From NCBI GenBank assembly GCA_017507805.1, contig JAFWAC010000029.1, positions 62,001 through 126,000 of the forward strand: a stretch of DNA of 64,000 bases. Direction: 5' to 3'. The DNA comes from Clostridia bacterium. GTDB taxonomy: Bacteria > Bacillota > Clostridia > Oscillospirales > Acutalibacteraceae. The position numbers and the translations under genes were made by a program. The notes below the pieces were generated by a model, which saw only the letters and a program-made list of their open reading frames with translations, had not been told where the DNA came from and ran no database searches. This document shows positions 1 to 64,000 of the stretch, in pieces. How positions within the stretch are numbered: the stretch's first letter is position 1; each line of letters begins with the position of its first letter.

Positions 1-599
1 CTTACAAGATAGCTTGCGCAAATTCTGCGTGAAAAATCACAGCCGTCAGTAATATCGGGTGTACCGCTTTTTGCAAGCGAGACACATTTACCGAGCTTTG
101 CGCAGGGGCTGTCAATTCCAAGCCTTACACAGTTTTTGGGCGCGGCGGTGCTTTTTATGCGCAAAAAGGCTTCATCGATATTTTTCACAAGCTTGTTTAT
201 GCCCACAATCATAATTACCTTTTTGGGACCGAAGGTAATGGAGGCAACGCGGTTGCCGAAGCCGTCCACATTGACAAGCTCGCCCTGTTCGGTGATTGCG
301 TTTGCGGAGCAAAAGAAAAAGTCGCACCCAATGGCTTGGCGAAAGGCTTCAAGCCGTTCCTCCTCGGAAATCCCTGCACGGGTACGGTCAAAAAATTCAT
401 AGCAGGGCTTGGAAATCAAATCCCAGACACCGCTTTCCTTAACAGAAACCGAACCGCCTGCCGTAATGACACAGCCCTCAAAAAGCATGGCTTCAACCGT
501 TTTCACAATGTCCGCGGTTTTTTCAACATATATTCCCTGCATATTATTGCGAGAGAGCGCCTCAATGAGGCGCTCCACAGTAGTTTTATTATTTTGCAT
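1..599 (-). CDS. LUD-domain protein (lactate utilisation-type), C-terminus cut off by window edge
   Basis: Open reading frame on the minus strand from an ATG at 599 running off the left edge, so about 199 N-terminal residues are visible. The protein begins [15 protein letters not shown] and carries motifs I associate with the LUD/DUF162 family: a GGSVSV-type stretch, a [10 protein letters not shown] strand and a Cys-rich NCVR...SPCAKLGKC segment. Family members include LutC-like proteins tied to lactate oxidation, but many stand-alone clostridial members have no known role. The start codon lies inside the 3' end of rny (11-bp overlap), so it is probably translated from the rny transcript. The family call is by recognition of the translated sequence; function is inference. 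Confidence 0.75.
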
Positions 600-2133
600 A
601 ATCAACTGCACGGCTTTCTCTGATAACATTTACCTTTATCTGACCGGGATATTCAAGCTCATTTTCAATGCGCTGTGCAATCTGGTGTGAAATAAGAACC
701 ATCTGGTCATCCGAAACAACCTCGGGCTTAACAACAATTCTTACCTCTCTGCCTGCCTGAATGGCAAATGAGGTTTCAACACCGTTAAAGGAATTGGCGA
801 TTTCCTCAAGCTTCTCTAAGCGCTTAATGTAGCTTTCAATGTTTTCGCGTCTGGCACCCGGACGGGCTGCAGAAATGGCATCTGCCGCCTGAACGATGCA
901 GGCGATAAGGGTTTTAGCCTCAACATCTCCGTGATGTGCGTGAATTGCATTAATAACGGTTTCGTTTTCACGGTATTTTTTAGCCGCTTCAACACCAAGC
1001 TGGATGTGCGAGCCTTCCTGCTCGTGGTCAAGGGCTTTACCGATATCGTGCAGTAATCCTGTCCGCTTTGCAAGGGTAACATCGGCGCCCATTTCAGCTG
1101 CCAAAAGACCTGAAAGGTGGCACACCTCAAGCGAATGCTTGAGAACATTCTGACCGTAGCTTGTGCGGTAACGCAGCTTTCCGATAAGCTTAATAAGCTC
1201 AGGATGCAGGTTGTGAATACCTGCTTCTATCATAGCGCGTTCGCCTTCCTGCTTGATGGTTGTCTCGACCTCGGCAGTAGCCTTTGCAACAGTTTCCTCA
1301 ATTCTGCCCGGATGAATTCTTCCGTCAAGCACAAGCTTTTCAAGAGCAACCCTTGCGATTTCTCTCCTTACGGGATCGAAGCTTGAAACGGTGATGGTTT
1401 CGGGAGTATCGTCTATGATAAGGTCAACGCCGGTAACGGTTTCGAGCGCGCGGATATTTCTACCCTCACGGCCGATAATTCTGCCCTTCATTTCATCGTT
1501 GGGAAGCTGAACAACCGAAACGGTGATTTCGGAGGAATGGTCAGCGGCACAGCGCTGGATTGCATGACCGATAATATTTTTGGCAATGCGGTCGGATTCC
1601 TCTTTGGTCTGCTGTTCAAATTCCAGAATTTTAACAGCCTTTTCGTGGGTGAGCTCACCGTCAAGCAGGTCTAAAAGGTGAGCCTTTGCCTGTTCCTTTG
1701 TGAAGCCGGAAATTTTTTCAAGCAAATCCATCTGGCTCTGCTTAAGACGGTCACATTCCTCAATGCGGGCGTCAATTTCCTTGGCGCGTGCGGCAAGCTT
1801 TTCCTCCTTGGCTTCAAGATTGTCTGTTTTGCGGTCAAGAGTTTCTTCCTTCTGTTGAATGCGGTGCTCCTGACGCTGAACCTCTGAACGGCGTTCGCGA
1901 AGTTCCTTTTCTGTCTCCTGACGGAGCTGGTGAATTTCATCCTTGGCTTCAAGCAAGGCTTCTTTTTTCTTTGATTCGGCGGTTTTCATAGCATCGCTCA
2001 AAATGCGTCTTGCCTCGTCCTCGGCAGAGCCGATGGTTGCTTCTGCCGATTTACGGCGGTGAAGCGAACCGCAGACAAAACCGATTATTGCCGATGCCAC
2101 TGCAACAGCGCCTCCGATAATGTACGGTAACAT
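589..2133 (-). CDS. rny: Ribonuclease Y (membrane-anchored endoribonuclease)
   Basis: RNase Y is the main endonuclease starting mRNA decay in many Firmicutes and sits at the membrane. The 514-residue product has the full family layout: one N-terminal membrane helix (about residues 3-24), a long charged coiled coil (to about 190), a KH RNA-binding domain with [15 protein letters not shown], and an HD metal-dependent domain with [15 protein letters not shown]. Its length matches the family. I chose the ATG at 2133 rather than an upstream in-frame one at 2232 because GGAGGT sits just before it and the extra residues are not family-like. The stop overlaps the start of the LUD gene. A clear promoter lies about 190 nt upstream. 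Confidence 0.97.
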
Positions 2134-2330
2134 TAATACACCTCCATGGTATTTGCATACGGACTTTGCCCTGAAAAATGGGGCTGACGGGAGCCGTAAT
2201 TCTTGACGCCGCGGTTTGAGGGCGGCTACCATCCCGTGATATAATTCAACTTTATTTATAGGCGGCTCGCCAAAACCGCCGATAAAGACACAAGCCGGAA
2301 AGCTTATAAAGCAGTAAATCTATCCTAATA

Positions 2331-2359
2331 ATTCTACCACCATATATTAAATATGTCAA
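2331..2359 (-). promoter_or_regulatory. Sigma-A promoter for rny
   Basis: Read on the minus strand: TTGACA (2359-2354), 17-bp spacer, TAGAAT (2336-2331). This gives an untranslated leader of about 190 nt before the rny ATG. I see no known riboswitch in that leader, only a GGCGG/CCGCC inverted repeat near 2262-2281. Confidence 0.7.
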
Positions 2360-2395
2360 GAAATAGATGTGCATATATTGTATAAATTTGTCAGC

Positions 2396-2430
2396 AAAAT
2401 CAAAAACGGCCGCATTTTATTGCGACCGTC
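2396..2430 (-). terminator. Rho-independent terminator of the membrane protein gene at 2436-3224
   Basis: On the minus strand a 9-bp stem (ACGGTCGCA / TGCGGCCGT, one G-U pair) with a 6-nt loop is followed by a T-rich run. It lies directly after the stop of the upstream minus-strand gene and before the rny promoter. Confidence 0.8.
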
Positions 2431-2435
2431 TTCTT

Positions 2436-3224
2436 TTATTCGCAGGCATTTTTGTGTGAAAAGTGAGAAAACAGAAACGCGGCAATGAAAATTCCCGTAA
2501 ACAAAAGGTGGATATTTGCCGCCATCGAGGTGTGCAGATAGGTAAAACCGTTTGAGAGATTTAATATTATGTGCGGAATGGATTGGGTGAGCGAGAAAAT
2601 TACTGCCGCAAGCCCAAATCCCAAAAGACTGCGGAAGGTGCGGTCGGTATCGGCATGATTGAAAAGCTTGGCAAGATTGAGCATGAACAAAAGTATAAAG
2701 CAGTATGCCGCAAGCATTAACAGATTATCCGAAATGAGCGCGAGTGAGGCAATGGAGGTGAAATAGCATATAACCCGCATTGCAAAATAAACGGCCGGTA
2801 TAACAGCGCATACAGCAGGCAATCGAAATGAAAAACACCTTTGAAGCCCGAATGCGACAAAGAAAACTGCCGCGGCGGTGCCTGTGATTCTCAGAAGCAG
2901 TATCTGCCAACCCTGCACCACAGCGGGAAGCGATTCGGTAAATATCTGATAGAGCAGGGAAGCGGAAAGGAAAAGGGAGGAAACAAGCATTGCAATATTT
3001 GTCGGCGGAAGGTGCTCAGGCGAACGGTGAGAGGTAAAGGAAAAAACGGTTACCAATGTCGCAAAAGCAAAAATGATAAGCAGAATATAGTTTCCAAAGT
3101 TTCCGAATTCCTGACTGAAAAAGCCGGTTGAGGGCTCGACAATGTAAAACAGCTCAAAGGTGCGCAGAACAACGCATATCGGCAAAGCCGCCGAAAAGAA
3201 AAGAATTATTTTTTTATATCGCAT
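2436..3224 (-). CDS. Multi-pass membrane protein of unknown function
   Basis: I do not recognise this 262-residue protein. It begins MRYKKIILFF and is mostly hydrophobic, with about seven to eight predicted membrane segments separated by short loops; no catalytic motif is evident. The start at 3224 is preferred over an upstream one at 3293 because GGAGTG lies before it and the leader residues look non-coding. It has its own promoter and terminator, so it is a single-gene unit. It is divergent from the SpoIID-like gene, and the two promoter regions share about 100 bp. Confidence 0.75.
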   Translation of the reverse strand: MRYKKIILFFSAALPICVVLRTFELFYIVEPSTGFFSQEFGNFGNYILLIIFAFATLVTVFSFTSHRSPEHLPPTNIAMLVSSLFLSASLLYQIFTESLPAVVQGWQILLLRITGTAAAVFFVAFGLQRCFSFRLPAVCAVIPAVYFAMRVICYFTSIASLALISDNLLMLAAYCFILLFMLNLAKLFNHADTDRTFRSLLGFGLAAVIFSLTQSIPHIILNLSNGFTYLHTSMAANIHLLFTGIFIAAFLFSHFSHKNACE

Positions 3225-3264
3225 TATAAAGACACTCCAAAACATATAATATATGTATAAAACA

Positions 3265-3293
3265 ATTTTATAGTTTAATTGCTCAAAAGTCAA
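3265..3293 (-). promoter_or_regulatory. Probable promoter for the membrane protein gene
   Basis: Minus strand: TTGACT (3293-3288), 17-bp spacer, TAAAAT (3270-3265), about 40 nt before the start codon. Confidence 0.5.
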
Positions 3294-3321
3294 CAGAATT
3301 AAGAAAAAAAGAGGCGTGCTT

Positions 3322-4284
3322 ATGAAAAAAACAATCTATTTATCTGTAATTATGGCGGCGGTTATGTTGCTTTTACCCCTTGGAGCGCTTGAAAAAGGGG
3401 TGCAGACAAAGCCGGTTGCGGCTCTGACAGTAATCCCCGATGCCGAGCAGGCGGCAACCGATACGGTAAGGCTGTGTGATACCGAAACCGACAAGCTTAC
3501 AGAGCTCAAAACAGAGGATTATCTTTTCGGTGTGGTTGCGGCGGAAATGCCTGCGCTTTATGAGGTGGAGGCACTTAAGGCGCAAACGGTTGCGGCATAT
3601 ACCTACACCTGCTTCCGCAAGGCGGAAAATGCCGATAAAAGCTATGACATAACGACCGACAGCACCTGTGACCAAAGCTACATAACAGAGGAAGCGGCAA
3701 AGCAAAGATGGGGTGAAAAGGCAGAGGAATATACAAAAAAAATAAAGGAAATAATTGCCGAGGTTTCGGGCTATATGGTGCTTTGGGAGGGAAAGCCCGC
3801 CCTTACGGTTTACCACGCAATCTCCTCCGGCAAAACAGAGGACGGTCAAAATGTTTGGGGAACGGGGTATCCCTATTTAAAGCCGGTTTCGAGTGAGGGA
3901 GACCGACTTAGTGATGATTATATTTCCCAAGTGAGCTTTACCGCCGCAGAGCTTGAGAAAAAGCTTTCCTCGGAAATTCCTCTTTCGGGAGATAAGACGG
4001 AGTGGTTTGGCAAGGCAGAGCTTACACAAAGCGGCACTGTTACCGAAATTGAGCTTTGCGGTGAAAAGGTGAAGGGTGCGCGCATAAGAAGCCTTTTGGA
4101 TTTGCGCTCCTCAGCTTTTGAGGTTGAGCTTTCGGACAACACCTTCACCTTCACGGTTTACGGCTACGGTCACTTTGTCGGAATGAGCCAGAACGGTGCA
4201 AATTATATGGCAAAGCAGGGCAGTGATTTTAAGGAAATTCTGACACATTATTACAAGGGCTGTACTGTGGAAAAAATTAAATAA
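3322..4284 (+). CDS. SpoIID/LytB-domain protein (sporulation-type peptidoglycan lytic enzyme)
   Basis: SpoIID is a lytic transglycosylase that degrades peptidoglycan during spore engulfment. This 320-residue protein has an N-terminal hydrophobic signal/anchor (residues 1-25), then the SpoIID domain: the EDYLFGVVAAEMP entry motif, the EALKAQTVAAYTYT segment, the AISSGKTEDGQNVWG segment and the C-terminal GYGHFVGMSQNGANYMAKQG motif that marks the family. The ATG at 3322 follows GAGG with a 7-nt gap; a GTG two codons upstream is less likely. It stands alone, away from other sporulation genes, so it may be spoIID itself or a paralogue acting in cell-wall remodelling. Confidence 0.88.
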   Translation: MKKTIYLSVIMAAVMLLLPLGALEKGVQTKPVAALTVIPDAEQAATDTVRLCDTETDKLTELKTEDYLFGVVAAEMPALYEVEALKAQTVAAYTYTCFRKAENADKSYDITTDSTCDQSYITEEAAKQRWGEKAEEYTKKIKEIIAEVSGYMVLWEGKPALTVYHAISSGKTEDGQNVWGTGYPYLKPVSSEGDRLSDDYISQVSFTAAELEKKLSSEIPLSGDKTEWFGKAELTQSGTVTEIELCGEKVKGARIRSLLDLRSSAFEVELSDNTFTFTVYGYGHFVGMSQNGANYMAKQGSDFKEILTHYYKGCTVEKIK

Positions 4285-4299
4285 AGCAGATTAATTATA

Positions 4300-4328
4300 T
4301 TGCGTAGGGGCTCTAAATATGGTATCAT
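4300..4328 (+). promoter_or_regulatory. Possible promoter for the nitrilase-GDPD fusion gene
   Basis: TTGCGT (4300-4305), 17-bp spacer, TATCAT (4323-4328), about 30 nt before the ATG at 4360. Confidence 0.45.
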
Positions 4329-4359
4329 AAATCAAACAATTAATTTTTGGAGTGATTTT

Positions 4360-5967
4360 ATGAAATGCTGTATAATTCAGCCCTATTATTCCTTCGATGT
4401 TAATGATACCGAAAAATGCTTTAACGATATGGTGGAATTGCTCGATAGGTGCGATGCTTCTCTGGATTTAATCGTTTTGCCGGAGTATAGCGACATTCCT
4501 GCAGTGCAGGGTAGTAAGGAAAAATTCCATGAGACCATGGAAAGGTATAACAGTATAATTTTAGAAAAGGCTGTCGGGGCGGCAAAGAGATGCAATGCGA
4601 TTGTATTTGTCAATGCAGGCTTTGAAACCGAAACCGGCTGGCGCAATACCACCCACGCAATAGACAGAAACGGCAACATTGTCGGCAGATATTTTAAGGC
4701 GCATCCGGCACCGAGCGAGGTAAAGACCGAGGCACAGGGCGGAAACGAGCTTGATGTGGGCTACAGTTATCTGCCTGCAGAGCCTTATGTTATAGAAATT
4801 GAGGGCATCCGTTTCGGCTTTATGACCTGCTATGACTTTTATTTTTATGAGTCCTTTGCACCCCTTGCCCGAAAAAATGTTGATGTTATAATCGGTTGCT
4901 CACATCAGCGCACGGATACACATCAGGCGCTTTCGATAATCAACCGTTTCTTGTGCTACAACACAAATGCTTATCTTATAAGGTCGTCTGTTTCCTTGGG
5001 TGAGGATTCCGAAATCTGCGGCTGCAGCTGTGTTATTGCTCCAAACGGCGATGTTATTGTAGATATGAAAAGCAAAATCGGTTTGGAAATTTGCGAAATC
5101 GACCTCAAGAAAAAGTATTACAAGCCGGCAGGTTTTGGGGGTGCGCTTAAATCCCACTATGAATATATTGAGGAGGGGCGCCGCCCCTGGCTTTACCGCA
5201 ACGGCGGTGCTTCTGTGGTGCAGTTTGACGATTATATGCCATATCCCCGTGTATGCGCTCACCGCGGCTTTAGCACCGTAGCTCCCGAAAACAGTATGCC
5301 TGCATTCGGTGCGGCGGTCTCTCTCGGTGCTGAGGAAATCGAGTTTGACCTTTGGGCTACTAAGGACGGAGAAATTGTTTCCTGTCATGATGACACACTT
5401 GACAGGGTGAGCAACGGCACGGGTAAGATATATGACCACACTCTGGCAGAGCTTGAAGCGCTTGATTTCGGTGCTAAGTTTTCCGATAAGTTCGCAGGGC
5501 TTAAAATTGTCAGGTTTGAAGAAATACTCCAAAAATTTGCCGGCAGGGTGATAATGAATATCCACATTAAAACCCTCAGCGATACATACGATGTGAAAGC
5601 AATGGAAAAAATTGTTTCTCTTATCAGACGGTATGACTGCGAGAAGCATGTCTATTTTATGATAAGTCATGACGGTGTTATAAAGCAGTTTATGGACTAT
5701 GCGCCCGATATTAATATGTGCGTGGGGCATCTTGGCACAAGGGCTTGGGAAATTGTTGACCGCGCAATTGAGCATGGCGCCCAAAAGGTGCAGTTTTATG
5801 AGCAGTATGTAACCAAGGAAATGGTTGAAAAGGCGCACGCTCACGGCATAAAATGCAACGCTTTTTATGCTGATGATATAGCCACAGCAAAGCATTGGTT
5901 TGACTTGGGTGTTGACACTCTGCTTACAAATAATTACCTCGAAATATCAAAGGAATTCAAAAAATGA
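4360..5967 (+). CDS. Fusion of a carbon-nitrogen hydrolase (nitrilase family) and a glycerophosphodiester phosphodiesterase
   Basis: A 535-residue two-enzyme protein. Residues 1-275 form a nitrilase-superfamily domain (amide or nitrile hydrolysis) with the expected Glu-Lys-Cys triad: E42 in LPEYSD, K113 in RYFKAHP and C157 in FMTCYD. Residues 297-530 form a GDPD domain that cleaves glycerophosphodiesters, with HRG at 301-303, E310, the E328/D330 metal ligands in EIEFD and the second catalytic histidine H343 in CHDDTLDR. Both active sites look intact. No signal peptide is present, so both act in the cytosol. ATG at 4360 follows GGAGTG; the upstream in-frame GTG-type start at 4300 lacks a good site. 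The join of these two families is unusual; the substrate is unknown. Confidence 0.88.
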   Translation: MKCCIIQPYYSFDVNDTEKCFNDMVELLDRCDASLDLIVLPEYSDIPAVQGSKEKFHETMERYNSIILEKAVGAAKRCNAIVFVNAGFETETGWRNTTHAIDRNGNIVGRYFKAHPAPSEVKTEAQGGNELDVGYSYLPAEPYVIEIEGIRFGFMTCYDFYFYESFAPLARKNVDVIIGCSHQRTDTHQALSIINRFLCYNTNAYLIRSSVSLGEDSEICGCSCVIAPNGDVIVDMKSKIGLEICEIDLKKKYYKPAGFGGALKSHYEYIEEGRRPWLYRNGGASVVQFDDYMPYPRVCAHRGFSTVAPENSMPAFGAAVSLGAEEIEFDLWATKDGEIVSCHDDTLDRVSNGTGKIYDHTLAELEALDFGAKFSDKFAGLKIVRFEEILQKFAGRVIMNIHIKTLSDTYDVKAMEKIVSLIRRYDCEKHVYFMISHDGVIKQFMDYAPDINMCVGHLGTRAWEIVDRAIEHGAQKVQFYEQYVTKEMVEKAHAHGIKCNAFYADDIATAKHWFDLGVDTLLTNNYLEISKEFKK

Positions 5968-5970
5968 ACA

Positions 5971-6006
5971 ATAAAAAATCGGCAGGCTTAACCTGTCGAT
6001 TTTTTT
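5971..6006. terminator. Bidirectional terminator between convergent genes
   Basis: A 9-bp stem (5978-5986 with 5992-6000, one G-U pair) and 5-nt loop. T-run at 6001-6006 serves the plus strand and an A-run at 5973-5978 serves the minus strand, so it can end both the fusion gene and the L,D-transpeptidase gene. Confidence 0.85.
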
Positions 6007-6018
6007 GAATTAGATCTT

Positions 6019-7344
6019 TTATTTATTCCAAGGGCTGTTGGGACTCCAATCGGTTGGGTCATAGCCGCGTTTCTCAACATCATTAATATCAATTTTAATG
6101 CTTGAAGGCTTGCCCAGCGGTCCGGGGGAAGTGGGGTCATCATAAATAACAGTCGGAAAGCCGGTTGGACAATTATCATAAATCCATTTAATGTCCGAAA
6201 GGCAAAGTCTGATACAGCCAAGGCTTGCAGGACTGCCCAATTTGTTATATTCCTCGTATTCAAGGTTTGCTTCGTTTTTTGTGAAATAACAAACCGAATG
6301 GAACATAATACTTCCGTTAATGCGAATGGCATATCTTCCGTAGCTGCCGTCCACCATAAGCCGCCAATCATAGCGGTTAGTTGTGTTATATCTGCCGAGA
6401 GGTGTTTGATGACCTTTGCGGCCTACACTGCATACCATCGCTTTTATAGGCACTGTGTAATTTCCGTTTGTATCTTTTTTGTAAACCGTTATGGTACACA
6501 TAGCTCTGTTTACGGCAACTAAATACGGCTGATTGGCAACACCCCTTGTATCAAAGGAGGAATTGCCCGATGTATCAGAAACGGGATTTACAACCGTAAT
6601 TGTGCGTCTAACCGAGGCTTTATTGCCTGCCTTATCGGTTGCAGTGTAAATGACGGTATACTTACCTGCGGCTTTGGTGTTGAGAGACTTGTCGTCAACG
6701 GTTAATGTGGGGTTTTTATCATAATCATCGGTTACGGTAACCCCTTTTTTTGCATCAAACGCATCTCCGACCATAATTGATATATTTTTTACTCCCGAAA
6801 TGACGGGCGGTGTAATGTCAGGGTTCTTTACCGTAACCTTCACCTCGCATTTTGAGGTGTTGCCGCCTAAATCGGTTGCAGATACCGTAACAGAATATTC
6901 ACCGATAACCGATAGGTCTTGACCGTGATTATCCAATTCCAATTCGCATTCCGTTGCATCCTTAACAGCGGTCAGCATATCGGCGGTTACAGGCTCGCCA
7001 GCATAAACCGAAAAATCATTTTCGGGAGTCAGCTCAGGAGCAACGGTGTCAACCACATTTACCGTTAGGGTTTTCTTTATTTTTTTATAGGAATAAGTAA
7101 CCTTATATTCTCCCGGTTTCTTATTATCAACCTTTTCGGAGATATTAATTTTATTTATATCTATATTTCTGGCTTTAGCTATGTAGGTTTTAGCCTCAAA
7201 GGTCTTGCCCGCCTCTATTTCTACCGAATTGGATGAAAATTTAAAGCTTGGAAGAAGCAATAATTTGATAACAACCCCTATTACCAGAAGCAAAACGGCT
7301 AAAGCTATAGCTTTTTTAATAATCCTTTTTTTCATTTTCCGCAC
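6019..7344 (-). CDS. Membrane-anchored L,D-transpeptidase with three Ig-like domains
   Basis: L,D-transpeptidases make 3-3 cross-links in peptidoglycan or attach proteins to it. This 441-residue protein has a basic N-terminus and one membrane helix (about 12-32), then three bacterial Ig-like repeats (about 35-98, 100-173, 176-253; DUF5011-type, each ending in GEYxVTxxATD-like strands). The YkuD catalytic domain (about 273-402) has H349 and the SxGCxR motif with C377 and R379. The Ig repeats probably act as a stalk reaching into the wall. The start could be GTG at 7344, which has AAGAGA at good spacing, or ATG at 7335. It is a single-gene unit. Confidence 0.9.
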   Translation of the reverse strand: MRKMKKRIIKKAIALAVLLLVIGVVIKLLLLPSFKFSSNSVEIEAGKTFEAKTYIAKARNIDINKINISEKVDNKKPGEYKVTYSYKKIKKTLTVNVVDTVAPELTPENDFSVYAGEPVTADMLTAVKDATECELELDNHGQDLSVIGEYSVTVSATDLGGNTSKCEVKVTVKNPDITPPVISGVKNISIMVGDAFDAKKGVTVTDDYDKNPTLTVDDKSLNTKAAGKYTVIYTATDKAGNKASVRRTITVVNPVSDTSGNSSFDTRGVANQPYLVAVNRAMCTITVYKKDTNGNYTVPIKAMVCSVGRKGHQTPLGRYNTTNRYDWRLMVDGSYGRYAIRINGSIMFHSVCYFTKNEANLEYEEYNKLGSPASLGCIRLCLSDIKWIYDNCPTGFPTVIYDDPTSPGPLGKPSSIKIDINDVEKRGYDPTDWSPNSPWNK

Positions 7345-7354
7345 ACACTATCTC

Positions 7355-7382
7355 TTTATAATAATTTTGAATGGGTGAACAA
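7355..7382 (-). promoter_or_regulatory. Possible promoter for the L,D-transpeptidase gene
   Basis: Minus strand: TTGTTC (7382-7377), 16-bp spacer, TATAAA (7360-7355), close to the start codon. The match is moderate. Confidence 0.4.
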
Positions 7383-7451
7383 TTTAGATGCCTTTTAAAA
7401 ATTCATTGTATGGATTTGAACTCCTACATATTAAATCACGGCGATGATATA

Positions 7452-7469
7452 CCATTGCTTTCGCAATGG
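7452..7469. repeat. Short perfect inverted repeat
   Basis: CCATTGC, 4-nt loop, GCAATGG. It has no T-run on either side, so it is unlikely to be a terminator. It lies in the gene-free stretch between the tRNA terminator and the L,D-transpeptidase promoter. Confidence 0.5.
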
Positions 7470-7472
7470 ATA

Positions 7473-7505
7473 AAAAAATCGACTTGTTGAAACAAGTCGA
7501 TTTTT
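7473..7505 (-). terminator. Terminator of tRNA-Arg
   Basis: An 11-bp inverted repeat (7478-7488 with 7491-7501) followed on the minus strand by a T-run, starting right after the encoded CCA of the tRNA. Confidence 0.85.
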
Positions 7506-7582
7506 TGGCGCGCTGAAGAAGATTCGAACTCCCGACCTTCTGGTCCGTAGCCAGACGCTCTATCCAGCTGAGCTATCAGCGC
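7506..7582 (-). tRNA. tRNA-Arg (anticodon ACG)
   Basis: Read on the minus strand. The acceptor arm is GCGCTGA paired with TCAGCGC. The D-arm has AGCTCAGCTGGATAGAGC. The anticodon stem TCTGG/CCAGA encloses a loop with ACG. The T-arm contains GTTCGAATC. The CCA end is encoded. ACG is normally edited to ICG and reads CGU, CGC and CGA. Confidence 0.96.
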
Positions 7583-7607
7583 AGGTGCGTTTTTAAACCG
7601 CCATAGT

Positions 7608-7636
7608 ATAATATCACATTATCAAAATAAAATCAA
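7608..7636 (-). promoter_or_regulatory. Possible promoter for tRNA-Arg
   Basis: Minus strand: TTGATT (7636-7631), 17-bp spacer, TATTAT (7613-7608). Read-through from bioY is also possible because I see no terminator after bioY. Confidence 0.4.
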
Positions 7637-7644
7637 GTGTTTTT

Positions 7645-8187
7645 TTAAGTTTTTCTTGAATTTATCATTTTCTCTGTATGACAGGCTAAAAAAAAAGCCA
7701 AAACGGTGCAAATAATATCCTTTGGCAGGAACGGAAGGGAGCCTGTGACAAAGGCTGCGGCAATATTACTGCCTGACAGCAGTGCCAACCACACCGTACC
7801 CATTATATGGCAAAGCAGTGTGCCTGCCACACCAAAAAGAATTTTAACTGCTTTAGCGGTAAGCCTTCTTGAAATTCCGCAGGCAAGGCAAAGCAACAAA
7901 AAGCCGAAAATAAAGCCTCCGGTTATTCCGAAAAGCTGTTGCAGTCCGCCGCGAAAGCCCGAGAAAACAGGTAAACCGATTGCTCCGATAAGAATATAGG
8001 CGGCAACACTAAAAACGGCTCTTTTGGCTCCTAACAGGTATCCGCACAGGGCGACAATCAGGGTTTGAAGGGTGACGGGCACACCAACGGGTGTCAAAAT
8101 GCTTAGCTGTGATATTACACATATTAAAGCGGTAAAGACCGCCCCCACCGTAAGCTCGGCAAGGGCAGGTCTTGAAATTTTTTTCAT
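7645..8187 (-). CDS. bioY: BioY biotin transporter (ECF S component)
   Basis: BioY is the substrate-binding membrane component of energy-coupling-factor biotin importers. The 180-residue protein is very hydrophobic, with about six membrane helices and the family's typical stretches: LTPVGVPVTLQTL near the N-terminus, YLLGAKRA, GLPVF followed by GGLQQLFGITGGFIFGF. Full length for the family. No ECF ATPases or EcfT are nearby, so it would share a module encoded elsewhere or act alone. It starts 1 nt after the thrS stop, so it should be co-transcribed and partly governed by the thrS T-box. Confidence 0.93.
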   Translation of the reverse strand: MKKISRPALAELTVGAVFTALICVISQLSILTPVGVPVTLQTLIVALCGYLLGAKRAVFSVAAYILIGAIGLPVFSGFRGGLQQLFGITGGFIFGFLLLCLACGISRRLTAKAVKILFGVAGTLLCHIMGTVWLALLSGSNIAAAFVTGSLPFLPKDIICTVLAFFLACHTEKMINSRKT

Positions 8188-8188
8188 A

Positions 8189-10135
8189 TTATCTTATAAC
8201 CTTGTTATCAATTTCTTCGCAAGCCATTTTGATAAAATCTGCAACCTGCATTGCGCCCATATCGCCGTCCTCACCTCTGCGGCGGACAGCAACAGCGCCG
8301 TTTTCAACCTCGCTGTCACCAATGATAAGCATATAGGGCACCTTGGCAAGGCGGGCTTCTCTTATCTTGTAGCCGATTTTTTCGTTGCGGTCATCAAGCT
8401 CAACACGCATACCCTTAGCCTCTAACTCGCGCTTAACCTCATAGGTATAGTCAAGATGTCTGTCAGCGATGGGTAACAGCTTAACCTGAACAGGTGCTAA
8501 CCACATCGGGAATGCGCCTGCATATTTTTCAATAAGCAAAGCCAGAGTTCTCTCATAGCAACCGATAGAGGTACGGTGAATGATATAAGGATTTTTCTTT
8601 TGACCGTCACGGTCAACATATTCCATACCGAATTTTTCGGCAAGCATCTGGTCAATCTGGATGGTGATAAGGGTGTCCTCTTTGCCGTAAACATTCTTAA
8701 TCTGAATATCAAGCTTAGGCCCGTAGAAAGCCGCTTCACCGATACCTACCTTGTATGGGATTTCAAGATGGTCTAAGATTTTAGCCATCATATCCTGAGC
8801 CTCTGCCCATTGCTCGGGAGTGCCGATATACTTCTCGGTATCGACAGGGTCCCACTGAGAAAATCTGTATGAAACATCCTCATAAAGCCCCAAGGTTTTA
8901 AGCATATAAATTGCAAGCTCCAGGCAGGACTTGAATTCCTGCTCTAACTGCTCGGGGGTACACATCAGATGTCCCTCGGAAATGGTGAATTGGCGAACCC
9001 TGATAAGACCGTGCATTTCACCCGATTCCTCATTGCGGAAAAGGGTTGAGGTTTCGTCATAACGGAGGGGCAGGTCGCGGTAAGAGCGCGCACGGTTTAG
9101 ATATGCCTGATATTGGAATGGGCAGGTCATGGGGCGAAGGGCAAAGCATTCCTTTGTTTCGTCCTCGGGGTCACCCAAAACAAACATACCGTCAAGATAG
9201 TGGTCCCAATGTCCCGAAAGCTTATAAAGCTCACGCTTTGCCATATACGGGGTTTTGGTGAGCTGCCAGCCGCGGCGAGCCTCCTCGTCCTCAACAAAGC
9301 GTTGCAAAAGCTGAATTATTTTTGCACCCTTGGGCAGTAATATCGGCAAGCCCTGACCTATAACATCAACGGTGGTAAAAAGCTCTAATTCTCTGCCGAG
9401 CTTATTATGGTCACGCTTTTTAGCCTCCTCAAGCATAGTGAGGTGTGCTTCAAGCTCGCTTGCCTTCGGAAATGCTGTACCGTAAACACGGCAGAGCATT
9501 TTCTTTGAGGAATCGCCGCGCCAATAAGCACCCGTAGCAGAGGTTAATTTGAATGCCTTTACCGCACCTGTGCTCATAAGATGTGCGCCGGCGCAAAGGT
9601 CGGTAAAATCACCCTGAGAGTAGAAGGAAATATCCTCACCCTCGGGGATACCCTCGGCAAGCTCCACCTTGTAAGGCTCGTCCTTTTCGGTGAAATATTT
9701 GATTGCCTCCTCGCGAGACATAGTGAAGCGTTCAAGCTTTATATCCTCTTTAACAATTTTTTTCATTTCGGCTTCGATTTTCAGCAAATCATCAGGGGTG
9801 AAGCTTTCCTCAACATCGAAATCGTAATAAAAACCGTCATCCACGGCAGGGCCTATCGCCAATTTGGCATTTGGGAAAAGTCTCTTTACAGCCTGCGCCA
9901 AAATATGGGAAGCGGTGTGTCTGAAGCTCCATCTGCCGTACTCATCCTCAAAAGTAAGGATTTCCAAAGCACAATCCTCTGTAAGCACAGTGCGCAAATC
10001 GGCATTTTCACCGTTAATTCTTACAGCGCAAGCTGCCTTTGCAAGCCCCATACTGATTTCCTTTGCTACCTCATAGGCGGTGATGCCGGCTTCAAATTCC
10101 TTTACAATATCGCCTTTTAAAGTTACCTTAATCAT
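8189..10135 (-). CDS. thrS: Threonyl-tRNA synthetase
   Basis: Attaches threonine to tRNA-Thr. The 648-residue protein shows an N-terminal TGS domain (residues 1-60), the editing domain with HTASHILAQAVKRLFP and AIGPAVDDGFYYDFD, the class II catalytic core with RPMTCPFQYQ and the LPLRYDE and RNEESGEMHGL strands, and the C-terminal anticodon-binding domain. Length is normal. The ATG at 10135 follows GGAGG at good spacing; a longer in-frame start at 10171 falls in the leader terminator. Expression is expected to depend on uncharged tRNA-Thr through the T-box leader. bioY follows after 1 nt. Confidence 0.98.
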   Translation of the reverse strand: MIKVTLKGDIVKEFEAGITAYEVAKEISMGLAKAACAVRINGENADLRTVLTEDCALEILTFEDEYGRWSFRHTASHILAQAVKRLFPNAKLAIGPAVDDGFYYDFDVEESFTPDDLLKIEAEMKKIVKEDIKLERFTMSREEAIKYFTEKDEPYKVELAEGIPEGEDISFYSQGDFTDLCAGAHLMSTGAVKAFKLTSATGAYWRGDSSKKMLCRVYGTAFPKASELEAHLTMLEEAKKRDHNKLGRELELFTTVDVIGQGLPILLPKGAKIIQLLQRFVEDEEARRGWQLTKTPYMAKRELYKLSGHWDHYLDGMFVLGDPEDETKECFALRPMTCPFQYQAYLNRARSYRDLPLRYDETSTLFRNEESGEMHGLIRVRQFTISEGHLMCTPEQLEQEFKSCLELAIYMLKTLGLYEDVSYRFSQWDPVDTEKYIGTPEQWAEAQDMMAKILDHLEIPYKVGIGEAAFYGPKLDIQIKNVYGKEDTLITIQIDQMLAEKFGMEYVDRDGQKKNPYIIHRTSIGCYERTLALLIEKYAGAFPMWLAPVQVKLLPIADRHLDYTYEVKRELEAKGMRVELDDRNEKIGYKIREARLAKVPYMLIIGDSEVENGAVAVRRRGEDGDMGAMQVADFIKMACEEIDNKVIR

Positions 10136-10140
10136 AAATT

Positions 10141-10475
10141 TTCCTCCATAAAAAAATAAACTCCGTCCCAAAAAAGCATCTGCTTTTCAGGACGAAGCAT
10201 TAAAATCTCCGCGGTTCCACCCGATTTTTAGTTTAGCCTCTTTGATAATTTCAATTTGCATTGGTGATATTTTTTCAGATAAAGCCTTTTGGCAAAGCAA
10301 TTATCAAAAGCATAAACTAACACTCTTTTGCCTTTAACGGAGCAATCCGTCCGTGTTTGTTACCCACGGCACTCAAAGGCGGTCTCACCCTTCAGCCCTT
10401 TAGCAGACTTTCAGCCGGCGGTCTGCCTCTCTTAAAAAGGGGAAAAAAAGGTTAATGTCCTTTTCACAGCTTTAC
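10141..10475 (-). promoter_or_regulatory. T-box leader (tRNA-sensing riboswitch) of thrS
   Basis: The minus strand between promoter and thrS carries the T-box consensus GGGTGGAACCGCGG (plus-strand complement at about 10210-10223). It is followed by a terminator hairpin (CGTCC ... GGACG, about 10150-10194) and a T-run just before the ribosome-binding site. The 5' half forms long paired regions consistent with stem I. Known T-boxes read uncharged tRNA and block termination. I could not fix the specifier codon by eye; Thr is inferred from the gene. Confidence 0.92.
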
Positions 10476-10481
10476 TAAATT

Positions 10482-10510
10482 ATGATACAATTTTAAATGG
10501 CGGTTGTCAA
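10482..10510 (-). promoter_or_regulatory. Sigma-A promoter for T-box/thrS/bioY
   Basis: Minus strand: TTGACA (10510-10505), 17-bp spacer, TATCAT (10487-10482). Confidence 0.75.
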
Positions 10511-10524
10511 GCTTTTTTTATTCG

Positions 10525-10561
10525 GGGGACTGACGGACGACCGCAAGGGTCGCCCTTACAT
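10525..10561. repeat. Fragment of a dispersed palindromic repeat
   Basis: CGACC/GGTCG inverted repeat within GGGCGACCCTTGCGGTCG-type DNA. It resembles the GTAGGGGC-type repeats seen at 21-23 kb here. No T-run follows, so it is not a terminator of the upstream operon. Confidence 0.45.
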
Positions 10562-10565
10562 TGGA

Positions 10566-11048
10566 TTAAAAAAACAAAGCCGCCGCACCGTAGCTTACAA
10601 ATGCCACCACAAGACCTGCGCCTACCACACCTATAACAATAGATGGTAAAGCTTTTTTAAGGGGCATATCGAGCATAGCCGCAACCAGAGCGCCCGTCCA
10701 TGCGCCTGTGCCCGGCAAAGGTATGGCAACGAAAAGTGCCAACCCCCAAAAGGCATATTTCAAAACCTTTTCCTTATTCTTTTCAGCCTTGGCTTCCATA
10801 CGGTCAACCACGCTGTTGAGCTTAGGACTAACCCCTCGCATCCAAGCAAAAATTTTCTTTATAAAGAGAATGATAAAGGGTATTGGTATCAAATTTCCCA
10901 CCATAGCCACAGCTATTGCAACTGCAGGCTTCAAGCCCATGCCTGTAGCCCAAGGGATAGCGCCCCTCAATTCTATAACAGGCACCATAGATATAAAAAA
11001 GGTGGTGAGTATTTTACCCCAAAGGGTTTTAAACAAAAAATCAAGCAT
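10566..11048 (-). CDS. Small multidrug-export-type membrane protein (COG2426)
   Basis: A 160-residue membrane protein with the COG2426/PF06695 signatures: ELRGAIPWA near residue 27 and PLPGTGAWTGALVAA near residue 112, plus about four membrane segments. The family is annotated as small multidrug export proteins, but real transport function is poorly documented. It is the last gene of the minus-strand operon starting at 17476; its ATG overlaps the flippase stop by 8 bp. Confidence 0.85.
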   Translation of the reverse strand: MLDFLFKTLWGKILTTFFISMVPVIELRGAIPWATGMGLKPAVAIAVAMVGNLIPIPFIILFIKKIFAWMRGVSPKLNSVVDRMEAKAEKNKEKVLKYAFWGLALFVAIPLPGTGAWTGALVAAMLDMPLKKALPSIVIGVVGAGLVVAFVSYGAAALFF

Positions 11049-12462
11049 TCTTTTTAACTCTCCTCAAAAAAGGTGATAAAAGCTTTTCCGCACAGGCAAA
11101 CAAAAGCTTAGAATTTATCATTAAAACAGCAAGCAGACAAAGTGCTTCTGTTAAAATCCAGCCCTTGAAGCCTAAAATCACAACCGCCGATTGCAGACAA
11201 AGCACCGCTGAATTGAAAGCCACACGCACCGACTGCATTTTAAACGGGATATATTTTCTTACATTGACAGCCCTTATCACAAAAACCGTAAAATAGCTTA
11301 TTGCGGTGGCAAGCGCCGCGCCCTGAACACCCAAACGGGAGGGAATTAAAATAAGATTAAGCACAATATTTGTGGAAGCACCGATAAGGGCGGTTATAAA
11401 GGAAAGACCGCTTTTTTTGTTTACAACATAAACAGTGCCCATAAAGGAGGTAAAGGCTGTGAAAACCATCGAAACCGATAAGAGGGGAACGAATTTCCAT
11501 GCCTCGTAATACTCCTTGGAGGTCAAGAGCATCATAGCGGGCTTTGCAAATGCTATTACTGCCGAGCCTGCCAGAAACATAATTGCCTGAAAGGACTGCC
11601 ACACCTGACCGAAAAATTTTGCATGCTCGGCGCGGTCGCCCTCGGCTTCGCTGACGGCAGAAAATTGCCATGCCTGCATAAAAATGGTTGCAACTAAGGT
11701 TAGCAGTGTCGGGAGCTTATAGGATACAGAATAAAGTCCGTTTGCCTCACTTCCTATAAAGCCCACAACCATATAACGGTCAGATACGCTGGTTATCCAC
11801 CAGAAAACCGTTGTCGGGATAAGAGGAATACTGTATTTAAGCATTGCAGGTAAAACCGTTTTTTGGGGCTTCAGGGTTATAACACTCCAAAGCTTTTCCT
11901 TGATGAACAGAAAGAGTGTGCAGAGGGTGTCAGCCACAACCACCGAAAGCACATAGCCCGTAACCCCTAAATTAAAGGCGGCTAAGAATATTATATTAAG
12001 GGTTATAACCAAAATAGTATTGATAATTCCCTGAACGGCGAAAAGTGCGGTTTTACCCACCGCGCGGATATACTGTGAGCAAAGTGAATGATAGCAGGAA
12101 GCCATTGTATAAATCACAATAAGCCACACGAAGCCCTTAAAGCTTTGCACCGCATTGAGAATGGGAACTATTCCCAAAAACAGCACCGCACCCGTGGTTA
12201 TGGAAAAAAGACCTAAAGTGAAAACACTTTTGCGCTGAATATTATTGTCAAGTGCAAAGCGGAAAACACCCTCGGTAATGCCTAAAGAAATGATAGGAAA
12301 TAAAAGGTTTGCTGTTTGGGTTATGAGGTCGGCTGTGCTGTAATCTGACGGGGTTAAATAGCCTGTATAAAACCGCACCATTAAAAAGACCAACAGCTTT
12401 GAGCCAAAGGTACCGATACTTATAAGCAATGTATTTGACAAAAGGGTTTTATACTTATTCAA
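11041..12462 (-). CDS. Polysaccharide flippase of the MOP superfamily (Wzx/RfbX-like)
   Basis: A 473-residue protein with about 12-14 membrane helices, beginning MNKYKTLLSNTLLISIGTFGSKLLVFLMV, the standard opening of oligosaccharide flippases. Such proteins move lipid-linked sugar chains outward across the membrane. The substrate is unknown; no glycosyltransferases flank it. The start is a TTG at 12462 with GGTGA upstream. It follows the gene at 12480 after 17 bp and overlaps the next gene by 8 bp, so it belongs to the operon begun by the M16 peptidases. Confidence 0.88.
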   Translation of the reverse strand: MNKYKTLLSNTLLISIGTFGSKLLVFLMVRFYTGYLTPSDYSTADLITQTANLLFPIISLGITEGVFRFALDNNIQRKSVFTLGLFSITTGAVLFLGIVPILNAVQSFKGFVWLIVIYTMASCYHSLCSQYIRAVGKTALFAVQGIINTILVITLNIIFLAAFNLGVTGYVLSVVVADTLCTLFLFIKEKLWSVITLKPQKTVLPAMLKYSIPLIPTTVFWWITSVSDRYMVVGFIGSEANGLYSVSYKLPTLLTLVATIFMQAWQFSAVSEAEGDRAEHAKFFGQVWQSFQAIMFLAGSAVIAFAKPAMMLLTSKEYYEAWKFVPLLSVSMVFTAFTSFMGTVYVVNKKSGLSFITALIGASTNIVLNLILIPSRLGVQGAALATAISYFTVFVIRAVNVRKYIPFKMQSVRVAFNSAVLCLQSAVVILGFKGWILTEALCLLAVLMINSKLLFACAEKLLSPFLRRVKKNA

Positions 12463-12479
12463 AAGCCCGTCACCGCCTT

Positions 12480-13145
12480 TTATTCCTCACAGTTTTTCTT
12501 TTTTATATCCCTTATAACGGTTATGCCGACAATCACAGCAATACACAGAAATACAGCAATCCCGATAGGTATTATATAAAACCACACACCGTTCACACCG
12601 GTATTTTCCGAAATAAATCCGTCTGCATCAAAGGTGTTGAAGGTTTTTTCAATATAAGCCGTATCAGCACCGCTGTCGGTGTAAAACATAAGCTCAAAGC
12701 ATTGCCTGTCCGCCACCGTTATATATCGGGTAATAATGTATTCTCCGCCGCTGTCGCTTGTGCGAAGCTGGATTTTGATAAATTTTTGCCCGTTTTTGTT
12801 TATAATCTCGCCGCGGGCACCGTCTATACCCACAATGTCGGGAATAAGGGCGGTGAGCTTATCGTCAGACAGGGAGCTAATATTAACAACGCTGTTGGAA
12901 AAATCGGTGGTGTTGCAGGAAATGCGTATCTGCTTTGTATTATCATCGTTTACTGCAATATAAATAATGCCGTTTTCGGCTTTATATTGCGAAAGCTCCG
13001 CCTCGGTCATACCGAAGCTTTTTGAGAGCACCGACATATCGGTTGCAAATTCACCGTGGGGAGTGACCTCGGCTGTCTGACCTGCAGAAACCGTAAATCC
13101 CAACATAAAAAGCACCGATATTATTAATATAATCCGTTTAATCAA
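12480..13145 (-). CDS. Exported protein with C-terminal membrane anchor, function unknown
   Basis: I do not recognise this 221-residue protein. It has a signal peptide (about residues 1-22), an extracellular part of mixed alpha/beta character with many Asp, Asn and Ser, and one C-terminal membrane helix (about 187-210) ending in basic residues IRDIKKKN. The start is TTG at 13145. The sequence AAAGGGTGA spans the end and stop of folD (stop at 13150-13152) and acts as its ribosome site, so the two genes are translationally coupled. Confidence 0.75.
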   Translation of the reverse strand: MIKRIILIISVLFMLGFTVSAGQTAEVTPHGEFATDMSVLSKSFGMTEAELSQYKAENGIIYIAVNDDNTKQIRISCNTTDFSNSVVNISSLSDDKLTALIPDIVGIDGARGEIINKNGQKFIKIQLRTSDSGGEYIITRYITVADRQCFELMFYTDSGADTAYIEKTFNTFDADGFISENTGVNGVWFYIIPIGIAVFLCIAVIVGITVIRDIKKKNCEE

Positions 13146-13149
13146 AATG

Positions 13150-14004
13150 TCACCCTTTGATGTTATTTTGTTTTTTTGCCGCTGTAAGGGTATTTTGCAT
13201 AAGCATTGCGATGGTCATAGGCCCAACACCGCCCGGAACGGGGGTGATGACAGACACCTTGTCCTTAACTGCCTCATAATCCACGTCTCCGCAGAGCTTA
13301 CCGTCCACGCGGTTCATACCCACATCAATTACAACGGCGCCCTCCTTCACCATATCGGCTGTGACAAAGCCTGCTCTGCCGACTGCGGCTACCAGAATAT
13401 CGGCACCGCGGCAGATTTCCTTGAGATTTTGGGTTTTAGAGTGGCAGATTGTAACGGTGCCGTTTTTGTGTAGCAACAGCATACCCATAGGCTTACCGAC
13501 AATATTTGACCTACCGATTACCACACAGGATTTTCCCGATACATCAATACCCTCTGCTTCGAGCATTTCCATAATTCCTGCCGGTGTGCAGGGTACAAAA
13601 TCATAGTCTCCAATCATAATTCTGCCCACATTATGGGGATGGAAAGCATCCACATCCTTTTCAGGTAAAATGGAGTTTATAATAAGCTTTTCGTCCAGAT
13701 GCTTCGGAAGCGGAAGCTGACAGAGTATACCGTTAATGCTCGGTCTTTTATTAAGGGTTTCAATAATGGAAAGAAGCTCCTCCTGTGTCGTCTCGGCAGG
13801 CAGGGCATATTCCTCGGATATTATGCCTAAATCCTCGCAAGCCTTTTTCTTGTTTGCCACATAAACCTTGGAAGCCGGGTCATCGCCCACGATAATAACC
13901 GCAAGCCCGACCGGAACGCCGATTTCGTCAAGCTCGGCTACTCCTTTTTTAACTCTTTCCTTTACAGCGGCTGATATCGCCTTACCGTCAATTATCCTGC
14001 TCAT
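13150..14004 (-). CDS. folD: Methylenetetrahydrofolate dehydrogenase/cyclohydrolase
   Basis: FolD interconverts methylene-, methenyl- and formyl-tetrahydrofolate using NADP. The 284-residue protein has the family motifs: KVYVANKKKACEDLGI (substrate and catalytic Lys region), GILCQLPLPKH, VIGRSNIVGKPMG (nucleotide binding) and the closing TPVPGGVGPMTIAML. Start ATG 14004 follows GGAGG. It overlaps the 3' end of lgt by 17 bp, indicating an operon. Confidence 0.97.
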   Translation of the reverse strand: MSRIIDGKAISAAVKERVKKGVAELDEIGVPVGLAVIIVGDDPASKVYVANKKKACEDLGIISEEYALPAETTQEELLSIIETLNKRPSINGILCQLPLPKHLDEKLIINSILPEKDVDAFHPHNVGRIMIGDYDFVPCTPAGIMEMLEAEGIDVSGKSCVVIGRSNIVGKPMGMLLLHKNGTVTICHSKTQNLKEICRGADILVAAVGRAGFVTADMVKEGAVVIDVGMNRVDGKLCGDVDYEAVKDKVSVITPVPGGVGPMTIAMLMQNTLTAAKKQNNIKG

Positions 14005-14926
14005 TGTTTGTTTCCTCCGAAATAATTTCATTTTTTTCATTTTCAACATCATTTATTTGCTCGGCTTCGGGCTGTTCCTCCTCGGAAGCAAAAACTCCCG
14101 AATATTCTCCTGCTGAGTTTTCCTTTACACGGCGGCTCATAAATACAAGCAGACTGCCTGCCGCAATGCAAAGCGCAAATGAAAGCAGAGCCGAAACCTT
14201 TATGTTGCCAAGCATAAGACTGTCTGTCCGCAAAAGCTCTATAAAGCCTCTGCCGAAGCCGTACCACACGCAGTACATAAGTACAATTTGTCCCGAAAAT
14301 TTGCGTTTTCGGCTGAAATGGTCAAGTAAAAAGAAGCCTGCTATGCACCATATAGACTCGTAAAGGAAGCAAGGGTGAACCAACCCCTCGCCCATTTCGC
14401 TTATGGTGCGGCTGCTTTCCATACCCCACCAGCTGCTTCCGGTAAATCCACCGTAAGCCTCCTGATTTACAAAATTGCCCCATCTGCCAATGCCTTGACC
14501 GATTAAAAAGCCTGCCGCGGCAATGTCAAACATATTAAGCACCTTGACCTTGCGGATTTTGCACATTATTCCTCCCGAAACAAAGGCGCCGATAACACCG
14601 CCGTATATCGCAAGACCTGCAAAACCTGAGGAATTTCCAAAGCCGAAAAAATCCTTAAAGCTTGCTAATTTTTCGCCGTCAAAAATCACATAATAGGCTC
14701 TGGCACTAAGGATTGCCACGGGAACTGCAACCAGCACTACATCGAGCATACGGTCGGTATTAAGACCGTATCTCGAAGCATTTTTCATTCCGTAAATAAG
14801 GGCTAACAGGAAGCCCAGAGCTATTATTATACCGTACCAATAAACATTCCAGCCGCCGCCTATGGGCAGGGTAAAGGCAATAGGCTCGAGGGTAAGGCTT
14901 ATGCCGAAAATAGTTACATCCATCAC
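13988..14926 (-). CDS. lgt: Prolipoprotein diacylglyceryl transferase
   Basis: Lgt transfers a diacylglyceryl group onto the lipobox cysteine of prelipoproteins in the membrane; it would act on the lipoproteins of the glycan locus in this window. The 312-residue protein has about seven membrane segments and the conserved GQGIGRWGNFVNQEAYG motif, the IYGGVIGA strand and GFGRGFIELLR. The hydrophilic tail after residue 280 is rich in Glu and Asn and looks unstructured. Start is GTG 14926 or ATG 14923; GGAG spacing fits GTG slightly better. Its start lies 1 nt beyond the stop of the M16 peptidase. Confidence 0.96.
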   Translation of the reverse strand: MMDVTIFGISLTLEPIAFTLPIGGGWNVYWYGIIIALGFLLALIYGMKNASRYGLNTDRMLDVVLVAVPVAILSARAYYVIFDGEKLASFKDFFGFGNSSGFAGLAIYGGVIGAFVSGGIMCKIRKVKVLNMFDIAAAGFLIGQGIGRWGNFVNQEAYGGFTGSSWWGMESSRTISEMGEGLVHPCFLYESIWCIAGFFLLDHFSRKRKFSGQIVLMYCVWYGFGRGFIELLRTDSLMLGNIKVSALLSFALCIAAGSLLVFMSRRVKENSAGEYSGVFASEEEQPEAEQINDVENEKNEIISEETNNEQDN

Positions 14927-14927
14927 A

Positions 14928-16199
14928 TTAATTCTCCTTTAAGGGATTGATTACCGACAATACCGCCTTTTCGGGGTCGAGAAGGGAGAGTCTGCGGTAA
15001 ACATCCTCAACCGTTACCGATTTCAGGTATTTTATATCGTCAAACAGCCCGCTGTCGGACATGGCGCAATCAACAAGCTGCATTGCAATGCTTTCAACAC
15101 TGTTAAACATTCTGATTGCGTTGCCGTACATACCGCATCTTACCGCCGAGAAAAGCTTTTTGTCAATTCCCTCGGCTTTAAGGCGCTCAACCTCTGCCTT
15201 AATTTCCTCAGCCACCCTTTTGGGATTTGAGGACTCGCCCTCAAAAATGACGGCTGAATATCCGTAACCGTTAAAATGTTCGGAGGCAAACTCATCATTT
15301 ATAAGCCCTTCGTTTACTAACCTTTTATAAAGGGGAGAGGCATCACCTGCGATTATTTCCAAAAGCAGGGCTGTGCATATCCTTTCCTTAACGGTGCGGG
15401 TGGGATTTTCGGTTTTTTCCTTAAATCCAAAGCAGAACATCGGCTGTGCCACAGCCAAGGACTGCTCAACATAGGGCTTTACCGTCTCCTCCGGCTCAGG
15501 GCTTGTTATCCGCGTTATTTCTAATGCATCAACCGGATTTATTCGCTTTTCTATCTGCTTTAAAACCTTATCTGTATCAACATTTCCTGCTATGCAGATG
15601 AACATATTTGAGGGATTATAAAATGTGTTGTAGCATCTGTAAAGCAGATTGTGGTCTATTTTTGCAATCGATTCCACCGTTCCTGCAATGTCTATTCTTA
15701 CAGGGTGGTTGTGATACATTGCCATAAGCATATTGAACATAACCCTCCAAGCAGGGCTGTCGTCATACATTCTTATCTCCTGACCGATAATTCCCTGTTC
15801 CTTTGCCACTGTCTGCTCGGTAAAATAGGGTGACTGCACAAAGGAAAGCAAAATGTCAAGATTATCATAAAACCTGTCCGAGCAGGAGAAAAGATAACAG
15901 GTGCGGTCGAAGGAGGTGAAGGCATTGGCATAAGCACCGGTGGCGGCATATTTCGTAAATGCGTCCCCGTCCTCGCTTTCAAAAAGCTTGTGCTCCAAAA
16001 AGTGGGCAATACCCTCCGGTACTGCGGTTTCCTCTCCGTTTACCGCAAAGCAGGTATCAATAGAGCCGTATTTAGTTCCGAAAATCGCATAAGACGAGGT
16101 ATACTGCGGCTTTTCAAGAATATATATCCTAAGCCCTGAGGGGTGTACCGCCTTAACATAGCTTTCCCCTATATCACTTTCAAAAATTTCCTTTTTCAT
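14928..16199 (-). CDS. M16 family zinc peptidase (YmfH-like, catalytic)
   Basis: A 423-residue M16 peptidase. The inverted zinc motif HxxEH is intact in AHFLEHKLFE near residue 67, and the distal zinc glutamate lies in the GIIGQEIRMYDD segment. It resembles B. subtilis YmfH, which pairs with a YmfF-like partner. Such pairs cleave small peptides in a closed chamber. Its ATG overlaps the stop of the upstream partner by 4 bp (16196-16199), supporting equimolar production. Confidence 0.9.
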   Translation of the reverse strand: MKKEIFESDIGESYVKAVHPSGLRIYILEKPQYTSSYAIFGTKYGSIDTCFAVNGEETAVPEGIAHFLEHKLFESEDGDAFTKYAATGAYANAFTSFDRTCYLFSCSDRFYDNLDILLSFVQSPYFTEQTVAKEQGIIGQEIRMYDDSPAWRVMFNMLMAMYHNHPVRIDIAGTVESIAKIDHNLLYRCYNTFYNPSNMFICIAGNVDTDKVLKQIEKRINPVDALEITRITSPEPEETVKPYVEQSLAVAQPMFCFGFKEKTENPTRTVKERICTALLLEIIAGDASPLYKRLVNEGLINDEFASEHFNGYGYSAVIFEGESSNPKRVAEEIKAEVERLKAEGIDKKLFSAVRCGMYGNAIRMFNSVESIAMQLVDCAMSDSGLFDDIKYLKSVTVEDVYRRLSLLDPEKAVLSVINPLKEN

Positions 16200-17476
16200 T
16201 TTGAAACCTCCTTTGGAAGAAGCTTGTAAACGGTATTGAGCTTGACGCCCTTAGCCGCCGCGGTGACATCCTCCCTTGTGATTTTTTCTATCCTTTCGGC
16301 AATATCTGTGGGAGAATAAAGCTCGGTATTATTAACCTTAAGTGTGTACCAAGTATCAAGCGAGGTTTGACTGTCACTATATCCGCAAAGCGAGTCCCTG
16401 ATGCTTTTAATTGAGGAGTCAAATTCAAAATCAGTAAACTCACCTTTTTTAACCGCCTCAAGCTGATTTAAGATTTCCTCTTTGGCTTTTTCGGCGTTGG
16501 CGGTCTCGACACCCGACTCAACCGTAAGCAACCCCTTTTGTCTTATCACAGAGGAGGAGCAGTAGTAGCAAAGGCTTAATTTTTCGCGCACATTGGCAAA
16601 AAGCCTTGAATATGGCCCGCCGCCGAAAATATCCGACATTACCATAAGCGGCAGTGTCTCATCGTCATTTCCGCACATATCGCAGGAGAAGCCCATAACA
16701 AGCTTGCCTTGACTTACATCCATTCCCTCTGTCACGGTGAGTGGTGTTTCCCTTTCGGGGGTAGGCTGTGAGATTCGGCAATCGGTGATGCTTTCACGGC
16801 TTAAGGCTGAAAATTTTTCCGAAACACTGTCAAACAAGCCCTGCGGAATTGCCGCCCCGATTACATTAAGGCGCACAAAGGCGGTTTCAAGCATTTTTTG
16901 CCAAGCGGAATAAAGGGCTTCACCCGTTATTTTCTCAACATCCTCAACGGTGCCGCATTTGGGCACACCGTAGGGGGTATCCTTGAACATTTCTTCAACG
17001 AGACGGTTTTTTGCGTAGATACGCTTTTCACTGTACTCGCCCTTTATGTGCTCAATTGCCTTGCGCTTTTCGCGTGCAAGGTCGTCCTCACAAAAAGCGC
17101 CGTTTTCGGTATTAGGCTCAAATATCAGCCCCAAAAGCAAATCCACTGCCTGCTTTATGAGGGATTCGCCGTCTAAAGTGAAACGGTCGTTAATAACCGA
17201 GACCGACATTTTCAAAAGCTGATAATCTCCGTATTTTTCAGCGCTTGCGTCAAGCCTTGCGCCGTAAAGACGGTTTAATTTGTAATTAAGCCGTGAAAAA
17301 TCGGGATACCGCTTACTGCAGCTTGTAAGGATAAAGGGTAACAGCGCATAAAGCGCAGCGGTATCACGCCTCAGCGGCAAATAAAAGTTACAGGAAATGA
17401 GTGTGGTGTTAAATCTTTCGTTTTTAACAAAAAGACCTTCAACACCTTTGGCGAGCTCTGTTTTTTTTCGGGACAT
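16196..17476 (-). CDS. M16 family peptidase partner (YmfF-like, no zinc motif)
   Basis: A 426-residue M16 homologue lacking HxxEH but with the C-terminal domain signature GGGPYSRLFANVREKLSLCY, which supplies the Arg/Tyr substrate-binding pair in two-subunit M16 enzymes. It is therefore the likely non-catalytic partner of the gene overlapping it by 4 bp. It is the first gene of an operon running through lgt, folD, the anchored protein, the flippase and the COG2426 gene, driven by the promoter at 17510-17539. Confidence 0.88.
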   Translation of the reverse strand: MSRKKTELAKGVEGLFVKNERFNTTLISCNFYLPLRRDTAALYALLPFILTSCSKRYPDFSRLNYKLNRLYGARLDASAEKYGDYQLLKMSVSVINDRFTLDGESLIKQAVDLLLGLIFEPNTENGAFCEDDLAREKRKAIEHIKGEYSEKRIYAKNRLVEEMFKDTPYGVPKCGTVEDVEKITGEALYSAWQKMLETAFVRLNVIGAAIPQGLFDSVSEKFSALSRESITDCRISQPTPERETPLTVTEGMDVSQGKLVMGFSCDMCGNDDETLPLMVMSDIFGGGPYSRLFANVREKLSLCYYCSSSVIRQKGLLTVESGVETANAEKAKEEILNQLEAVKKGEFTDFEFDSSIKSIRDSLCGYSDSQTSLDTWYTLKVNNTELYSPTDIAERIEKITREDVTAAAKGVKLNTVYKLLPKEVSK

Positions 17477-17509
17477 AGTATATCTCCACCCTAAACAATA
17501 TTATTTTAT

Positions 17510-17539
17510 ATTGTATCACATTTTTACCTGTATTTACAA
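17510..17539 (-). promoter_or_regulatory. Promoter of the M16-lgt-folD-flippase operon
   Basis: Minus strand: TTGTAA (17539-17534), 18-bp spacer, TACAAT (17515-17510), with GGTGGAG before the ATG at 17476. Confidence 0.65.
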
Positions 17540-17655
17540 CCATTATTTAATCAACTTCATAAGATGTGTAAAAAATTAACATTTCTTTAGCAAAAGCGTA
17601 ACATATAATGCTTATTTTCAGGTATTATAAAATAGTCGGCTTAACTGTTAAAGCC

Positions 17656-17684
17656 TTGTAAACGAGAATAAAGTGTAGTATAAT
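17656..17684 (+). promoter_or_regulatory. Sigma-A promoter for cardiolipin synthase
   Basis: TTGTAA (17656-17661), 17-bp spacer, perfect TATAAT (17679-17684), about 50 nt before the GTG start. Confidence 0.8.
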
Positions 17685-17733
17685 TTAATATATATTATTT
17701 CAAATAAAGGTCTGCCGGAATGGAGGTAAGAGT

Positions 17734-19266
17734 GTGAAAATAAAAAATAACCGCGGAATACGCATCCCCACCCGAATAATAATCTCGGCATTGCTTTTGC
17801 TTATTCAGATAGCCTTTTTGTTCGGTGTGCTTTATGAATTTACGGTGCAATCGGCATGGGCATATTCGTTTTCCTTGATTTTAGGTGTTGTAACGGTTGC
17901 CGTTATCATAAACCGCAGGGGAAATCCCGACCATAAAATCGCTTGGATTGTTTTCATACTCATTTTGCCGATTTTCGGGATTACCGTCTTTCTTTTGTGG
18001 GGCGGCGGGAGAGTTCCGCCCTACATTCGCCGCCGTATGAAAATCTGCGAGTCTCATTATTTTCCTCTTTTAGAAAGGGATGGCGAGGTTATAAACCGCC
18101 TGCGGTATTACGATATGATACATTCCCGTCAGGCAGATTACCTTGTTAGCGAAACGGGTTGCCCGCTTTACGATAAAAGCTCAACCGAATATCTTTCGCC
18201 CGGCGAAAAGTTTTTGCCCCGCCTGCTTGAGGAGCTGGAAAAGGCGGAAAAATATATTTACCTTGAATTTTTCATCCTTGCTGAGGGGGTTATGTGGGAG
18301 CAAATTTACAGTATTCTGAAGCGTAAAGCGGCGGCAGGTCTTGATGTAAGGATAATTTTTGACGATTTCGGCTCGATCAAAAGACAGCGCAAGGGCTTTA
18401 TTAATAAGCTTAAATCGGAAAAAATTGCCGTTACGGCATTCAATCCCATATATCCCGTTATGGGCATTTTTATGAACAACCGCAATCACCGCAAAATCAT
18501 AGTTATAGACGGCAAAACTGCCCTTACCGGCGGAATAAATATCGGTGACGAATATATAAATGCCGAGAAACGGTTTGGGTATTGGCTTGACAGCGCGGTC
18601 ATAATCAAGGGCAGGGCAGTGCAAAGCTTTCTCGCAATGTTTTGCTGTATGTGGGAGTTTTCCACAGGTAAGCCTGTCAATATCAAGGCGCGCCTTGCGT
18701 CCGCAAGTGCCGATGATGACGGCTTTGTTATTCCTTACTGTGACGGTCCCTTGAACAGCGTAAATCCGGCAGAGGGTATATATATGCAAATTCTTAACAC
18801 CGCCCAGAAATATGTTTACATTGCCACCCCCTACCTCATAATAGACAACACAATGAAAAGCCTTTTGATAATGGCGGCAAAATCGGGTGTGGATGTAAGA
18901 ATTGTAACCCCACATATTCCCGATAAATCCTATGTTCACCATGCGACAAGATATAATTATTCCGAGCTTTTGCAGGCAGGGGTGAGGATTTTCGAGTATA
19001 CCCCCGGTTTTATCCATTCAAAGCTCTTTGTTTCGGATGATAAAATCGCTACGGTGGGCACAATAAATATGGATTACCGCAGCTTTGTGTTCCACTTTGA
19101 ATGTGGCGCATGGATATGCGACAACAGCACAGTTCTGGATATTCGCGACCATTTCACCGAGATTTTTTCCGAGAGCGAGGAGATAACCCTCACCCATTGG
19201 GAAAAGCGCCCCTTGGGGCAACGCTTCAAGCAGGCACTGTTCCATATTTTTGCTCCCTTTATGTAA
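17734..19266 (+). CDS. cls: Cardiolipin synthase (phospholipase D family)
   Basis: Joins two phosphatidylglycerols to make cardiolipin. The 510-residue protein has two N-terminal membrane helices (about 12-55), a PLDc_N region with HKIAWIVFILILPIFG, and two phospholipase D motifs: HRKIIVIDGKTALTGGINIG and HSKLFVSDDKIATVGTINMD, both with the catalytic His and Lys present. The start is GTG at 17734 with GGAGGT upstream. A strong promoter for the next unit begins directly after the stop. Confidence 0.93.
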   Translation: MKIKNNRGIRIPTRIIISALLLLIQIAFLFGVLYEFTVQSAWAYSFSLILGVVTVAVIINRRGNPDHKIAWIVFILILPIFGITVFLLWGGGRVPPYIRRRMKICESHYFPLLERDGEVINRLRYYDMIHSRQADYLVSETGCPLYDKSSTEYLSPGEKFLPRLLEELEKAEKYIYLEFFILAEGVMWEQIYSILKRKAAAGLDVRIIFDDFGSIKRQRKGFINKLKSEKIAVTAFNPIYPVMGIFMNNRNHRKIIVIDGKTALTGGINIGDEYINAEKRFGYWLDSAVIIKGRAVQSFLAMFCCMWEFSTGKPVNIKARLASASADDDGFVIPYCDGPLNSVNPAEGIYMQILNTAQKYVYIATPYLIIDNTMKSLLIMAAKSGVDVRIVTPHIPDKSYVHHATRYNYSELLQAGVRIFEYTPGFIHSKLFVSDDKIATVGTINMDYRSFVFHFECGAWICDNSTVLDIRDHFTEIFSESEEITLTHWEKRPLGQRFKQALFHIFAPFM

Positions 19267-19295
19267 TTGACATTCGCCGGCTTTGCTGATATAAT
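19267..19295 (+). promoter_or_regulatory. Sigma-A promoter, near consensus
   Basis: TTGACA (19267-19272), 17-bp spacer, TATAAT (19290-19295). Both boxes are perfect, so strong constitutive expression of the following small-protein/esterase unit is expected. Confidence 0.85.
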
Positions 19296-19338
19296 GTTAT
19301 TAATATGGAATAATTAATTTCCGAAAGGAGTAATATTT

Positions 19339-19494
19339 ATGAAAAATTTAGGAAAAGCTTTAATCGCATTTTTTGCAGTATTTGGTGCAATTATCGGTGC
19401 CCTTGCAATTTTCGATAAGCTCTCAAATAAGAACCGCATCAAGGGCGATTATCTTGAATGCGATACAGAAGAATATTCTGCAGAGGTTGAATAA
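19339..19494 (+). CDS. Small single-pass membrane protein (51 residues)
   Basis: ATG at 19339 with GAAAGGAG 8 nt upstream, ending TAA at 19492-19494. The product starts MKNLGKALIAFFAVFGAII, so the first ~25 residues form one membrane helix, followed by a basic stretch (DKLSNKNRIKG) and an acidic tail with several Glu. It directly follows a near-consensus promoter. I do not know a function. The SGNH gene starts 3 nt after its stop. Confidence 0.75.
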   Translation: MKNLGKALIAFFAVFGAIIGALAIFDKLSNKNRIKGDYLECDTEEYSAEVE

Positions 19495-19497
19495 TTC

Positions 19498-20559
19498 ATG
19501 CCGAGACTTGAGGATCTGGACAAAAATTTAAAGGTGGAAAATTCTCTGCCTGACGAGCTTTTGGAACTGTTTGATTTTCATAGCTGTGAGGAAAAACCCT
19601 TTAGTATTCACGGTGTTTTCAAGGAAAACGGCAGGTTTGTCCGTATGCCCTCAGAGATTGCCGCTAATGTCAGCGGCGGTGTCAGTTGGCTTAACACCAA
19701 CACAGCCGGCGGTCGTGTTCGATTTGTTACCAACAGCGCAAAAATCGCCATTACTGTGGAAAAAAGCAGGGACGGTATAATGTCTCATATGCCGCTGACA
19801 GGTCAGGCAGGCTTCGACCTTTACGGTGAAGCAGAGGGCATTAACCGCTACTATGGCACCTTTATTCCGCCCGCTGATTATCAAAACGGTTATCAGGGGG
19901 TTGTTTGGCTTCCCGATAACACCTTGCGGACAATCACTTTAAATATGCCGCTTTACAGCGGTGTCAATAATCTTTTTATAGGTATTGAAAAGGGAGCCAC
20001 CCTTTTGCCTGCTTCCGAATTTTCGGCTCCGCCCGTTGTGTATTACGGTTCATCGATAACCCAGGGCGGCTGTGCTTCAAGACCGGGATGTGCTTATCAG
20101 GCAATCGTACACCGCCGTATTAATTATGATTTTATCAATCTCGGCTTTTCGGGCAATGCCAAGGCAGAGGATACCATGATGGAATATCTGAGCCGCCTTG
20201 AAATGTCTGCGTTTGTGTATGATTATGACCATAATGCCCCCACTGCGGAGCATTTAGAGGCAACACATTATAAGGGGTATTTGAAAATCAGGGAACGACA
20301 TTCCGATATTCCTGTCATTATGATGACCCGCCCTAAATACTATCTCGACAGTGACGAAAAGCTCCGCCTTTCAATCGTTGAAGCAAGCTTTGAAAGGGCG
20401 GTTGCGAACGGTGATAAAAATGTTCGCCTGATAAGAGGGAACGAAATTTTTGACAGTGTGACGGATCAAATGGCACTTGTTGATAACAGTCATCCGGCAG
20501 ATTTTGGATTTTTCAAAATGGCGGAAAGCCTTACACCTGTATTAAAGGAGTTTATTTAA
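19498..20559 (+). CDS. SGNH/GDSL esterase with N-terminal beta domain (SsfX3-like)
   Basis: A 353-residue hydrolase. Residues about 1-175 form a beta-sandwich of the SsfX3 N-terminal type. The C-terminal SGNH domain has the nucleophile Ser in YYGSSITQGG, the Gly/Asn oxyanion residues in NLGFSGNA and the Asp-His pair in DNSHPADFG. There is no signal peptide, so it is cytosolic. Relatives act as acyl-esterases or carbohydrate deacetylases; the substrate here is unknown. It lies between a small membrane protein and a DUF2975 gene in one unit. Confidence 0.85.
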   Translation: MPRLEDLDKNLKVENSLPDELLELFDFHSCEEKPFSIHGVFKENGRFVRMPSEIAANVSGGVSWLNTNTAGGRVRFVTNSAKIAITVEKSRDGIMSHMPLTGQAGFDLYGEAEGINRYYGTFIPPADYQNGYQGVVWLPDNTLRTITLNMPLYSGVNNLFIGIEKGATLLPASEFSAPPVVYYGSSITQGGCASRPGCAYQAIVHRRINYDFINLGFSGNAKAEDTMMEYLSRLEMSAFVYDYDHNAPTAEHLEATHYKGYLKIRERHSDIPVIMMTRPKYYLDSDEKLRLSIVEASFERAVANGDKNVRLIRGNEIFDSVTDQMALVDNSHPADFGFFKMAESLTPVLKEFI

Positions 20560-20573
20560 TCAGAGGTGCTCTT

Positions 20574-20993
20574 ATGGAAAACAATAAAGCATTAAAGCTT
20601 TGCTTGTTGCTCACGAATATTTTTTTCGGTATCTTGATTGTGTTTACCGTTGCCTTGCCTTTTATGGTCACATGGTATGTTGAGACAATGCGGCGGTCAG
20701 CTTCACTTGCGGCTACGATACTTGTAACCTGTTACCCCTGCGTGCCCTTTGTTGCGGCTATTTTGGTTTTTCTTAAAAAACTGCTCAAAAATGCCGCTTC
20801 AGACAGGCTCTTTTCGGTTGACAGTCAGACTTATCTCAAAAGAATAGCGGTGTGCAGTATCATCATTGCCGCAATCACCTTCGTTGCAGGGAAATTTTAT
20901 CTTCCTTTTTTGATTGTCGGAGCAACCTTCGCGTTTTTAAGCCTGCTGATTTTCTCGCTTAAAAATATTTTTGCCTCGGTAAAATCAGAATGA
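20574..20993 (+). CDS. DUF2975 family membrane protein
   Basis: A 139-residue protein with four membrane helices in the DUF2975 arrangement (KALKLCLLLTN near the start, a polar linker DRLFSVDSQTYLKRIAVC in the middle). In many Firmicutes such genes are followed by a small YozG-like HTH regulator, which is missing here. Function unknown. A terminator lies about 100 bp downstream. Confidence 0.75.
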   Translation: MENNKALKLCLLLTNIFFGILIVFTVALPFMVTWYVETMRRSASLAATILVTCYPCVPFVAAILVFLKKLLKNAASDRLFSVDSQTYLKRIAVCSIIIAAITFVAGKFYLPFLIVGATFAFLSLLIFSLKNIFASVKSE

Positions 20994-21096
20994 ATTATTT
21001 GTAGGGGCGGAAAATATATTAATCTGATGAATAATAAGTGACACCATATAAAAATAGACAAATATGTAATTATGCCAAATCATTTTCATTGAAAGA

Positions 21097-21138
21097 AATG
21101 CGTAAGAAGTTTGATTTTTCACTTCTTACGCATTTTTT
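21097..21138 (+). terminator. Strong Rho-independent terminator
   Basis: Perfect 14-bp stem (21097-21110 with 21121-21134), 10-nt loop, then a T-run. It ends the unit that starts at 19267. Confidence 0.9.
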
Positions 21139-21568
21139 AGTTTTATTACCTGATTTAATATGTGAATTATTGTTTGCCGCGTGCCGCGGCGGTCATTCCG
21201 CCTTTTTATTCTGCAAAATCACAACCCCATACCCCGATGGTGTAAATACCTTTAACCCACAACTTAAATTGATTATTTGTAGGGACAGGCTGACAGCCCG
21301 TCTCCCTCTGTCGCTTCGCGACATCTCCCTCACACTGTGAGGGAGTCTTCGTCCTCGACTGTCCGTTGATTTAGATGTATTTTGCGTGCAGTCGAGGACG
21401 CCTGCCCCTACGAAAGGTCAATTAAATTAGCACGCTAAACTATAATTTGAGGTAAAAGGTAAGATGTTTGGTGTTTGCTCCGCAAACCGATATATACCTT
21501 GCCGCTTTGCGGCACACATTACTTATTCACTATTACTTATTACTTCAAATCATAGTCCCTTTATACTT
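21139..21568. other. Gene-free stretch with repeats
   Basis: No credible gene. An open frame at 21038-21340 runs through the terminator and repeat DNA and has no family-like sequence or ribosome site. The stretch holds the MITE-like element at 21280-21411 and a weak GCCGC/GCGGC hairpin near the end of the regulator gene. Confidence 0.7.
21280..21411. repeat. MITE-like dispersed element with terminal inverted repeats
   Basis: Ends are GTAGGGACAGGC and GCCTGCCCCTAC (11 of 12 complementary). Inside are a GTCGC/GCGAC hairpin, a CTCCCTCACA/TGTGAGGGAG hairpin and a perfect 12-bp inverted repeat CGTCCTCGACTG ... CAGTCGAGGACG. It has no coding capacity. Its left end recurs at about 22810. Confidence 0.65.
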
Positions 21569-22648
21569 CTATGGACTTACGGGGGCGGTGCTGTTTCCGA
21601 TTTCCAATGAAACATCCAAGATTATTTTTTTGGTGTGTGCGGAATTGTTTAATAAAGACTCAAACAGTATCCTTGCCGCTTCATGTCCCATATCATAGCC
21701 CGGGATTTTGACTGTGGTGAATTTGATGGGGGTAAGCACCTCTCCGATAGATCCGTCAAAGCCGGTGATTGAAACCTGACCGGGAATATTTATACCTAAA
21801 GCGTTTAATGCGTTGTAAGCAAAAAGCGCCGTAATATCATTACCGCAGGCGATTGCCGTGTAATTGAAATTTCCCGAAACGGCGCGCCCTGCAATATAAG
21901 GCTCAGCCTCAGCCTCAAAGGAAAGCCAGATTATATCGTTCGGAGCAAGAAAAACTTTGTGCTTTTCAAGACCGTCCTTGATGCCCTGCAAACGGTTTTC
22001 CAAGGTTTTAGCCATGTTTGTGGTGGAAAGAAACATAATTTTTTTGTGTCCAAGCTGACCTAAATAATCGCCAATCATATAACCGCCGATATAATCGTCC
22101 GCAACAACATAATTATATATACCCTTTTCGAGAGGGTTGTCAATCAGAACGAAGGGAATGTTGTTTGCGTTGAGCAGGTCAAGCATTTCCGTATCGTAGA
22201 TATCGTTGTAGGCGGTGAGCACAGCACCTGCAAAAAGATCAAGGTTGAGCCGCCTTAAAATATCGTTTCTCAGCACCTTGTCGGAATGGTTGATTATCTG
22301 GTAGCTGTAATTAAGAGAGTTGGCATAATCGATTATACCAAGGATTGATTTTGAAAACAGATTAATGTCCCTTTTCTGGATATTTGCGATTATCAGAATA
22401 CTGTCCTTGTGCTTGTTGGGATGCTTTTGGGCAGACGGAATAACCAGACCTATGCCTGCTTTTCTTTCAAGGACACCCTCCTCAATCAGCAATTCAACAG
22501 CCTTTCGGATTGTTGGGCGCGACACATTGTATTTTTCGGCAAAGGAGACCTCTGTTCCGACAAAATCGCCCTGGACAAATTTACCCAATTCAACACGGAT
22601 ATCGTCCCTTATTTTTTTATAAAGCTTTCCTTTTTCATTGTTTTCCAT
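21569..22648 (-). CDS. GntR/AraR-type transcriptional repressor with LacI-like sugar-binding domain
   Basis: A 359-residue regulator. Residues about 5-75 form a GntR-family winged helix-turn-helix (FAEKYNVSRPTIRKAVELLIEEGVLERKAG). Residues about 85-355 form a periplasmic-binding-protein-like domain as in LacI/AraR (DSILIIANIQKRDINLFSK, LIDNPLEKG, LGHKKIMFLS, CGNDITALFAYNALNALGI, SITGFDG). Such proteins release DNA when a sugar binds. It is transcribed away from the glycan locus, whose promoter lies about 500 bp from its start, so it is the obvious candidate local regulator. Ligand unknown. Confidence 0.9.
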   Translation of the reverse strand: MENNEKGKLYKKIRDDIRVELGKFVQGDFVGTEVSFAEKYNVSRPTIRKAVELLIEEGVLERKAGIGLVIPSAQKHPNKHKDSILIIANIQKRDINLFSKSILGIIDYANSLNYSYQIINHSDKVLRNDILRRLNLDLFAGAVLTAYNDIYDTEMLDLLNANNIPFVLIDNPLEKGIYNYVVADDYIGGYMIGDYLGQLGHKKIMFLSTTNMAKTLENRLQGIKDGLEKHKVFLAPNDIIWLSFEAEAEPYIAGRAVSGNFNYTAIACGNDITALFAYNALNALGINIPGQVSITGFDGSIGEVLTPIKFTTVKIPGYDMGHEAARILFESLLNNSAHTKKIILDVSLEIGNSTAPVSP

Positions 22649-22734
22649 AACTGTGAGAACCTCATTTTGATAGAAATCTATTAATATTTCGGTGTGTCAA
22701 CACCTTTTTTCGGGATGGTTTTTGATGAATTTCA

Positions 22735-22776
22735 TTGTTGCAAAACCTTTTAATGTGCTGACAAATTTCGCAACAA
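22735..22776. promoter_or_regulatory. Inverted repeat upstream of the regulator gene, possible operator
   Basis: TTGTTGC (22735-22741) and GCAACAA (22770-22776) are inverted. Extended half-sites are TTGTTGCAAAA and TTGTTGCGAAA, about 35 bp apart centre to centre. The position fits autoregulation of the regulator gene; this is inference. Confidence 0.45.
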
Positions 22777-22809
22777 CAGAATTTTGGTTATCTATTATGT
22801 ATTAAATTT

Positions 22810-22992
22810 TTATTTGTAGGGACAGGCTGACAGAGACCGAACGGAACGACACACAGGTCGTTCCCTACCCGGTCTGCTTTCGCAGCCGGCTCCCGTCAGG
22901 TGTGGAACCGCCACAAGCGTCCCTTGCCTAAAGGGGATAGGGCCGCGCGTAAGCGTGGCGAGGGGATTGTTGGCGGTGGAGGGATACAGCAT
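22810..22992. repeat. Dispersed repeat fragment sharing the left end of the 21280 element
   Basis: The first ~24 bases match 21275-21298. It continues with several short palindromes (GAACGAC ... GTCGTTC, CCGGTCTGC ... GCAGCCGG, GCCGCGC/GCGTGGC). The open frame here (22810-23043, minus) has no ribosome site and is repeat-derived. Confidence 0.55.
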
Positions 22993-23123
22993 TAAAGGTA
23001 ATAAATAATTACATCTGTAAAAATTATACATACATTTTTCCAAAAAGTCAAATATGAAAGGGCATCAAATGAAAAATATTGATATGTAAACAAAAAAAGC
23101 CCTGAATTTTTGTGTGAAATTTG

Positions 23124-23133
23124 ATACATGTAA
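23124..23133. promoter_or_regulatory. Operator-like palindrome, site 1 (upstream of -35)
   Basis: ATACATGTAA, 9 of 10 matches to the palindrome TTACATGTAA, lying 12 bp before the -35 box of the locus promoter. Confidence 0.5.
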
Positions 23134-23145
23134 CTTTTAAAAAGC

Positions 23146-23174
23146 TTGACAAAAGGGGCGAGTTGTGATAATAT
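23146..23174 (+). promoter_or_regulatory. Sigma-A promoter of the glycan locus
   Basis: TTGACA (23146-23151), 17-bp spacer, TAATAT (23169-23174). It reads toward the first surface-protein gene, leaving a leader of about 570 nt. No other promoter of this quality is seen before the long run of plus-strand genes. Confidence 0.75.
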
Positions 23175-23240
23175 ACAAATGTGAGTAGGAAAATTGGCAA
23201 AAAGTTTAGCAAGATGTCAACATTTTCCTTTTTACGGCGA

Positions 23241-23280
23241 TTACATGTAAGCTAAAAAACAAATTTATGTTTACATGCAA
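23241..23280. promoter_or_regulatory. Operator-like palindromes, sites 2 and 3 (downstream of the promoter)
   Basis: TTACATGTAA (23241-23250, perfect palindrome) and TTACATGCAA (23271-23280), 30 bp apart start to start, so on nearly the same DNA face (three helical turns). With site 1 they bracket the promoter. Confidence 0.55.
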
Positions 23281-23735
23281 CTTGGGCTACTATCGAAAAA
23301 ACCGCCAGAGGTATGCTTTTGGCGGCGGGAAAAGGGGGTTGAATTCTTCCGGCGTATCTTTTTGAAATCGGTTTTTAAAATTAATGTTGGGTGCGGTTGC
23401 AAATTTTACATATTGCACAGTCTGTCCGGCACACCTGTTTATCCACTCTCGCGGACGCCTGTTATTGTGAGGCAGCTTGCCTGCTTTGCAGTAAACAACA
23501 CACAGGCGGCTCCAAGAGGAACGGACAGCACAGCCGTTTCACGGCTTCGCAAGGACGAAACGGTATGCTGTAGGGAACATTCTCGGCTACATTTAACGAG
23601 TGCTGTTCCGTAAAGGAACGCAATGGCAAAGCTGTGCATCGCCCCTGCAAAAAGCAAATCGCACGATTTCTGCCGATTAAAATTTTAAAACCGCGCCCGG
23701 CATTATTAAAGGAAACCATTAAATTTTAGAAAAAT
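23281..23735. other. Long untranslated leader of the glycan locus
   Basis: About 455 bases without a credible gene between the operators and the ribosome site of the first gene. It contains a CCGCCA/TGGCGG hairpin near 23300-23325 and repeat-type DNA (AGCCGTTTCACGGCT near 23534, GTAGGGAACA near 23571). Open frames here on both strands look like repeat by-products. Confidence 0.55.
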
Positions 23736-23751
23736 TTTAGGAGGTAATTTT

Positions 23752-26016
23752 ATGAAAAAAATTCAAAAACTTTTGGCAATCGTTTTTGCGGTGCTTCTGG
23801 CTTTCAGCTTTGTAATCGTGCCGCAGGCAGAGGAAGCGGCAGAGCCTGGTGAGCCTGCTAAGGACACAAAGGCAATTCAGCTTGCAATTAAATTCACGGA
23901 TGGAACAGAGGGCACTAAAAAAGCAGCTTATGTGCGCCTTTGGGATTCTAATATGATGTATGCACCTGCCACTTTAGGCGACTTTGCAAGCAATGTTGTG
24001 ATTGCCGGAAGCGATTGGTATGTTCAGTATGATTACGCTATGTCAGACGCAATAACCGGTTTTGGCGGTCTTTATGTTGCAGGTGGCAGCAATTGGCAGT
24101 ATGTTGGTGCTCCTACCGCCGACCGTACCGATGGTATCGGTCAGTGGCAGACCGCAAAAATGAGTCTTGAAGGTATGGGCTGCAGTTCGTCCTGGAGCCA
24201 GAAAATTGCAGACTTCCTGCTTTGCTTTGAAACAACTCAAGCTGTTGATACCAACAGAACATATTATATGTACTATAAGAATATGACAATCAGAAACGGT
24301 GCGGGCGAGGTTGTTTATCGTTTGTTCGGCGATGATATAACAAGCAAGCAGATGTCAACACTCTATTCTGTTTGGTCGGAAAGCAATGCTTCGGCTACGC
24401 CTTCGGTTGTTACCGACCCCTATACCGATTCTCTCTATGCTGACAAGGCAATTCAGATGAAAATTGATTTCACAAATGGTGACGCCGGAGTAAATAAAGC
24501 TGTTCAGCTTCAGCTTTATGGCGAATGTTTAAGAAATGCTCCCGAAAGATTGGGCTTCCGCGGAGAAACCGATACAGAGAACTGCTTCATTCAGGGCAGC
24601 GATTGGTCGCTTAAATATGATTATGCTATTTCAGACAGTGTTGTAGGTCTCGGAAACATTCAGGTACAGGCAAGAAGTAACTGGAATCTTGCAGGCGATC
24701 CAAGTGCGGACCATACCGCCGGAACAGGCGTTTGGCAGACCGAAATTGCAAGTCTTGAAGGCTTGGGTTGTACTTCGAGCTGGGGTCAGGGCTTATATAC
24801 CGTTGCTCTTTCAGCTGTTACAACTGCCGCTGTTGACACAACAAAATCTTATTATGCGTGGTATAAAAACATTGAAATCATTGACGGTAACGGAAATGTT
24901 GTATATACCCTGTTTGATGACACTGTAAACAACCGTGAAATTTCCGCAACATGGCAAACATGGGGAGCACCTTCAAACTGTGAGGTGGAGCTTTCTGTTG
25001 TAAGAGACCCGTTTGACACCCGCCGCGCTGTGGCTAACACCACAAAGGCGCTTGAAGCTAAAATCAGATTTACCAACGGTGAAGAAGGCGTTGCAAAATA
25101 TGCCACACAGGCTTTGTGGGGCACATACTTGGTCGGTTTAATAGATAAGATTGAAGCCAACAGGTATTGCTACCGAACAAACCTTACAAATGTAACTATG
25201 CCAATAGAAGGAATGGATTGGACCCTTGAATACGAGTATATGATTTCCGACCCGATTGTAGGTCTCGGAACAGCAATGACTCAGGATGGAGATGTATGGG
25301 CTGTTTGCGGCGACAGTGCTGCAGACCACACTGACGGTGTTGGTGTTTGGCAGAAGGAGGTTGTTTCACTTTATGATATGTATGCTGACCCCACTTGGGT
25401 AAGACCTCTTTATGCTGTTGGACTTACGGTTAATACCACGGCTGCGGTTGATACTGACAGAGATTATTATGCATACTATAAGAACATTGTAATCAAAGAC
25501 GGCAACGGCGATATTCAGTATGTTCTTTTCCATGATGATATTACACAGGAAGAACTTTATGTCCTGTATTGGAACAATCCTTCAAATGCCACAATGGACC
25601 TCAGCGTTGTTAATTTACCCAACAAGATCACAAAGGCTGAAACCGAAAACGGAAGCTTTAATGTGAGAGCACTTGCAAGCAATGAAGCTGTTGTTGAGGT
25701 TGCTGCTAAACCGGCTTACGGTTACAAGGTAGGCTCTGTCACTGTTGGAGACCTTGAGGTTACAAAGGCTGCCCGCAATGCTTATACCTTTGTTATGCCT
25801 GCTGCCGATGTTGAGGTTGCTGTTAATTTCGTGAATGCAATCGCAGGTGACTTTGACGAGGACGAAAATATCAACGGCTCAGACCTTGCAAAGCTTATGC
25901 AGATTGTTTTAGGCAAGGACAACGACTATGATGCTTTTGTTGCCAATGTTTGCGACAGTGATGAGGTTATAAATCTTCTCGACATTGTTAGACTTAAAAA
26001 ATCTATTGCCGAGTAA
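23752..26016 (+). CDS. Secreted three-module surface protein with dockerin-like C-terminus
   Basis: A 754-residue exported protein: signal peptide (1-26), three copies of a ~190-residue module (about 39-223, 231-420, 431-622), a Flg_new_2/InlB_B-type beta repeat (627-695) and a dockerin type I-like end (697-754) with two Asp/Asn-rich calcium-loop segments (GDFDEDENINGSDL and CDSDEVINLLDI). Each module opens with AIxxxIxFTxGxxG, holds a GSDWxxxYDYxxSD segment and a DHTxGxGxWQ segment, and closes with VDTxxxYYxxYKNI...VVYxLF. I do not recognise the module; the all-beta pattern and context suggest glycan binding. No catalytic motif is seen. It is the first gene after the locus promoter, with AGGAGG before the ATG. 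Confidence 0.8.
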   Translation: MKKIQKLLAIVFAVLLAFSFVIVPQAEEAAEPGEPAKDTKAIQLAIKFTDGTEGTKKAAYVRLWDSNMMYAPATLGDFASNVVIAGSDWYVQYDYAMSDAITGFGGLYVAGGSNWQYVGAPTADRTDGIGQWQTAKMSLEGMGCSSSWSQKIADFLLCFETTQAVDTNRTYYMYYKNMTIRNGAGEVVYRLFGDDITSKQMSTLYSVWSESNASATPSVVTDPYTDSLYADKAIQMKIDFTNGDAGVNKAVQLQLYGECLRNAPERLGFRGETDTENCFIQGSDWSLKYDYAISDSVVGLGNIQVQARSNWNLAGDPSADHTAGTGVWQTEIASLEGLGCTSSWGQGLYTVALSAVTTAAVDTTKSYYAWYKNIEIIDGNGNVVYTLFDDTVNNREISATWQTWGAPSNCEVELSVVRDPFDTRRAVANTTKALEAKIRFTNGEEGVAKYATQALWGTYLVGLIDKIEANRYCYRTNLTNVTMPIEGMDWTLEYEYMISDPIVGLGTAMTQDGDVWAVCGDSAADHTDGVGVWQKEVVSLYDMYADPTWVRPLYAVGLTVNTTAAVDTDRDYYAYYKNIVIKDGNGDIQYVLFHDDITQEELYVLYWNNPSNATMDLSVVNLPNKITKAETENGSFNVRALASNEAVVEVAAKPAYGYKVGSVTVGDLEVTKAARNAYTFVMPAADVEVAVNFVNAIAGDFDEDENINGSDLAKLMQIVLGKDNDYDAFVANVCDSDEVINLLDIVRLKKSIAE

Positions 26017-26333
26017 GAAATTAATATTTTAATTTACTGTAAAGTTATAGGGAACGGCTTGAAAACCGTTCCCTATACGGTACTAACAGACCATAATTTT
26101 CCATATTTTTCAGGCGATTTCGCGAAACAGAGCGCGGCTTCAGAGTGTATTTTACAGGTTCTGAATCCGCAAATTCCCTTTTTGGTTTGTTTTTTGGGAA
26201 ACGGATTGCCACAGCGGTTTCACGGTTTCGCAATAACAAAAAGACACATCGTCCCCTACAAAGAAAAATTCAATTGTGTATTATATCGGGCGGTAAATGC
26301 GCTTTACAGCAATTTAAAGAAAGGAAAACTCTT
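26017..26333. other. Intergenic leader with palindrome and repeat DNA
   Basis: Contains a perfect 11-bp hairpin (26047-26057 with 26066-26076) without a T-run, and a repeat segment ending CGTCCCCTAC near 26260 that includes GCGGTTTCACGGTTTCGC, like the segment at 23534 in the previous leader. No gene and no convincing promoter. Confidence 0.55.
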
Positions 26334-28427
26334 ATGAAAAAATTATTAGCACTCATTATTTCGGTTTGTTTGTTGCTTTCGGTTTGCATCATTCCGGTGG
26401 CAATCAACGCCGAAACAGACACAGGCTCCGAAACCGACAAGGTAATCCAGATGGCTGTTAACTTTACAGACGGCACTGAAGGAACATCAAAGGCTGTTCA
26501 GATGCGCCTTTATGATGAATACCTCAAATATGCTCCGACAAGACTTGGGCTTTTGAAAGAAGGCACCTCCGATACTAATTGCTATATGATTGGTACCGGC
26601 TGGTCTTTAAAATATGATTATGCAATTTCCGACAGTGTTGTTGGTTTGGGTACCATTCAGCTTCAGGCAAGAACCAACTGGAATCTTGCAGGCGATCCAA
26701 GTGCGGACCATACCGCCGGCACTGCCGCTTGGCAGACCGAGACAATGAACCTCGATCCGTTGGGCTGTGCCCCTGATTGGGGTCAGGGCTTATATTGTGT
26801 TGCCCCTTCGGTTATAACCACCGCCGCTGTTGACACAAGCAAAACCTACTATGCGTATTTCAAAAACATCCGCATTGAAAATGCGGATGGTCAGGTTGTT
26901 TACACACTTTTCGACAACTCTGTAACCACACAGGAGCTTTGTCCTTCGGTTTGGGGAACGCCAACAGGCGCTTCTGCTGACCTTTCGGTTGTTGATGACC
27001 CGTACCCTAACACCGGTGTATATGCACCCAATCAGGGCGGCAACGGCGGTGACGGCACCGGAACAGGCACCGGAACAGGTACCGGAACAGGTACCGAGCC
27101 TGCAAAGGGCGACACCATTAAAGCAACCGTTAAGTTCACTGCAGGCAAGAAGGGCGAAAAGAAATACGCTTATGTTTCACTTTTAGGCTACCAAGCCGCT
27201 GCATTTAAGAATTACAAATTCTCTTATGGCGACAAGCTTGCATGGGAATTTGCTTTGACCGAAAAGAAGCCGTTGCCCGGACTTGGAACAATGGACTATC
27301 AGTGCACCAACGGTGGCACAATGAATGACCAAACCAAAGGCGGTGCCGTTTCCTGGGATGTTTACGGAAATGCCTATACCACTTCAACCGATCTTTCAAC
27401 TGCTGTTGGCTATGCACCCAACACATGGGTAACAGAGTGGGTAACCCCCACAGAGGGTATTTCTGCTTTGGCATCCGGTGACAAATGGCAGGGCGGTATG
27501 CAGCATCTGCTTCTCACCATTGATGCTACTGATTATGCTGTTGACACAAGCAAGGAATATGTTGCTTATTACAGAAATATCCGCATTATTGATGCTAACG
27601 GCAAAACCTCTTTAACCCTCTTTGACGGAACTCAGGATATCGTTGGAGAAAATTGGCAGAGCGAGGGCGCTGAAATGACAGTTACCAAGGTTGCAAATCC
27701 CTTCAAGGCAACTGTTAAGGCACCCGTTACCAACAAGGCATTAAAGGTTGCAGTTGAGTTTGAATACTTAAAGGAAATGCAGGGTAAAACCGGTACTTAC
27801 ACACTTTTTGGTTATCTCCAGAATGATGCTGTAATTGAGCTTGCTGCAGATGATAAGCTTTCCTATGATGTTATGCTTGCAGACGATGTTGCGGGTATGG
27901 GCGGTATCACCTATCAGGAAGACCAATACAACGGCGGTTTCTGGGGAATGTATCATGAAATGGTTGTAAACCAAGGTATGACCGATCAGCACGGCGTTTC
28001 TCTTGCACACGATGCCGACCTTTCAAATGTTGCTCTTAACAAGTGGTATACCCGTGTTTGTGAACCCGGCACCAAGGAAGACCGTCACCTTTGCCACTTC
28101 GGTATCGGTTTCAACCTCACCAAGAGTGCTGTTAAGGCAGGCAAGCAGTATGTTTGCTATTATGACAACATTAAGGTTCTCCATGCAGACGGTACCGAGA
28201 CCGTTATCTATGACGGTTCACAGTCCATTGCTCCCAGTGGCTTGATGGCGGAAACAGGTGTTAAGAGTATATCAATTTCAACCGTTGACCTTATTGTGAA
28301 CGGCAGCGGAAGCGGTATCCCCAACACAGGTGATGCCACAGCTCAGACCACTGTTTGGGTTTCCTTTGTAATGGTTCTTTCTTTGGCAGTTTTGTCAACC
28401 GCATTACTTCGCAAAAAGAATAACTAA
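26334..28427 (+). CDS. Sortase-anchored surface protein with three modules of the same family
   Basis: A 697-residue protein: signal peptide (1-26), one typical copy of the module (36-222), a Gly-Thr linker (about 232-257), two diverged copies (about 258-455 and 463-655) and a sorting signal: IPNTG (662-666), a hydrophobic stretch and the tail RKKNN. IPNTG is an LPXTG variant, so the protein is probably attached to peptidoglycan by a sortase. The ATG at 26334 follows AAAGGA; an upstream in-frame start at 26145 would add non-coding repeat residues and bury the signal peptide. No enzyme motif is visible; a glycan-capturing role is inferred. Confidence 0.82.
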   Translation: MKKLLALIISVCLLLSVCIIPVAINAETDTGSETDKVIQMAVNFTDGTEGTSKAVQMRLYDEYLKYAPTRLGLLKEGTSDTNCYMIGTGWSLKYDYAISDSVVGLGTIQLQARTNWNLAGDPSADHTAGTAAWQTETMNLDPLGCAPDWGQGLYCVAPSVITTAAVDTSKTYYAYFKNIRIENADGQVVYTLFDNSVTTQELCPSVWGTPTGASADLSVVDDPYPNTGVYAPNQGGNGGDGTGTGTGTGTGTGTEPAKGDTIKATVKFTAGKKGEKKYAYVSLLGYQAAAFKNYKFSYGDKLAWEFALTEKKPLPGLGTMDYQCTNGGTMNDQTKGGAVSWDVYGNAYTTSTDLSTAVGYAPNTWVTEWVTPTEGISALASGDKWQGGMQHLLLTIDATDYAVDTSKEYVAYYRNIRIIDANGKTSLTLFDGTQDIVGENWQSEGAEMTVTKVANPFKATVKAPVTNKALKVAVEFEYLKEMQGKTGTYTLFGYLQNDAVIELAADDKLSYDVMLADDVAGMGGITYQEDQYNGGFWGMYHEMVVNQGMTDQHGVSLAHDADLSNVALNKWYTRVCEPGTKEDRHLCHFGIGFNLTKSAVKAGKQYVCYYDNIKVLHADGTETVIYDGSQSIAPSGLMAETGVKSISISTVDLIVNGSGSGIPNTGDATAQTTVWVSFVMVLSLAVLSTALLRKKNN
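27054..27095 (+). repeat. 12-bp tandem repeat encoding Gly-Thr linker
   Basis: Three tandem units of GGAACAGG(C/T)ACC (27060-27095) preceded by a partial unit. Unit length is a multiple of three, so copy-number change alters linker length without frameshift. Confidence 0.85.
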
Positions 28428-28443
28428 TTAAATTTTGAGGGGA

Positions 28444-28484
28444 ACACCGTATCAAAGCGGAAAACCGATACGGTGTGACCTTTT
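28444..28484 (+). terminator. Weak terminator or attenuator
   Basis: Perfect 10-bp stem (28444-28453 with 28467-28476), 13-nt loop, then GACCTTTTATTT. The poor T-run suggests partial termination within the locus. Confidence 0.5.
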
Positions 28485-28511
28485 ATTTAATCCCGTTAGG
28501 TTCGTGTTAAT

Positions 28512-28547
28512 GTTGTCGGGAGGTAAAAACCTTCCCCTACCAACAGA
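28512..28547 (+). repeat. Hairpin before the first solute-binding protein gene
   Basis: GTTG..GGGAGGT, AAAA loop, ACCTTCCC..CAAC. No T-run. It may stabilise the downstream mRNA or be repeat-derived. Confidence 0.4.
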
Positions 28548-28559
28548 AAGGTGAAAATT

Positions 28560-30248
28560 ATGAATTTGAAAAAATATTTAAAACAAGGTTTATCACTGCT
28601 TTTAGCGGCATTTATGGTTGCCTCTGTTGCAGGCTGCGGCGGCGGTTCATCCTCCGGCGGCGGTAACAAGGGCGGAAATAAAAAAGATGATAATGCAGAC
28701 CAGAAATTTGTGCTTGCTGACGGCGTTGATTTTGACAAGGCTTACGGCGGATACGATGAGCCTGTAACCGTTACACTTGGTGTTTGGCAACGCGACACCG
28801 ATATGTCCTATGACGACAATCCTTTTATCGAATTTTTGCGCACAGAATTTAACATTGATGTTAAATTTGAGTGGATTCTCCCTTGGGACCAACACATGGA
28901 AAAGGTTAACATGAGTATAAACGCAGGTACATTGCCCGATGCTGTTACTATTTACAGCACACAGACTGTTAAGGCGCTTCTTGAAAATCAGTCCATTCTT
29001 GACCTCACTCCTTACAGGGAGTATTTCGGAAACGGTTTGCTTGAAGCCTATTCAAGCTATGAAAACGATTCCTGCCTTGCAGAGGTTTCTGTTGACGGCA
29101 AGCTTGGCGCTTTGCCCAGCACGTCTGTCGGTTATCAGCATGAGGTGCTCTGGCTTCGTCAGGATTGGCTCGATGTTTTGGGTCTCGATGTTCCCAAAAC
29201 ACTTGATGATGTTATCAACGTTGCAAAAGCATTTGTAACTCAGGACCCTGACCAGAACGGTAAGGACGATACATACGGCATACCTTACAGTGCTTATGCC
29301 TTCGGTGTTGACAATACCGGCGGCACGATTGACCCGCTGTTTGCCGCAATGGGTTCTTTCCCCGGCGCATGGCTTAAGAGCAGTGACGGTAAAACTGTTT
29401 ATGGCTCAACCACAGCCGAAACCAAGGCCGCACTTTCAAAGCTTGCAGAGCTTAACTCATCACGAATTATTTTCTGCTCAGAGGATAACAACGGCAACCA
29501 GATAGGTTCCGGCAAATGCGGAATGATGTTCGGTGCATGGTGGTCAACCCATTCAATGCAGTCTGCATTTGACGCTAACCCGGATGCTACCTGGATTGCA
29601 ACCTCTGCTCCCCTTGATACAAACGGAAATTACTGCATCCCCCAGATTTCCGCTGCACTTGAGGGTAACGGTCATCTGATATTCAGCCCCAACGCAAAAA
29701 ATCCCGAGGCTGTTATTAAGATGAAAAACATATCTGACGGACTTAATGCAGAGCCTTCACCTTTTTCAGAGGATGTTCTCAGCAGATACAAGGCGCTTTG
29801 CGAAAGCTCATCTAACGAAGCTTTTTACCCGATATTCCAGCAGATAGCTCCCAAAACCGCTATCATTGATTCCAACAACATACTTTTGGATGCGGTTGAA
29901 AGCGGAGACAAATCCAAGCTCATAAAGCATCAGCTCGTTCAGTACGATAACATCCTGAAGTTCAAGGATGATCCGTATAGCTGTAATTCCGAGGAGTGGA
30001 TGGACGCTGTCAACCTTACAATCGGTATTCCTGCGGCAGATTTTGACAAGCTCAAGGAAATGCCTGTAAACGCAACCGCACTTCCGACACAGTTCGACTC
30101 TAAATATTCAAACCTCCGGGCTCTTGAATCACAGTGCTTCTATGAGGTAATCACAGGTGTTAAGACAATTGATGCCTTCGATAACTTCGTTTCTGACTTC
30201 AAGAAAATGGGCGGCGATGAAATTATCGCTTATATTGACGGTAAATAA
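28560..30248 (+). CDS. Extracellular solute-binding lipoprotein (family 1 sugar type)
   Basis: A 562-residue substrate-binding lipoprotein of a sugar ABC importer. The signal ends in the lipobox VAGC with C26, followed by a Gly/Ser linker. The mature part has the class features: VTVTLGVWQRDTD strand, a TLPDAVTIYS pocket region, LRQDWLDVLGLDVPKTLDDV and DQNGKDDTYGIPY (an Asp-rich loop common in oligosaccharide binders). ATG 28560 sits 6 nt after AAAGGTG; a GTG at 28551 lies within that site. It pairs with two of the four permeases downstream. The long length suggests an oligosaccharide ligand, which is inference. Confidence 0.9.
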   Translation: MNLKKYLKQGLSLLLAAFMVASVAGCGGGSSSGGGNKGGNKKDDNADQKFVLADGVDFDKAYGGYDEPVTVTLGVWQRDTDMSYDDNPFIEFLRTEFNIDVKFEWILPWDQHMEKVNMSINAGTLPDAVTIYSTQTVKALLENQSILDLTPYREYFGNGLLEAYSSYENDSCLAEVSVDGKLGALPSTSVGYQHEVLWLRQDWLDVLGLDVPKTLDDVINVAKAFVTQDPDQNGKDDTYGIPYSAYAFGVDNTGGTIDPLFAAMGSFPGAWLKSSDGKTVYGSTTAETKAALSKLAELNSSRIIFCSEDNNGNQIGSGKCGMMFGAWWSTHSMQSAFDANPDATWIATSAPLDTNGNYCIPQISAALEGNGHLIFSPNAKNPEAVIKMKNISDGLNAEPSPFSEDVLSRYKALCESSSNEAFYPIFQQIAPKTAIIDSNNILLDAVESGDKSKLIKHQLVQYDNILKFKDDPYSCNSEEWMDAVNLTIGIPAADFDKLKEMPVNATALPTQFDSKYSNLRALESQCFYEVITGVKTIDAFDNFVSDFKKMGGDEIIAYIDGK

Positions 30249-30255
30249 ACAAATT

Positions 30256-30320
30256 TTATCCGATTCCTTCGGGAATCGGATAAGCAGAGTCCGTAAATTT
30301 GATTTGCGGGTTCTGCTTAT
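30256..30320 (+). repeat. Two overlapping strong stem-loops between binding-protein gene and next gene
   Basis: Stem-loop 1: 12-bp stem with TTCG loop (30256-30283). Stem-loop 2: ~19-bp stem with three G-U pairs (30280-30320). They share ATAA, so they compete partly. No T-run follows; the next bases are C and A. Likely an mRNA 3'-end stabiliser for the binding-protein transcript rather than a terminator. Confidence 0.6.
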
Positions 30321-30344
30321 CCCAAAAAAATTAAGGAGATATCT

Positions 30345-33236
30345 ATGAAAAAGACATTAAATTCTTTGATTTACAGATGTGTGCCTTTCGTTCTGGCAGG
30401 TGCTATGGTTTTTTCTCAGGTGACCGTATCGGCGGCGACCTTAAAGGAAAAATATAACGCGCTGACTGAGGACGAGATTATCGATTACGGTGTAACCGAA
30501 ACTCCGCGGTATTCCGCGCTTCGTGACGGGTATGCCGAGAAGGGCTATAAGCCTGCCGAGCAAACCGTTTCGGCAAGCAGTGTTATACCCACCCTTGGCG
30601 GCGATGCCAAGCCGGTTACAATCGAGGACAGCGAGGAAGGCACTGTTTTTGAGTGGTGCAACAAGGAAACGAGTGCTACATGGAGCTTTAATGTCACAAC
30701 GGCAGGGCTTTACTGCATTAAGTTCAGGTATCTCTTAGGTGAGGACGGAATGGCGGCGGTGCGTAGTCTCAGAGTGGACGGCTTACAGATAACAACCGAA
30801 ACCAACAAGGTAAGCTTTTACGGACTTTACAAGGACGATTTGTCCGAAGGCATTAAGAAAAATACCTTAGGTGACGAAATCCGCCCCGAGCAGGAGTACA
30901 TAAGGGTTTGGCAGGATATGTATATTTCCGATTCCATCGGTGTTACTGCTGTGCCTTTGTATTTCTATTTTGATGTCGGTGTTCATAATATAACCCTTGA
31001 TTATATCTCTACCGAAATGTATATAAGCGAGGTTGCTTTAACTCCGCCCGATGTATGCGAAAGCTATAAGGATTATATTTCGGGCAGCAAGGCAGAAGCT
31101 GTCGATACAGTTGAAACTATTCAGGCAGAGGAAATGCTTAACAAATCCCACACAACTATCCGTATGGAAAGCAGCTACGACCCATCCTGCACACCAAAGT
31201 CGCTCACATCAATCGTAATGAACACAATGGGCGGCTCGATGTGGTCAAAGGCTGGACAGACCGCCTCATGGAAAATTGAGGTGCCGGAGGACGGTTATTA
31301 TAATCTTGCAATGCATGTCAAGCAGGATTTTAATCAGGGTATGCCGGTTTACAGAAAAATTGAGATTGACGGCAAGGTTCCTTTTGAGGAGTTTGCCGCT
31401 TACAAATTTGAATATAACACCAAGTGGTGTTTAAAGTACATTTCGGACAAAGAGGGAAATCCTTATTTTGTTTATCTGACAAAGGGTGAGCACACTTTGT
31501 CAATGACACCTGTAATCGGTGAAATGGGCGAGCTGATGAATGCGGTCAACGATTGCACCGAATTGCTTTCCGATTTCTTGCTTCAGGTTATGATGATAAC
31601 CACCTCTGACCCCGACCTTAACTACGATTATGAGCTTGAAAAGCAAATTCCAACCATAAAGGATACTATAAACAAGCTTTATGAGTATCAGGTTTACTGC
31701 ATTGACTCTCTTAACAGTCTTGCGGAAAAGCGTTCCTCGCTTACCAACAGCTTTAATCAGCTTTCGGATATTCTCGAGCTTCTGAAGGAGGACCCCGAAA
31801 ACACCGTTGGTAAGCTTACCGAAATGCAGACGCTTTTAAGCTCACTTACTACTACATATATTTCCTTGCAGTCACAGCCCCTTATGATTGACAGTATTAC
31901 CTACGGTGATGCTCAGAAATTCACCGAGCCAAAGTCCAATTTCTTTTTAAGGGTATACAGTGTTATTGCAAATGTAATTCTTTCCTTTACAAAGGATTAT
32001 GACAATGTAAAAATGCTGGGTGACGACACAAAGGCAAAGGAGGTTATCTCTGTTTGGTGCGGTCTCGGCAGTGAATGGGCTCAGATTATCAAGCAGCTTT
32101 CTGACGAAACCTTCACACCCGAAACCGGAATAGCGGTGGATATGAACATTTTGCCTTCAGGTCAGCTTTCGGCGGGAAGTGTAAACGCGCTTATGCTGGC
32201 TATCGCGGCAGGAACAGCGCCTGACGCCGCAATCGGTGTTGCGGAATCCTCTCCCGGTGAGTTCGCAATGCGTGAGGCTGTTGTTGACCTTTCAAAAATG
32301 AAGGATTACGACAAGGTGGTTTCCGAGCTTGTTCCCAACTCCACAATAGCAATGTCCTTTGAGGGCGGAGTTTACGGTCTGCCTCTCACAACAGGATTTA
32401 AGGTTATGTTCTACCGCAAGGACATTTTCCAAAAATTCGGATTTGAACTGCCAAATTCCTGGAATGATGTTTACGATACATTGCTTCCCATGCTTTATCA
32501 GAACAATCTGCAGATGTATATCCCGAATGATTTTGGTATGTTCCTGGCGCAGTACGGCGGAAAGTATTACACAGATGATTTCTCTGCCTCTGCCCTTGAT
32601 TCAAACGAGGCTTTTCAGGCATTCGTTATGTCAACAGAGCTTTACACAAACTACGGTATAGATGTTTCTGCAAGCTTTTACAACCGCTTCAGAACAGGCG
32701 AAATGCCAATAGGTATCGGCGGATTTTCGGATTATATGTCGCTTCAGGTGGCTGCCCCTGAGCTTACGGGTAAATGGGCAATCACACTTGTTCCGGGACT
32801 TGAAAAAGAGGACGGCACAATCGACCGCAGCTACATGGGTGTTACAACCTCATCGGGAATAATACTGAATAAATCCGAAAAGAAGGATGCCTCATGGGAA
32901 TTTTTGAAGTGGTATATCAGCGAGGAGACACAGTATCAGTACGATTTGCTGGTTGAGGCATCTATCGGTCAGGATTCGCGTGTTTCCACAGCCAATATGA
33001 AGGCTTTGGTAAGACTTCCCTGGGATGCCAATGACCTAAATGTTATCCTTGAAAGCTATAAATGGGTTAAGGATACTCCCGCTGTTTTGGGCGGATATTT
33101 CACAAGCCGTCACATGTCAAACGCATGGAACAGGGTTGTTATGAATTCCTATCCGCTTCGTGCCTCGTTAGAAATGGCTATCGAGGAAATAAATAAAGAA
33201 ATTACCGCAAAGAGAAAGGAGTACGGAAGAGAATGA
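30345..33236 (+). CDS. Large exported protein fusing CBM-like domains to a sugar solute-binding protein
   Basis: A 963-residue exported protein. It has a standard signal peptide (about 1-31, no lipobox), two beta-sandwich regions of CBM35-like character (about 60-250 and 265-400; AGxYxIKFRY, DGYYNLAMHVK), a helical/coiled segment (about 410-530), and a full family 1 solute-binding domain (about 565-963; APDAAIGVAESSPGEFAMREAV, MFYRKDIFQKFGF, ASWEFLKWYIS). Similar large binding proteins occur with YIP1 and DUF5696 genes in other Firmicutes, as I recall. Its stop overlaps the permease start by 4 bp (33233-33236). Lack of a lipobox is odd for a Gram-positive importer. Confidence 0.85.
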   Translation: MKKTLNSLIYRCVPFVLAGAMVFSQVTVSAATLKEKYNALTEDEIIDYGVTETPRYSALRDGYAEKGYKPAEQTVSASSVIPTLGGDAKPVTIEDSEEGTVFEWCNKETSATWSFNVTTAGLYCIKFRYLLGEDGMAAVRSLRVDGLQITTETNKVSFYGLYKDDLSEGIKKNTLGDEIRPEQEYIRVWQDMYISDSIGVTAVPLYFYFDVGVHNITLDYISTEMYISEVALTPPDVCESYKDYISGSKAEAVDTVETIQAEEMLNKSHTTIRMESSYDPSCTPKSLTSIVMNTMGGSMWSKAGQTASWKIEVPEDGYYNLAMHVKQDFNQGMPVYRKIEIDGKVPFEEFAAYKFEYNTKWCLKYISDKEGNPYFVYLTKGEHTLSMTPVIGEMGELMNAVNDCTELLSDFLLQVMMITTSDPDLNYDYELEKQIPTIKDTINKLYEYQVYCIDSLNSLAEKRSSLTNSFNQLSDILELLKEDPENTVGKLTEMQTLLSSLTTTYISLQSQPLMIDSITYGDAQKFTEPKSNFFLRVYSVIANVILSFTKDYDNVKMLGDDTKAKEVISVWCGLGSEWAQIIKQLSDETFTPETGIAVDMNILPSGQLSAGSVNALMLAIAAGTAPDAAIGVAESSPGEFAMREAVVDLSKMKDYDKVVSELVPNSTIAMSFEGGVYGLPLTTGFKVMFYRKDIFQKFGFELPNSWNDVYDTLLPMLYQNNLQMYIPNDFGMFLAQYGGKYYTDDFSASALDSNEAFQAFVMSTELYTNYGIDVSASFYNRFRTGEMPIGIGGFSDYMSLQVAAPELTGKWAITLVPGLEKEDGTIDRSYMGVTTSSGIILNKSEKKDASWEFLKWYISEETQYQYDLLVEASIGQDSRVSTANMKALVRLPWDANDLNVILESYKWVKDTPAVLGGYFTSRHMSNAWNRVVMNSYPLRASLEMAIEEINKEITAKRKEYGRE

Positions 33237-34108
33237 CGATAAAATTAGGCAAACGCAGATACCCTGTGCATTTTTCAAGAATTACCCTCTACACCTTTAT
33301 TCTGTTACTTTTATCCTTTACCTCTTTGCCGCTTGTATATGTTGTATGTCAGGCATTTAAGCCTTTGGAGGAGCTTTCCATCTATCCGCCGCAGTTTTTT
33401 GTGAGAAATCCAACCCTTACAAACTTTTCCACACTTGTAGGCGCAGTTTCAAGCTCTGATATCCCATTTTTCCGTTATGTGCTTAATTCACTTTATGTAA
33501 CGGTATTGTCGGTATTTTTATCCGTTTTTGTTTGCTCGTTAGCGGCTTACGGCATAAACAAGCTGCGTCCGACAGGACATGTTTTCTTAAACAAGCTTAT
33601 CATTGCGGCACTTATGTTTTCGGGCTCGGTAACAACAATACCTACATATATGGTTGTGCAAAATCTCGGTTTAATAGATACCTATGCGGCGCTTATTATT
33701 CCGAAAATTGCAGTTTCCTTTAACCTTTTCCTTATGATACAGTTTATGTCGCAAACCCCGAACAGTCTGCTTGAAGCCGCGCGTATTGACGGCGCAAGAG
33801 AGTTCAAGGTTTTCTGGAACATTGTTATGCCGAATGTAAAGCCGGCGTGGGGCACACTTATAGTATTCAGCTTTGTTAGCAGCTGGAACGATTATTTTGC
33901 TCCCTTGGTTTACACCTCAAAGGCGGCAATGAAAACCCTGCCGCTTGCCATTCAGCAGATTTCAGGCGGTGCAGGCTCTGTATCCCTTACCCGCGCGGGT
34001 GCTGCCAGTGCGGCAACCCTTATTATGACCGCCCCCACCATTATTATTTATACGGTAATGCAGGGCAAGGTTATAAAGACAATGGAATATTCCGGAATAA
34101 AGGAGTAA
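33233..34108 (+). CDS. Carbohydrate ABC transporter permease (MalG type)
   Basis: A 291-residue membrane protein with about six helices and the cytoplasmic EAA loop EAARIDGAREFKVFWNIVMPNVKPAWGTL that contacts the ATPase. Its ATG overlaps the TGA of the 963-residue binding protein, so these two are probably partners. The matching MalF-type subunit is one of the two permeases at 38480 or 40322. No ATP-binding subunit is encoded in the window. Confidence 0.93.
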   Translation: MTIKLGKRRYPVHFSRITLYTFILLLLSFTSLPLVYVVCQAFKPLEELSIYPPQFFVRNPTLTNFSTLVGAVSSSDIPFFRYVLNSLYVTVLSVFLSVFVCSLAAYGINKLRPTGHVFLNKLIIAALMFSGSVTTIPTYMVVQNLGLIDTYAALIIPKIAVSFNLFLMIQFMSQTPNSLLEAARIDGAREFKVFWNIVMPNVKPAWGTLIVFSFVSSWNDYFAPLVYTSKAAMKTLPLAIQQISGGAGSVSLTRAGAASAATLIMTAPTIIIYTVMQGKVIKTMEYSGIKE

Positions 34109-34114
34109 GCAAGG

Positions 34115-35566
34115 ATGAGAAAAAGAATTTGCGCTTTAATTATTTCGGCAATACTGTTGCTTTCCTCCGCATTTAGTGTCGGTGCTGTCAGTGATACCGA
34201 ATATGATTATACAGTTGATCTCTCAAGCGGTAAGCGCGTGGCTATTTCAAAGTGCTACACCGTGGAGGAAATCGTTTCGGAGTTTGACGGCAAGGCATTC
34301 GGTACAGTAAGCGATATGTTTACCGACAGCGATGACAATATATATCTTCTTTGCAAGGGCGAAAACCTTATTGTAAAGCTTGATAAAAACGGTAACTTTG
34401 TGACCTCGTATGACAATAAAAACGGCGGCGGTCTTAAATCCCCCGGCGGAATGTTCGTTGATAAGGACGGAGACATATTTGTTGCCGACACAGGAAATTA
34501 CAGGATAGTACATCTGTCGCCTAACGGTGCCTTTGAGGAGGAGTTTACCACACCCGAGGGCTTGGAGCTTGACGATGGCGAAAGATTTTCTCCTTCAAAG
34601 CTTGCAATTTCCAATTCGGGATATATTTATTCCATGAGCTATCAGAATTTGATGAAGGTGGATGTTGAAAACACCTTCAGAGGCTATATTGGTTCAACAA
34701 AGGTAAGCCTTACCTTTACACAGATAATCGTTAATCTTTTTGCAACACAGGCTCAGAAAAAGCAACTGCAAAAGGTTGAACCGGAGCCCTATACCAACTT
34801 TATTATGGGTGACGACCAATATATTTACGCGGTAACACTTGATTATAAGAACGGTCAGATTAAAAAGCTGAATGCCGTTGGCTCAAATGTGTTCCCCGTT
34901 CAGGATTACGGCGAGCCCTACTATAACAAATCCGGCTCCTCCGTACAGCCTATATTTACAGATATTTCGGTTAATAAGGACGGAGTTATAAATGTAATAG
35001 AGAAAAATTCCTGCAAGATTTATCAGTATGATAACGAGGGAACGCTTCTCTGTGTTTACGGCGGATACGGTACCGCCACCGGAATGCTTGAGGTGCCCAC
35101 CTGCATTGATGAGCTTTCTGACGGAACGGTTTTGGTTTATGACGAGGCGAAGGGACTTGTTTTCTATAAGCCCACCGAGTTTATTACGGCTGTTCACGAT
35201 GCCTTGGGCTATTATAAGGATTGCTATTACATTGAGGCAATGGAATATTGGCAAAAGGCTCTTGATATTTGTGAATCCTACACTCTGGCGCACCAGGGAA
35301 TAGGTCAGGCTTACTACAAAATGAAGGAATACGATAAGGCAATTGAGGAATATGAGCTCGGCGACCTTAAATCTAATTATTCTCAGGCGTTTGATAAAAA
35401 ACGCACCAATTGGTTGCAGGATAATTTCGGCTGGTTCTTTATAGCAGTTCTTGTGTTTATAATTGCCGCTGTATACGGTGTTCGGGCATTTAAAAAGCTT
35501 TCGGTTAAATGCGAATATGCATATAAGGGCATCCGAACAGGAACCCAAAGAAAAAATAGGAGGTAG
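34115..35566 (+). CDS. Exported NHL-repeat/TPR protein with C-terminal membrane anchor
   Basis: A 483-residue protein: signal peptide (about 1-24), a beta-propeller of NHL-type repeats (about 45-350; GGGLKSPGGMFVDKDGDIFVADTGNYRI is a clear unit), a TPR-like helical part (about 360-425; YYKMKEYDKAIEEYELG) and one membrane helix (about 437-457) followed by a basic tail. The domain mix suggests a surface scaffold or sensor, not an enzyme. It starts 6 nt after the permease and ends 5 nt before the YIP1 gene. This trio appears to be a conserved but uncharacterised accessory set of sugar importers. Confidence 0.8.
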   Translation: MRKRICALIISAILLLSSAFSVGAVSDTEYDYTVDLSSGKRVAISKCYTVEEIVSEFDGKAFGTVSDMFTDSDDNIYLLCKGENLIVKLDKNGNFVTSYDNKNGGGLKSPGGMFVDKDGDIFVADTGNYRIVHLSPNGAFEEEFTTPEGLELDDGERFSPSKLAISNSGYIYSMSYQNLMKVDVENTFRGYIGSTKVSLTFTQIIVNLFATQAQKKQLQKVEPEPYTNFIMGDDQYIYAVTLDYKNGQIKKLNAVGSNVFPVQDYGEPYYNKSGSSVQPIFTDISVNKDGVINVIEKNSCKIYQYDNEGTLLCVYGGYGTATGMLEVPTCIDELSDGTVLVYDEAKGLVFYKPTEFITAVHDALGYYKDCYYIEAMEYWQKALDICESYTLAHQGIGQAYYKMKEYDKAIEEYELGDLKSNYSQAFDKKRTNWLQDNFGWFFIAVLVFIIAAVYGVRAFKKLSVKCEYAYKGIRTGTQRKNRR

Positions 35567-35571
35567 TATTT

Positions 35572-36195
35572 GTGGAAAACTTTTTATTAGGCGTTACAAT
35601 TTTTACCGATCCTATTGAAACCTTTTATATGGTACAGCTCAACCGAAGCCGAAAATTCAGTTATGTTTTCCCCACGATTTTATTGCTTTTGTTTTTCGGT
35701 GTAAGAATATTGCAGATATACTGCACGCATTATCCCTTGGCAACTGTGCAATCCTGGGAAGCAAATATAGTTATAGAAATCGGTAAATTTGTTGTTCCGA
35801 TTGTTTCGTGGATAATTGCAAGCTATGCAGTTACCTCGCTGATGGACGGCGAGGCTATGGTAAGAGAGGTTTACCTCGGTTCAACACTTTGTCTGTTGCC
35901 GTACATCGTGTTTATGCCGATAATAATTGCTTTGTCTCATTGTATGAGCTCTATGGATTCCGGAATTTACAATTTCCTTATTATGCTTGTTTGGGCATGG
36001 GTAATTATTCTGATGTTTTTACAGACCATGTATCTCAACGATTACACATTGGGAAAAACCATCGGTGTGGTTATACTCTCACTTATATCAATTGTTGTTC
36101 TTTGGGTTATAGCCATTTTGGTTTTCTCGCTTGCAAAGCAGTTTATTGATTTTATTTTCGGACTTTATAGGGAATTCAGGATTAATTTCTTGTAA
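35572..36195 (+). CDS. YIP1 family membrane protein
   Basis: A 207-residue protein with about five membrane helices and the YIP1-type opening (FLLGVTIFTDPIETFYMV, then RSRKFSYVFPTILLLL). GTG start at 35572 with AGGAGG upstream. YIP1 proteins in bacteria lack a defined role. Its place between the NHL/TPR and DUF5696 genes suggests membrane assembly of the surface complex, which is inference. Confidence 0.8.
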   Translation: MENFLLGVTIFTDPIETFYMVQLNRSRKFSYVFPTILLLLFFGVRILQIYCTHYPLATVQSWEANIVIEIGKFVVPIVSWIIASYAVTSLMDGEAMVREVYLGSTLCLLPYIVFMPIIIALSHCMSSMDSGIYNFLIMLVWAWVIILMFLQTMYLNDYTLGKTIGVVILSLISIVVLWVIAILVFSLAKQFIDFIFGLYREFRINFL

Positions 36196-36221
36196 GGCTG
36201 GCAGAAAGGTTGTGTATTTGA

Positions 36222-38465
36222 ATGAAAAGAATTTTAATATTTGTTATTTCATTAATGCTGGCTTTTTCTTTAACAGCCTGTTCAAATGGCGGTCTTGCCT
36301 CCAAGGTAAAGGGCTCCGGAATTGTCACTTCCGGTAAAAGCCTACCTGATGAGGGAAAAGCTGTTACCCTGAGTCCGGAGAAATTTAATGCCTTTTCGTA
36401 CAGCCCTGTGGCAGAAAACGGCAAGTTCACCTTATGGTATGATGAAAATAACAGTGCGGTGCGTGTGACCGATGCGTCAGGCACCAAGGTTTGGGACAGT
36501 GTAATTGATTTTGAAAGCTTGGGACTCAAGCTTACAAATGTCTGGAAGCAGAAGGTGTCCTCAATGTTTGAGATAAACTATTCCCATCCTAATGATAACG
36601 GACGCGAGCGAATAGTTTCAGCCACACTCAGAAAGCTTGAAACCAAGGTGTGGTTTGAAAAGAATGATGAGGGAATTGATATTACATATTATTTCCCAAA
36701 GCGTAAGCTCGGCTTTGTTGCCGAATTTCGCCTGACAGAGGGTGGATTTACTGTAAACATCCCTGCCGAGTCAATCATAGAAAACGGTGAATACCGTTTT
36801 GTCAGCATAAATATGCTTCCCTTTTTTTCGGCATTTGGTGCAGAGGAAAATGGTTATATCATGACACCTTATTCAGGCGGTGCTTTGCTTGATTTCGGTA
36901 AGGAAACACAGGGCAAGTATATGCAGATGCCGGTTTTTTCCGAAAGCAACATAACTCCGCAGGAGTCTACCAAGCTTGACCCTCAGGCAAGCAACCAAAC
37001 ACAGGCGCAGTCAAGCGGTGTGTCACTTCCGATAATAGGAATGAACAACACAAGGACCGGCTTTGTTGTTTTTCCGGATGAGATAGGCGAGGATACATAT
37101 ATAAATATAAGCACAGCTTATTACGGTATTCCCTTTAACCGTGTTTCGTTCTGCTATTATGTGAGAAATGTGTCAACCCTCAGCTTTTCCGGCTCCGCAG
37201 ATACCGCCGAGGGCACTGCTGACATTTTGGATGATGATATTATTCCGGCAGATAAAAAGCTTTGCTATGAGCTTCTCGGAGAAAGCGAATGTGATTATAA
37301 CGGCATGGCTCAGAAATACCGTGAGCATTTGATTGAAAAGGGCTTGCTTGATGCAAAGAAAAGTGAGAATGCCGATGTTTCGGTTGAAATACTGATGAGT
37401 GTTCCGCGTGTGGATATGGCAGGTACAACACTTGTGCAGACCACCGATTTTGAACAAGCCCTCCAAATGGTTAAGGAAATGAAAAAAAGCGGAATTGAAA
37501 ACGCACTCATTAACCTTAAGGGCTGGAACAATAACGGCTACGGTGCTACCCCCACCGAAAATCGGGTTGAGGATGCAATAGGCGGAAGCAAGGGACTTGG
37601 AGCACTTGCTGAATACTGCAAGGAGATAGGCTATAAGCTGATTTTGGAAACTGATTATACCGAGCTTAACACAAGCTTTTCAAATCTTTCCGCCAAAAAG
37701 ACAGCGGTGGTTGATAACAATGGCTTCTATATTACGAATGAGGGCGAGAATATTTATTATCAGCGCTTGTCGGTAATAGAAGGCTATGTCAACGAGTTTA
37801 TAAAGGAATTTTCAGAAAGCGGTATAAGCGGTATTAATTTCAAGGGCTTCGGAAGCCTTTTGTACCGTGATTACAATCAAAAGGTTACATATACCGGAGA
37901 TTTTGCCAAGGGTATTAAGGAGCAAATTTCAAAGGCTTCCAAAAGCTTTTCCGATGTTGCTGTCAGAGGAACCAATTTTTATGCTCTTTCCGGAAGCGAT
38001 TACGCTTACGATACGGAAATCCCTTATGTTGACAGCACCGTATATTCGGCATATGTTCCGCTTTTACAGTTGATTGCAGGGGACAGTGTAGGCTTTATTT
38101 CAACACCTATAAATGCCTTTTTCAGCCCAACATCTCAAAGCCTTTCTCAGTTGGAATATAATTCTATTCCGAATTTCGAGCTGACAAGCGAGAGTGTTTA
38201 CAGCCTGCAGGACACTCATTATAACACCCTCTTTTCCGCTAAGTTTGACCTTTGGCTTGACAGCATTGTGCAGCAATATGAGCTGAGAAACGGCGAGCTG
38301 AAGGAAGTTAGCAATTCAAGACTTGTAAACCACACAATTCTTGCTAAAGATGTGGTACTGCTTAAATATGAAAACGGAAAAGAGCTTTTAATTAACAAAA
38401 GCAGTAAGGATTACACCTATGGCGAAACGGCTGTCAAGGCATATCGGTTCGCGTTAGTAAATTAA
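36222..38465 (+). CDS. DUF5696-type lipoprotein (possible glycoside hydrolase-like barrel)
   Basis: A 747-residue lipoprotein with lipobox LTAC (C20). The N-terminal half is beta-rich (ENGKFTLWYDENNSAVRVTDASG...KVWDS) and the second half looks like an alpha/beta barrel (ALINLKGWNNNGYG, GYKLILETDYTELNTSF, ISGINFKGFGSLLYRDYN). This matches what I recall as DUF5696, found with sugar importers and YIP1 genes. Whether it is an enzyme is unknown; I cannot point to a proven catalytic pair. 14 bp separate it from the next permease. Confidence 0.75.
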   Translation: MKRILIFVISLMLAFSLTACSNGGLASKVKGSGIVTSGKSLPDEGKAVTLSPEKFNAFSYSPVAENGKFTLWYDENNSAVRVTDASGTKVWDSVIDFESLGLKLTNVWKQKVSSMFEINYSHPNDNGRERIVSATLRKLETKVWFEKNDEGIDITYYFPKRKLGFVAEFRLTEGGFTVNIPAESIIENGEYRFVSINMLPFFSAFGAEENGYIMTPYSGGALLDFGKETQGKYMQMPVFSESNITPQESTKLDPQASNQTQAQSSGVSLPIIGMNNTRTGFVVFPDEIGEDTYINISTAYYGIPFNRVSFCYYVRNVSTLSFSGSADTAEGTADILDDDIIPADKKLCYELLGESECDYNGMAQKYREHLIEKGLLDAKKSENADVSVEILMSVPRVDMAGTTLVQTTDFEQALQMVKEMKKSGIENALINLKGWNNNGYGATPTENRVEDAIGGSKGLGALAEYCKEIGYKLILETDYTELNTSFSNLSAKKTAVVDNNGFYITNEGENIYYQRLSVIEGYVNEFIKEFSESGISGINFKGFGSLLYRDYNQKVTYTGDFAKGIKEQISKASKSFSDVAVRGTNFYALSGSDYAYDTEIPYVDSTVYSAYVPLLQLIAGDSVGFISTPINAFFSPTSQSLSQLEYNSIPNFELTSESVYSLQDTHYNTLFSAKFDLWLDSIVQQYELRNGELKEVSNSRLVNHTILAKDVVLLKYENGKELLINKSSKDYTYGETAVKAYRFALVN

Positions 38466-38479
38466 GAGGTACTAAGCTT

Positions 38480-39364
38480 ATGAAAATTAAAAAAATCAGT
38501 TATGAAAAGCAAAGAACCCTTTTCGGTTATGTTTTTACTGCTCCGTTTATTATCGGAACACTTGTGTTTTTTGCCTATCCTGTAATTTATTCAATGCTTT
38601 TTGCTCTCGGGTCATTTGAGGGTAATACAAGCGTTGATAATATGAGCTTTGTCGGTTTTGCCAATTTCAAGGCACTTTTCGGTAAGGATATAAATTTCAT
38701 GCCGGACTTTGCAAAGGCAATTGCTAACGCATTAATCAATACACCGCTTATTGTTTTAATATCAATAATATTGGTTATTTGTCTTAATAAAAATATTAAG
38801 CTTAAGGGTGTGTTCAGGGTTATATTTTTCCTGCCCTTTGTTTTGGGTAACGGCTTGATTTACCAGACACTTATGTATTCGGGCTCGACCTCGGATACGA
38901 TGGTAATGCTCAACGGAATTTCTGTTCCGCCGCAGTTTTCAGATTATTTCGGCGAGTTTCTTACAGAGATAATAACCGTTTTACTTGAGCGCTTTACCAC
39001 CGTTCTTTGGAAATCTGGTTTGCCGATACTTTTGTTCCTTTCGGCAATTCAGTCCATACCCGTTTCGGTTTACGAATCGGCTCACTGTGACGGTGCTTCG
39101 GAATGGAAAAGCTTCTGGTTTATCACCCTCCCGATGCTTACTCCGACAATTCTTGTAGTAATTGTTTATACCTTGGTTGATTCCTTCAACGATATAAACA
39201 ATTCGGTAATGCAGTATTATCAATATCTCGCATTCAAGACATATCAACATTCCTACGCATCTGCTATGGCATGGACATATTTCTTGTTTGTAATTTTACT
39301 TATTTTGGCGGTAACAGCCATAACCAGAAAGTATGTATTCTATAACACGGAGAAAAGGAGCTGA
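38480..39364 (+). CDS. Sugar ABC transporter permease (MalF/UgpA type)
   Basis: A 294-residue membrane protein with about six helices, beginning with the typical MalF/UgpA opening (GYVFTAPFIIGTLVFFAYPVIYS), and an EAA-like loop ESAHCDGASEWKSFWFITLPMLTP. It is followed after 5 bp by a MalG-type permease, with which it may pair. Confidence 0.92.
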   Translation: MKIKKISYEKQRTLFGYVFTAPFIIGTLVFFAYPVIYSMLFALGSFEGNTSVDNMSFVGFANFKALFGKDINFMPDFAKAIANALINTPLIVLISIILVICLNKNIKLKGVFRVIFFLPFVLGNGLIYQTLMYSGSTSDTMVMLNGISVPPQFSDYFGEFLTEIITVLLERFTTVLWKSGLPILLFLSAIQSIPVSVYESAHCDGASEWKSFWFITLPMLTPTILVVIVYTLVDSFNDINNSVMQYYQYLAFKTYQHSYASAMAWTYFLFVILLILAVTAITRKYVFYNTEKRS

Positions 39365-39369
39365 TATAT

Positions 39370-40299
39370 ATGGGAAATTTTTTGATCGGCGCTAAAAATT
39401 TTGCAATCAAATGCAAAAACAAGAACTTTTATCTTTCGCGTATATTGCTCTATTTTTTCTTGCTTTGCGTTTCTTTTGTTTACCTGTTTCCGTTTCTTAA
39501 AATGATTATCAATTCCATAATGACCTATACCGACCTTAACGACCCGGCGGTTACATGGATACCCCATAGCATTTACCCCAAAAACTATAAAATAGCGCTT
39601 TATTATCTTAATATTCATATTAACGGTATAAATTCGCTTATTATAACACTTCTTTCGACAGTAGGGCATATAATTTCCTGCTCGTTTATAGCATACGGCT
39701 TCGCGAGATTTACCTTCAAAATGAAAAATCTGTTATTTGCTATTGTTGTGTTCAGTATTATAATCCCTCCGCAGGTGCTTATATTACCGCAGTATATATA
39801 TTACTTAAAGCTGGACTTTTTAAATACATATCTGCCAATTGTTTTGCCCTGCTTTTTCGGTTACGGCTTAAGAGGCGGTCTGTTTATTTATATTTTCAGA
39901 CAAAATTTCTTGGGGCTACCTCTTGAAATAGAGGATGCGGCTGCGGTTGACGGCTACGGTCCGTTGCGCACATGGGCATTCATAGTAATGCCGAATGCCA
40001 AAAACACCGCGTTGGTTGCTTTCCTTGTGTCGTTTGTATGGCATTGGAACGATTATTATGAGCCTTCGTATTATCTTACCTTCCAAGACAAGCTGCCCTT
40101 GCCGGCAATGCTTAATAATGTACTTACAGCCAAATCCGACTATTACACCGCAATGCTTAATGACACCTTGGACAGGTTGGTTACAGACGGTGTAATAATG
40201 GCGGCAATCTTTATATGCACAATACCTCTGCTTATACTGTATTTTGTTTTACAGCGAGGATTTATGCAGGGGCTTGAGCGAAGCGGACTTGTTGAATAA
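39370..40299 (+). CDS. Carbohydrate ABC transporter permease (MalG type)
   Basis: A 309-residue permease with about six helices and the EAA loop EDAAAVDGYGPLRTWAFIVMPNAKNT. MalG-type features include the PxKMIINSI-like opening and the C-terminal QRGFMQGLERSGLVE. It is the second MalG-type subunit in the locus. Confidence 0.92.
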   Translation: MGNFLIGAKNFAIKCKNKNFYLSRILLYFFLLCVSFVYLFPFLKMIINSIMTYTDLNDPAVTWIPHSIYPKNYKIALYYLNIHINGINSLIITLLSTVGHIISCSFIAYGFARFTFKMKNLLFAIVVFSIIIPPQVLILPQYIYYLKLDFLNTYLPIVLPCFFGYGLRGGLFIYIFRQNFLGLPLEIEDAAAVDGYGPLRTWAFIVMPNAKNTALVAFLVSFVWHWNDYYEPSYYLTFQDKLPLPAMLNNVLTAKSDYYTAMLNDTLDRLVTDGVIMAAIFICTIPLLILYFVLQRGFMQGLERSGLVE

Positions 40300-40321
40300 T
40301 TTGCGGTGAGAGGGAGTTAAT

Positions 40322-41230
40322 ATGAAAAATAATAATTTAAGAGTTTACCGCAGTAATTGGTTTCAAAGAAATTATAAGGGTTATTTGTTTATCCTGCCTT
40401 TCTTTGCTTTGTTTTTCCTTTTCACAATCTTGCCTGTTGCAACATCGATTTACCAAAGCTTTACTTCTTACAATATGCTGCAGCCTGCAAAATTTGTCGG
40501 ATTGGACAATTACAAGAATTTGTTTTTGAACGATGACGTTTTCATGCTTTCTATCAAAAACACGGCACAGCTGGCAGTTATTGTAGGACCCTTGAGCTTT
40601 GTGCTGTCATTCGTAATGGCATGGATAATTTCCACCCTTAAATTCAGAAGTGTATTTTCCTTGGCGTTTTATGTTCCGTCCATTACAAGCGGCGTTGCAA
40701 TGTCGGTGGTGTGGATGTATATTTTCGCCCCTGACAGATACGGTCTTTTGAATAACATGCTTCTTAAAACAGGCATAATAACCGACCCGATACTCTGGAC
40801 TATGGATACGGATAAGATACTTGGAGTGGTTATATTTATTTCTGCATGGATGAGTATGGGTACAGGCTTCCTGACCTTTTTGGCAGGTATCCGTTCCATT
40901 CCTCCGGAATATTTAGAGGCGGCAAGAATTGACGGTCTTAACGGTAAGCTTCAGGAATTCAGATATATCGTTTTCCCTGTTATGAAGCCTCAGTGCCTTT
41001 TTGCTTCAATAAACTCTATCGTAGCCTCCTTGGGTGCTTATGATATAGCGGTTGCCGTAGCGGGAATGCCAAGCCCGGAATATTGCGCGCACACAATTGT
41101 GGCACATCTTTTTGACTATGCGTTCACAAGATTTGACATGGGCTATGCCTCGGCGATTGCTACATTCCTGTTTGTGTTGAGCTATCTCTTGGGTATTGTT
41201 GTGAGAAAAATGTTTGCATCGGATGATTGA
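40322..41230 (+). CDS. Sugar ABC transporter permease (MalF/UgpA type)
   Basis: A 302-residue permease with the MalF-type start (GYLFILPFFALFFLFTILPVATSIYQSF), a FVGLDNYKNLF stretch and the EAA loop LEAARIDGLNGKLQEFRYIVFPVMKPQ. With 39370 or 33233 it completes a second importer. The following GH2 gene starts 14 bp downstream. Confidence 0.93.
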   Translation: MKNNNLRVYRSNWFQRNYKGYLFILPFFALFFLFTILPVATSIYQSFTSYNMLQPAKFVGLDNYKNLFLNDDVFMLSIKNTAQLAVIVGPLSFVLSFVMAWIISTLKFRSVFSLAFYVPSITSGVAMSVVWMYIFAPDRYGLLNNMLLKTGIITDPILWTMDTDKILGVVIFISAWMSMGTGFLTFLAGIRSIPPEYLEAARIDGLNGKLQEFRYIVFPVMKPQCLFASINSIVASLGAYDIAVAVAGMPSPEYCAHTIVAHLFDYAFTRFDMGYASAIATFLFVLSYLLGIVVRKMFASDD

Positions 41231-41244
41231 TAGGAGAGATTTCT

Positions 41245-44200
41245 ATGAAAACAGTAAAGAAAATTGAGAGCCTTGATTATTTTGACGGTTTAGTGCAGAA
41301 TTTAGAGCTTTGGGCAGACAAGCGCAATTACAATGGCGAAACAAGCTACAAGCAGACGGCGCCCTTGTATGAGCCTGCAGATTTAAAGGTTAAAGAGGAT
41401 TTTTCTTTTAAACCTATTGACAAATGGATTCCCGAGGACGGCGAAAAGCCGTGTGTATATTCAATTATTCATCAACATTCAAGGAGATATTATTGCGCAA
41501 ATATGAAAGCAAGCGCACACGAATTTGAAGCCTTGCAGGATTTGGGCGGTATCCGACTGACGGCTTCGCGCGATAATGTTGCAGTGGAAATTGAGGTGTC
41601 GGACGAGGGGGTTCTTTACTTCACGGTCGCCACGGTTGTTCTTGAAAAGGCAGGCGAGTCTCAGTTTGTTGAATTTTCCGAGCCGTCACGCAGATTTATA
41701 AGACTTGTTTGTCAGCCGGCAGACCCCGATGACGAGCTTGATTTTTATCCCCACGAGATTATTTCGGCAGAGGTTTTCTCTGCAAATTCCGCAAATCAGA
41801 AAAAGGCACTTGTTGCAACCGTTGATAACGGGATTGAAAGCCCTGTGCTTTTCCCTGAGAATTTTTCTGATGACGGTAATGAGCAAATCATACCCCTTTC
41901 CGGTATCTGGAAATTTACAGACTGTCCCGATGAAAAATATTGGCGAACCGATACAGATGTCACCGATTGGAAGGATATACCTGTTCCGGGCGACCTTGAC
42001 CATAACGGCTCGGAGGTTTTAAAAACCGAAAGGGAAAAATCCGATAAAAGAAGCTCAGGTGCTTCTTCAGTTTACACACAGAGAATTCATATCCCTGCGG
42101 ATATGGAGGGAAAAAACATTGTTTTGCGCTTTGAATCGGCGGTTGTTTATTCTCGCGTTTTTGTCAACGGCTGTTTCGTTTGCTCACACAGAGGCGCTAT
42201 GACACCATTTGATTGTGACATAACCGACTATGTCAAACCCGGTATGGACGCAATCATCACTGTTCTGACCGTTCTCGAAAGGAATTTCCCCGATTTTGCA
42301 ATGGTGCGCGGCTTGGCGGGTTATGTCTGGCTTATTGCTTTGCCCGATACAGTACCCTCTGTGTTGCGTGTTACCAACGATTTAGACGATGCTTTCAACG
42401 GCTTGCTTTATATAAGAGAAAAGCTTCACTATTTCAAAGAAAAAGATAATTCTGAGATGGTATACAAGCTTTACTCACCTGACGGCAAAGAGGTGGATTT
42501 ACAGCTTATCGGCACCGAGGATAAGGGTGACGGCAGTGTTATTAAAACCTATAAGGTTTCTGCACCCGAGCTTTGGTCTGCTGAAACACCCAGGCTTTAC
42601 ACCTTGGAAGCGGAGCTTGTTTGTGACGGTAAGCGTGTTTTCCGTCACATTAAGAAGACAGGATTTAAAAGTGTCAGGGTGGTAGGTAACAGGCTTTATG
42701 TCAACGGTAAAGAGGAAAAGCTGCGCGGTGTGAATTGGATGTGTCTCGATCCGTTTAACGGTCTGGCTTCTAATTATGAAAGTGACAGAGAGTCGCTTAT
42801 CAAGTTTAAAGCGGCTAACCTGAATTTCATACGCACCTCACACAACCCTCAAAAGAAATATGTTCATGAGCTTTGTGACGAGCTTGGTATTTATGTTGAG
42901 GAGGAAGCCGCAGTAGTATTCCTTTCTCGGTGGACACCCTGCAGCTATGAGAAGTTTGATTTTCTTGTAAATCCCAAATTCCGTTCTCTTTTCATGGAAA
43001 AGTATGCTCAGATGATGGCAAATGCAATTTCACACACAAGCATACTTTATTACTCATTGGGCAACGAAAGCGATTGGAGCGATACTGTTAAAGTCGGCAG
43101 GGAATATATGAAAGCGGCAGACCCATTGAAGCCGCATAAATTCTCTTGGGGCTGGTCGCACGCGGTTGATGCGGTTGAAATTATGAGTGAGCATTACACC
43201 AATCCCCAATATATGGGAGAGGTTTCACAAACCTCTGTAATGTACGATGAACATTCACACACCACGGGTGAAATTCCTGAAAAGATTGAACAGGACCCTG
43301 CCCGCCGCGACTTTTTCTCATACAGATTGAAGGAAATCTGGGAGAATGCTTACAATAAGCCCGGCGGTCTCGGAATTGCCATTTGGAACGGCCGCCCGTT
43401 TGACGGAATAAAGAACGGCGAGCACGGGGTAGATTTCACCCGTAAGTGGGGCGAGCTGGATTTCTGGAACAGGGCAAAGCCGGAATATTGGATTATGCGT
43501 AAAATGTTCTCGCCTGTCAGCATAGATGAAAGTGTTACTTACAGAATTCCGTCTCACGGAAACAAGCTGCAGATTGCAGTTCAGAACCGTTACTGTCAGC
43601 TCGATTTCAGTGCCATAGAAATGGTTTGCCTGCTTAACGGTGAGGAGCATCCGGCTAAGCTTCCGATGCTGGAGCCTGGCGAAAAGGGCTATATTTCGAT
43701 TGTCAGCGAGGATTGGAAAGCCGGAGACAGGGTCGAGCTTTATTTCTACCGCAATGATGACCATATCGGCAACACAATACTTGACCAATTCGAATTCATA
43801 ATCGAAAAGCCTGTTCAGAAATTACCTTATAATATCCCCACCGATGATGTTATGCCCAGCTTCTATGACATTCAGGTTGAGGCGCAGATAAACGGCGGAG
43901 AGATGCACTTCCTGTTCGGAAGATGGGATTGCACCATTCACACCGCTAAATTCAAGGGTAAAACGGTAATTAAAGAAGGTCCGTTCTTAAATCTCGGAAC
44001 AAATTTCCCGCTGACCTTTGAAAGCTCGGACAGCCGAGAGATTATCAACGAAAAGGATTATGTTGCAATAAGTAACATTCACCGTTACAAGGAGCTTGAT
44101 AATCCTGTTAAGATGATTCAGAAATTCTATAAAAACGGTAAGTTTGAGGTTACATTCAGCCTCACCTTACCCAACGGTAATATGATTGACGAGGTTGGCG

Positions 44201-44679
44201 TGACCTACAAGCTGAAAAATGTTGTCCGTCAGGCATGGAGCAAAAAGTCCACAATAATCACCTCATATCCGAAAGAGCATGTGGGCAGACTTGTCGGGGA
44301 TATTCCGAGAAATCGCCCTGAGGGAATTGAGGATAAGCTCACAAAGCCTGCATGGCATTGGCAGGATGACGAATGTCAATTCTACTTAAAGGATAATCCC
44401 GACTTTAAGTCAACGAGAGATTTCAGAGCTTCAAAGAACAATTACTATTATGTTGCGGCAATCCGTGATGATGGTTTGGGCTTGGCTGCAGTTTCAAACG
44501 GTCATGGCGGAAGCGTTCGTTTTGAAATTGCGGAAAATGATGATGTTCTTATAAATGTTAATTCAATGTTTGGCTATAAAATCCCCGGCGAATTTGGTGC
44601 TTATTACCGTGCAATGCCGTGTGAAAGCGGCGAGTATACAGGTACGGTTAGCCTCCAATTCTTTGATTTGAAAGGATAA
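41245..44679 (+). CDS. Cytosolic glycoside hydrolase family 2 enzyme
   Basis: A 1144-residue GH2 protein without signal peptide. An N-terminal discoidin-like region (about 60-170) precedes the GH2 sugar-binding domain (WKDIPVPGDL), the Ig-like domain and the barrel (LRGVNWMCLDPFNG, FIRTSHNPQ). The acid/base is E608 in SLGNESDW and the nucleophile is probably E669 in MYDEHSH. A long beta-rich C-terminal part follows. GH2 covers beta-galactosidase, beta-glucuronidase, beta-mannosidase and others; I cannot assign the sugar. ATG 41245 follows GGAGAG; an in-frame start at 41227 overlaps the permease stop. It is a diverged paralogue of the two lipoprotein GH2 enzymes that follow. Confidence 0.88.
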   Translation: MKTVKKIESLDYFDGLVQNLELWADKRNYNGETSYKQTAPLYEPADLKVKEDFSFKPIDKWIPEDGEKPCVYSIIHQHSRRYYCANMKASAHEFEALQDLGGIRLTASRDNVAVEIEVSDEGVLYFTVATVVLEKAGESQFVEFSEPSRRFIRLVCQPADPDDELDFYPHEIISAEVFSANSANQKKALVATVDNGIESPVLFPENFSDDGNEQIIPLSGIWKFTDCPDEKYWRTDTDVTDWKDIPVPGDLDHNGSEVLKTEREKSDKRSSGASSVYTQRIHIPADMEGKNIVLRFESAVVYSRVFVNGCFVCSHRGAMTPFDCDITDYVKPGMDAIITVLTVLERNFPDFAMVRGLAGYVWLIALPDTVPSVLRVTNDLDDAFNGLLYIREKLHYFKEKDNSEMVYKLYSPDGKEVDLQLIGTEDKGDGSVIKTYKVSAPELWSAETPRLYTLEAELVCDGKRVFRHIKKTGFKSVRVVGNRLYVNGKEEKLRGVNWMCLDPFNGLASNYESDRESLIKFKAANLNFIRTSHNPQKKYVHELCDELGIYVEEEAAVVFLSRWTPCSYEKFDFLVNPKFRSLFMEKYAQMMANAISHTSILYYSLGNESDWSDTVKVGREYMKAADPLKPHKFSWGWSHAVDAVEIMSEHYTNPQYMGEVSQTSVMYDEHSHTTGEIPEKIEQDPARRDFFSYRLKEIWENAYNKPGGLGIAIWNGRPFDGIKNGEHGVDFTRKWGELDFWNRAKPEYWIMRKMFSPVSIDESVTYRIPSHGNKLQIAVQNRYCQLDFSAIEMVCLLNGEEHPAKLPMLEPGEKGYISIVSEDWKAGDRVELYFYRNDDHIGNTILDQFEFIIEKPVQKLPYNIPTDDVMPSFYDIQVEAQINGGEMHFLFGRWDCTIHTAKFKGKTVIKEGPFLNLGTNFPLTFESSDSREIINEKDYVAISNIHRYKELDNPVKMIQKFYKNGKFEVTFSLTLPNGNMIDEVGVTYKLKNVVRQAWSKKSTIITSYPKEHVGRLVGDIPRNRPEGIEDKLTKPAWHWQDDECQFYLKDNPDFKSTRDFRASKNNYYYVAAIRDDGLGLAAVSNGHGGSVRFEIAENDDVLINVNSMFGYKIPGEFGAYYRAMPCESGEYTGTVSLQFFDLKG

Positions 44680-44684
44680 AAACT

Positions 44685-47600
44685 ATGAAAAAACTTATTT
44701 CTTTGAAATTGACAGCGCTTCTATTGGTTATGATTATGCTGCTTTCTGCCTGTAAGGGCGGCGGTGGCGGCTCAACAGGCGGTAAAAGCGAAAATCCGAG
44801 CGCTCAGCTTAATATCAAGAGCCTGAGCGAAATCACAACCGCAACCGACCCCGAATATGCAGATGCACTTGTTGCGGAGACAGAGCTTTATTCAGACGGA
44901 CTTGTTCATACCGGTAATGTTAAATATACCGAAAAGGAAGAACTGCCTGATATATCCAAAAAATTTCCTGAAGAGAAGTACAAGAATTATTCTTATAAGG
45001 ATTTTGAGCATTATATCGGCGATGGCTTCAAGAGGTCGGGATATTCTTCAGTAAATGCTGATTATAAGCCCTATACCGCAGTTGAAAGTAAGGTTTTCCA
45101 AATAGACTTCGAAAAGGATTTTGAGGTTAAAAGCGTTACTATCAAATGGTCGGGCAGTAATGCAATAAAGGGCAGAGTGCAGTTTTCTGACGATACCTAC
45201 TCTTGGTATAATGCAGGTGAGCAGTTTGTTCTTACCAAAAAGAAAAACGAGATAACCGTTGAAACAAATGAAACTCACAGGCGTTATATGCGTCTTTATT
45301 TCCCCACAAGCATTAAGATTGAGCAGATTTCTGATGTTACGGTTAATGCCTGCCCAAGCAATCCCACCACAAAAATACCTGACGGTGCGGTTGTAAACAA
45401 TGTAGCCACACCTACTATTTACCCCATAGCAACAAGTGTTGAGGGTGTTAAAAATCCCGTTATCAGCCTTGCAGGCACCTGGAAATTCTGTGCTGAGCCG
45501 CAGGCTAATTTCTGGGAGAACGATGCCGACCTTTCAGAATGGCACGATGTTCCTGTTCCGGGCGACCCCGATAACCTGCATCTCGGCATAAGAACAATCA
45601 AGAACAACTCTTTAGACGAGAACTATCCCACCGCATACAAGCTGAGAACTACAATCCCTAAGGATTATGCAGGCAATGAGATTATCCTTCAGTTGGACGG
45701 TGTGCAGTACTATTCCCGTATCTTTGTAAACGGTGAGTTGGTACGCGTTCACAGAAACGGTACAACCACATTCAGCTGTCTTATAACCGATTATGTTGAG
45801 GCAGGCAAGGATGCAATTATCACCATCGAGGCTACAACAGAGATAATTCAGGGTGAGTCTTCACTTTATCAGGGTATCACAGGCTATCCCAGACTTATGG
45901 CTGTGCCCAAGGAAAGCATTTCAAGACTTCAGTACGAGGTGGATTTGGATAAATCCTATACTAATGCTACCTTAGATGTATCTGCCTCTGCATTTGCATC
46001 TGCTGATAAGATTAACGGCAAGGTTAAAATTGAGCTTACCGACCCTGACGGCAAGCCCGTTGAGCTTAAAAACAACACCGCAGGCTTTAAGGGTATCTGC
46101 GAAGCAACCGTTATCAGCAACGAAATAAAGGGAGTTCAGCTTTACAGTGATGAGCATCCTAATCTTTACACATTAACCGCATATATGCTTGATAAGGACG
46201 GCAAGGTTACCGAAACCCTCGTTAAAAAGGTTGGCTTTAAGGAAATTGAGGTTTCAGGTAATAAAGTGCTTGTAAACGGTAAGGAAACAAAGCTCAGGGG
46301 AGTTAATTGGATAAATCTTTCTCCCGAAAAGGGCTTGGTTGCAGATTATTGGTCTGACCGTGAGTCGCTGATTAAGCTTAAAGCGGCAAATGTCAACTAT
46401 ATAAGAACAGCCCATCATCCGCAGTTCAGCTATGTTTTTGATATCTGCGATGAGCTTGGCATTTATGTTGAACAGGAATGTGCATTGGCAATGATCTGCC
46501 AATGGAACAGCAATGTTTATGAGGCTTACGAAAAAATATGTAATCCGAATGAGTCGGATTGGTATCATAACTACTATGCCGAAATGGTAGAGATGGCGCG
46601 TTCAAATGCAAGTCTTCTGTTCTATTCGCTCGGTAATGAGAGTAGCTGGGAAATTAACATAGAAACAGGTGCGGCATATATCAAGAAGGTTGACACCAAG
46701 CACCTCACCAAGTTCTCTTGGGGTTATTTCCAACCCGCAAAAACCTCCACCGATATTTTCAGTGAGCATTATCCCACTAAAGCGTCTATTTATAATATGT
46801 CCACCACAGAGGTTCCTTATGTTTATGATGAATATGCCCATGTTTACGGGCATGTACCATCCTCTTACTATGAAGATCCTTCCCTTGCACTTCATTGGGG
46901 ATTGGAGGAGCTTTGGGATTTAGTATATTATCAGGACGGCGGTCTTGGCGGCGCAATTTGGAACGGACGCGATTGGGTAACACTCACCCCAACCGGCACA
47001 GAAAAATATTTCTCAAGATATTGGGGAATTCTTGACACATGGAACCGTGAAAGAGAGGAATATTGGGTTACCAAAAAGGCTTATTCACCAATCCAGATAG
47101 ACGAGGAAAAGGTTTATAATGTGCCTTCCGGCGATATTTTGGAATTTGAGGTTGAAAACCGTTACCGCCATACAAATCTTAAGGATATTAAGCTTGAATG
47201 TACCGTAAACGGTAAGGCTGTTGAGGTTACAATGCCTTCTGTCGATATTGCTAAAAAGGGTAAAATTCAGATTAAATACAGCGGCTGGAAGGCAGGCGAC
47301 ATTGTAAAGCTTGTTTTCAGAGATGATACCGGCAAGCTTGAGAACTACATTGTTGATGAGTATGAGTTTACCTTGGGCGGCAGAAAGGCACCTGAGTTTG
47401 CGGCTGTTTCCAAGGAGGCGGCTCCTGCTATTGCCGATGACGGCACTAAAATCACAGTAACAGGCACCGATTTCAGCATTGAATTTGATAAGACAACCGG
47501 TAAGGTTACGGACGGTAAATATAAGGGTACAACAGCTATTGTTGGCGGTCCTGAGCTTAATCTCGGCAGACAAGTAACACTTTCAAAATGGAAATTAAGC

Positions 47601-48254
47601 TCAATCACCTCTAAAACAGAGGGAACCGAGGCTGTTATCACCGTTAAGGGTGACTATGCACAGGTTTCAGGCGTCACCTTTAATATAAGGATAGATGCTA
47701 CCGGCAGAATTGATACACAGTTTAATGCTAATTTGCCGGGCGGAGAAAAAATAGAGGAAATGGGTGTTACCTATACCATAAAGGAAGCTAAGGAGCTTAA
47801 TTGGAGCTCAGATGTATTTAATTACTCTGTCTATCCGCAGGCAAGCGTTGGCAGACTTTCCGGCACAGCTCTGGCTCACAGAGCAACCGAAAAGGTGCTT
47901 TCAATACTTGAAAAGCCCACATGGTATAAGTATATGAACACAACCACACTCGGCGTTGAGGATGACGGCACAAACTATACCGATGATTTCCGCGCAAGAA
48001 GACACAATGTTTTCTATGAGCAGGTCACCACAAATGACGATGTTGTTATTACCTTTGAATCAACCGGCAAGGGCTGTGCAAAGATTACTTCAACCGGCGA
48101 TAAGGATAAAAATATGAACTTCATTCTCGGTGTTGAATGGGGTCATTACACTACAGCCGGAGAGGTATGCTGTAACTATGACAATCCGCCCTCCAAAATC
48201 AAAGGTGATTATTCGGGTAACATTGTTATCCGTCTTGGCGGAGAAAAATATTAA
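44685..48254 (+). CDS. Surface lipoprotein glycoside hydrolase family 2 enzyme, copy 1
   Basis: A 1189-residue lipoprotein with lipobox LSAC (C23) and a Gly-rich linker. An F5/8C (discoidin/CBM32-like) region (about 120-220) precedes the GH2 core. The acid/base is E652 in SLGNESSW and the nucleophile E716 in VYDEYAHVYG. The GGAIWNGRDW segment closes the barrel. The C-terminal third is a beta-rich domain of the kind found in large beta-galactosidases. It acts outside, anchored on the membrane. It is a tandem duplicate of the next gene, sharing blocks of identical DNA. Confidence 0.9.
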   Translation: MKKLISLKLTALLLVMIMLLSACKGGGGGSTGGKSENPSAQLNIKSLSEITTATDPEYADALVAETELYSDGLVHTGNVKYTEKEELPDISKKFPEEKYKNYSYKDFEHYIGDGFKRSGYSSVNADYKPYTAVESKVFQIDFEKDFEVKSVTIKWSGSNAIKGRVQFSDDTYSWYNAGEQFVLTKKKNEITVETNETHRRYMRLYFPTSIKIEQISDVTVNACPSNPTTKIPDGAVVNNVATPTIYPIATSVEGVKNPVISLAGTWKFCAEPQANFWENDADLSEWHDVPVPGDPDNLHLGIRTIKNNSLDENYPTAYKLRTTIPKDYAGNEIILQLDGVQYYSRIFVNGELVRVHRNGTTTFSCLITDYVEAGKDAIITIEATTEIIQGESSLYQGITGYPRLMAVPKESISRLQYEVDLDKSYTNATLDVSASAFASADKINGKVKIELTDPDGKPVELKNNTAGFKGICEATVISNEIKGVQLYSDEHPNLYTLTAYMLDKDGKVTETLVKKVGFKEIEVSGNKVLVNGKETKLRGVNWINLSPEKGLVADYWSDRESLIKLKAANVNYIRTAHHPQFSYVFDICDELGIYVEQECALAMICQWNSNVYEAYEKICNPNESDWYHNYYAEMVEMARSNASLLFYSLGNESSWEINIETGAAYIKKVDTKHLTKFSWGYFQPAKTSTDIFSEHYPTKASIYNMSTTEVPYVYDEYAHVYGHVPSSYYEDPSLALHWGLEELWDLVYYQDGGLGGAIWNGRDWVTLTPTGTEKYFSRYWGILDTWNREREEYWVTKKAYSPIQIDEEKVYNVPSGDILEFEVENRYRHTNLKDIKLECTVNGKAVEVTMPSVDIAKKGKIQIKYSGWKAGDIVKLVFRDDTGKLENYIVDEYEFTLGGRKAPEFAAVSKEAAPAIADDGTKITVTGTDFSIEFDKTTGKVTDGKYKGTTAIVGGPELNLGRQVTLSKWKLSSITSKTEGTEAVITVKGDYAQVSGVTFNIRIDATGRIDTQFNANLPGGEKIEEMGVTYTIKEAKELNWSSDVFNYSVYPQASVGRLSGTALAHRATEKVLSILEKPTWYKYMNTTTLGVEDDGTNYTDDFRARRHNVFYEQVTTNDDVVITFESTGKGCAKITSTGDKDKNMNFILGVEWGHYTTAGEVCCNYDNPPSKIKGDYSGNIVIRLGGEKY

Positions 48255-48289
48255 AAGCTTATAATTTATAATACTATGAGGTGACATTA

Positions 48290-51200
48290 TTGAAACAGAT
48301 CAGATTGTTAGCAGTGGTTTTGTCTTTGGCAATTTTAACCTCCGCTTGCGGAAAAAGCAATGGTGAAGGCAAGAAAGAGCATAACGAAGCTTCAAACACT
48401 TTAAATATCAAGCCTTTAGCAGAGATTGTTTCTGCAACTGACCCCCAATATGCAGATGCTTTGGTTAAGGAAACAGAGCTTTATGCAGACGATTTAATTC
48501 TTGACGGTAATGTCACCTACAAAAAAGACGCTAAGCTGCCGGATATTTCCGACAGCTTAGCATCTTATGAATATAAAAAATACTCCCACAAGGAGTTTGA
48601 GACTTATGTGGGAGACGGCTTTAAAAGAACCGGAAATTCTGCAATAAATGCCGATTGGAAACCCTACACCACAGAGGAAAGTAAGGTTTTTCAGATTGAT
48701 TTCGGCAAGGATTTTGAAATTAAAAGCGTGACAGTTAAATGGGCGGGCGAAAAGGCTGCTAAGGGAATAGTGCAGACTTCAGACGATACATACAGCTGGT
48801 ATAACGCGAGCGATAGGTTTGTGCTTTCACCCAAAACCCGTGAGGTAACAGTTGAGGTTGACGAGACACACAGGAGATATTTAAGACTTTATTTTACATA
48901 TAAGGTTGATATAGAAGCAATTACAGATGTAACTGTTTACGGCTGCGAAAGCCATCAAAAATCGGAAATACCAAACGGAGCAGTTATAAATAATGTTCCA
49001 ACACCCACCATTTATCCTGTTGCAGACAGTGTGACAGGTGTGAAAAGTCCTGTAATAAGTCTTGCAGGCACTTGGAAGTATACCGCAGAGCCTAAGGACG
49101 GCTTCTGGAGAAACGATACCGATGTATCTAAATGGCACGATGTTCCCGTTCCCGGGGACCCCGACAATCTGAACATCGGCATAAGAACAATTAAGAACAA
49201 TTCTTTGACAGAAAATTATCCCACCGCATATAAGCTTTGCACGGCTATACCAGCGGATTACAAGGGAAAAGAAATACTTCTGCAGTTTGACGGAATTCAG
49301 TATTACGCGCGAATTTTTGTCAACGGACAGCTTGTTCGCACCCACAGAAACGGTACAACCGCTTTCACCTGCCGCATAACCGATTATGTTGAGGCAGGAA
49401 AGGACGCGATTATAACGGTTGAAGCAACCTATGAAATAATGTCGGGTGAATCGGGGCTGTATCAGGGCTTTATGGGCTACCCCAAGCTTATGGCTGTTCC
49501 GAAAGAAAGTATTTCAAGACTTCAGTATGAAGTGGATTTAGATAAATCCTATAAAAATGCCACTTTAGACGTATCCGTTGCGGCTTTTTCCTGGGCATCG
49601 AAAATTGAAGGCAAGGTAAAGCTTGAGCTTACCGATCCTGACGGCAATCCTGTTGAGCTTAAAAACAGCATAGCAGGCTTTAACGGAATCTGCAAGGATA
49701 CGGTTATAACAAACGAAATCAAATCAATTCGTCCGTACAGTGACGAGCATCCGAATCTTTATATTCTTACCGCCTATATGCTTGATAAGGACGGAAAGGT
49801 CACAGAAAAGCTTACCAAAAAGGTCGGTTTCAAAGAGATTGAGGTTTCGGGAAATAAGGTGCTTGTAAACGGCAAGGAAACAAAGCTCAGGGGAGTTAAT
49901 TGGATAAATCTTTCTCCCGAAAAGGGCTTGGTTGCTGATTATTGGTCTGACAGAGCATCGCTTATTAAGCTCAAGGCGGCGAATGTTAATTATATAAGAA
50001 CGGCTCATCATCCGCAGTATAGCTATGTTTTTGATATTTGCGATGAGCTTGGAATTTATGTTGAAAATGAGTGCGCGCTGGCAATGGTGTGTGAGTGGAA
50101 TGCCGGCATCTATGAGCGATATGAAAAAATATGTGACCCCAACCAATCGGATTGGTATCACAATTACTATGCCGACATGGTTGAAATTTCACGTTCACAT
50201 GCAAGCCTTTTGTTCTACTCACTCGGAAATGAAAGCAGCTGGGAAATTAACATTGAAACGGGTGTTGCCTATATAAAGGCGGCAGACCCTGACCACCTGA
50301 CCAAGTTTTCATGGGGATATTTCCAGCCCGAAAAAACATCGACCGATATTTTCAGCGTGCATTACCCCTCAAAAGCGGATATTTATTACAATCCGTCCAC
50401 CGAGGTGCCTTACATTTACGATGAATATGCTCACGTCTACGGGCATAACCCAACCGCCAACTATAACGACCCGTCTCTTATTCTCCATTGGGATTTGGAG
50501 GAGCTTTGGGATTTGATATATTATCAGGAAGGTGGGCTCGGAGGAGCAATCTGGAACGGTCGCGATTGGGTGACGCTCACTCCCACAAGCACAGAAAAGT
50601 TTTTCCCGAGATTTTGGGGTGTGCTTGACACCTGGAACCGTGAAAAGGAGGAATATTGGCTTGTTAAAAAGGCATATTCTCCAATTCAGATAGATGAAGG
50701 TATAACCTATCGGGTGCCGACATCGGACATTTTGGAATTTGAGCTTGAAAACCGTTACAGGCACACAAATTTAAGTGAGTTAAAGGTGGAGTGTGCGGTA
50801 AACGGAAAGGCTGTCGAGGCTGAAATACCCTCAGTGGCACCTGCACAAAAAGGAAAGCTTCGGATTAAATATAACGGCTGGAAAGCCGGAGACGTGGTCA
50901 CCCTTATTTTCAGGGATGACACAGGAAAGCTTGAAAACTGCATCGTTGATGAGTATGAGTTTACTCTTGGCGGCAGAAAGGCACCGACATTTGCCGCCGT
51001 TTCAAAGGAAACCGCCCCTGCTGTTTCTGAAACCGATACGGAAATTAATATTAACGGCAAAGAGTTCAGTATAAAGTTTGATAAAGCCACAGGTAAAATT
51101 ACTGACGGCAAATTTGGCGGTGTGACCGCAATAGTGGGCGGTCCTGACCTTAATTTGGGCAGACTTGTTAAGCTTACAAATTGGAAGCTGGCATCGGTTA

Positions 51201-51853
51201 ATGCCGAGACTGTCGGCAACGAGGCTGTTGTTACGGTTAAAGGAGATTACAGTGAGCTTTCGGATGTTACCTTCAAAATAAAAATTGATGCTTCAGGCAG
51301 AATGGATACAGAGTTTACCCTTGATATACCAAATGAAAAAATCGAGGAAATCGGTGCGGTTTATACTTTGAAGGAAGTCAAGGAATTTTCGTGGTATTCT
51401 GATGTTGCCAAAAGCTCTGTTTATCCTCAGACAAGTGTCGGACGGTTATCTGGTACTGCATTACCTCACAGGGCAACCGAAAAGGTTCTTTCAATTCTTG
51501 AAAAGCCCACATGGTATAAATATATGGATACAGTTGCGCTTGGCATAGTTGATGACGGTGTTTCTAATTACACTGCAGATTTCCGCGCAAGAAGGCACAA
51601 TCTGTTTTATGAGCAGATTATAACTAAAGACGGTCTTGTTGTGCTTTTTGAAAGTAACGGAAAGGGCTGTGCCCGCGTTGCTCCCGTTGAGGGAAAAGAA
51701 AAAAATATGAATTTGATAATGGGATGTGTCTGGGGACATTACACCTCGCCGGGCGAGCTTTGCTGTAATTATGACAATCCCTTACCCCAACGCACCGGAA
51801 GCTTCACGGGAAATGTTGTTATGAGGCTCGGCAATCAAATCTTTTTTGAGTAA
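48290..51853 (+). CDS. Surface lipoprotein glycoside hydrolase family 2 enzyme, copy 2
   Basis: A 1187-residue paralogue of the preceding protein, with lipobox TSAC (C20), the same discoidin-like region, E648 in SLGNESSW as acid/base and E712 in IYDEYAHVYG as nucleophile. I place the start at TTG 48290: GAGGTGA lies 6 nt upstream, whereas the GTG at 48281 is part of that site. Differences are spread along the protein, so the two enzymes may have different linkage or chain-length preference. Confidence 0.9.
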   Translation: MKQIRLLAVVLSLAILTSACGKSNGEGKKEHNEASNTLNIKPLAEIVSATDPQYADALVKETELYADDLILDGNVTYKKDAKLPDISDSLASYEYKKYSHKEFETYVGDGFKRTGNSAINADWKPYTTEESKVFQIDFGKDFEIKSVTVKWAGEKAAKGIVQTSDDTYSWYNASDRFVLSPKTREVTVEVDETHRRYLRLYFTYKVDIEAITDVTVYGCESHQKSEIPNGAVINNVPTPTIYPVADSVTGVKSPVISLAGTWKYTAEPKDGFWRNDTDVSKWHDVPVPGDPDNLNIGIRTIKNNSLTENYPTAYKLCTAIPADYKGKEILLQFDGIQYYARIFVNGQLVRTHRNGTTAFTCRITDYVEAGKDAIITVEATYEIMSGESGLYQGFMGYPKLMAVPKESISRLQYEVDLDKSYKNATLDVSVAAFSWASKIEGKVKLELTDPDGNPVELKNSIAGFNGICKDTVITNEIKSIRPYSDEHPNLYILTAYMLDKDGKVTEKLTKKVGFKEIEVSGNKVLVNGKETKLRGVNWINLSPEKGLVADYWSDRASLIKLKAANVNYIRTAHHPQYSYVFDICDELGIYVENECALAMVCEWNAGIYERYEKICDPNQSDWYHNYYADMVEISRSHASLLFYSLGNESSWEINIETGVAYIKAADPDHLTKFSWGYFQPEKTSTDIFSVHYPSKADIYYNPSTEVPYIYDEYAHVYGHNPTANYNDPSLILHWDLEELWDLIYYQEGGLGGAIWNGRDWVTLTPTSTEKFFPRFWGVLDTWNREKEEYWLVKKAYSPIQIDEGITYRVPTSDILEFELENRYRHTNLSELKVECAVNGKAVEAEIPSVAPAQKGKLRIKYNGWKAGDVVTLIFRDDTGKLENCIVDEYEFTLGGRKAPTFAAVSKETAPAVSETDTEININGKEFSIKFDKATGKITDGKFGGVTAIVGGPDLNLGRLVKLTNWKLASVNAETVGNEAVVTVKGDYSELSDVTFKIKIDASGRMDTEFTLDIPNEKIEEIGAVYTLKEVKEFSWYSDVAKSSVYPQTSVGRLSGTALPHRATEKVLSILEKPTWYKYMDTVALGIVDDGVSNYTADFRARRHNLFYEQIITKDGLVVLFESNGKGCARVAPVEGKEKNMNLIMGCVWGHYTSPGELCCNYDNPLPQRTGSFTGNVVMRLGNQIFFE

Positions 51854-51869
51854 AGGGTGAGTAGGATAA

Positions 51870-53117
51870 ATGCGCACAAAAAATAAATTCCTTAAAAGGG
51901 CAACAGCCTTAATTTGTGTTTGTGCTTTGACCGCTGCAGTGCTTTTAAGCGGTTGCAAGGATAATGCAAAAAAGGAAACTCCCTCAGAACCTAAAATAGA
52001 AAAAACCGTTAATATCACAGACGAGAAATGGAAAAAGCTTGTTGAGAAGCCCGGCACTGCCGATGAAAATTGGACACCGGCAATCTCTGCCGCGATTAAA
52101 TATGCGGCAGAAAACGGTTGCCATACCGTATACGCACCTGCAGGAGAGTATCCATGCGAAGCTTCGTATGAAAAGGAGGCATGGGAGCTTGAGCCTGCCT
52201 CATTTGTCCTTCCCGATGCACCCCTTACAATAAAGGGTGACGGCGAGAGTACGGTTTTTTATAAGCCTGTAGCCAGCAAATTGGAAAATTCTATTGCAAT
52301 GTTCCGTACCGCGTTTAAAAGCACATCTGAAATAACCTTAAAGGATTTTACAATAAAAGGAACATATAATCCCGGTCCGAATTACGGTTTGGTAGACGGT
52401 ATTGTTATTAACGGAAGCTCAAATGTTACGGTTGAAAATATTTGTACCGAAGGCACAAAGCGCCACGGAATTTATCTTATGTGCGGTGCGAATGGCAATG
52501 TAATCAAAAATGTTCACATTGATAATCCCACAAGAATGATGCTTGGAACAGGTATCCAGCTTGAGGGGGCATATAATAATGAATTTTATAATGTTTATCT
52601 TACAAATATCGGCGCTAATGCAATAGATCTTAATATGTGGAATGCCGGTAGCTTTTATCCTGCTAATGACGGCACCAATAACAGCCCTTACTCGGAAAGT
52701 GAAAAATATTATTCTACAGGAAATACCTTCATTGGCGGCTATATTTCGGGAACAGGCTTACATAACGGAAATATCGGCGGAGGAGGGTATATCGACCCCT
52801 CGCCGCATGACGATTATTACGGTATAAATGTAATAAATGGCAGTAATAATAACAAGTTTGTTTTTGATTATATTGAAAATGTCCGTATGACTGAAACCGA
52901 TTATGAAAATGCTGCTGCAATCCGCCTTATGAACAGTAGCTATAACACATTTGAAATCGGTCGAGTTTCAAATAGTACGAAATATGCCGTTAGGTATAAC
53001 AGCCCTGTCTGGAGTAACGAGATTACTATAGGCGAGGTATCCGGAATTGCAGGAGAGCTGTTCAATTCCGAGGAAGCTGACGCTGCAAGAAATAACCTTG
53101 TAATTAAAAATCAGTAA
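51870..53117 (+). CDS. Parallel beta-helix lipoprotein (pectate-lyase-superfamily type)
   Basis: A 415-residue lipoprotein (lipobox LSGC, C29). It opens with TADENWTPAISAAIKYAAENG and VYAPAGEYPC, the usual entry of the Pectate_lyase_3 superfamily, then shows repeated short beta strands (SEITLKDFTIKG, SNVTVENICTEGTKRHGIYL) typical of a right-handed helix. Such proteins act as polysaccharide lyases or hydrolases, or bind glycans; no confident active site is visible. The next gene's N-terminal half is a close copy. Confidence 0.85.
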   Translation: MRTKNKFLKRATALICVCALTAAVLLSGCKDNAKKETPSEPKIEKTVNITDEKWKKLVEKPGTADENWTPAISAAIKYAAENGCHTVYAPAGEYPCEASYEKEAWELEPASFVLPDAPLTIKGDGESTVFYKPVASKLENSIAMFRTAFKSTSEITLKDFTIKGTYNPGPNYGLVDGIVINGSSNVTVENICTEGTKRHGIYLMCGANGNVIKNVHIDNPTRMMLGTGIQLEGAYNNEFYNVYLTNIGANAIDLNMWNAGSFYPANDGTNNSPYSESEKYYSTGNTFIGGYISGTGLHNGNIGGGGYIDPSPHDDYYGINVINGSNNNKFVFDYIENVRMTETDYENAAAIRLMNSSYNTFEIGRVSNSTKYAVRYNSPVWSNEITIGEVSGIAGELFNSEEADAARNNLVIKNQ

Positions 53118-53155
53118 AGAATTCAACAAACGATATGTTAAGGAGAATTAGCTCT

Positions 53156-55993
53156 ATGAAAAGAAGGTTTGATTTTTCAAAAAGGATTTTAGCAGTTGCT
53201 TCTGCGGCTGTCCTGTTGATTACAAGTCTTGCAATTCAAGCCACAGCAACCGATACTACAAAAGAAATAAATGTTCGTAATGCAATGTTTACCAAATATG
53301 TTGAAAACCGCGGAACGGCTGATGAAAATTGGACACCTGCTATTTCTGCGGCAATAAATTATGCTGCAGAGAACGGATATGACACGGTATATATTCCGGC
53401 AGGAGAATACCCATGCGAAGCTTCCGATGAAAAAGAAACCTGGGAATTAGAGCCGGCGGCATTCAATATTCCCGATGCCCCCCTTACAATAAGGGGCGCC
53501 GGGGCAGGAACAGTTATTTATAAACCGCGGGCAAGCAAAACCACAAATATTGTGGCAATGTTCCGTACTTCATTTAAGAGTACATCTGAAATAACCTTAA
53601 AAGACTTTAAAATAAGGGGAACATATAATCCCGGTTCAAATTACGGTCTCGCTGATGCAATCGTTATCAACGGCAGCTCAAATGTTACAATTGAAAATAT
53701 TTACACCGAGGGTACAAAAAGACACGGAATTTATCTTATCTGCGGTGCGCATAACAATCTGATAAGCAATGTTTATATTGATAATCCCACCAGAATGATG
53801 CTTGGTACCGGTATTCAGCTTGAGGGAGCTTATAATAATGAATTTTATGATGTCTATCTAACTAATATTGGCGCTAATGGTATAGACCTTAATATGTGGA
53901 ATGCCGGTAGCTATTATCCTGCTAATAACGGCATCAACGGCAGTCCTTACGAAGCGGACGAAAAATATTATTCCACAGGCAATGTTTTTATCGGCGGCTA
54001 TATTTCAGGAACGGGTTTGCATAACGGAAGAATAGGCGGCGGAGGATATATAGACCCTTCTCCTTATGATGATTATTACGGTATAAATGTAATAAATGGC
54101 AGTAATAATAACAAGTTTGTTTTTGATTATATTGAAAATGTCCGTATGACTGAAACCGATTATGAAAATGCTGCTGCAATCCGCCTTATGGGTAGCTATA
54201 ATAACACCTTTGAAATCGGTCGTGTGACAAACAGCTCGCAGTATGTTGTTAGGTGCAATAACCCGAATTCGGGCAATAAGATTGTTATAAACGAGGCAAC
54301 GGGCATTGCGGGTGATACGGTTAATTTGTCTGAGGCAGGCTCGGTTGACGGAAATTATTTCGTTATAGGTAATGAAATTTTCGGTGGCAATTTACCAAAA
54401 GAAAATGTTTTGAGAATGGCGGTTAAGTTCTCAAACGGTCAAGCCGGTGTGAGCAAGACGGTAAAATACGGTCTTTATTCACTTGATATGATACATACAC
54501 CGTCTCAGCTTAATCTTATTCAGCAATACAATAAAGGCTCAAACAAACCTACAGGTGGCGTACCTATAAAAGGAAATTGGAGCTTTAAATATGACTATAT
54601 GATATCGGATGATATTGTGGGGCTCGGAAACATAATGCTTCAGGAGAATGATACTTGGGGTGTAGCCGGAGACATTGCCACCGACCATACAGACGGACTT
54701 AACATCTGGCAGTCGGAATCTTTGGATTTGTCACCGTGGAACTGTACCGAAAGCTGGGGCAGAGCTATGCATGCCGTAGGATTAACTGTTAGTACCAAAG
54801 ATGCGGTTGACACAAGCAAGACCTATTACGCATATTATAAAAATCTGCGCATTGAGGATGAAAACGGCAAGGTTGTTTATACGGTTTTTGACAGCACTGT
54901 AACCACCGACCAGCTTTGTATGCAGGAATGGTTGCCGCAAACAAACCAAAATGCTACAGCCTCATTCGATGTTGTGCCGTCCCCCGATACAAACACACTG
55001 AACGAGACCAAGGCAATAAAGGCAGAGTTTACCTTTGAAAACGGGGAAGCAGGGGTTGCTAAAAATATTCAAAAAGCTATTTACGGTAATTATTTGAAAA
55101 GCGCTCCTTCAATTCTTGACCTTGAGCAGGAATATTACTTTAACGGTGAATTAAAAACCGGAAAAGCCCCGATAAAGGGTAATTGGGTTTTTAAGTATGA
55201 ATATATGCTTGATGAAGCACTCAAGGGGATGGGGGCAATAACGCTTCAGTCCTACGATGTGTGGCAAAATGTCACCGGAAATACCGATAAAGACCTTTCT
55301 GCAGGAGTTGGCAAATGGCAGACAGCTGAGCTTGACCTTTCAGGCTGGGGCTGTACAGAGGAAAATGCAAAAGGTATGTATGTGGTAGCTATTTCCTTAA
55401 TAACCTCCGAGGCGGTAGACGCAACTAAAACCTACAGTGCTTACTTTAAAAATCTGCGTGTCGAGGATGAAAACGGCAATATTATTTACAAGCTTTTCAC
55501 AGACAGCATAACCACTTCTCAGCTTGAGGCATGGACTTGGGGAACACCTTCACAGGGTGTTTCAATGGATTTATCTGTTGTAGATATTCCTTATGATATA
55601 GAAAAGGGCGATGCTTCTAACGGAAGCTTTGAGGTGAAGGCAGCAGCCAATAAGGGCGACACCATTGATGTTGCTGTTACACCGAATGTAGGTTATAGAG
55701 TGAATAGAGTAATGTTCGGCGAAAGGGCAGCAACAAAAAATGCCAGAAATTCATATAGCTTCTCAATGCCTTCCACTGATGTTAAGGTTTCGGTTATATT
55801 CGAGCCTTCCGTTGCAGGAGACATTGATGAATCGGGCAGTATAAACAGTACCGATTTGGTCTGCCTGAAGAGTATTCTTTTAGGCAACTTCTTTGATTAT
55901 GATGTGGCATCGGCAGATGTGAAATCGGATAATTTGGAAATCAATATACTTGATTTAATCGGCTTGAAAAAGCTTATAGCAAATAATGCTTAA
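53156..55993 (+). CDS. Secreted beta-helix protein with two surface modules and dockerin-like end
   Basis: A 945-residue exported protein: signal peptide (about 1-31), a beta-helix (about 35-410) nearly identical in plan to the preceding lipoprotein, two copies of the ~190-residue module (about 417-611 and 618-811), a Flg_new_2-type repeat (about 815-883) and a dockerin-like end (about 885-945; GDIDESGSINSTDL...). It joins the enzyme-like helix to the same C-terminal half as the first gene of the locus, suggesting domain shuffling. ATG 53156 is 10 nt after AAGGAG; an ATG at 53135 precedes that site. Confidence 0.83.
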   Translation: MKRRFDFSKRILAVASAAVLLITSLAIQATATDTTKEINVRNAMFTKYVENRGTADENWTPAISAAINYAAENGYDTVYIPAGEYPCEASDEKETWELEPAAFNIPDAPLTIRGAGAGTVIYKPRASKTTNIVAMFRTSFKSTSEITLKDFKIRGTYNPGSNYGLADAIVINGSSNVTIENIYTEGTKRHGIYLICGAHNNLISNVYIDNPTRMMLGTGIQLEGAYNNEFYDVYLTNIGANGIDLNMWNAGSYYPANNGINGSPYEADEKYYSTGNVFIGGYISGTGLHNGRIGGGGYIDPSPYDDYYGINVINGSNNNKFVFDYIENVRMTETDYENAAAIRLMGSYNNTFEIGRVTNSSQYVVRCNNPNSGNKIVINEATGIAGDTVNLSEAGSVDGNYFVIGNEIFGGNLPKENVLRMAVKFSNGQAGVSKTVKYGLYSLDMIHTPSQLNLIQQYNKGSNKPTGGVPIKGNWSFKYDYMISDDIVGLGNIMLQENDTWGVAGDIATDHTDGLNIWQSESLDLSPWNCTESWGRAMHAVGLTVSTKDAVDTSKTYYAYYKNLRIEDENGKVVYTVFDSTVTTDQLCMQEWLPQTNQNATASFDVVPSPDTNTLNETKAIKAEFTFENGEAGVAKNIQKAIYGNYLKSAPSILDLEQEYYFNGELKTGKAPIKGNWVFKYEYMLDEALKGMGAITLQSYDVWQNVTGNTDKDLSAGVGKWQTAELDLSGWGCTEENAKGMYVVAISLITSEAVDATKTYSAYFKNLRVEDENGNIIYKLFTDSITTSQLEAWTWGTPSQGVSMDLSVVDIPYDIEKGDASNGSFEVKAAANKGDTIDVAVTPNVGYRVNRVMFGERAATKNARNSYSFSMPSTDVKVSVIFEPSVAGDIDESGSINSTDLVCLKSILLGNFFDYDVASADVKSDNLEINILDLIGLKKLIANNA

Positions 55994-56037
55994 GGCATTG
56001 TCACTGCGGCAAAATTTGATAGGGGATAGCGTGTTCT

Positions 56038-58566
56038 ATGAAAATTGTTTCCGTTTTTAAAACTCATTTTGATATTGGATTTACCGATTTATCGGAAAAT
56101 ATAATGAAAAATATTTGTACTGATATGTTAGATCGGGTTATAGAGCTTTGTGAAAAAACAGGTAACAGACCGGAAGGTAAGAAATATGTTTGGACCATGC
56201 CTTCTGAGCCGTTGCGTTTTATGCTTGAATCGGATTATGTAAGCGAGGAAAAGCGTGAAAAGCTGATTGATTTCATTAACAGGGGACAGGTTGTATGGCA
56301 TTCCCTGCCGTTTACTCTACATACTGATTTTTGCGGACTTGATGAGCTGATTTACGGAATAAATATTTCAAAGAAATTAAGTGAACGGTTTAACAAATCG
56401 TATGTTTCTGCTAAAATGACCGATGTTCCGGGACATTCCCGATACCTTCCCACCATTCTTTCTGCCGCCGGAATTAAGTTTTTACATTTAGGCTGTAATC
56501 CTGCCTGCACTCCGCCCGATGTTCCGCCCCTTTTCTGGTGGGAGGGACCGGACGGCAGCCGCGTGCTTACAATGTATGCTAAGGGCGGTTACGGTTCAGG
56601 AGTAAACCCACCTGCCGATTGGAAATATTCTGTCTGGCTTGCGATGAATATGACCAACGATAACATTGGTCCTCATACAATTGATGTGCTTGACGAAATG
56701 GAAGCAGAGGCTAAGCTTTACGATGAAAATGCCGAGATTTTCTGCGGAACCTTGGATGATTTTTATTATGCACTGTTGCCTCAGCTTGGGGACATTCCCG
56801 TAATCAAAAAGGATTTAGCAGATACTTGGATACACGGTGTCGGAACATATCCCGAGGAGGTTTCTCAAATAAGGGATGTACGACAGAAAGTATCGGCACT
56901 CCAAAATCTTTATAATTTACTTGTTCTTTCGGGCAAGGCAGAAGAAAACGATCTGTTTAACGAGAAAATTGAAACGGCATTGCACAATATCCTTATGTTC
57001 GGTGAGCATACATGGGGCTGTGATGTAAAAACCTTCCTTGAAAACAGGGTTTATTCAAAGCCTGAATTTTTGAAATGGCTTGATTCTGACGGTGCGAAAT
57101 TTGCTGAAAAATCCTGGAACGAGCAACGCCGGCGCGCAGAGGACGCCAAGACGGCTGCCGCAGAGGCTGAGCAACTGCTTAAAGCGGCTGTTAATGATAC
57201 CTTTGACGGAATAGCGGTATACAGCAACGGCTCCGAAATAGGGGAATGTTGGATTCCGGTTGAAAGCGGAAGCGTGTATCAGGATAAGCACGGTGTTAAG
57301 CTGACAACATTTTCGGGAATAGGCGGTGACGAGCTTTACCTGCCGATAATTCGTAACAGTGAAATATATTCCTTTGAAAAGTGTATCGGAGCAGTGACGA
57401 AGCAGAACAATGTTGAGGTTAAGAATACAGATGGCAGCATAGTTATAACAACTCCTTATCACAAGGCAATTTTCTGTGAAGCAGACGGAAGCTTTAATTC
57501 ACTTACCGATGTGAAAACAGGACACAGCTGGATAAACGGCTCTGCAACTCTTTACAGATACGATGTTTACGGCACCGAGGATATTGCTCAATACCAAAAG
57601 GATTATATTTATCAGGAATTTGATTGGATACTCAAGGATTTGGGCAGGGTAGATTATCCCGAGGACTTGCGCCACAAACCCTTTTTCCCTTTGTTTGACA
57701 GCTTGAAAATAAGAGAAAACGGCGAAAGTGCGGAGGTCACCATAACCTATAATTCCGATAAGGAGAGCTTTGAAAGCTACGGCAACGCTGAGAAAATACT
57801 TGTTAAATTTATTTTCTACGGGTATAAGCCCCAGATAGATGTTGAATGTGAGCTTATCAATAAGCAGAGCAGTCCTGTGCTTGAATCGGGTCATTTTATG
57901 TTCCCGCTGTGCGATGGCAGGCTTGATTTCTGCTTTGACAAGCTGGGCAGTGTGGTACACCCTGCTGAGGATATAATTGAAAATGCCAACACTGCTTTAT
58001 ACTGCGCCGAAAGCTTTATTCACGCTCAGGCGGAAAGCTGCGGTATTACCTTGATAACAAATGACACTCCGCTTTTCTCGTTGGGTGATATTGGCATTTT
58101 TAAATATTATGAAAAATTTGAAAGACCTGAAAACAACACGGTTTATTTTAATTTATTTAATAATCAATGGGGAACTAATTTCCCGCAATGGATTTCGGGC
58201 GATTACAAATACCGCTATTCAATTTTTACCCACAAGGGAAATGAAGCCTTCGGTGTTGAGCTGGCAAGAAAGTATTATGAAAAGCCCTATGTTCTGACAG
58301 GAAGCAGACTTGAGCTTGCGAATATAAATCCGTTCTCACTTCCATGCTCTGTGAAGTTGCTTGAATTTAAAATGCTTAAGCCCAATACCTACCTGCTTGT
58401 TTTGAAGGAATGTATGGGTAAGTCCCATGAGGGCAGACTTAATTTCAATGCCTTCAAGGCGGTTTACAGAAGCAATCTTTCTGCCTGCAAGGGCGAGCAA
58501 ATTGACCTGCGTTATACGCAGCAGTTTGAGCCTTGGTCTATTAATTGTTATCTTTGCGAAAAGTAA
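56038..58566 (+). CDS. GH38-like alpha-mannosidase family protein (DUF5054-type)
   Basis: An 842-residue cytosolic protein with the GH38-type active site pattern: HxD at H10/D12 in KTHFDIGFTD, a probable nucleophile D129 in TDVPGHSR and a metal His, H324, in GEHTWG. The C-terminal half is beta-rich as in alpha-mannosidases. The exact family may be DUF5054 and the sugar may not be mannose. It follows the beta-helix gene after 44 bp and its 3' end is 29 bp from the GH20-like start. Confidence 0.8.
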   Translation: MKIVSVFKTHFDIGFTDLSENIMKNICTDMLDRVIELCEKTGNRPEGKKYVWTMPSEPLRFMLESDYVSEEKREKLIDFINRGQVVWHSLPFTLHTDFCGLDELIYGINISKKLSERFNKSYVSAKMTDVPGHSRYLPTILSAAGIKFLHLGCNPACTPPDVPPLFWWEGPDGSRVLTMYAKGGYGSGVNPPADWKYSVWLAMNMTNDNIGPHTIDVLDEMEAEAKLYDENAEIFCGTLDDFYYALLPQLGDIPVIKKDLADTWIHGVGTYPEEVSQIRDVRQKVSALQNLYNLLVLSGKAEENDLFNEKIETALHNILMFGEHTWGCDVKTFLENRVYSKPEFLKWLDSDGAKFAEKSWNEQRRRAEDAKTAAAEAEQLLKAAVNDTFDGIAVYSNGSEIGECWIPVESGSVYQDKHGVKLTTFSGIGGDELYLPIIRNSEIYSFEKCIGAVTKQNNVEVKNTDGSIVITTPYHKAIFCEADGSFNSLTDVKTGHSWINGSATLYRYDVYGTEDIAQYQKDYIYQEFDWILKDLGRVDYPEDLRHKPFFPLFDSLKIRENGESAEVTITYNSDKESFESYGNAEKILVKFIFYGYKPQIDVECELINKQSSPVLESGHFMFPLCDGRLDFCFDKLGSVVHPAEDIIENANTALYCAESFIHAQAESCGITLITNDTPLFSLGDIGIFKYYEKFERPENNTVYFNLFNNQWGTNFPQWISGDYKYRYSIFTHKGNEAFGVELARKYYEKPYVLTGSRLELANINPFSLPCSVKLLEFKMLKPNTYLLVLKECMGKSHEGRLNFNAFKAVYRSNLSACKGEQIDLRYTQQFEPWSINCYLCEK

Positions 58567-58594
58567 AAATCCATCTAAAACGGAGGAAAGTGTT

Positions 58595-60451
58595 ATGAAT
58601 AAAAATATAAAGCTGTGCCCTGCACCTAAAAGCATTACCTATGGTGAGGGTATCTATCTGTTGGACAAGACAGGTGTTATCAGTGTTGACAGCTATGAGC
58701 TTATGCAACCTGTGATAATTGCGAAAAAAGCCTTGCTTGGTACAATGCGTGCGCAAATACTTGATTTTAATTCCGACAGTGCGGCTGTTAAGATAAAGGC
58801 AGATGCCGCTTTGGGTGAGGAAAAATATGTTTTGGATATAACCGAAAGCGGTGTTATTATCCGTTACGGCACAAAAAAAGGCGCATTTTTCGGCTTGATG
58901 ACCTTAAATCAGCTTGTTGAAGTCTGCGGTGCAGAATTGCCTTGCTTACATATAACCGATTCTCCCGAATTTAAGGTCAGAGGTTATATGCTCGATGTGG
59001 CGCGTTGCAAAATTCCGAAGCTTGAAACGATATATCATGTTATTGATATTTTGGCATCCCTTAAATACAACCAATTTCAGCTTTATATGGAGGGGGTTCC
59101 CTTTGAATATCCCTCTTTCCCAAATATGACTAAGCGCAAGGAGCTGCTTACAGGTGAGGAGCTGTTCCTTATTGATAAATACTGCGCAGAGCGTATGATA
59201 GAAATGGTGCCTTGCCAGAATCATTTTGGGCATATGGGACCGTGGGTGGAAAAGGAATATAACCATCTGGCAGAGTGTCCCGATGGCTTTGATGACGGTC
59301 CATGGGGCTTTAAGCAACCCTCAATGCTTGACCCTGCCGATCCCGGCTCATTAGAGCTTGTTACCCGCATGGCAGACGATTTACTGCCCTATTTCAGCTC
59401 AAATCAGTTCAATATCAACTGCGATGAGACCTTTGAGCTGGGCAGAGGAAAATCCAAAGAGGAATGTGAAAGAATAGGTAACGGCAGAGTTTATCTTAAC
59501 TATATTTTAAAGCTTCATAAGATGGCTGCAAAGCGCGGAAAGAAAATCCTGCTTTGGGGCGATATAATTAAAAAATTCCCCGACCTTATTTCAGAGCTTC
59601 CCGAGGATGTGACAGTTCTGGAGTGGGGCTATGATGATACAGAGCCCACAGAGGAAAGCTGTCAGATAATGCAAAATTCAGGTGTTAAATATATTGTTTG
59701 CCCCGGCACAAACACATGGAATTCCATCATTGGCAGAAATGCCACGATGATAAATAATATCAGAACTGCCGCTGTCAACGGTAAAAAATACGGCGCAGAG
59801 GGTATTCTTTGCACAGATTGGGGTGATAACGGTCATTATCAGCCTCTGTCAGTCTCCTATGCCGGAGCTGTTTGGTCTGCGGCAATGAGCTGGAACACCG
59901 AAGCGTCAAGGGAGGAGGACATACCTTACTTCCTGGATAAATATATTTTTAAGGATGCAAACGGGGTTATGGGGCAGCTTGCAATAGATGCCGGTTGTTA
60001 TAATCTTAAGGAATACCAAAAGCAATTCAATATTACGGCTGGTCTTAACAACCTTTTCAATCCTTTGGAAAAGCTAAGCCGAATGGGCGATGTGGACGAA
60101 TCAAGCTTTAACGCTGTCCTTGAGCATTTTGCCGAAATAAGACAGAGAATTAAAAAAGCAGACCTTAAATGTGTGGATGCCGATATAATCAGAGAGGAAT
60201 TCGATGTGGCAATAGATATGACCGCATGGACGCAGCTTTTGGGACTTTACTATGTTGCAAGCCTTAAGGAAGATACCGAAAAAATGAGGGAGTATCTTGA
60301 CAGGTTTGTAAACGAAGGCAAGCTTATAATCAGCCGCTTTAAGGTGAGCTGGCTTAAGCGCAATAAGTACAGCTATCTTGACGAATCTCTTGAAAGTCTG
60401 CAAAAATCTTATGGTTCTGCGGTACAGAAGCTTAAAGAACTTGAGGATTAA
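58595..60451 (+). CDS. GH20-like beta-N-acetylhexosaminidase family protein
   Basis: A 618-residue cytosolic protein. The N-terminal alpha/beta domain precedes the barrel that opens with FKVRGYMLDVARCKIPK. The catalytic Asp-Glu pair typical of GH20 is D277-E278 in NINCDETFELG. In the family Glu is the acid/base and Asp assists the substrate acetamido group. The C-terminal helical part (about 470-618) is longer than in classic enzymes. ATG 58595 has CGGAGG upstream; a longer open frame to 58427 overlaps the previous gene out of frame. Confidence 0.82.
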   Translation: MNKNIKLCPAPKSITYGEGIYLLDKTGVISVDSYELMQPVIIAKKALLGTMRAQILDFNSDSAAVKIKADAALGEEKYVLDITESGVIIRYGTKKGAFFGLMTLNQLVEVCGAELPCLHITDSPEFKVRGYMLDVARCKIPKLETIYHVIDILASLKYNQFQLYMEGVPFEYPSFPNMTKRKELLTGEELFLIDKYCAERMIEMVPCQNHFGHMGPWVEKEYNHLAECPDGFDDGPWGFKQPSMLDPADPGSLELVTRMADDLLPYFSSNQFNINCDETFELGRGKSKEECERIGNGRVYLNYILKLHKMAAKRGKKILLWGDIIKKFPDLISELPEDVTVLEWGYDDTEPTEESCQIMQNSGVKYIVCPGTNTWNSIIGRNATMINNIRTAAVNGKKYGAEGILCTDWGDNGHYQPLSVSYAGAVWSAAMSWNTEASREEDIPYFLDKYIFKDANGVMGQLAIDAGCYNLKEYQKQFNITAGLNNLFNPLEKLSRMGDVDESSFNAVLEHFAEIRQRIKKADLKCVDADIIREEFDVAIDMTAWTQLLGLYYVASLKEDTEKMREYLDRFVNEGKLIISRFKVSWLKRNKYSYLDESLESLQKSYGSAVQKLKELED

Positions 60452-60494
60452 AAGGGTAAAGACGAAAAAATCTAAGCTTGAAAGGATTATTAAA

Positions 60495-61800
60495 ATGAAT
60501 ATATTTGAGGGTGCTAATTGGATTTGGTATGACTAACAGCAAATTCCTGATTCTTACGGAGATTTCCTTGAGAGTCTTAACTATAAAGGTGGAAAAGTGA
60601 TATGCCACCTATCCTGTGACGGCGATTACACACTTTATGTCAACGGGAAATATGTCTCATCTAACCAATATGGTGACTTTGAGCATTATAAAATCTATGA
60701 CAGTATTGATATAACCGAGTATCTTAATCACGGTGAAAATGAAATTTATTTTTTGGTCTGGCATTTCGGTATCCCCTCATCACGATACAGAACGGCAAAA
60801 GCAGGTTTGCTGTATGCCTTGGAATGTGACGGAGTAATCGCGGCAAAAAGTTCTGCCGAAACACTTTCACGCCAAAATCCGAACTTCAAATCTAATTATT
60901 GTAAAAAAATTACAGGTCAGTTGGGACAAAGCTTTTTGTATGACGCCACAGCATCACAAGCTTCACCATATACTGAAAGTGTCATTGTAGATAAAAAATG
61001 TCAGCTTTATCCCCGTCATATCAAAAAGGCTGAGCTTCTTGAGAAAATGGAAATAAAATTCCTCAAGAAGGATGATAGGCATTTTTTGATTAACTTGGGC
61101 GAAGAAACGGTTGGCTTACCGGTTTTGCGTTTTTTCAGTGAGACCGAACAAAAAATTTATGATATCTGTGTAAAAACACTAAGACTTTGCTTGATGGAGC
61201 ATTATGTTGATACGCCTTGGAGAGAATAATCATTCTATGTTTTGGATTCAAGACTTCAGATACTCTGCGGATACAAGGCTTTTGTTGACGGTAACCGTGA
61301 TTATGTTCGGGCAAACCTTTTATTAATAAGCAAGGATACGCGTGAGGACGGTCATTTATCTATTACATATCCAAGCGGAGGCAAGCTTTCCATTCCCTCC
61401 TTTGCATTGCATTATTTTATTGCCGTTAGAGAATACATCGAAAACACCGGTGACAGTTCTCTCGGAAAAGAGGTTTTCGGAAAACTGCAATCGCTTGTTG
61501 AAATCTTCAAAAAACAAATTGAAAACGGTTTGCTTCGTTCCTTTGAAAATAAAGTTTATTGGAATTTCTATGATTGGTCACCCTATTTGGCTGAAGATAT
61601 AGGCTTAGAAACAAGCTCGGTTGATTTTGAGGGGCTTCACAGAAACTGCCGAGGCAAACCGTCAGCTTTTACTTGATTGGTGCGATAATGAAGAAAGCGG
61701 TGTTTATGAATATTACGATTCAAAAACGGGTAAAGGCTTGGGCGCTGTCGGGTTCGGTTGGTCGTCAACCTTTATAATTGAATTTATTTTGAATTTTTAA
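60495..61800 (+). pseudogene. Decayed GH78 (alpha-L-rhamnosidase-like) gene fused to the tail of an MGH1/GH63-like gene
   Basis: One reading frame from ATG 60495 gives a GH78-like protein interrupted by TAA at 60534-60536 and TAA at 61227-61229, where the family motif DTPWREQ should have Gln (CAA to TAA). Reading through shows YVLDSRLQILCGYKAF, as expected of GH78. Near 61630 the GH78 frame stops matching and ends at 61676. In the +1 frame, 61633-61800 encodes 55 residues (GFTETAEANRQLLLDWCDNEE ... shortened here) closely like the C-terminus of the next gene. So a deletion fused two genes after or before nonsense decay. Almost certainly non-functional. Confidence 0.88.
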
Positions 61801-61812
61801 GGAGCAGAAGCT

Positions 61813-62964
61813 ATGGAAAGAATTGACAAAAGAGAAGCTTGGTTAAGCTGTGTTTGTGAAGGAAAAAATGAACGCGACAAGGATTTATTAAGGCGCGCGT
61901 CCGATTTGCTGGATTTTAATATTTACAGGGAGGAATGTCCCTGGCAGCCCAAAAGGGGAATTGTGCCCTCACACTATCTTTATAAAGGTGTGTGGAATTG
62001 GGACTGTGCATTCCATGCAGTGGGTGTTAAATATTGGGACGCCGAGCTTGCTTATGAACAGTGTGAAATTTTTTGGGAAACTCAGCTTGAAACGGGCAAA
62101 TTCATTGATGTATGGTATGCTGACGGCGGCGTAGGCGCCGATTTCACAAAGCCGCCCGTTTTTCCGTGGGCTTTTGAAAGTGTTTACCGCAAGTGTCCTG
62201 ACCGCAAGCGTCTTGAACGCGGGTATGATGCCTATGTAAAAAACGAAAGCTTCTGGTGTAATTACAGAAAGAAAAAGGGCTTATTTTTCTATACCTGTGA
62301 TGTTGAGCCTGTGAACGAAGCTTGGGCAAAATGTGAGTCGGGCTGGGATACATCTGTCCGTTTTGACGGCGGAATTTCAAATCTCTGGTCGATTGACCTT
62401 AATTGCTATATGATAAATGTTTACCGTTCCCTGCAGTTTATGGCACGCGAATTGGGACTGCCTGAGGACTGCAAAAAATGGCAGGAAAAGGAAAACGAAT
62501 TAGCTGACCTTATCCGCGAAAAGCTTTGGGACCCCGAGCAGGGCGCATTCTGTGATGTGTATTACGAGGATGAAACCCCATCAAAGGTTTTAACTCCCGC
62601 TTCCTTTATGCCGCTGTTTGTCAGTGTTGCAACAAAAGAGCAGGCAGAGGCGATGCATGAGATTTACAAAAAGCATTTTTATCCTGCGATGCCTTCTGTT
62701 TCTTATCTTGATAAGGAATACACAAGCGAGGACTATTGGAGAGGCCCGCTTTGGCTTAATATTGCATATTTCGCTTATAAAGGTCTTAAAAATTACGGCT
62801 TTACAGATACTGCCGAAAAGGGAAAAGAGCTTATTCTTGATTGGTGCGATAAGGAAAAAAGCGGTATTTATGAGTATTACGATTCAAAAACAGGCAAGGG
62901 CTTAAATGCTTTGCAGTACGGCTGGACTGCCACATTTATTATTGAATTCATTCTTAACTTTTAG
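61813..62964 (+). CDS. MGH1/GH63-like glycoside hydrolase (alpha/alpha-barrel)
   Basis: A 383-residue cytosolic enzyme of the (alpha/alpha)6 clan holding GH63, mannosylglycerate hydrolase and trehalase. Family stretches are GVWNWDCAFHAVG, the middle SGWDTSVRFDGG, and YWRGPLWLNIAYFAY followed by YGWTATFIIEF. It is shorter than full GH63 enzymes and consists of the catalytic barrel only. Start ATG 61813 follows AAGGAGCAG. A remnant of a second copy lies just upstream in the pseudogene. Confidence 0.82.
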   Translation: MERIDKREAWLSCVCEGKNERDKDLLRRASDLLDFNIYREECPWQPKRGIVPSHYLYKGVWNWDCAFHAVGVKYWDAELAYEQCEIFWETQLETGKFIDVWYADGGVGADFTKPPVFPWAFESVYRKCPDRKRLERGYDAYVKNESFWCNYRKKKGLFFYTCDVEPVNEAWAKCESGWDTSVRFDGGISNLWSIDLNCYMINVYRSLQFMARELGLPEDCKKWQEKENELADLIREKLWDPEQGAFCDVYYEDETPSKVLTPASFMPLFVSVATKEQAEAMHEIYKKHFYPAMPSVSYLDKEYTSEDYWRGPLWLNIAYFAYKGLKNYGFTDTAEKGKELILDWCDKEKSGIYEYYDSKTGKGLNALQYGWTATFIIEFILNF

Positions 62965-62990
62965 TATATTAAAAAGATGAGGTGATTTTT

Positions 62991-63896
62991 TTGGAAAAAG
63001 GGATAGTTTTTAATATACAGAAATTTTGTGTGAATGACGGGCCCGGAATAAGGACGACAGTTTTTCTAAAGGGCTGTCCCCTTAACTGTGTCTGGTGCCA
63101 TAATCCCGAATCTAAAAAAATAAAGCCCCAGCTTTTGTACGATGCGCGAAAATGTGTATATTGCGGCAGATGTGCCGAGGTGTGCAGTGAGGATGTTCAT
63201 ATATTTGAAAACGGCAAGCATATTATCAACAGAGAAAAATGCTGCTGTTGCGGAAAATGCAGTGAAGCCTGTTTCAGCGAGGCAATAGAAATCGCAGGCA
63301 AGGAAATGACAGTTGAAGAAGTGATGGGCGAGGTTTTGCGCGACAAGCTTTTTTACGATAACTCCGGCGGCGGTCTTACCCTTTCGGGCGGAGAGCCGAT
63401 GCTGCAATTTGAGTTTGCCTATGCACTTTTAAAAAGCGCAAAGGAAAACGGCTTACATACCTGCATTGAAACCTGTGGGTTTGCCCCTTCGGAGCATTTT
63501 TCGCAAATAGTAAAGCTTGTTGATATTTTCCTTTTCGATTATAAGCTTAGTGATGAACAAAAGCATAAAGAATATACAGGTGTTTCTAATGAGCTTATAG
63601 TGAAAAATCTTAAAATGCTTGATGATTTGGGCGCAAATATAATTTTGCGCTGTCCCATTATTCCTGACGTTAATGATACTCCCGAGCATTTCAAGGCAAT
63701 TGCCGATATGGCAAACAGCCTTTCGAATATTTCTGAAATTAATATTGAGCCATATCACCCCTTGGGCAAGAGCAAATCGGAGCTTTTGGGTGTTGAATAC
63801 CAAATTGCGGATTTGTCTTTCCCACAGGAGGAAACCGTCCTGCAATGGATAGATTCGGTGCAGTCCTTTACAAAAACAAAGGTTAAAAAGGCATAA
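62991..63896 (+). CDS. Glycyl-radical-enzyme activating protein (radical SAM)
   Basis: A ~301-residue radical SAM protein that puts the glycyl radical on a partner enzyme under anaerobic conditions. C29-x3-C33-x2-C36 in GCPLNCVWC binds the SAM cluster. Two ferredoxin-type Cys sets follow (CVYCGRCAEVC and CCCCGKCSEAC), as in activases of glycerol/propanediol-dehydratase-type and related enzymes. SGGEPMLQ is the SAM-binding GGE motif. I choose TTG 62991 since GAGGTGA lies just upstream; GTG 62982 is part of that site. Its target is not recognisable in the window, though the cut gene that follows is a candidate. Confidence 0.88.
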   Translation: MEKGIVFNIQKFCVNDGPGIRTTVFLKGCPLNCVWCHNPESKKIKPQLLYDARKCVYCGRCAEVCSEDVHIFENGKHIINREKCCCCGKCSEACFSEAIEIAGKEMTVEEVMGEVLRDKLFYDNSGGGLTLSGGEPMLQFEFAYALLKSAKENGLHTCIETCGFAPSEHFSQIVKLVDIFLFDYKLSDEQKHKEYTGVSNELIVKNLKMLDDLGANIILRCPIIPDVNDTPEHFKAIADMANSLSNISEINIEPYHPLGKSKSELLGVEYQIADLSFPQEETVLQWIDSVQSFTKTKVKKA

Positions 63897-63922
63897 TGAA
63901 TTTTAATTATAGGAGTGGCAAC

Positions 63923-64000
63923 ATGGTTTTCCCTAATGAATTTATAAGACGGTCTGAAAAGTACACAACCCTTGAAAGCTGGGTGTCTGCACCCTGCTTC
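63923..64000 (+). CDS. Start of an unidentified gene, cut by window edge
   Basis: ATG at 63923 with AGGAG at 63911-63915; 26 codons are visible (starts MVFPNEFIRRSEKY). Too short to identify. By position it could be the glycyl radical enzyme served by the activase, which is inference. Confidence 0.5.
   Translation, partial: MVFPNEFIRRSEKYTTLESWVSAPCF

Follow-up and report, generated by a model that had tools for sequence, protein, structure and literature searches.

An apparently undescribed repeated module in three predicted exported proteins of a Clostridia bacterium is a candidate glycan-binding domain

We found that three proteins with predicted signal peptides, encoded on the plus strand of a Clostridia genome, share eight homologous copies of a module of 189–204 residues. 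All eight lie in the window, the whole 64,000-nucleotide stretch of DNA analyzed here. The family is apparently undescribed within Pfam, NCBIfam, PHROGs and the sequences of the PDB, and CBM families outside Pfam and the PDB could include it. Our preferred reading, which we hold with moderate confidence, is that the module is a non-catalytic, CBM-like glycan-binding domain in a cellulosome-like system, where two of the three proteins, A and B, would act as catchers and where the module would probably help to keep sugar polymers near enzymes. We infer its fold, its sugar binding and ligand, the docking partners, and the transport and trimming of the freed sugars.

The original prediction described an eight-copy module of ~190 residues, with three copies in A, one typical and two diverged copies in B and two in C, and self-BLAST, alignment and shuffled controls bear out both the family and its distribution. 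Gene A (23752..26016; 754 aa) encodes a signal peptide followed by modules A1 (23860..24427), A2 (24436..25014) and A3 (25033..25620), a divergent InlB B-repeat domain (Flg_new_2; 25627..25833; Pfam E 7.2e-7, over the cut-off) and a weak dockerin-like domain (25843..26007; Pfam E 0.059, 14 bits, below the cut-off of 22.9). This last domain is absent from the 37 dockerin matches of the whole-genome scan, and among PDB sequences the resemblance of protein A to dockerin chains is weak, with E 0.24 at best. Gene B (26334..28427; 697 aa from its likely start) encodes a signal peptide, module B1 (26430..27005) with a Gly/Thr linker after it, the diverged B2 (27105..27716), the most diverged copy, B3 (27729..28298), and an LPXTG-like (IPNTG) sorting signal (28320..28421; NCBIfam TIGR01167). 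Its start is likely the ATG at 26334, not the GTG at 26145 of the open reading frame list, because a Shine–Dalgarno-like stretch and a signal peptide can be made out there by eye. The sorting signal, a hydrophobic stretch, a basic tail and a sortase encoded in the genome together point to sortase anchoring of B, with a marginal IPNTG match (16.4 bits against a cut-off of 15.9). The signal peptides of all three proteins were judged by eye, and their predicted export follows from them. Between genes A and B lies a strong 12-pair hairpin (26046–26077; z −5.4 for the 60-base stretch) with no following T run, possibly an mRNA-stabilizing or processing element.

The third gene had been placed at 53156. 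A gene with two modules does stand there, but its open reading frame opens at 53135, and 53156 is an in-frame internal ATG. Gene C (53135..55993; 952 aa) encodes a signal peptide, a beta-helix part (53135..54379; PF13229, 19.7 bits, below the cut-off of 25.9), modules C1 (54398..54988) and C2 (55001..55597), a divergent InlB B-repeat domain (55598..55807; Pfam E 6e-7, over the cut-off) and a dockerin type I domain (55814..55978) that lies above its cut-off (24.5 bits in Pfam, 29.8 bits in the genome scan). The beta-helix also draws a weak rhamnogalacturonidase match in NCBIfam (27.7 bits against a cut-off of 500). In tandem with this part (53135–54379) stands a module-free gene (51870–53117; beta-helix match of 29.4 bits, over the cut-off) that is 73% identical to it (293/404 aligned), the modules and dockerin occurring in the second gene only; the modules, B-repeat and dockerin of C in turn match the second half of A at 40% identity over 537 columns. 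Given these two similarities, gene C appears to be a beta-helix gene that took up a module–module–repeat–dockerin cassette.

Self-BLAST and alignment delimit all eight modules; a profile search joins B3 to the family at E 5.8e-53, with B3 itself part of the profile. Module-to-module identity across the eight copies is 24–62%, A2 and B1 being 62% identical. Each of the 28 pairs scores higher than all 100 of its shuffled controls (z 5.0 to 91); even the lowest-scoring pair, A1/B3, reaches 56 where its best shuffle reaches 47 (z 5.0). In the organism's own genome (87.6% complete), the eight-copy profile matches exactly eight places, all within the window, and the search found no further copy. On a tree with the relatives described below, a single branch sets the window copies apart (support 88/85, short of the level that the tree tool stars; present in 86% of bootstrap trees), the pattern expected from expansion within this lineage. 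A2 (24436–25014) and B1 (26430–27005) share a patch of DNA at 0.91–0.96 identity, other alignment windows ranging from 0.44 to 0.82, and this patch with its less similar flanks looks as after gene conversion. The all-beta appearance first proposed has its support in a crude propensity calculation averaged over 12 modules, to which we give little weight: it scores 29% of B3 positions as strand-like and 4% as helix-like.

That the module would go unrecognized also held up, with no meaningful match in Pfam, NCBIfam (searched with the three window proteins and five relatives), PHROGs or PDB sequences. In Pfam, 13 modules (the relatives from genomes G088 and G065 left out) were scanned with HMMER filters on and drew no CBM match even at E 10. 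PDB chain sequences matched the module profiles at a best E of 0.84 or worse, all of them unrelated molecules that we judge to be chance, and a window-only profile had no PDB match at all. We likewise attribute to chance the PHROGs hits (E 0.011 and worse) and the weak hits to DUF2341, DUF5021, DUF2721, DUF2430 and DUF5643. CBM_4_9 (PF02018), a beta-sandwich family with a C-terminal 'DN' strand motif, was considered and rejected: it has no HMMER match to the module and none in the own genome, and its hhalign probability stays under 0.5% (0.2–0.4% for five module alignments against 24 of 30 fetched members, from the same order; 0–0.1% for five shuffled controls). Five cohesins of the own genome, compared as a further control, reach at most 0.9%. 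A literature search, made by related systems and terms and not by sequence, found no paper on the family.

The module has relatives elsewhere in the order. The window profile retrieves five enzyme-joined modules in four other genomes (E 2e-12 to 4.6e-4), and an extended profile retrieves eight diverged relatives in six. Within an order-level sample of 394 genomes, the window profile matches five and the extended profile seven, the own genome included each time. Among 99 close genomes (the own genome, 60 of the same genus and 38 of the order), matches fall in the own genome and G097 only, and none of the 60 same-genus genomes has the module; a phylum-wide set of 398 genomes, a sample and not the whole phylum, yields the own genome only with either profile. 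When aligned by hhalign, the window set and the five enzyme-linked modules score 98.6% probability over 161 columns, and because the window profile had itself retrieved those five, this score confirms homology and is no independent discovery. A scan of contigs gave six relative loci among 121 pattern matches, all in G097, G171, G240 and G298; an earlier one gave none among 16. Mobile spread was looked for and not seen: two scans of viral contigs gave no relative among 39 and 116 pattern matches, and plasmids, searched with protein A only, gave no match. G278 gave a weak match (E 7.7e-4, 65 positions) that did not recur with the extended profile and is uncounted. The relatives' records are labelled Oscillospiraceae or Clostridia, and one is from goat rectum.

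The case for glycan binding starts from what the module is joined to. Six of the eight relatives share a protein with a carbohydrate-active domain (GH43 in three, an AXE1 esterase in one, a GH14/GH42-like domain in two), and in C the modules adjoin a beta-helix. G240 holds three of these relatives, one with the esterase and two with GH43; G298 holds one, with GH43; G097 and G171 hold one each, where the module is C-terminal to the GH14/GH42-like part. Each of the six carries a single terminal module, four at the N-terminus and two at the C-terminus. By architecture alone, these six have what characterizes a carbohydrate-binding module, a domain, here putatively non-catalytic, in a carbohydrate-active protein, and so does C if its beta-helix is an enzyme; A, B and the other two relatives have no enzyme domain. 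Those two, in G088 and G065, consist of a signal peptide, one module and, judged by eye, a charged linker and a membrane anchor, and they count against glycan binding, as does the setting of the G088 gene, which adjoins a LysM/peptidoglycan-binding/SpoIID-like gene and a capsule-synthesis-like gene. The lack of similarity to any described CBM family in Pfam and PDB sequences and the negative CBM_4_9 comparison also weigh against a CBM-like domain. The carbohydrate-binding family first proposed is partly supported, and only by association, from the six relatives, the below-cut-off beta-helix of C and the Trp-rich window copies; the two enzyme-free relatives and the CBM_4_9 comparison count against it.

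Conserved residues add to this picture. Our alignment A7 joins the eight window modules to the six enzyme-linked relatives, with G088 and G065 left out and with one row, L018, that has guessed coordinates, a missing first strand and an extra tail and is still counted. Five columns do not vary among the 14 modules (Gly, Gly, Trp, Asn and Gly), and none of them is acidic, His, Ser or Lys; this absence of an invariant catalytic-type residue points to binding, short of proof, and A2 position 62, acidic throughout, leaves a small chance of an active site. Window copies are rich in Trp (44 in 1,560 residues versus 8 in 1,048 for the six relatives), which stands at A2 position 57 in six of the eight, at 83 in all eight and at 176 in seven. 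None of the six relatives has Trp at these three positions, and they are gapped at 83 and 176. Trp conserved in the window copies is consistent with glycan binding, and these columns may be buried instead of forming a binding face. A DLSxxAxxxWYxR-like stretch is common to B3 and the relatives and is missing from the typical window copies.

The same features bear on the alternatives. We think it unlikely that the module serves as an inert structural spacer or stalk that holds enzymes and anchors out from the surface in the manner of Ig-like or fibronectin-like repeats, with no binding of its own. In A and B, tandem modules do separate the signal peptide from the anchoring end, each of two relatives has one module ahead of a membrane anchor, and the Gly, Trp and Asn identical in 14 modules may simply be structural. 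However, a stalk seems less needed in the six relatives with a single terminal module, and the Trp conserved in the window copies, missing from the six aligned relatives, also speaks against a spacer. We give somewhat less credence to the module binding the bacterium's own cell wall or another surface protein and so organizing a surface complex instead of capturing substrate. The cell-wall and capsule-like neighbors of the membrane-anchored G088 version and the predicted wall anchoring of B would fit such a role, but B and C possess anchoring or docking parts apart from the module, A ends in a dockerin-like domain, six of the eight relatives are on carbohydrate-active proteins, and in G065 the module gene follows an alpha-L-rhamnosidase-like gene whose end lies ~1.8 kb upstream. 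Finally, catalytic activity of the module itself, for example as a lyase or esterase, is very improbable despite its presence in apparently secreted carbohydrate-active proteins, its ~190 residues, which are large for a binding module, and an acid at A2 position 62 in 14 of 14 modules (Asp in 11, Glu in 3), which raised our estimate slightly, because six relatives carry a separate catalytic domain and the 14 modules share no identical acidic, His, Ser or Lys residue and only this one all-acidic column.

If the module binds glycan, the three proteins could work together. The two modules of C would keep its beta-helix domain, a putative enzyme, attached to the polymer, with the dockerin of C bound to a cohesin. 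Protein A, which has three modules, a B-repeat, a weak dockerin and no enzyme, would be a non-catalytic catcher bringing glycan to the cohesin–dockerin complex, and B, with three modules and a sorting signal, would retain the same glycan at the cell wall. Freed oligosaccharides could then enter through neighboring ABC transporters and be trimmed by GH2, GH20 and GH38-like enzymes. In keeping with this reading, the module genes sit in a run that encodes two solute-binding proteins, four permeases, three GH2 proteins, a beta-helix protein, a GH38-like/DUF5054 protein and a GH20 protein. Also nearby are a GntR-type regulator with a LacI-like sensor domain (21569–22648, minus strand), an NHL/TPR protein, one Yip1-like and one DUF5696 protein, an MGH1-like hydrolase and a short rhamnosidase-N-like open reading frame. 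The DUF5696 protein lies within the glycan locus (36222–38465; E 5.6e-116), and neither DUF5696 nor DUF5054 is named in papers of the literature collection searched. The short frame (60597–61229; 210 aa), whose alpha-L-rhamnosidase N-terminal domain match is weak and below the cut-off, is possibly a gene fragment.

Cohesins and dockerins, whose co-occurrence is the mark of a cellulosome-like system, are both present in the own genome, with 10 cohesin matches (9 over the cut-off), 37 dockerin matches (31 over the cut-off, 2 of these only with neighbors) and one sortase (E 4.8e-14); SLH anchoring gave no match there. Two observations count against our reading. The searches also match some of 14 control genomes (cohesin in 2, dockerin in 5 and sortase in 3; over the cut-off, cohesin in 1 and dockerin in 2), and the dockerin of A is below the cut-off and missing from the genome scan. 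We scanned 20 of 30 fetched dockerin loci with 1.5-kb flanks, so distant domains can be missed. At 10 of the 20, the dockerin was the only Pfam domain at E 0.001; the remainder had LRR, GH16, Gal_mutarotas_3, beta-helix, laminin-G, RCC1, transglutaminase or DUF4874/4832 domains, and a trans-sialidase C-terminal match fell below the cut-off. The Gal_mutarotas_3 domain (E 1.2e-12) is in another dockerin protein of the own genome (locus L035, 541–3165); it is a domain known from GH101 enzymes, a hint of a host-glycan substrate.

A bolder extension would make the modules the founders of a glycan-binding family new to science, with A, B and C as the substrate-capture arm of an undescribed cohesin–dockerin complex specialized for a hexosamine-bearing glycan, for example a mucin-like one of the host, instead of cellulose or starch. 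The adjacent GH20, GH2 and GH38-like genes and the Gal_mutarotas_3 dockerin protein would point that way, but GH20 and GH2 genes would fit plant or host glycan alike, and we regard the full extension as unlikely. Cellulosome-like mucin complexes are reported for Limousia (PMC12997984).

Several described systems resemble this one, and we compare them here by description, sequences aside. If the modules bind glycan, they would constitute a new family of carbohydrate-binding modules, one that includes typical, diverged and enzyme-linked versions. The advance would be modest in a field already rich in dockerin proteins with unknown domains; PMC2930009 counts 118 dockerin proteins with 155 putative unknown domains in Ruminococcus flavefaciens FD-1. 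CBM37 of Ruminococcus albus (PMC4081043) is similarly lineage-restricted, found both with catalytic modules and in non-catalytic proteins, and sometimes in tandem. However, CBM37 was reported at 51–102 copies per strain, very rarely with dockerins, whereas our module occurs eight times over three genes, and two of these genes end in dockerin-like domains. CttA of R. flavefaciens (PMC2930009 and PMC4081043) is a distinct cellulose-binding protein that has two CBMs and a C-terminal dockerin and attaches the cell to its polymer. Its ligand is cellulose and it is anchored through ScaE.

CttA is a second parallel, and we consider Sas20 of the Ruminococcus bromii amylosome the closest working parallel to A and B. 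PMC9112005 describes Sas20 as having two starch-binding domains that are narrowly distributed and could not be predicted from sequence, and a second R. bromii protein that has a domain related to the first domain of Sas20 and a sortase motif, with no dockerin or cohesin, and is predicted to be wall-anchored. Sas20 domains bind starch; our module profiles match no PDB sequence, and the likeness is one of description. Nevertheless, Sas20 and its wall-anchored relative resemble the pairing of A, with its dockerin-like end, and B, with its sorting signal. If our reading is true, the R. bromii pattern of a related binding domain in both a dockerin-bearing and a wall-anchored protein would extend to a lineage with cohesins and dockerins of its own.
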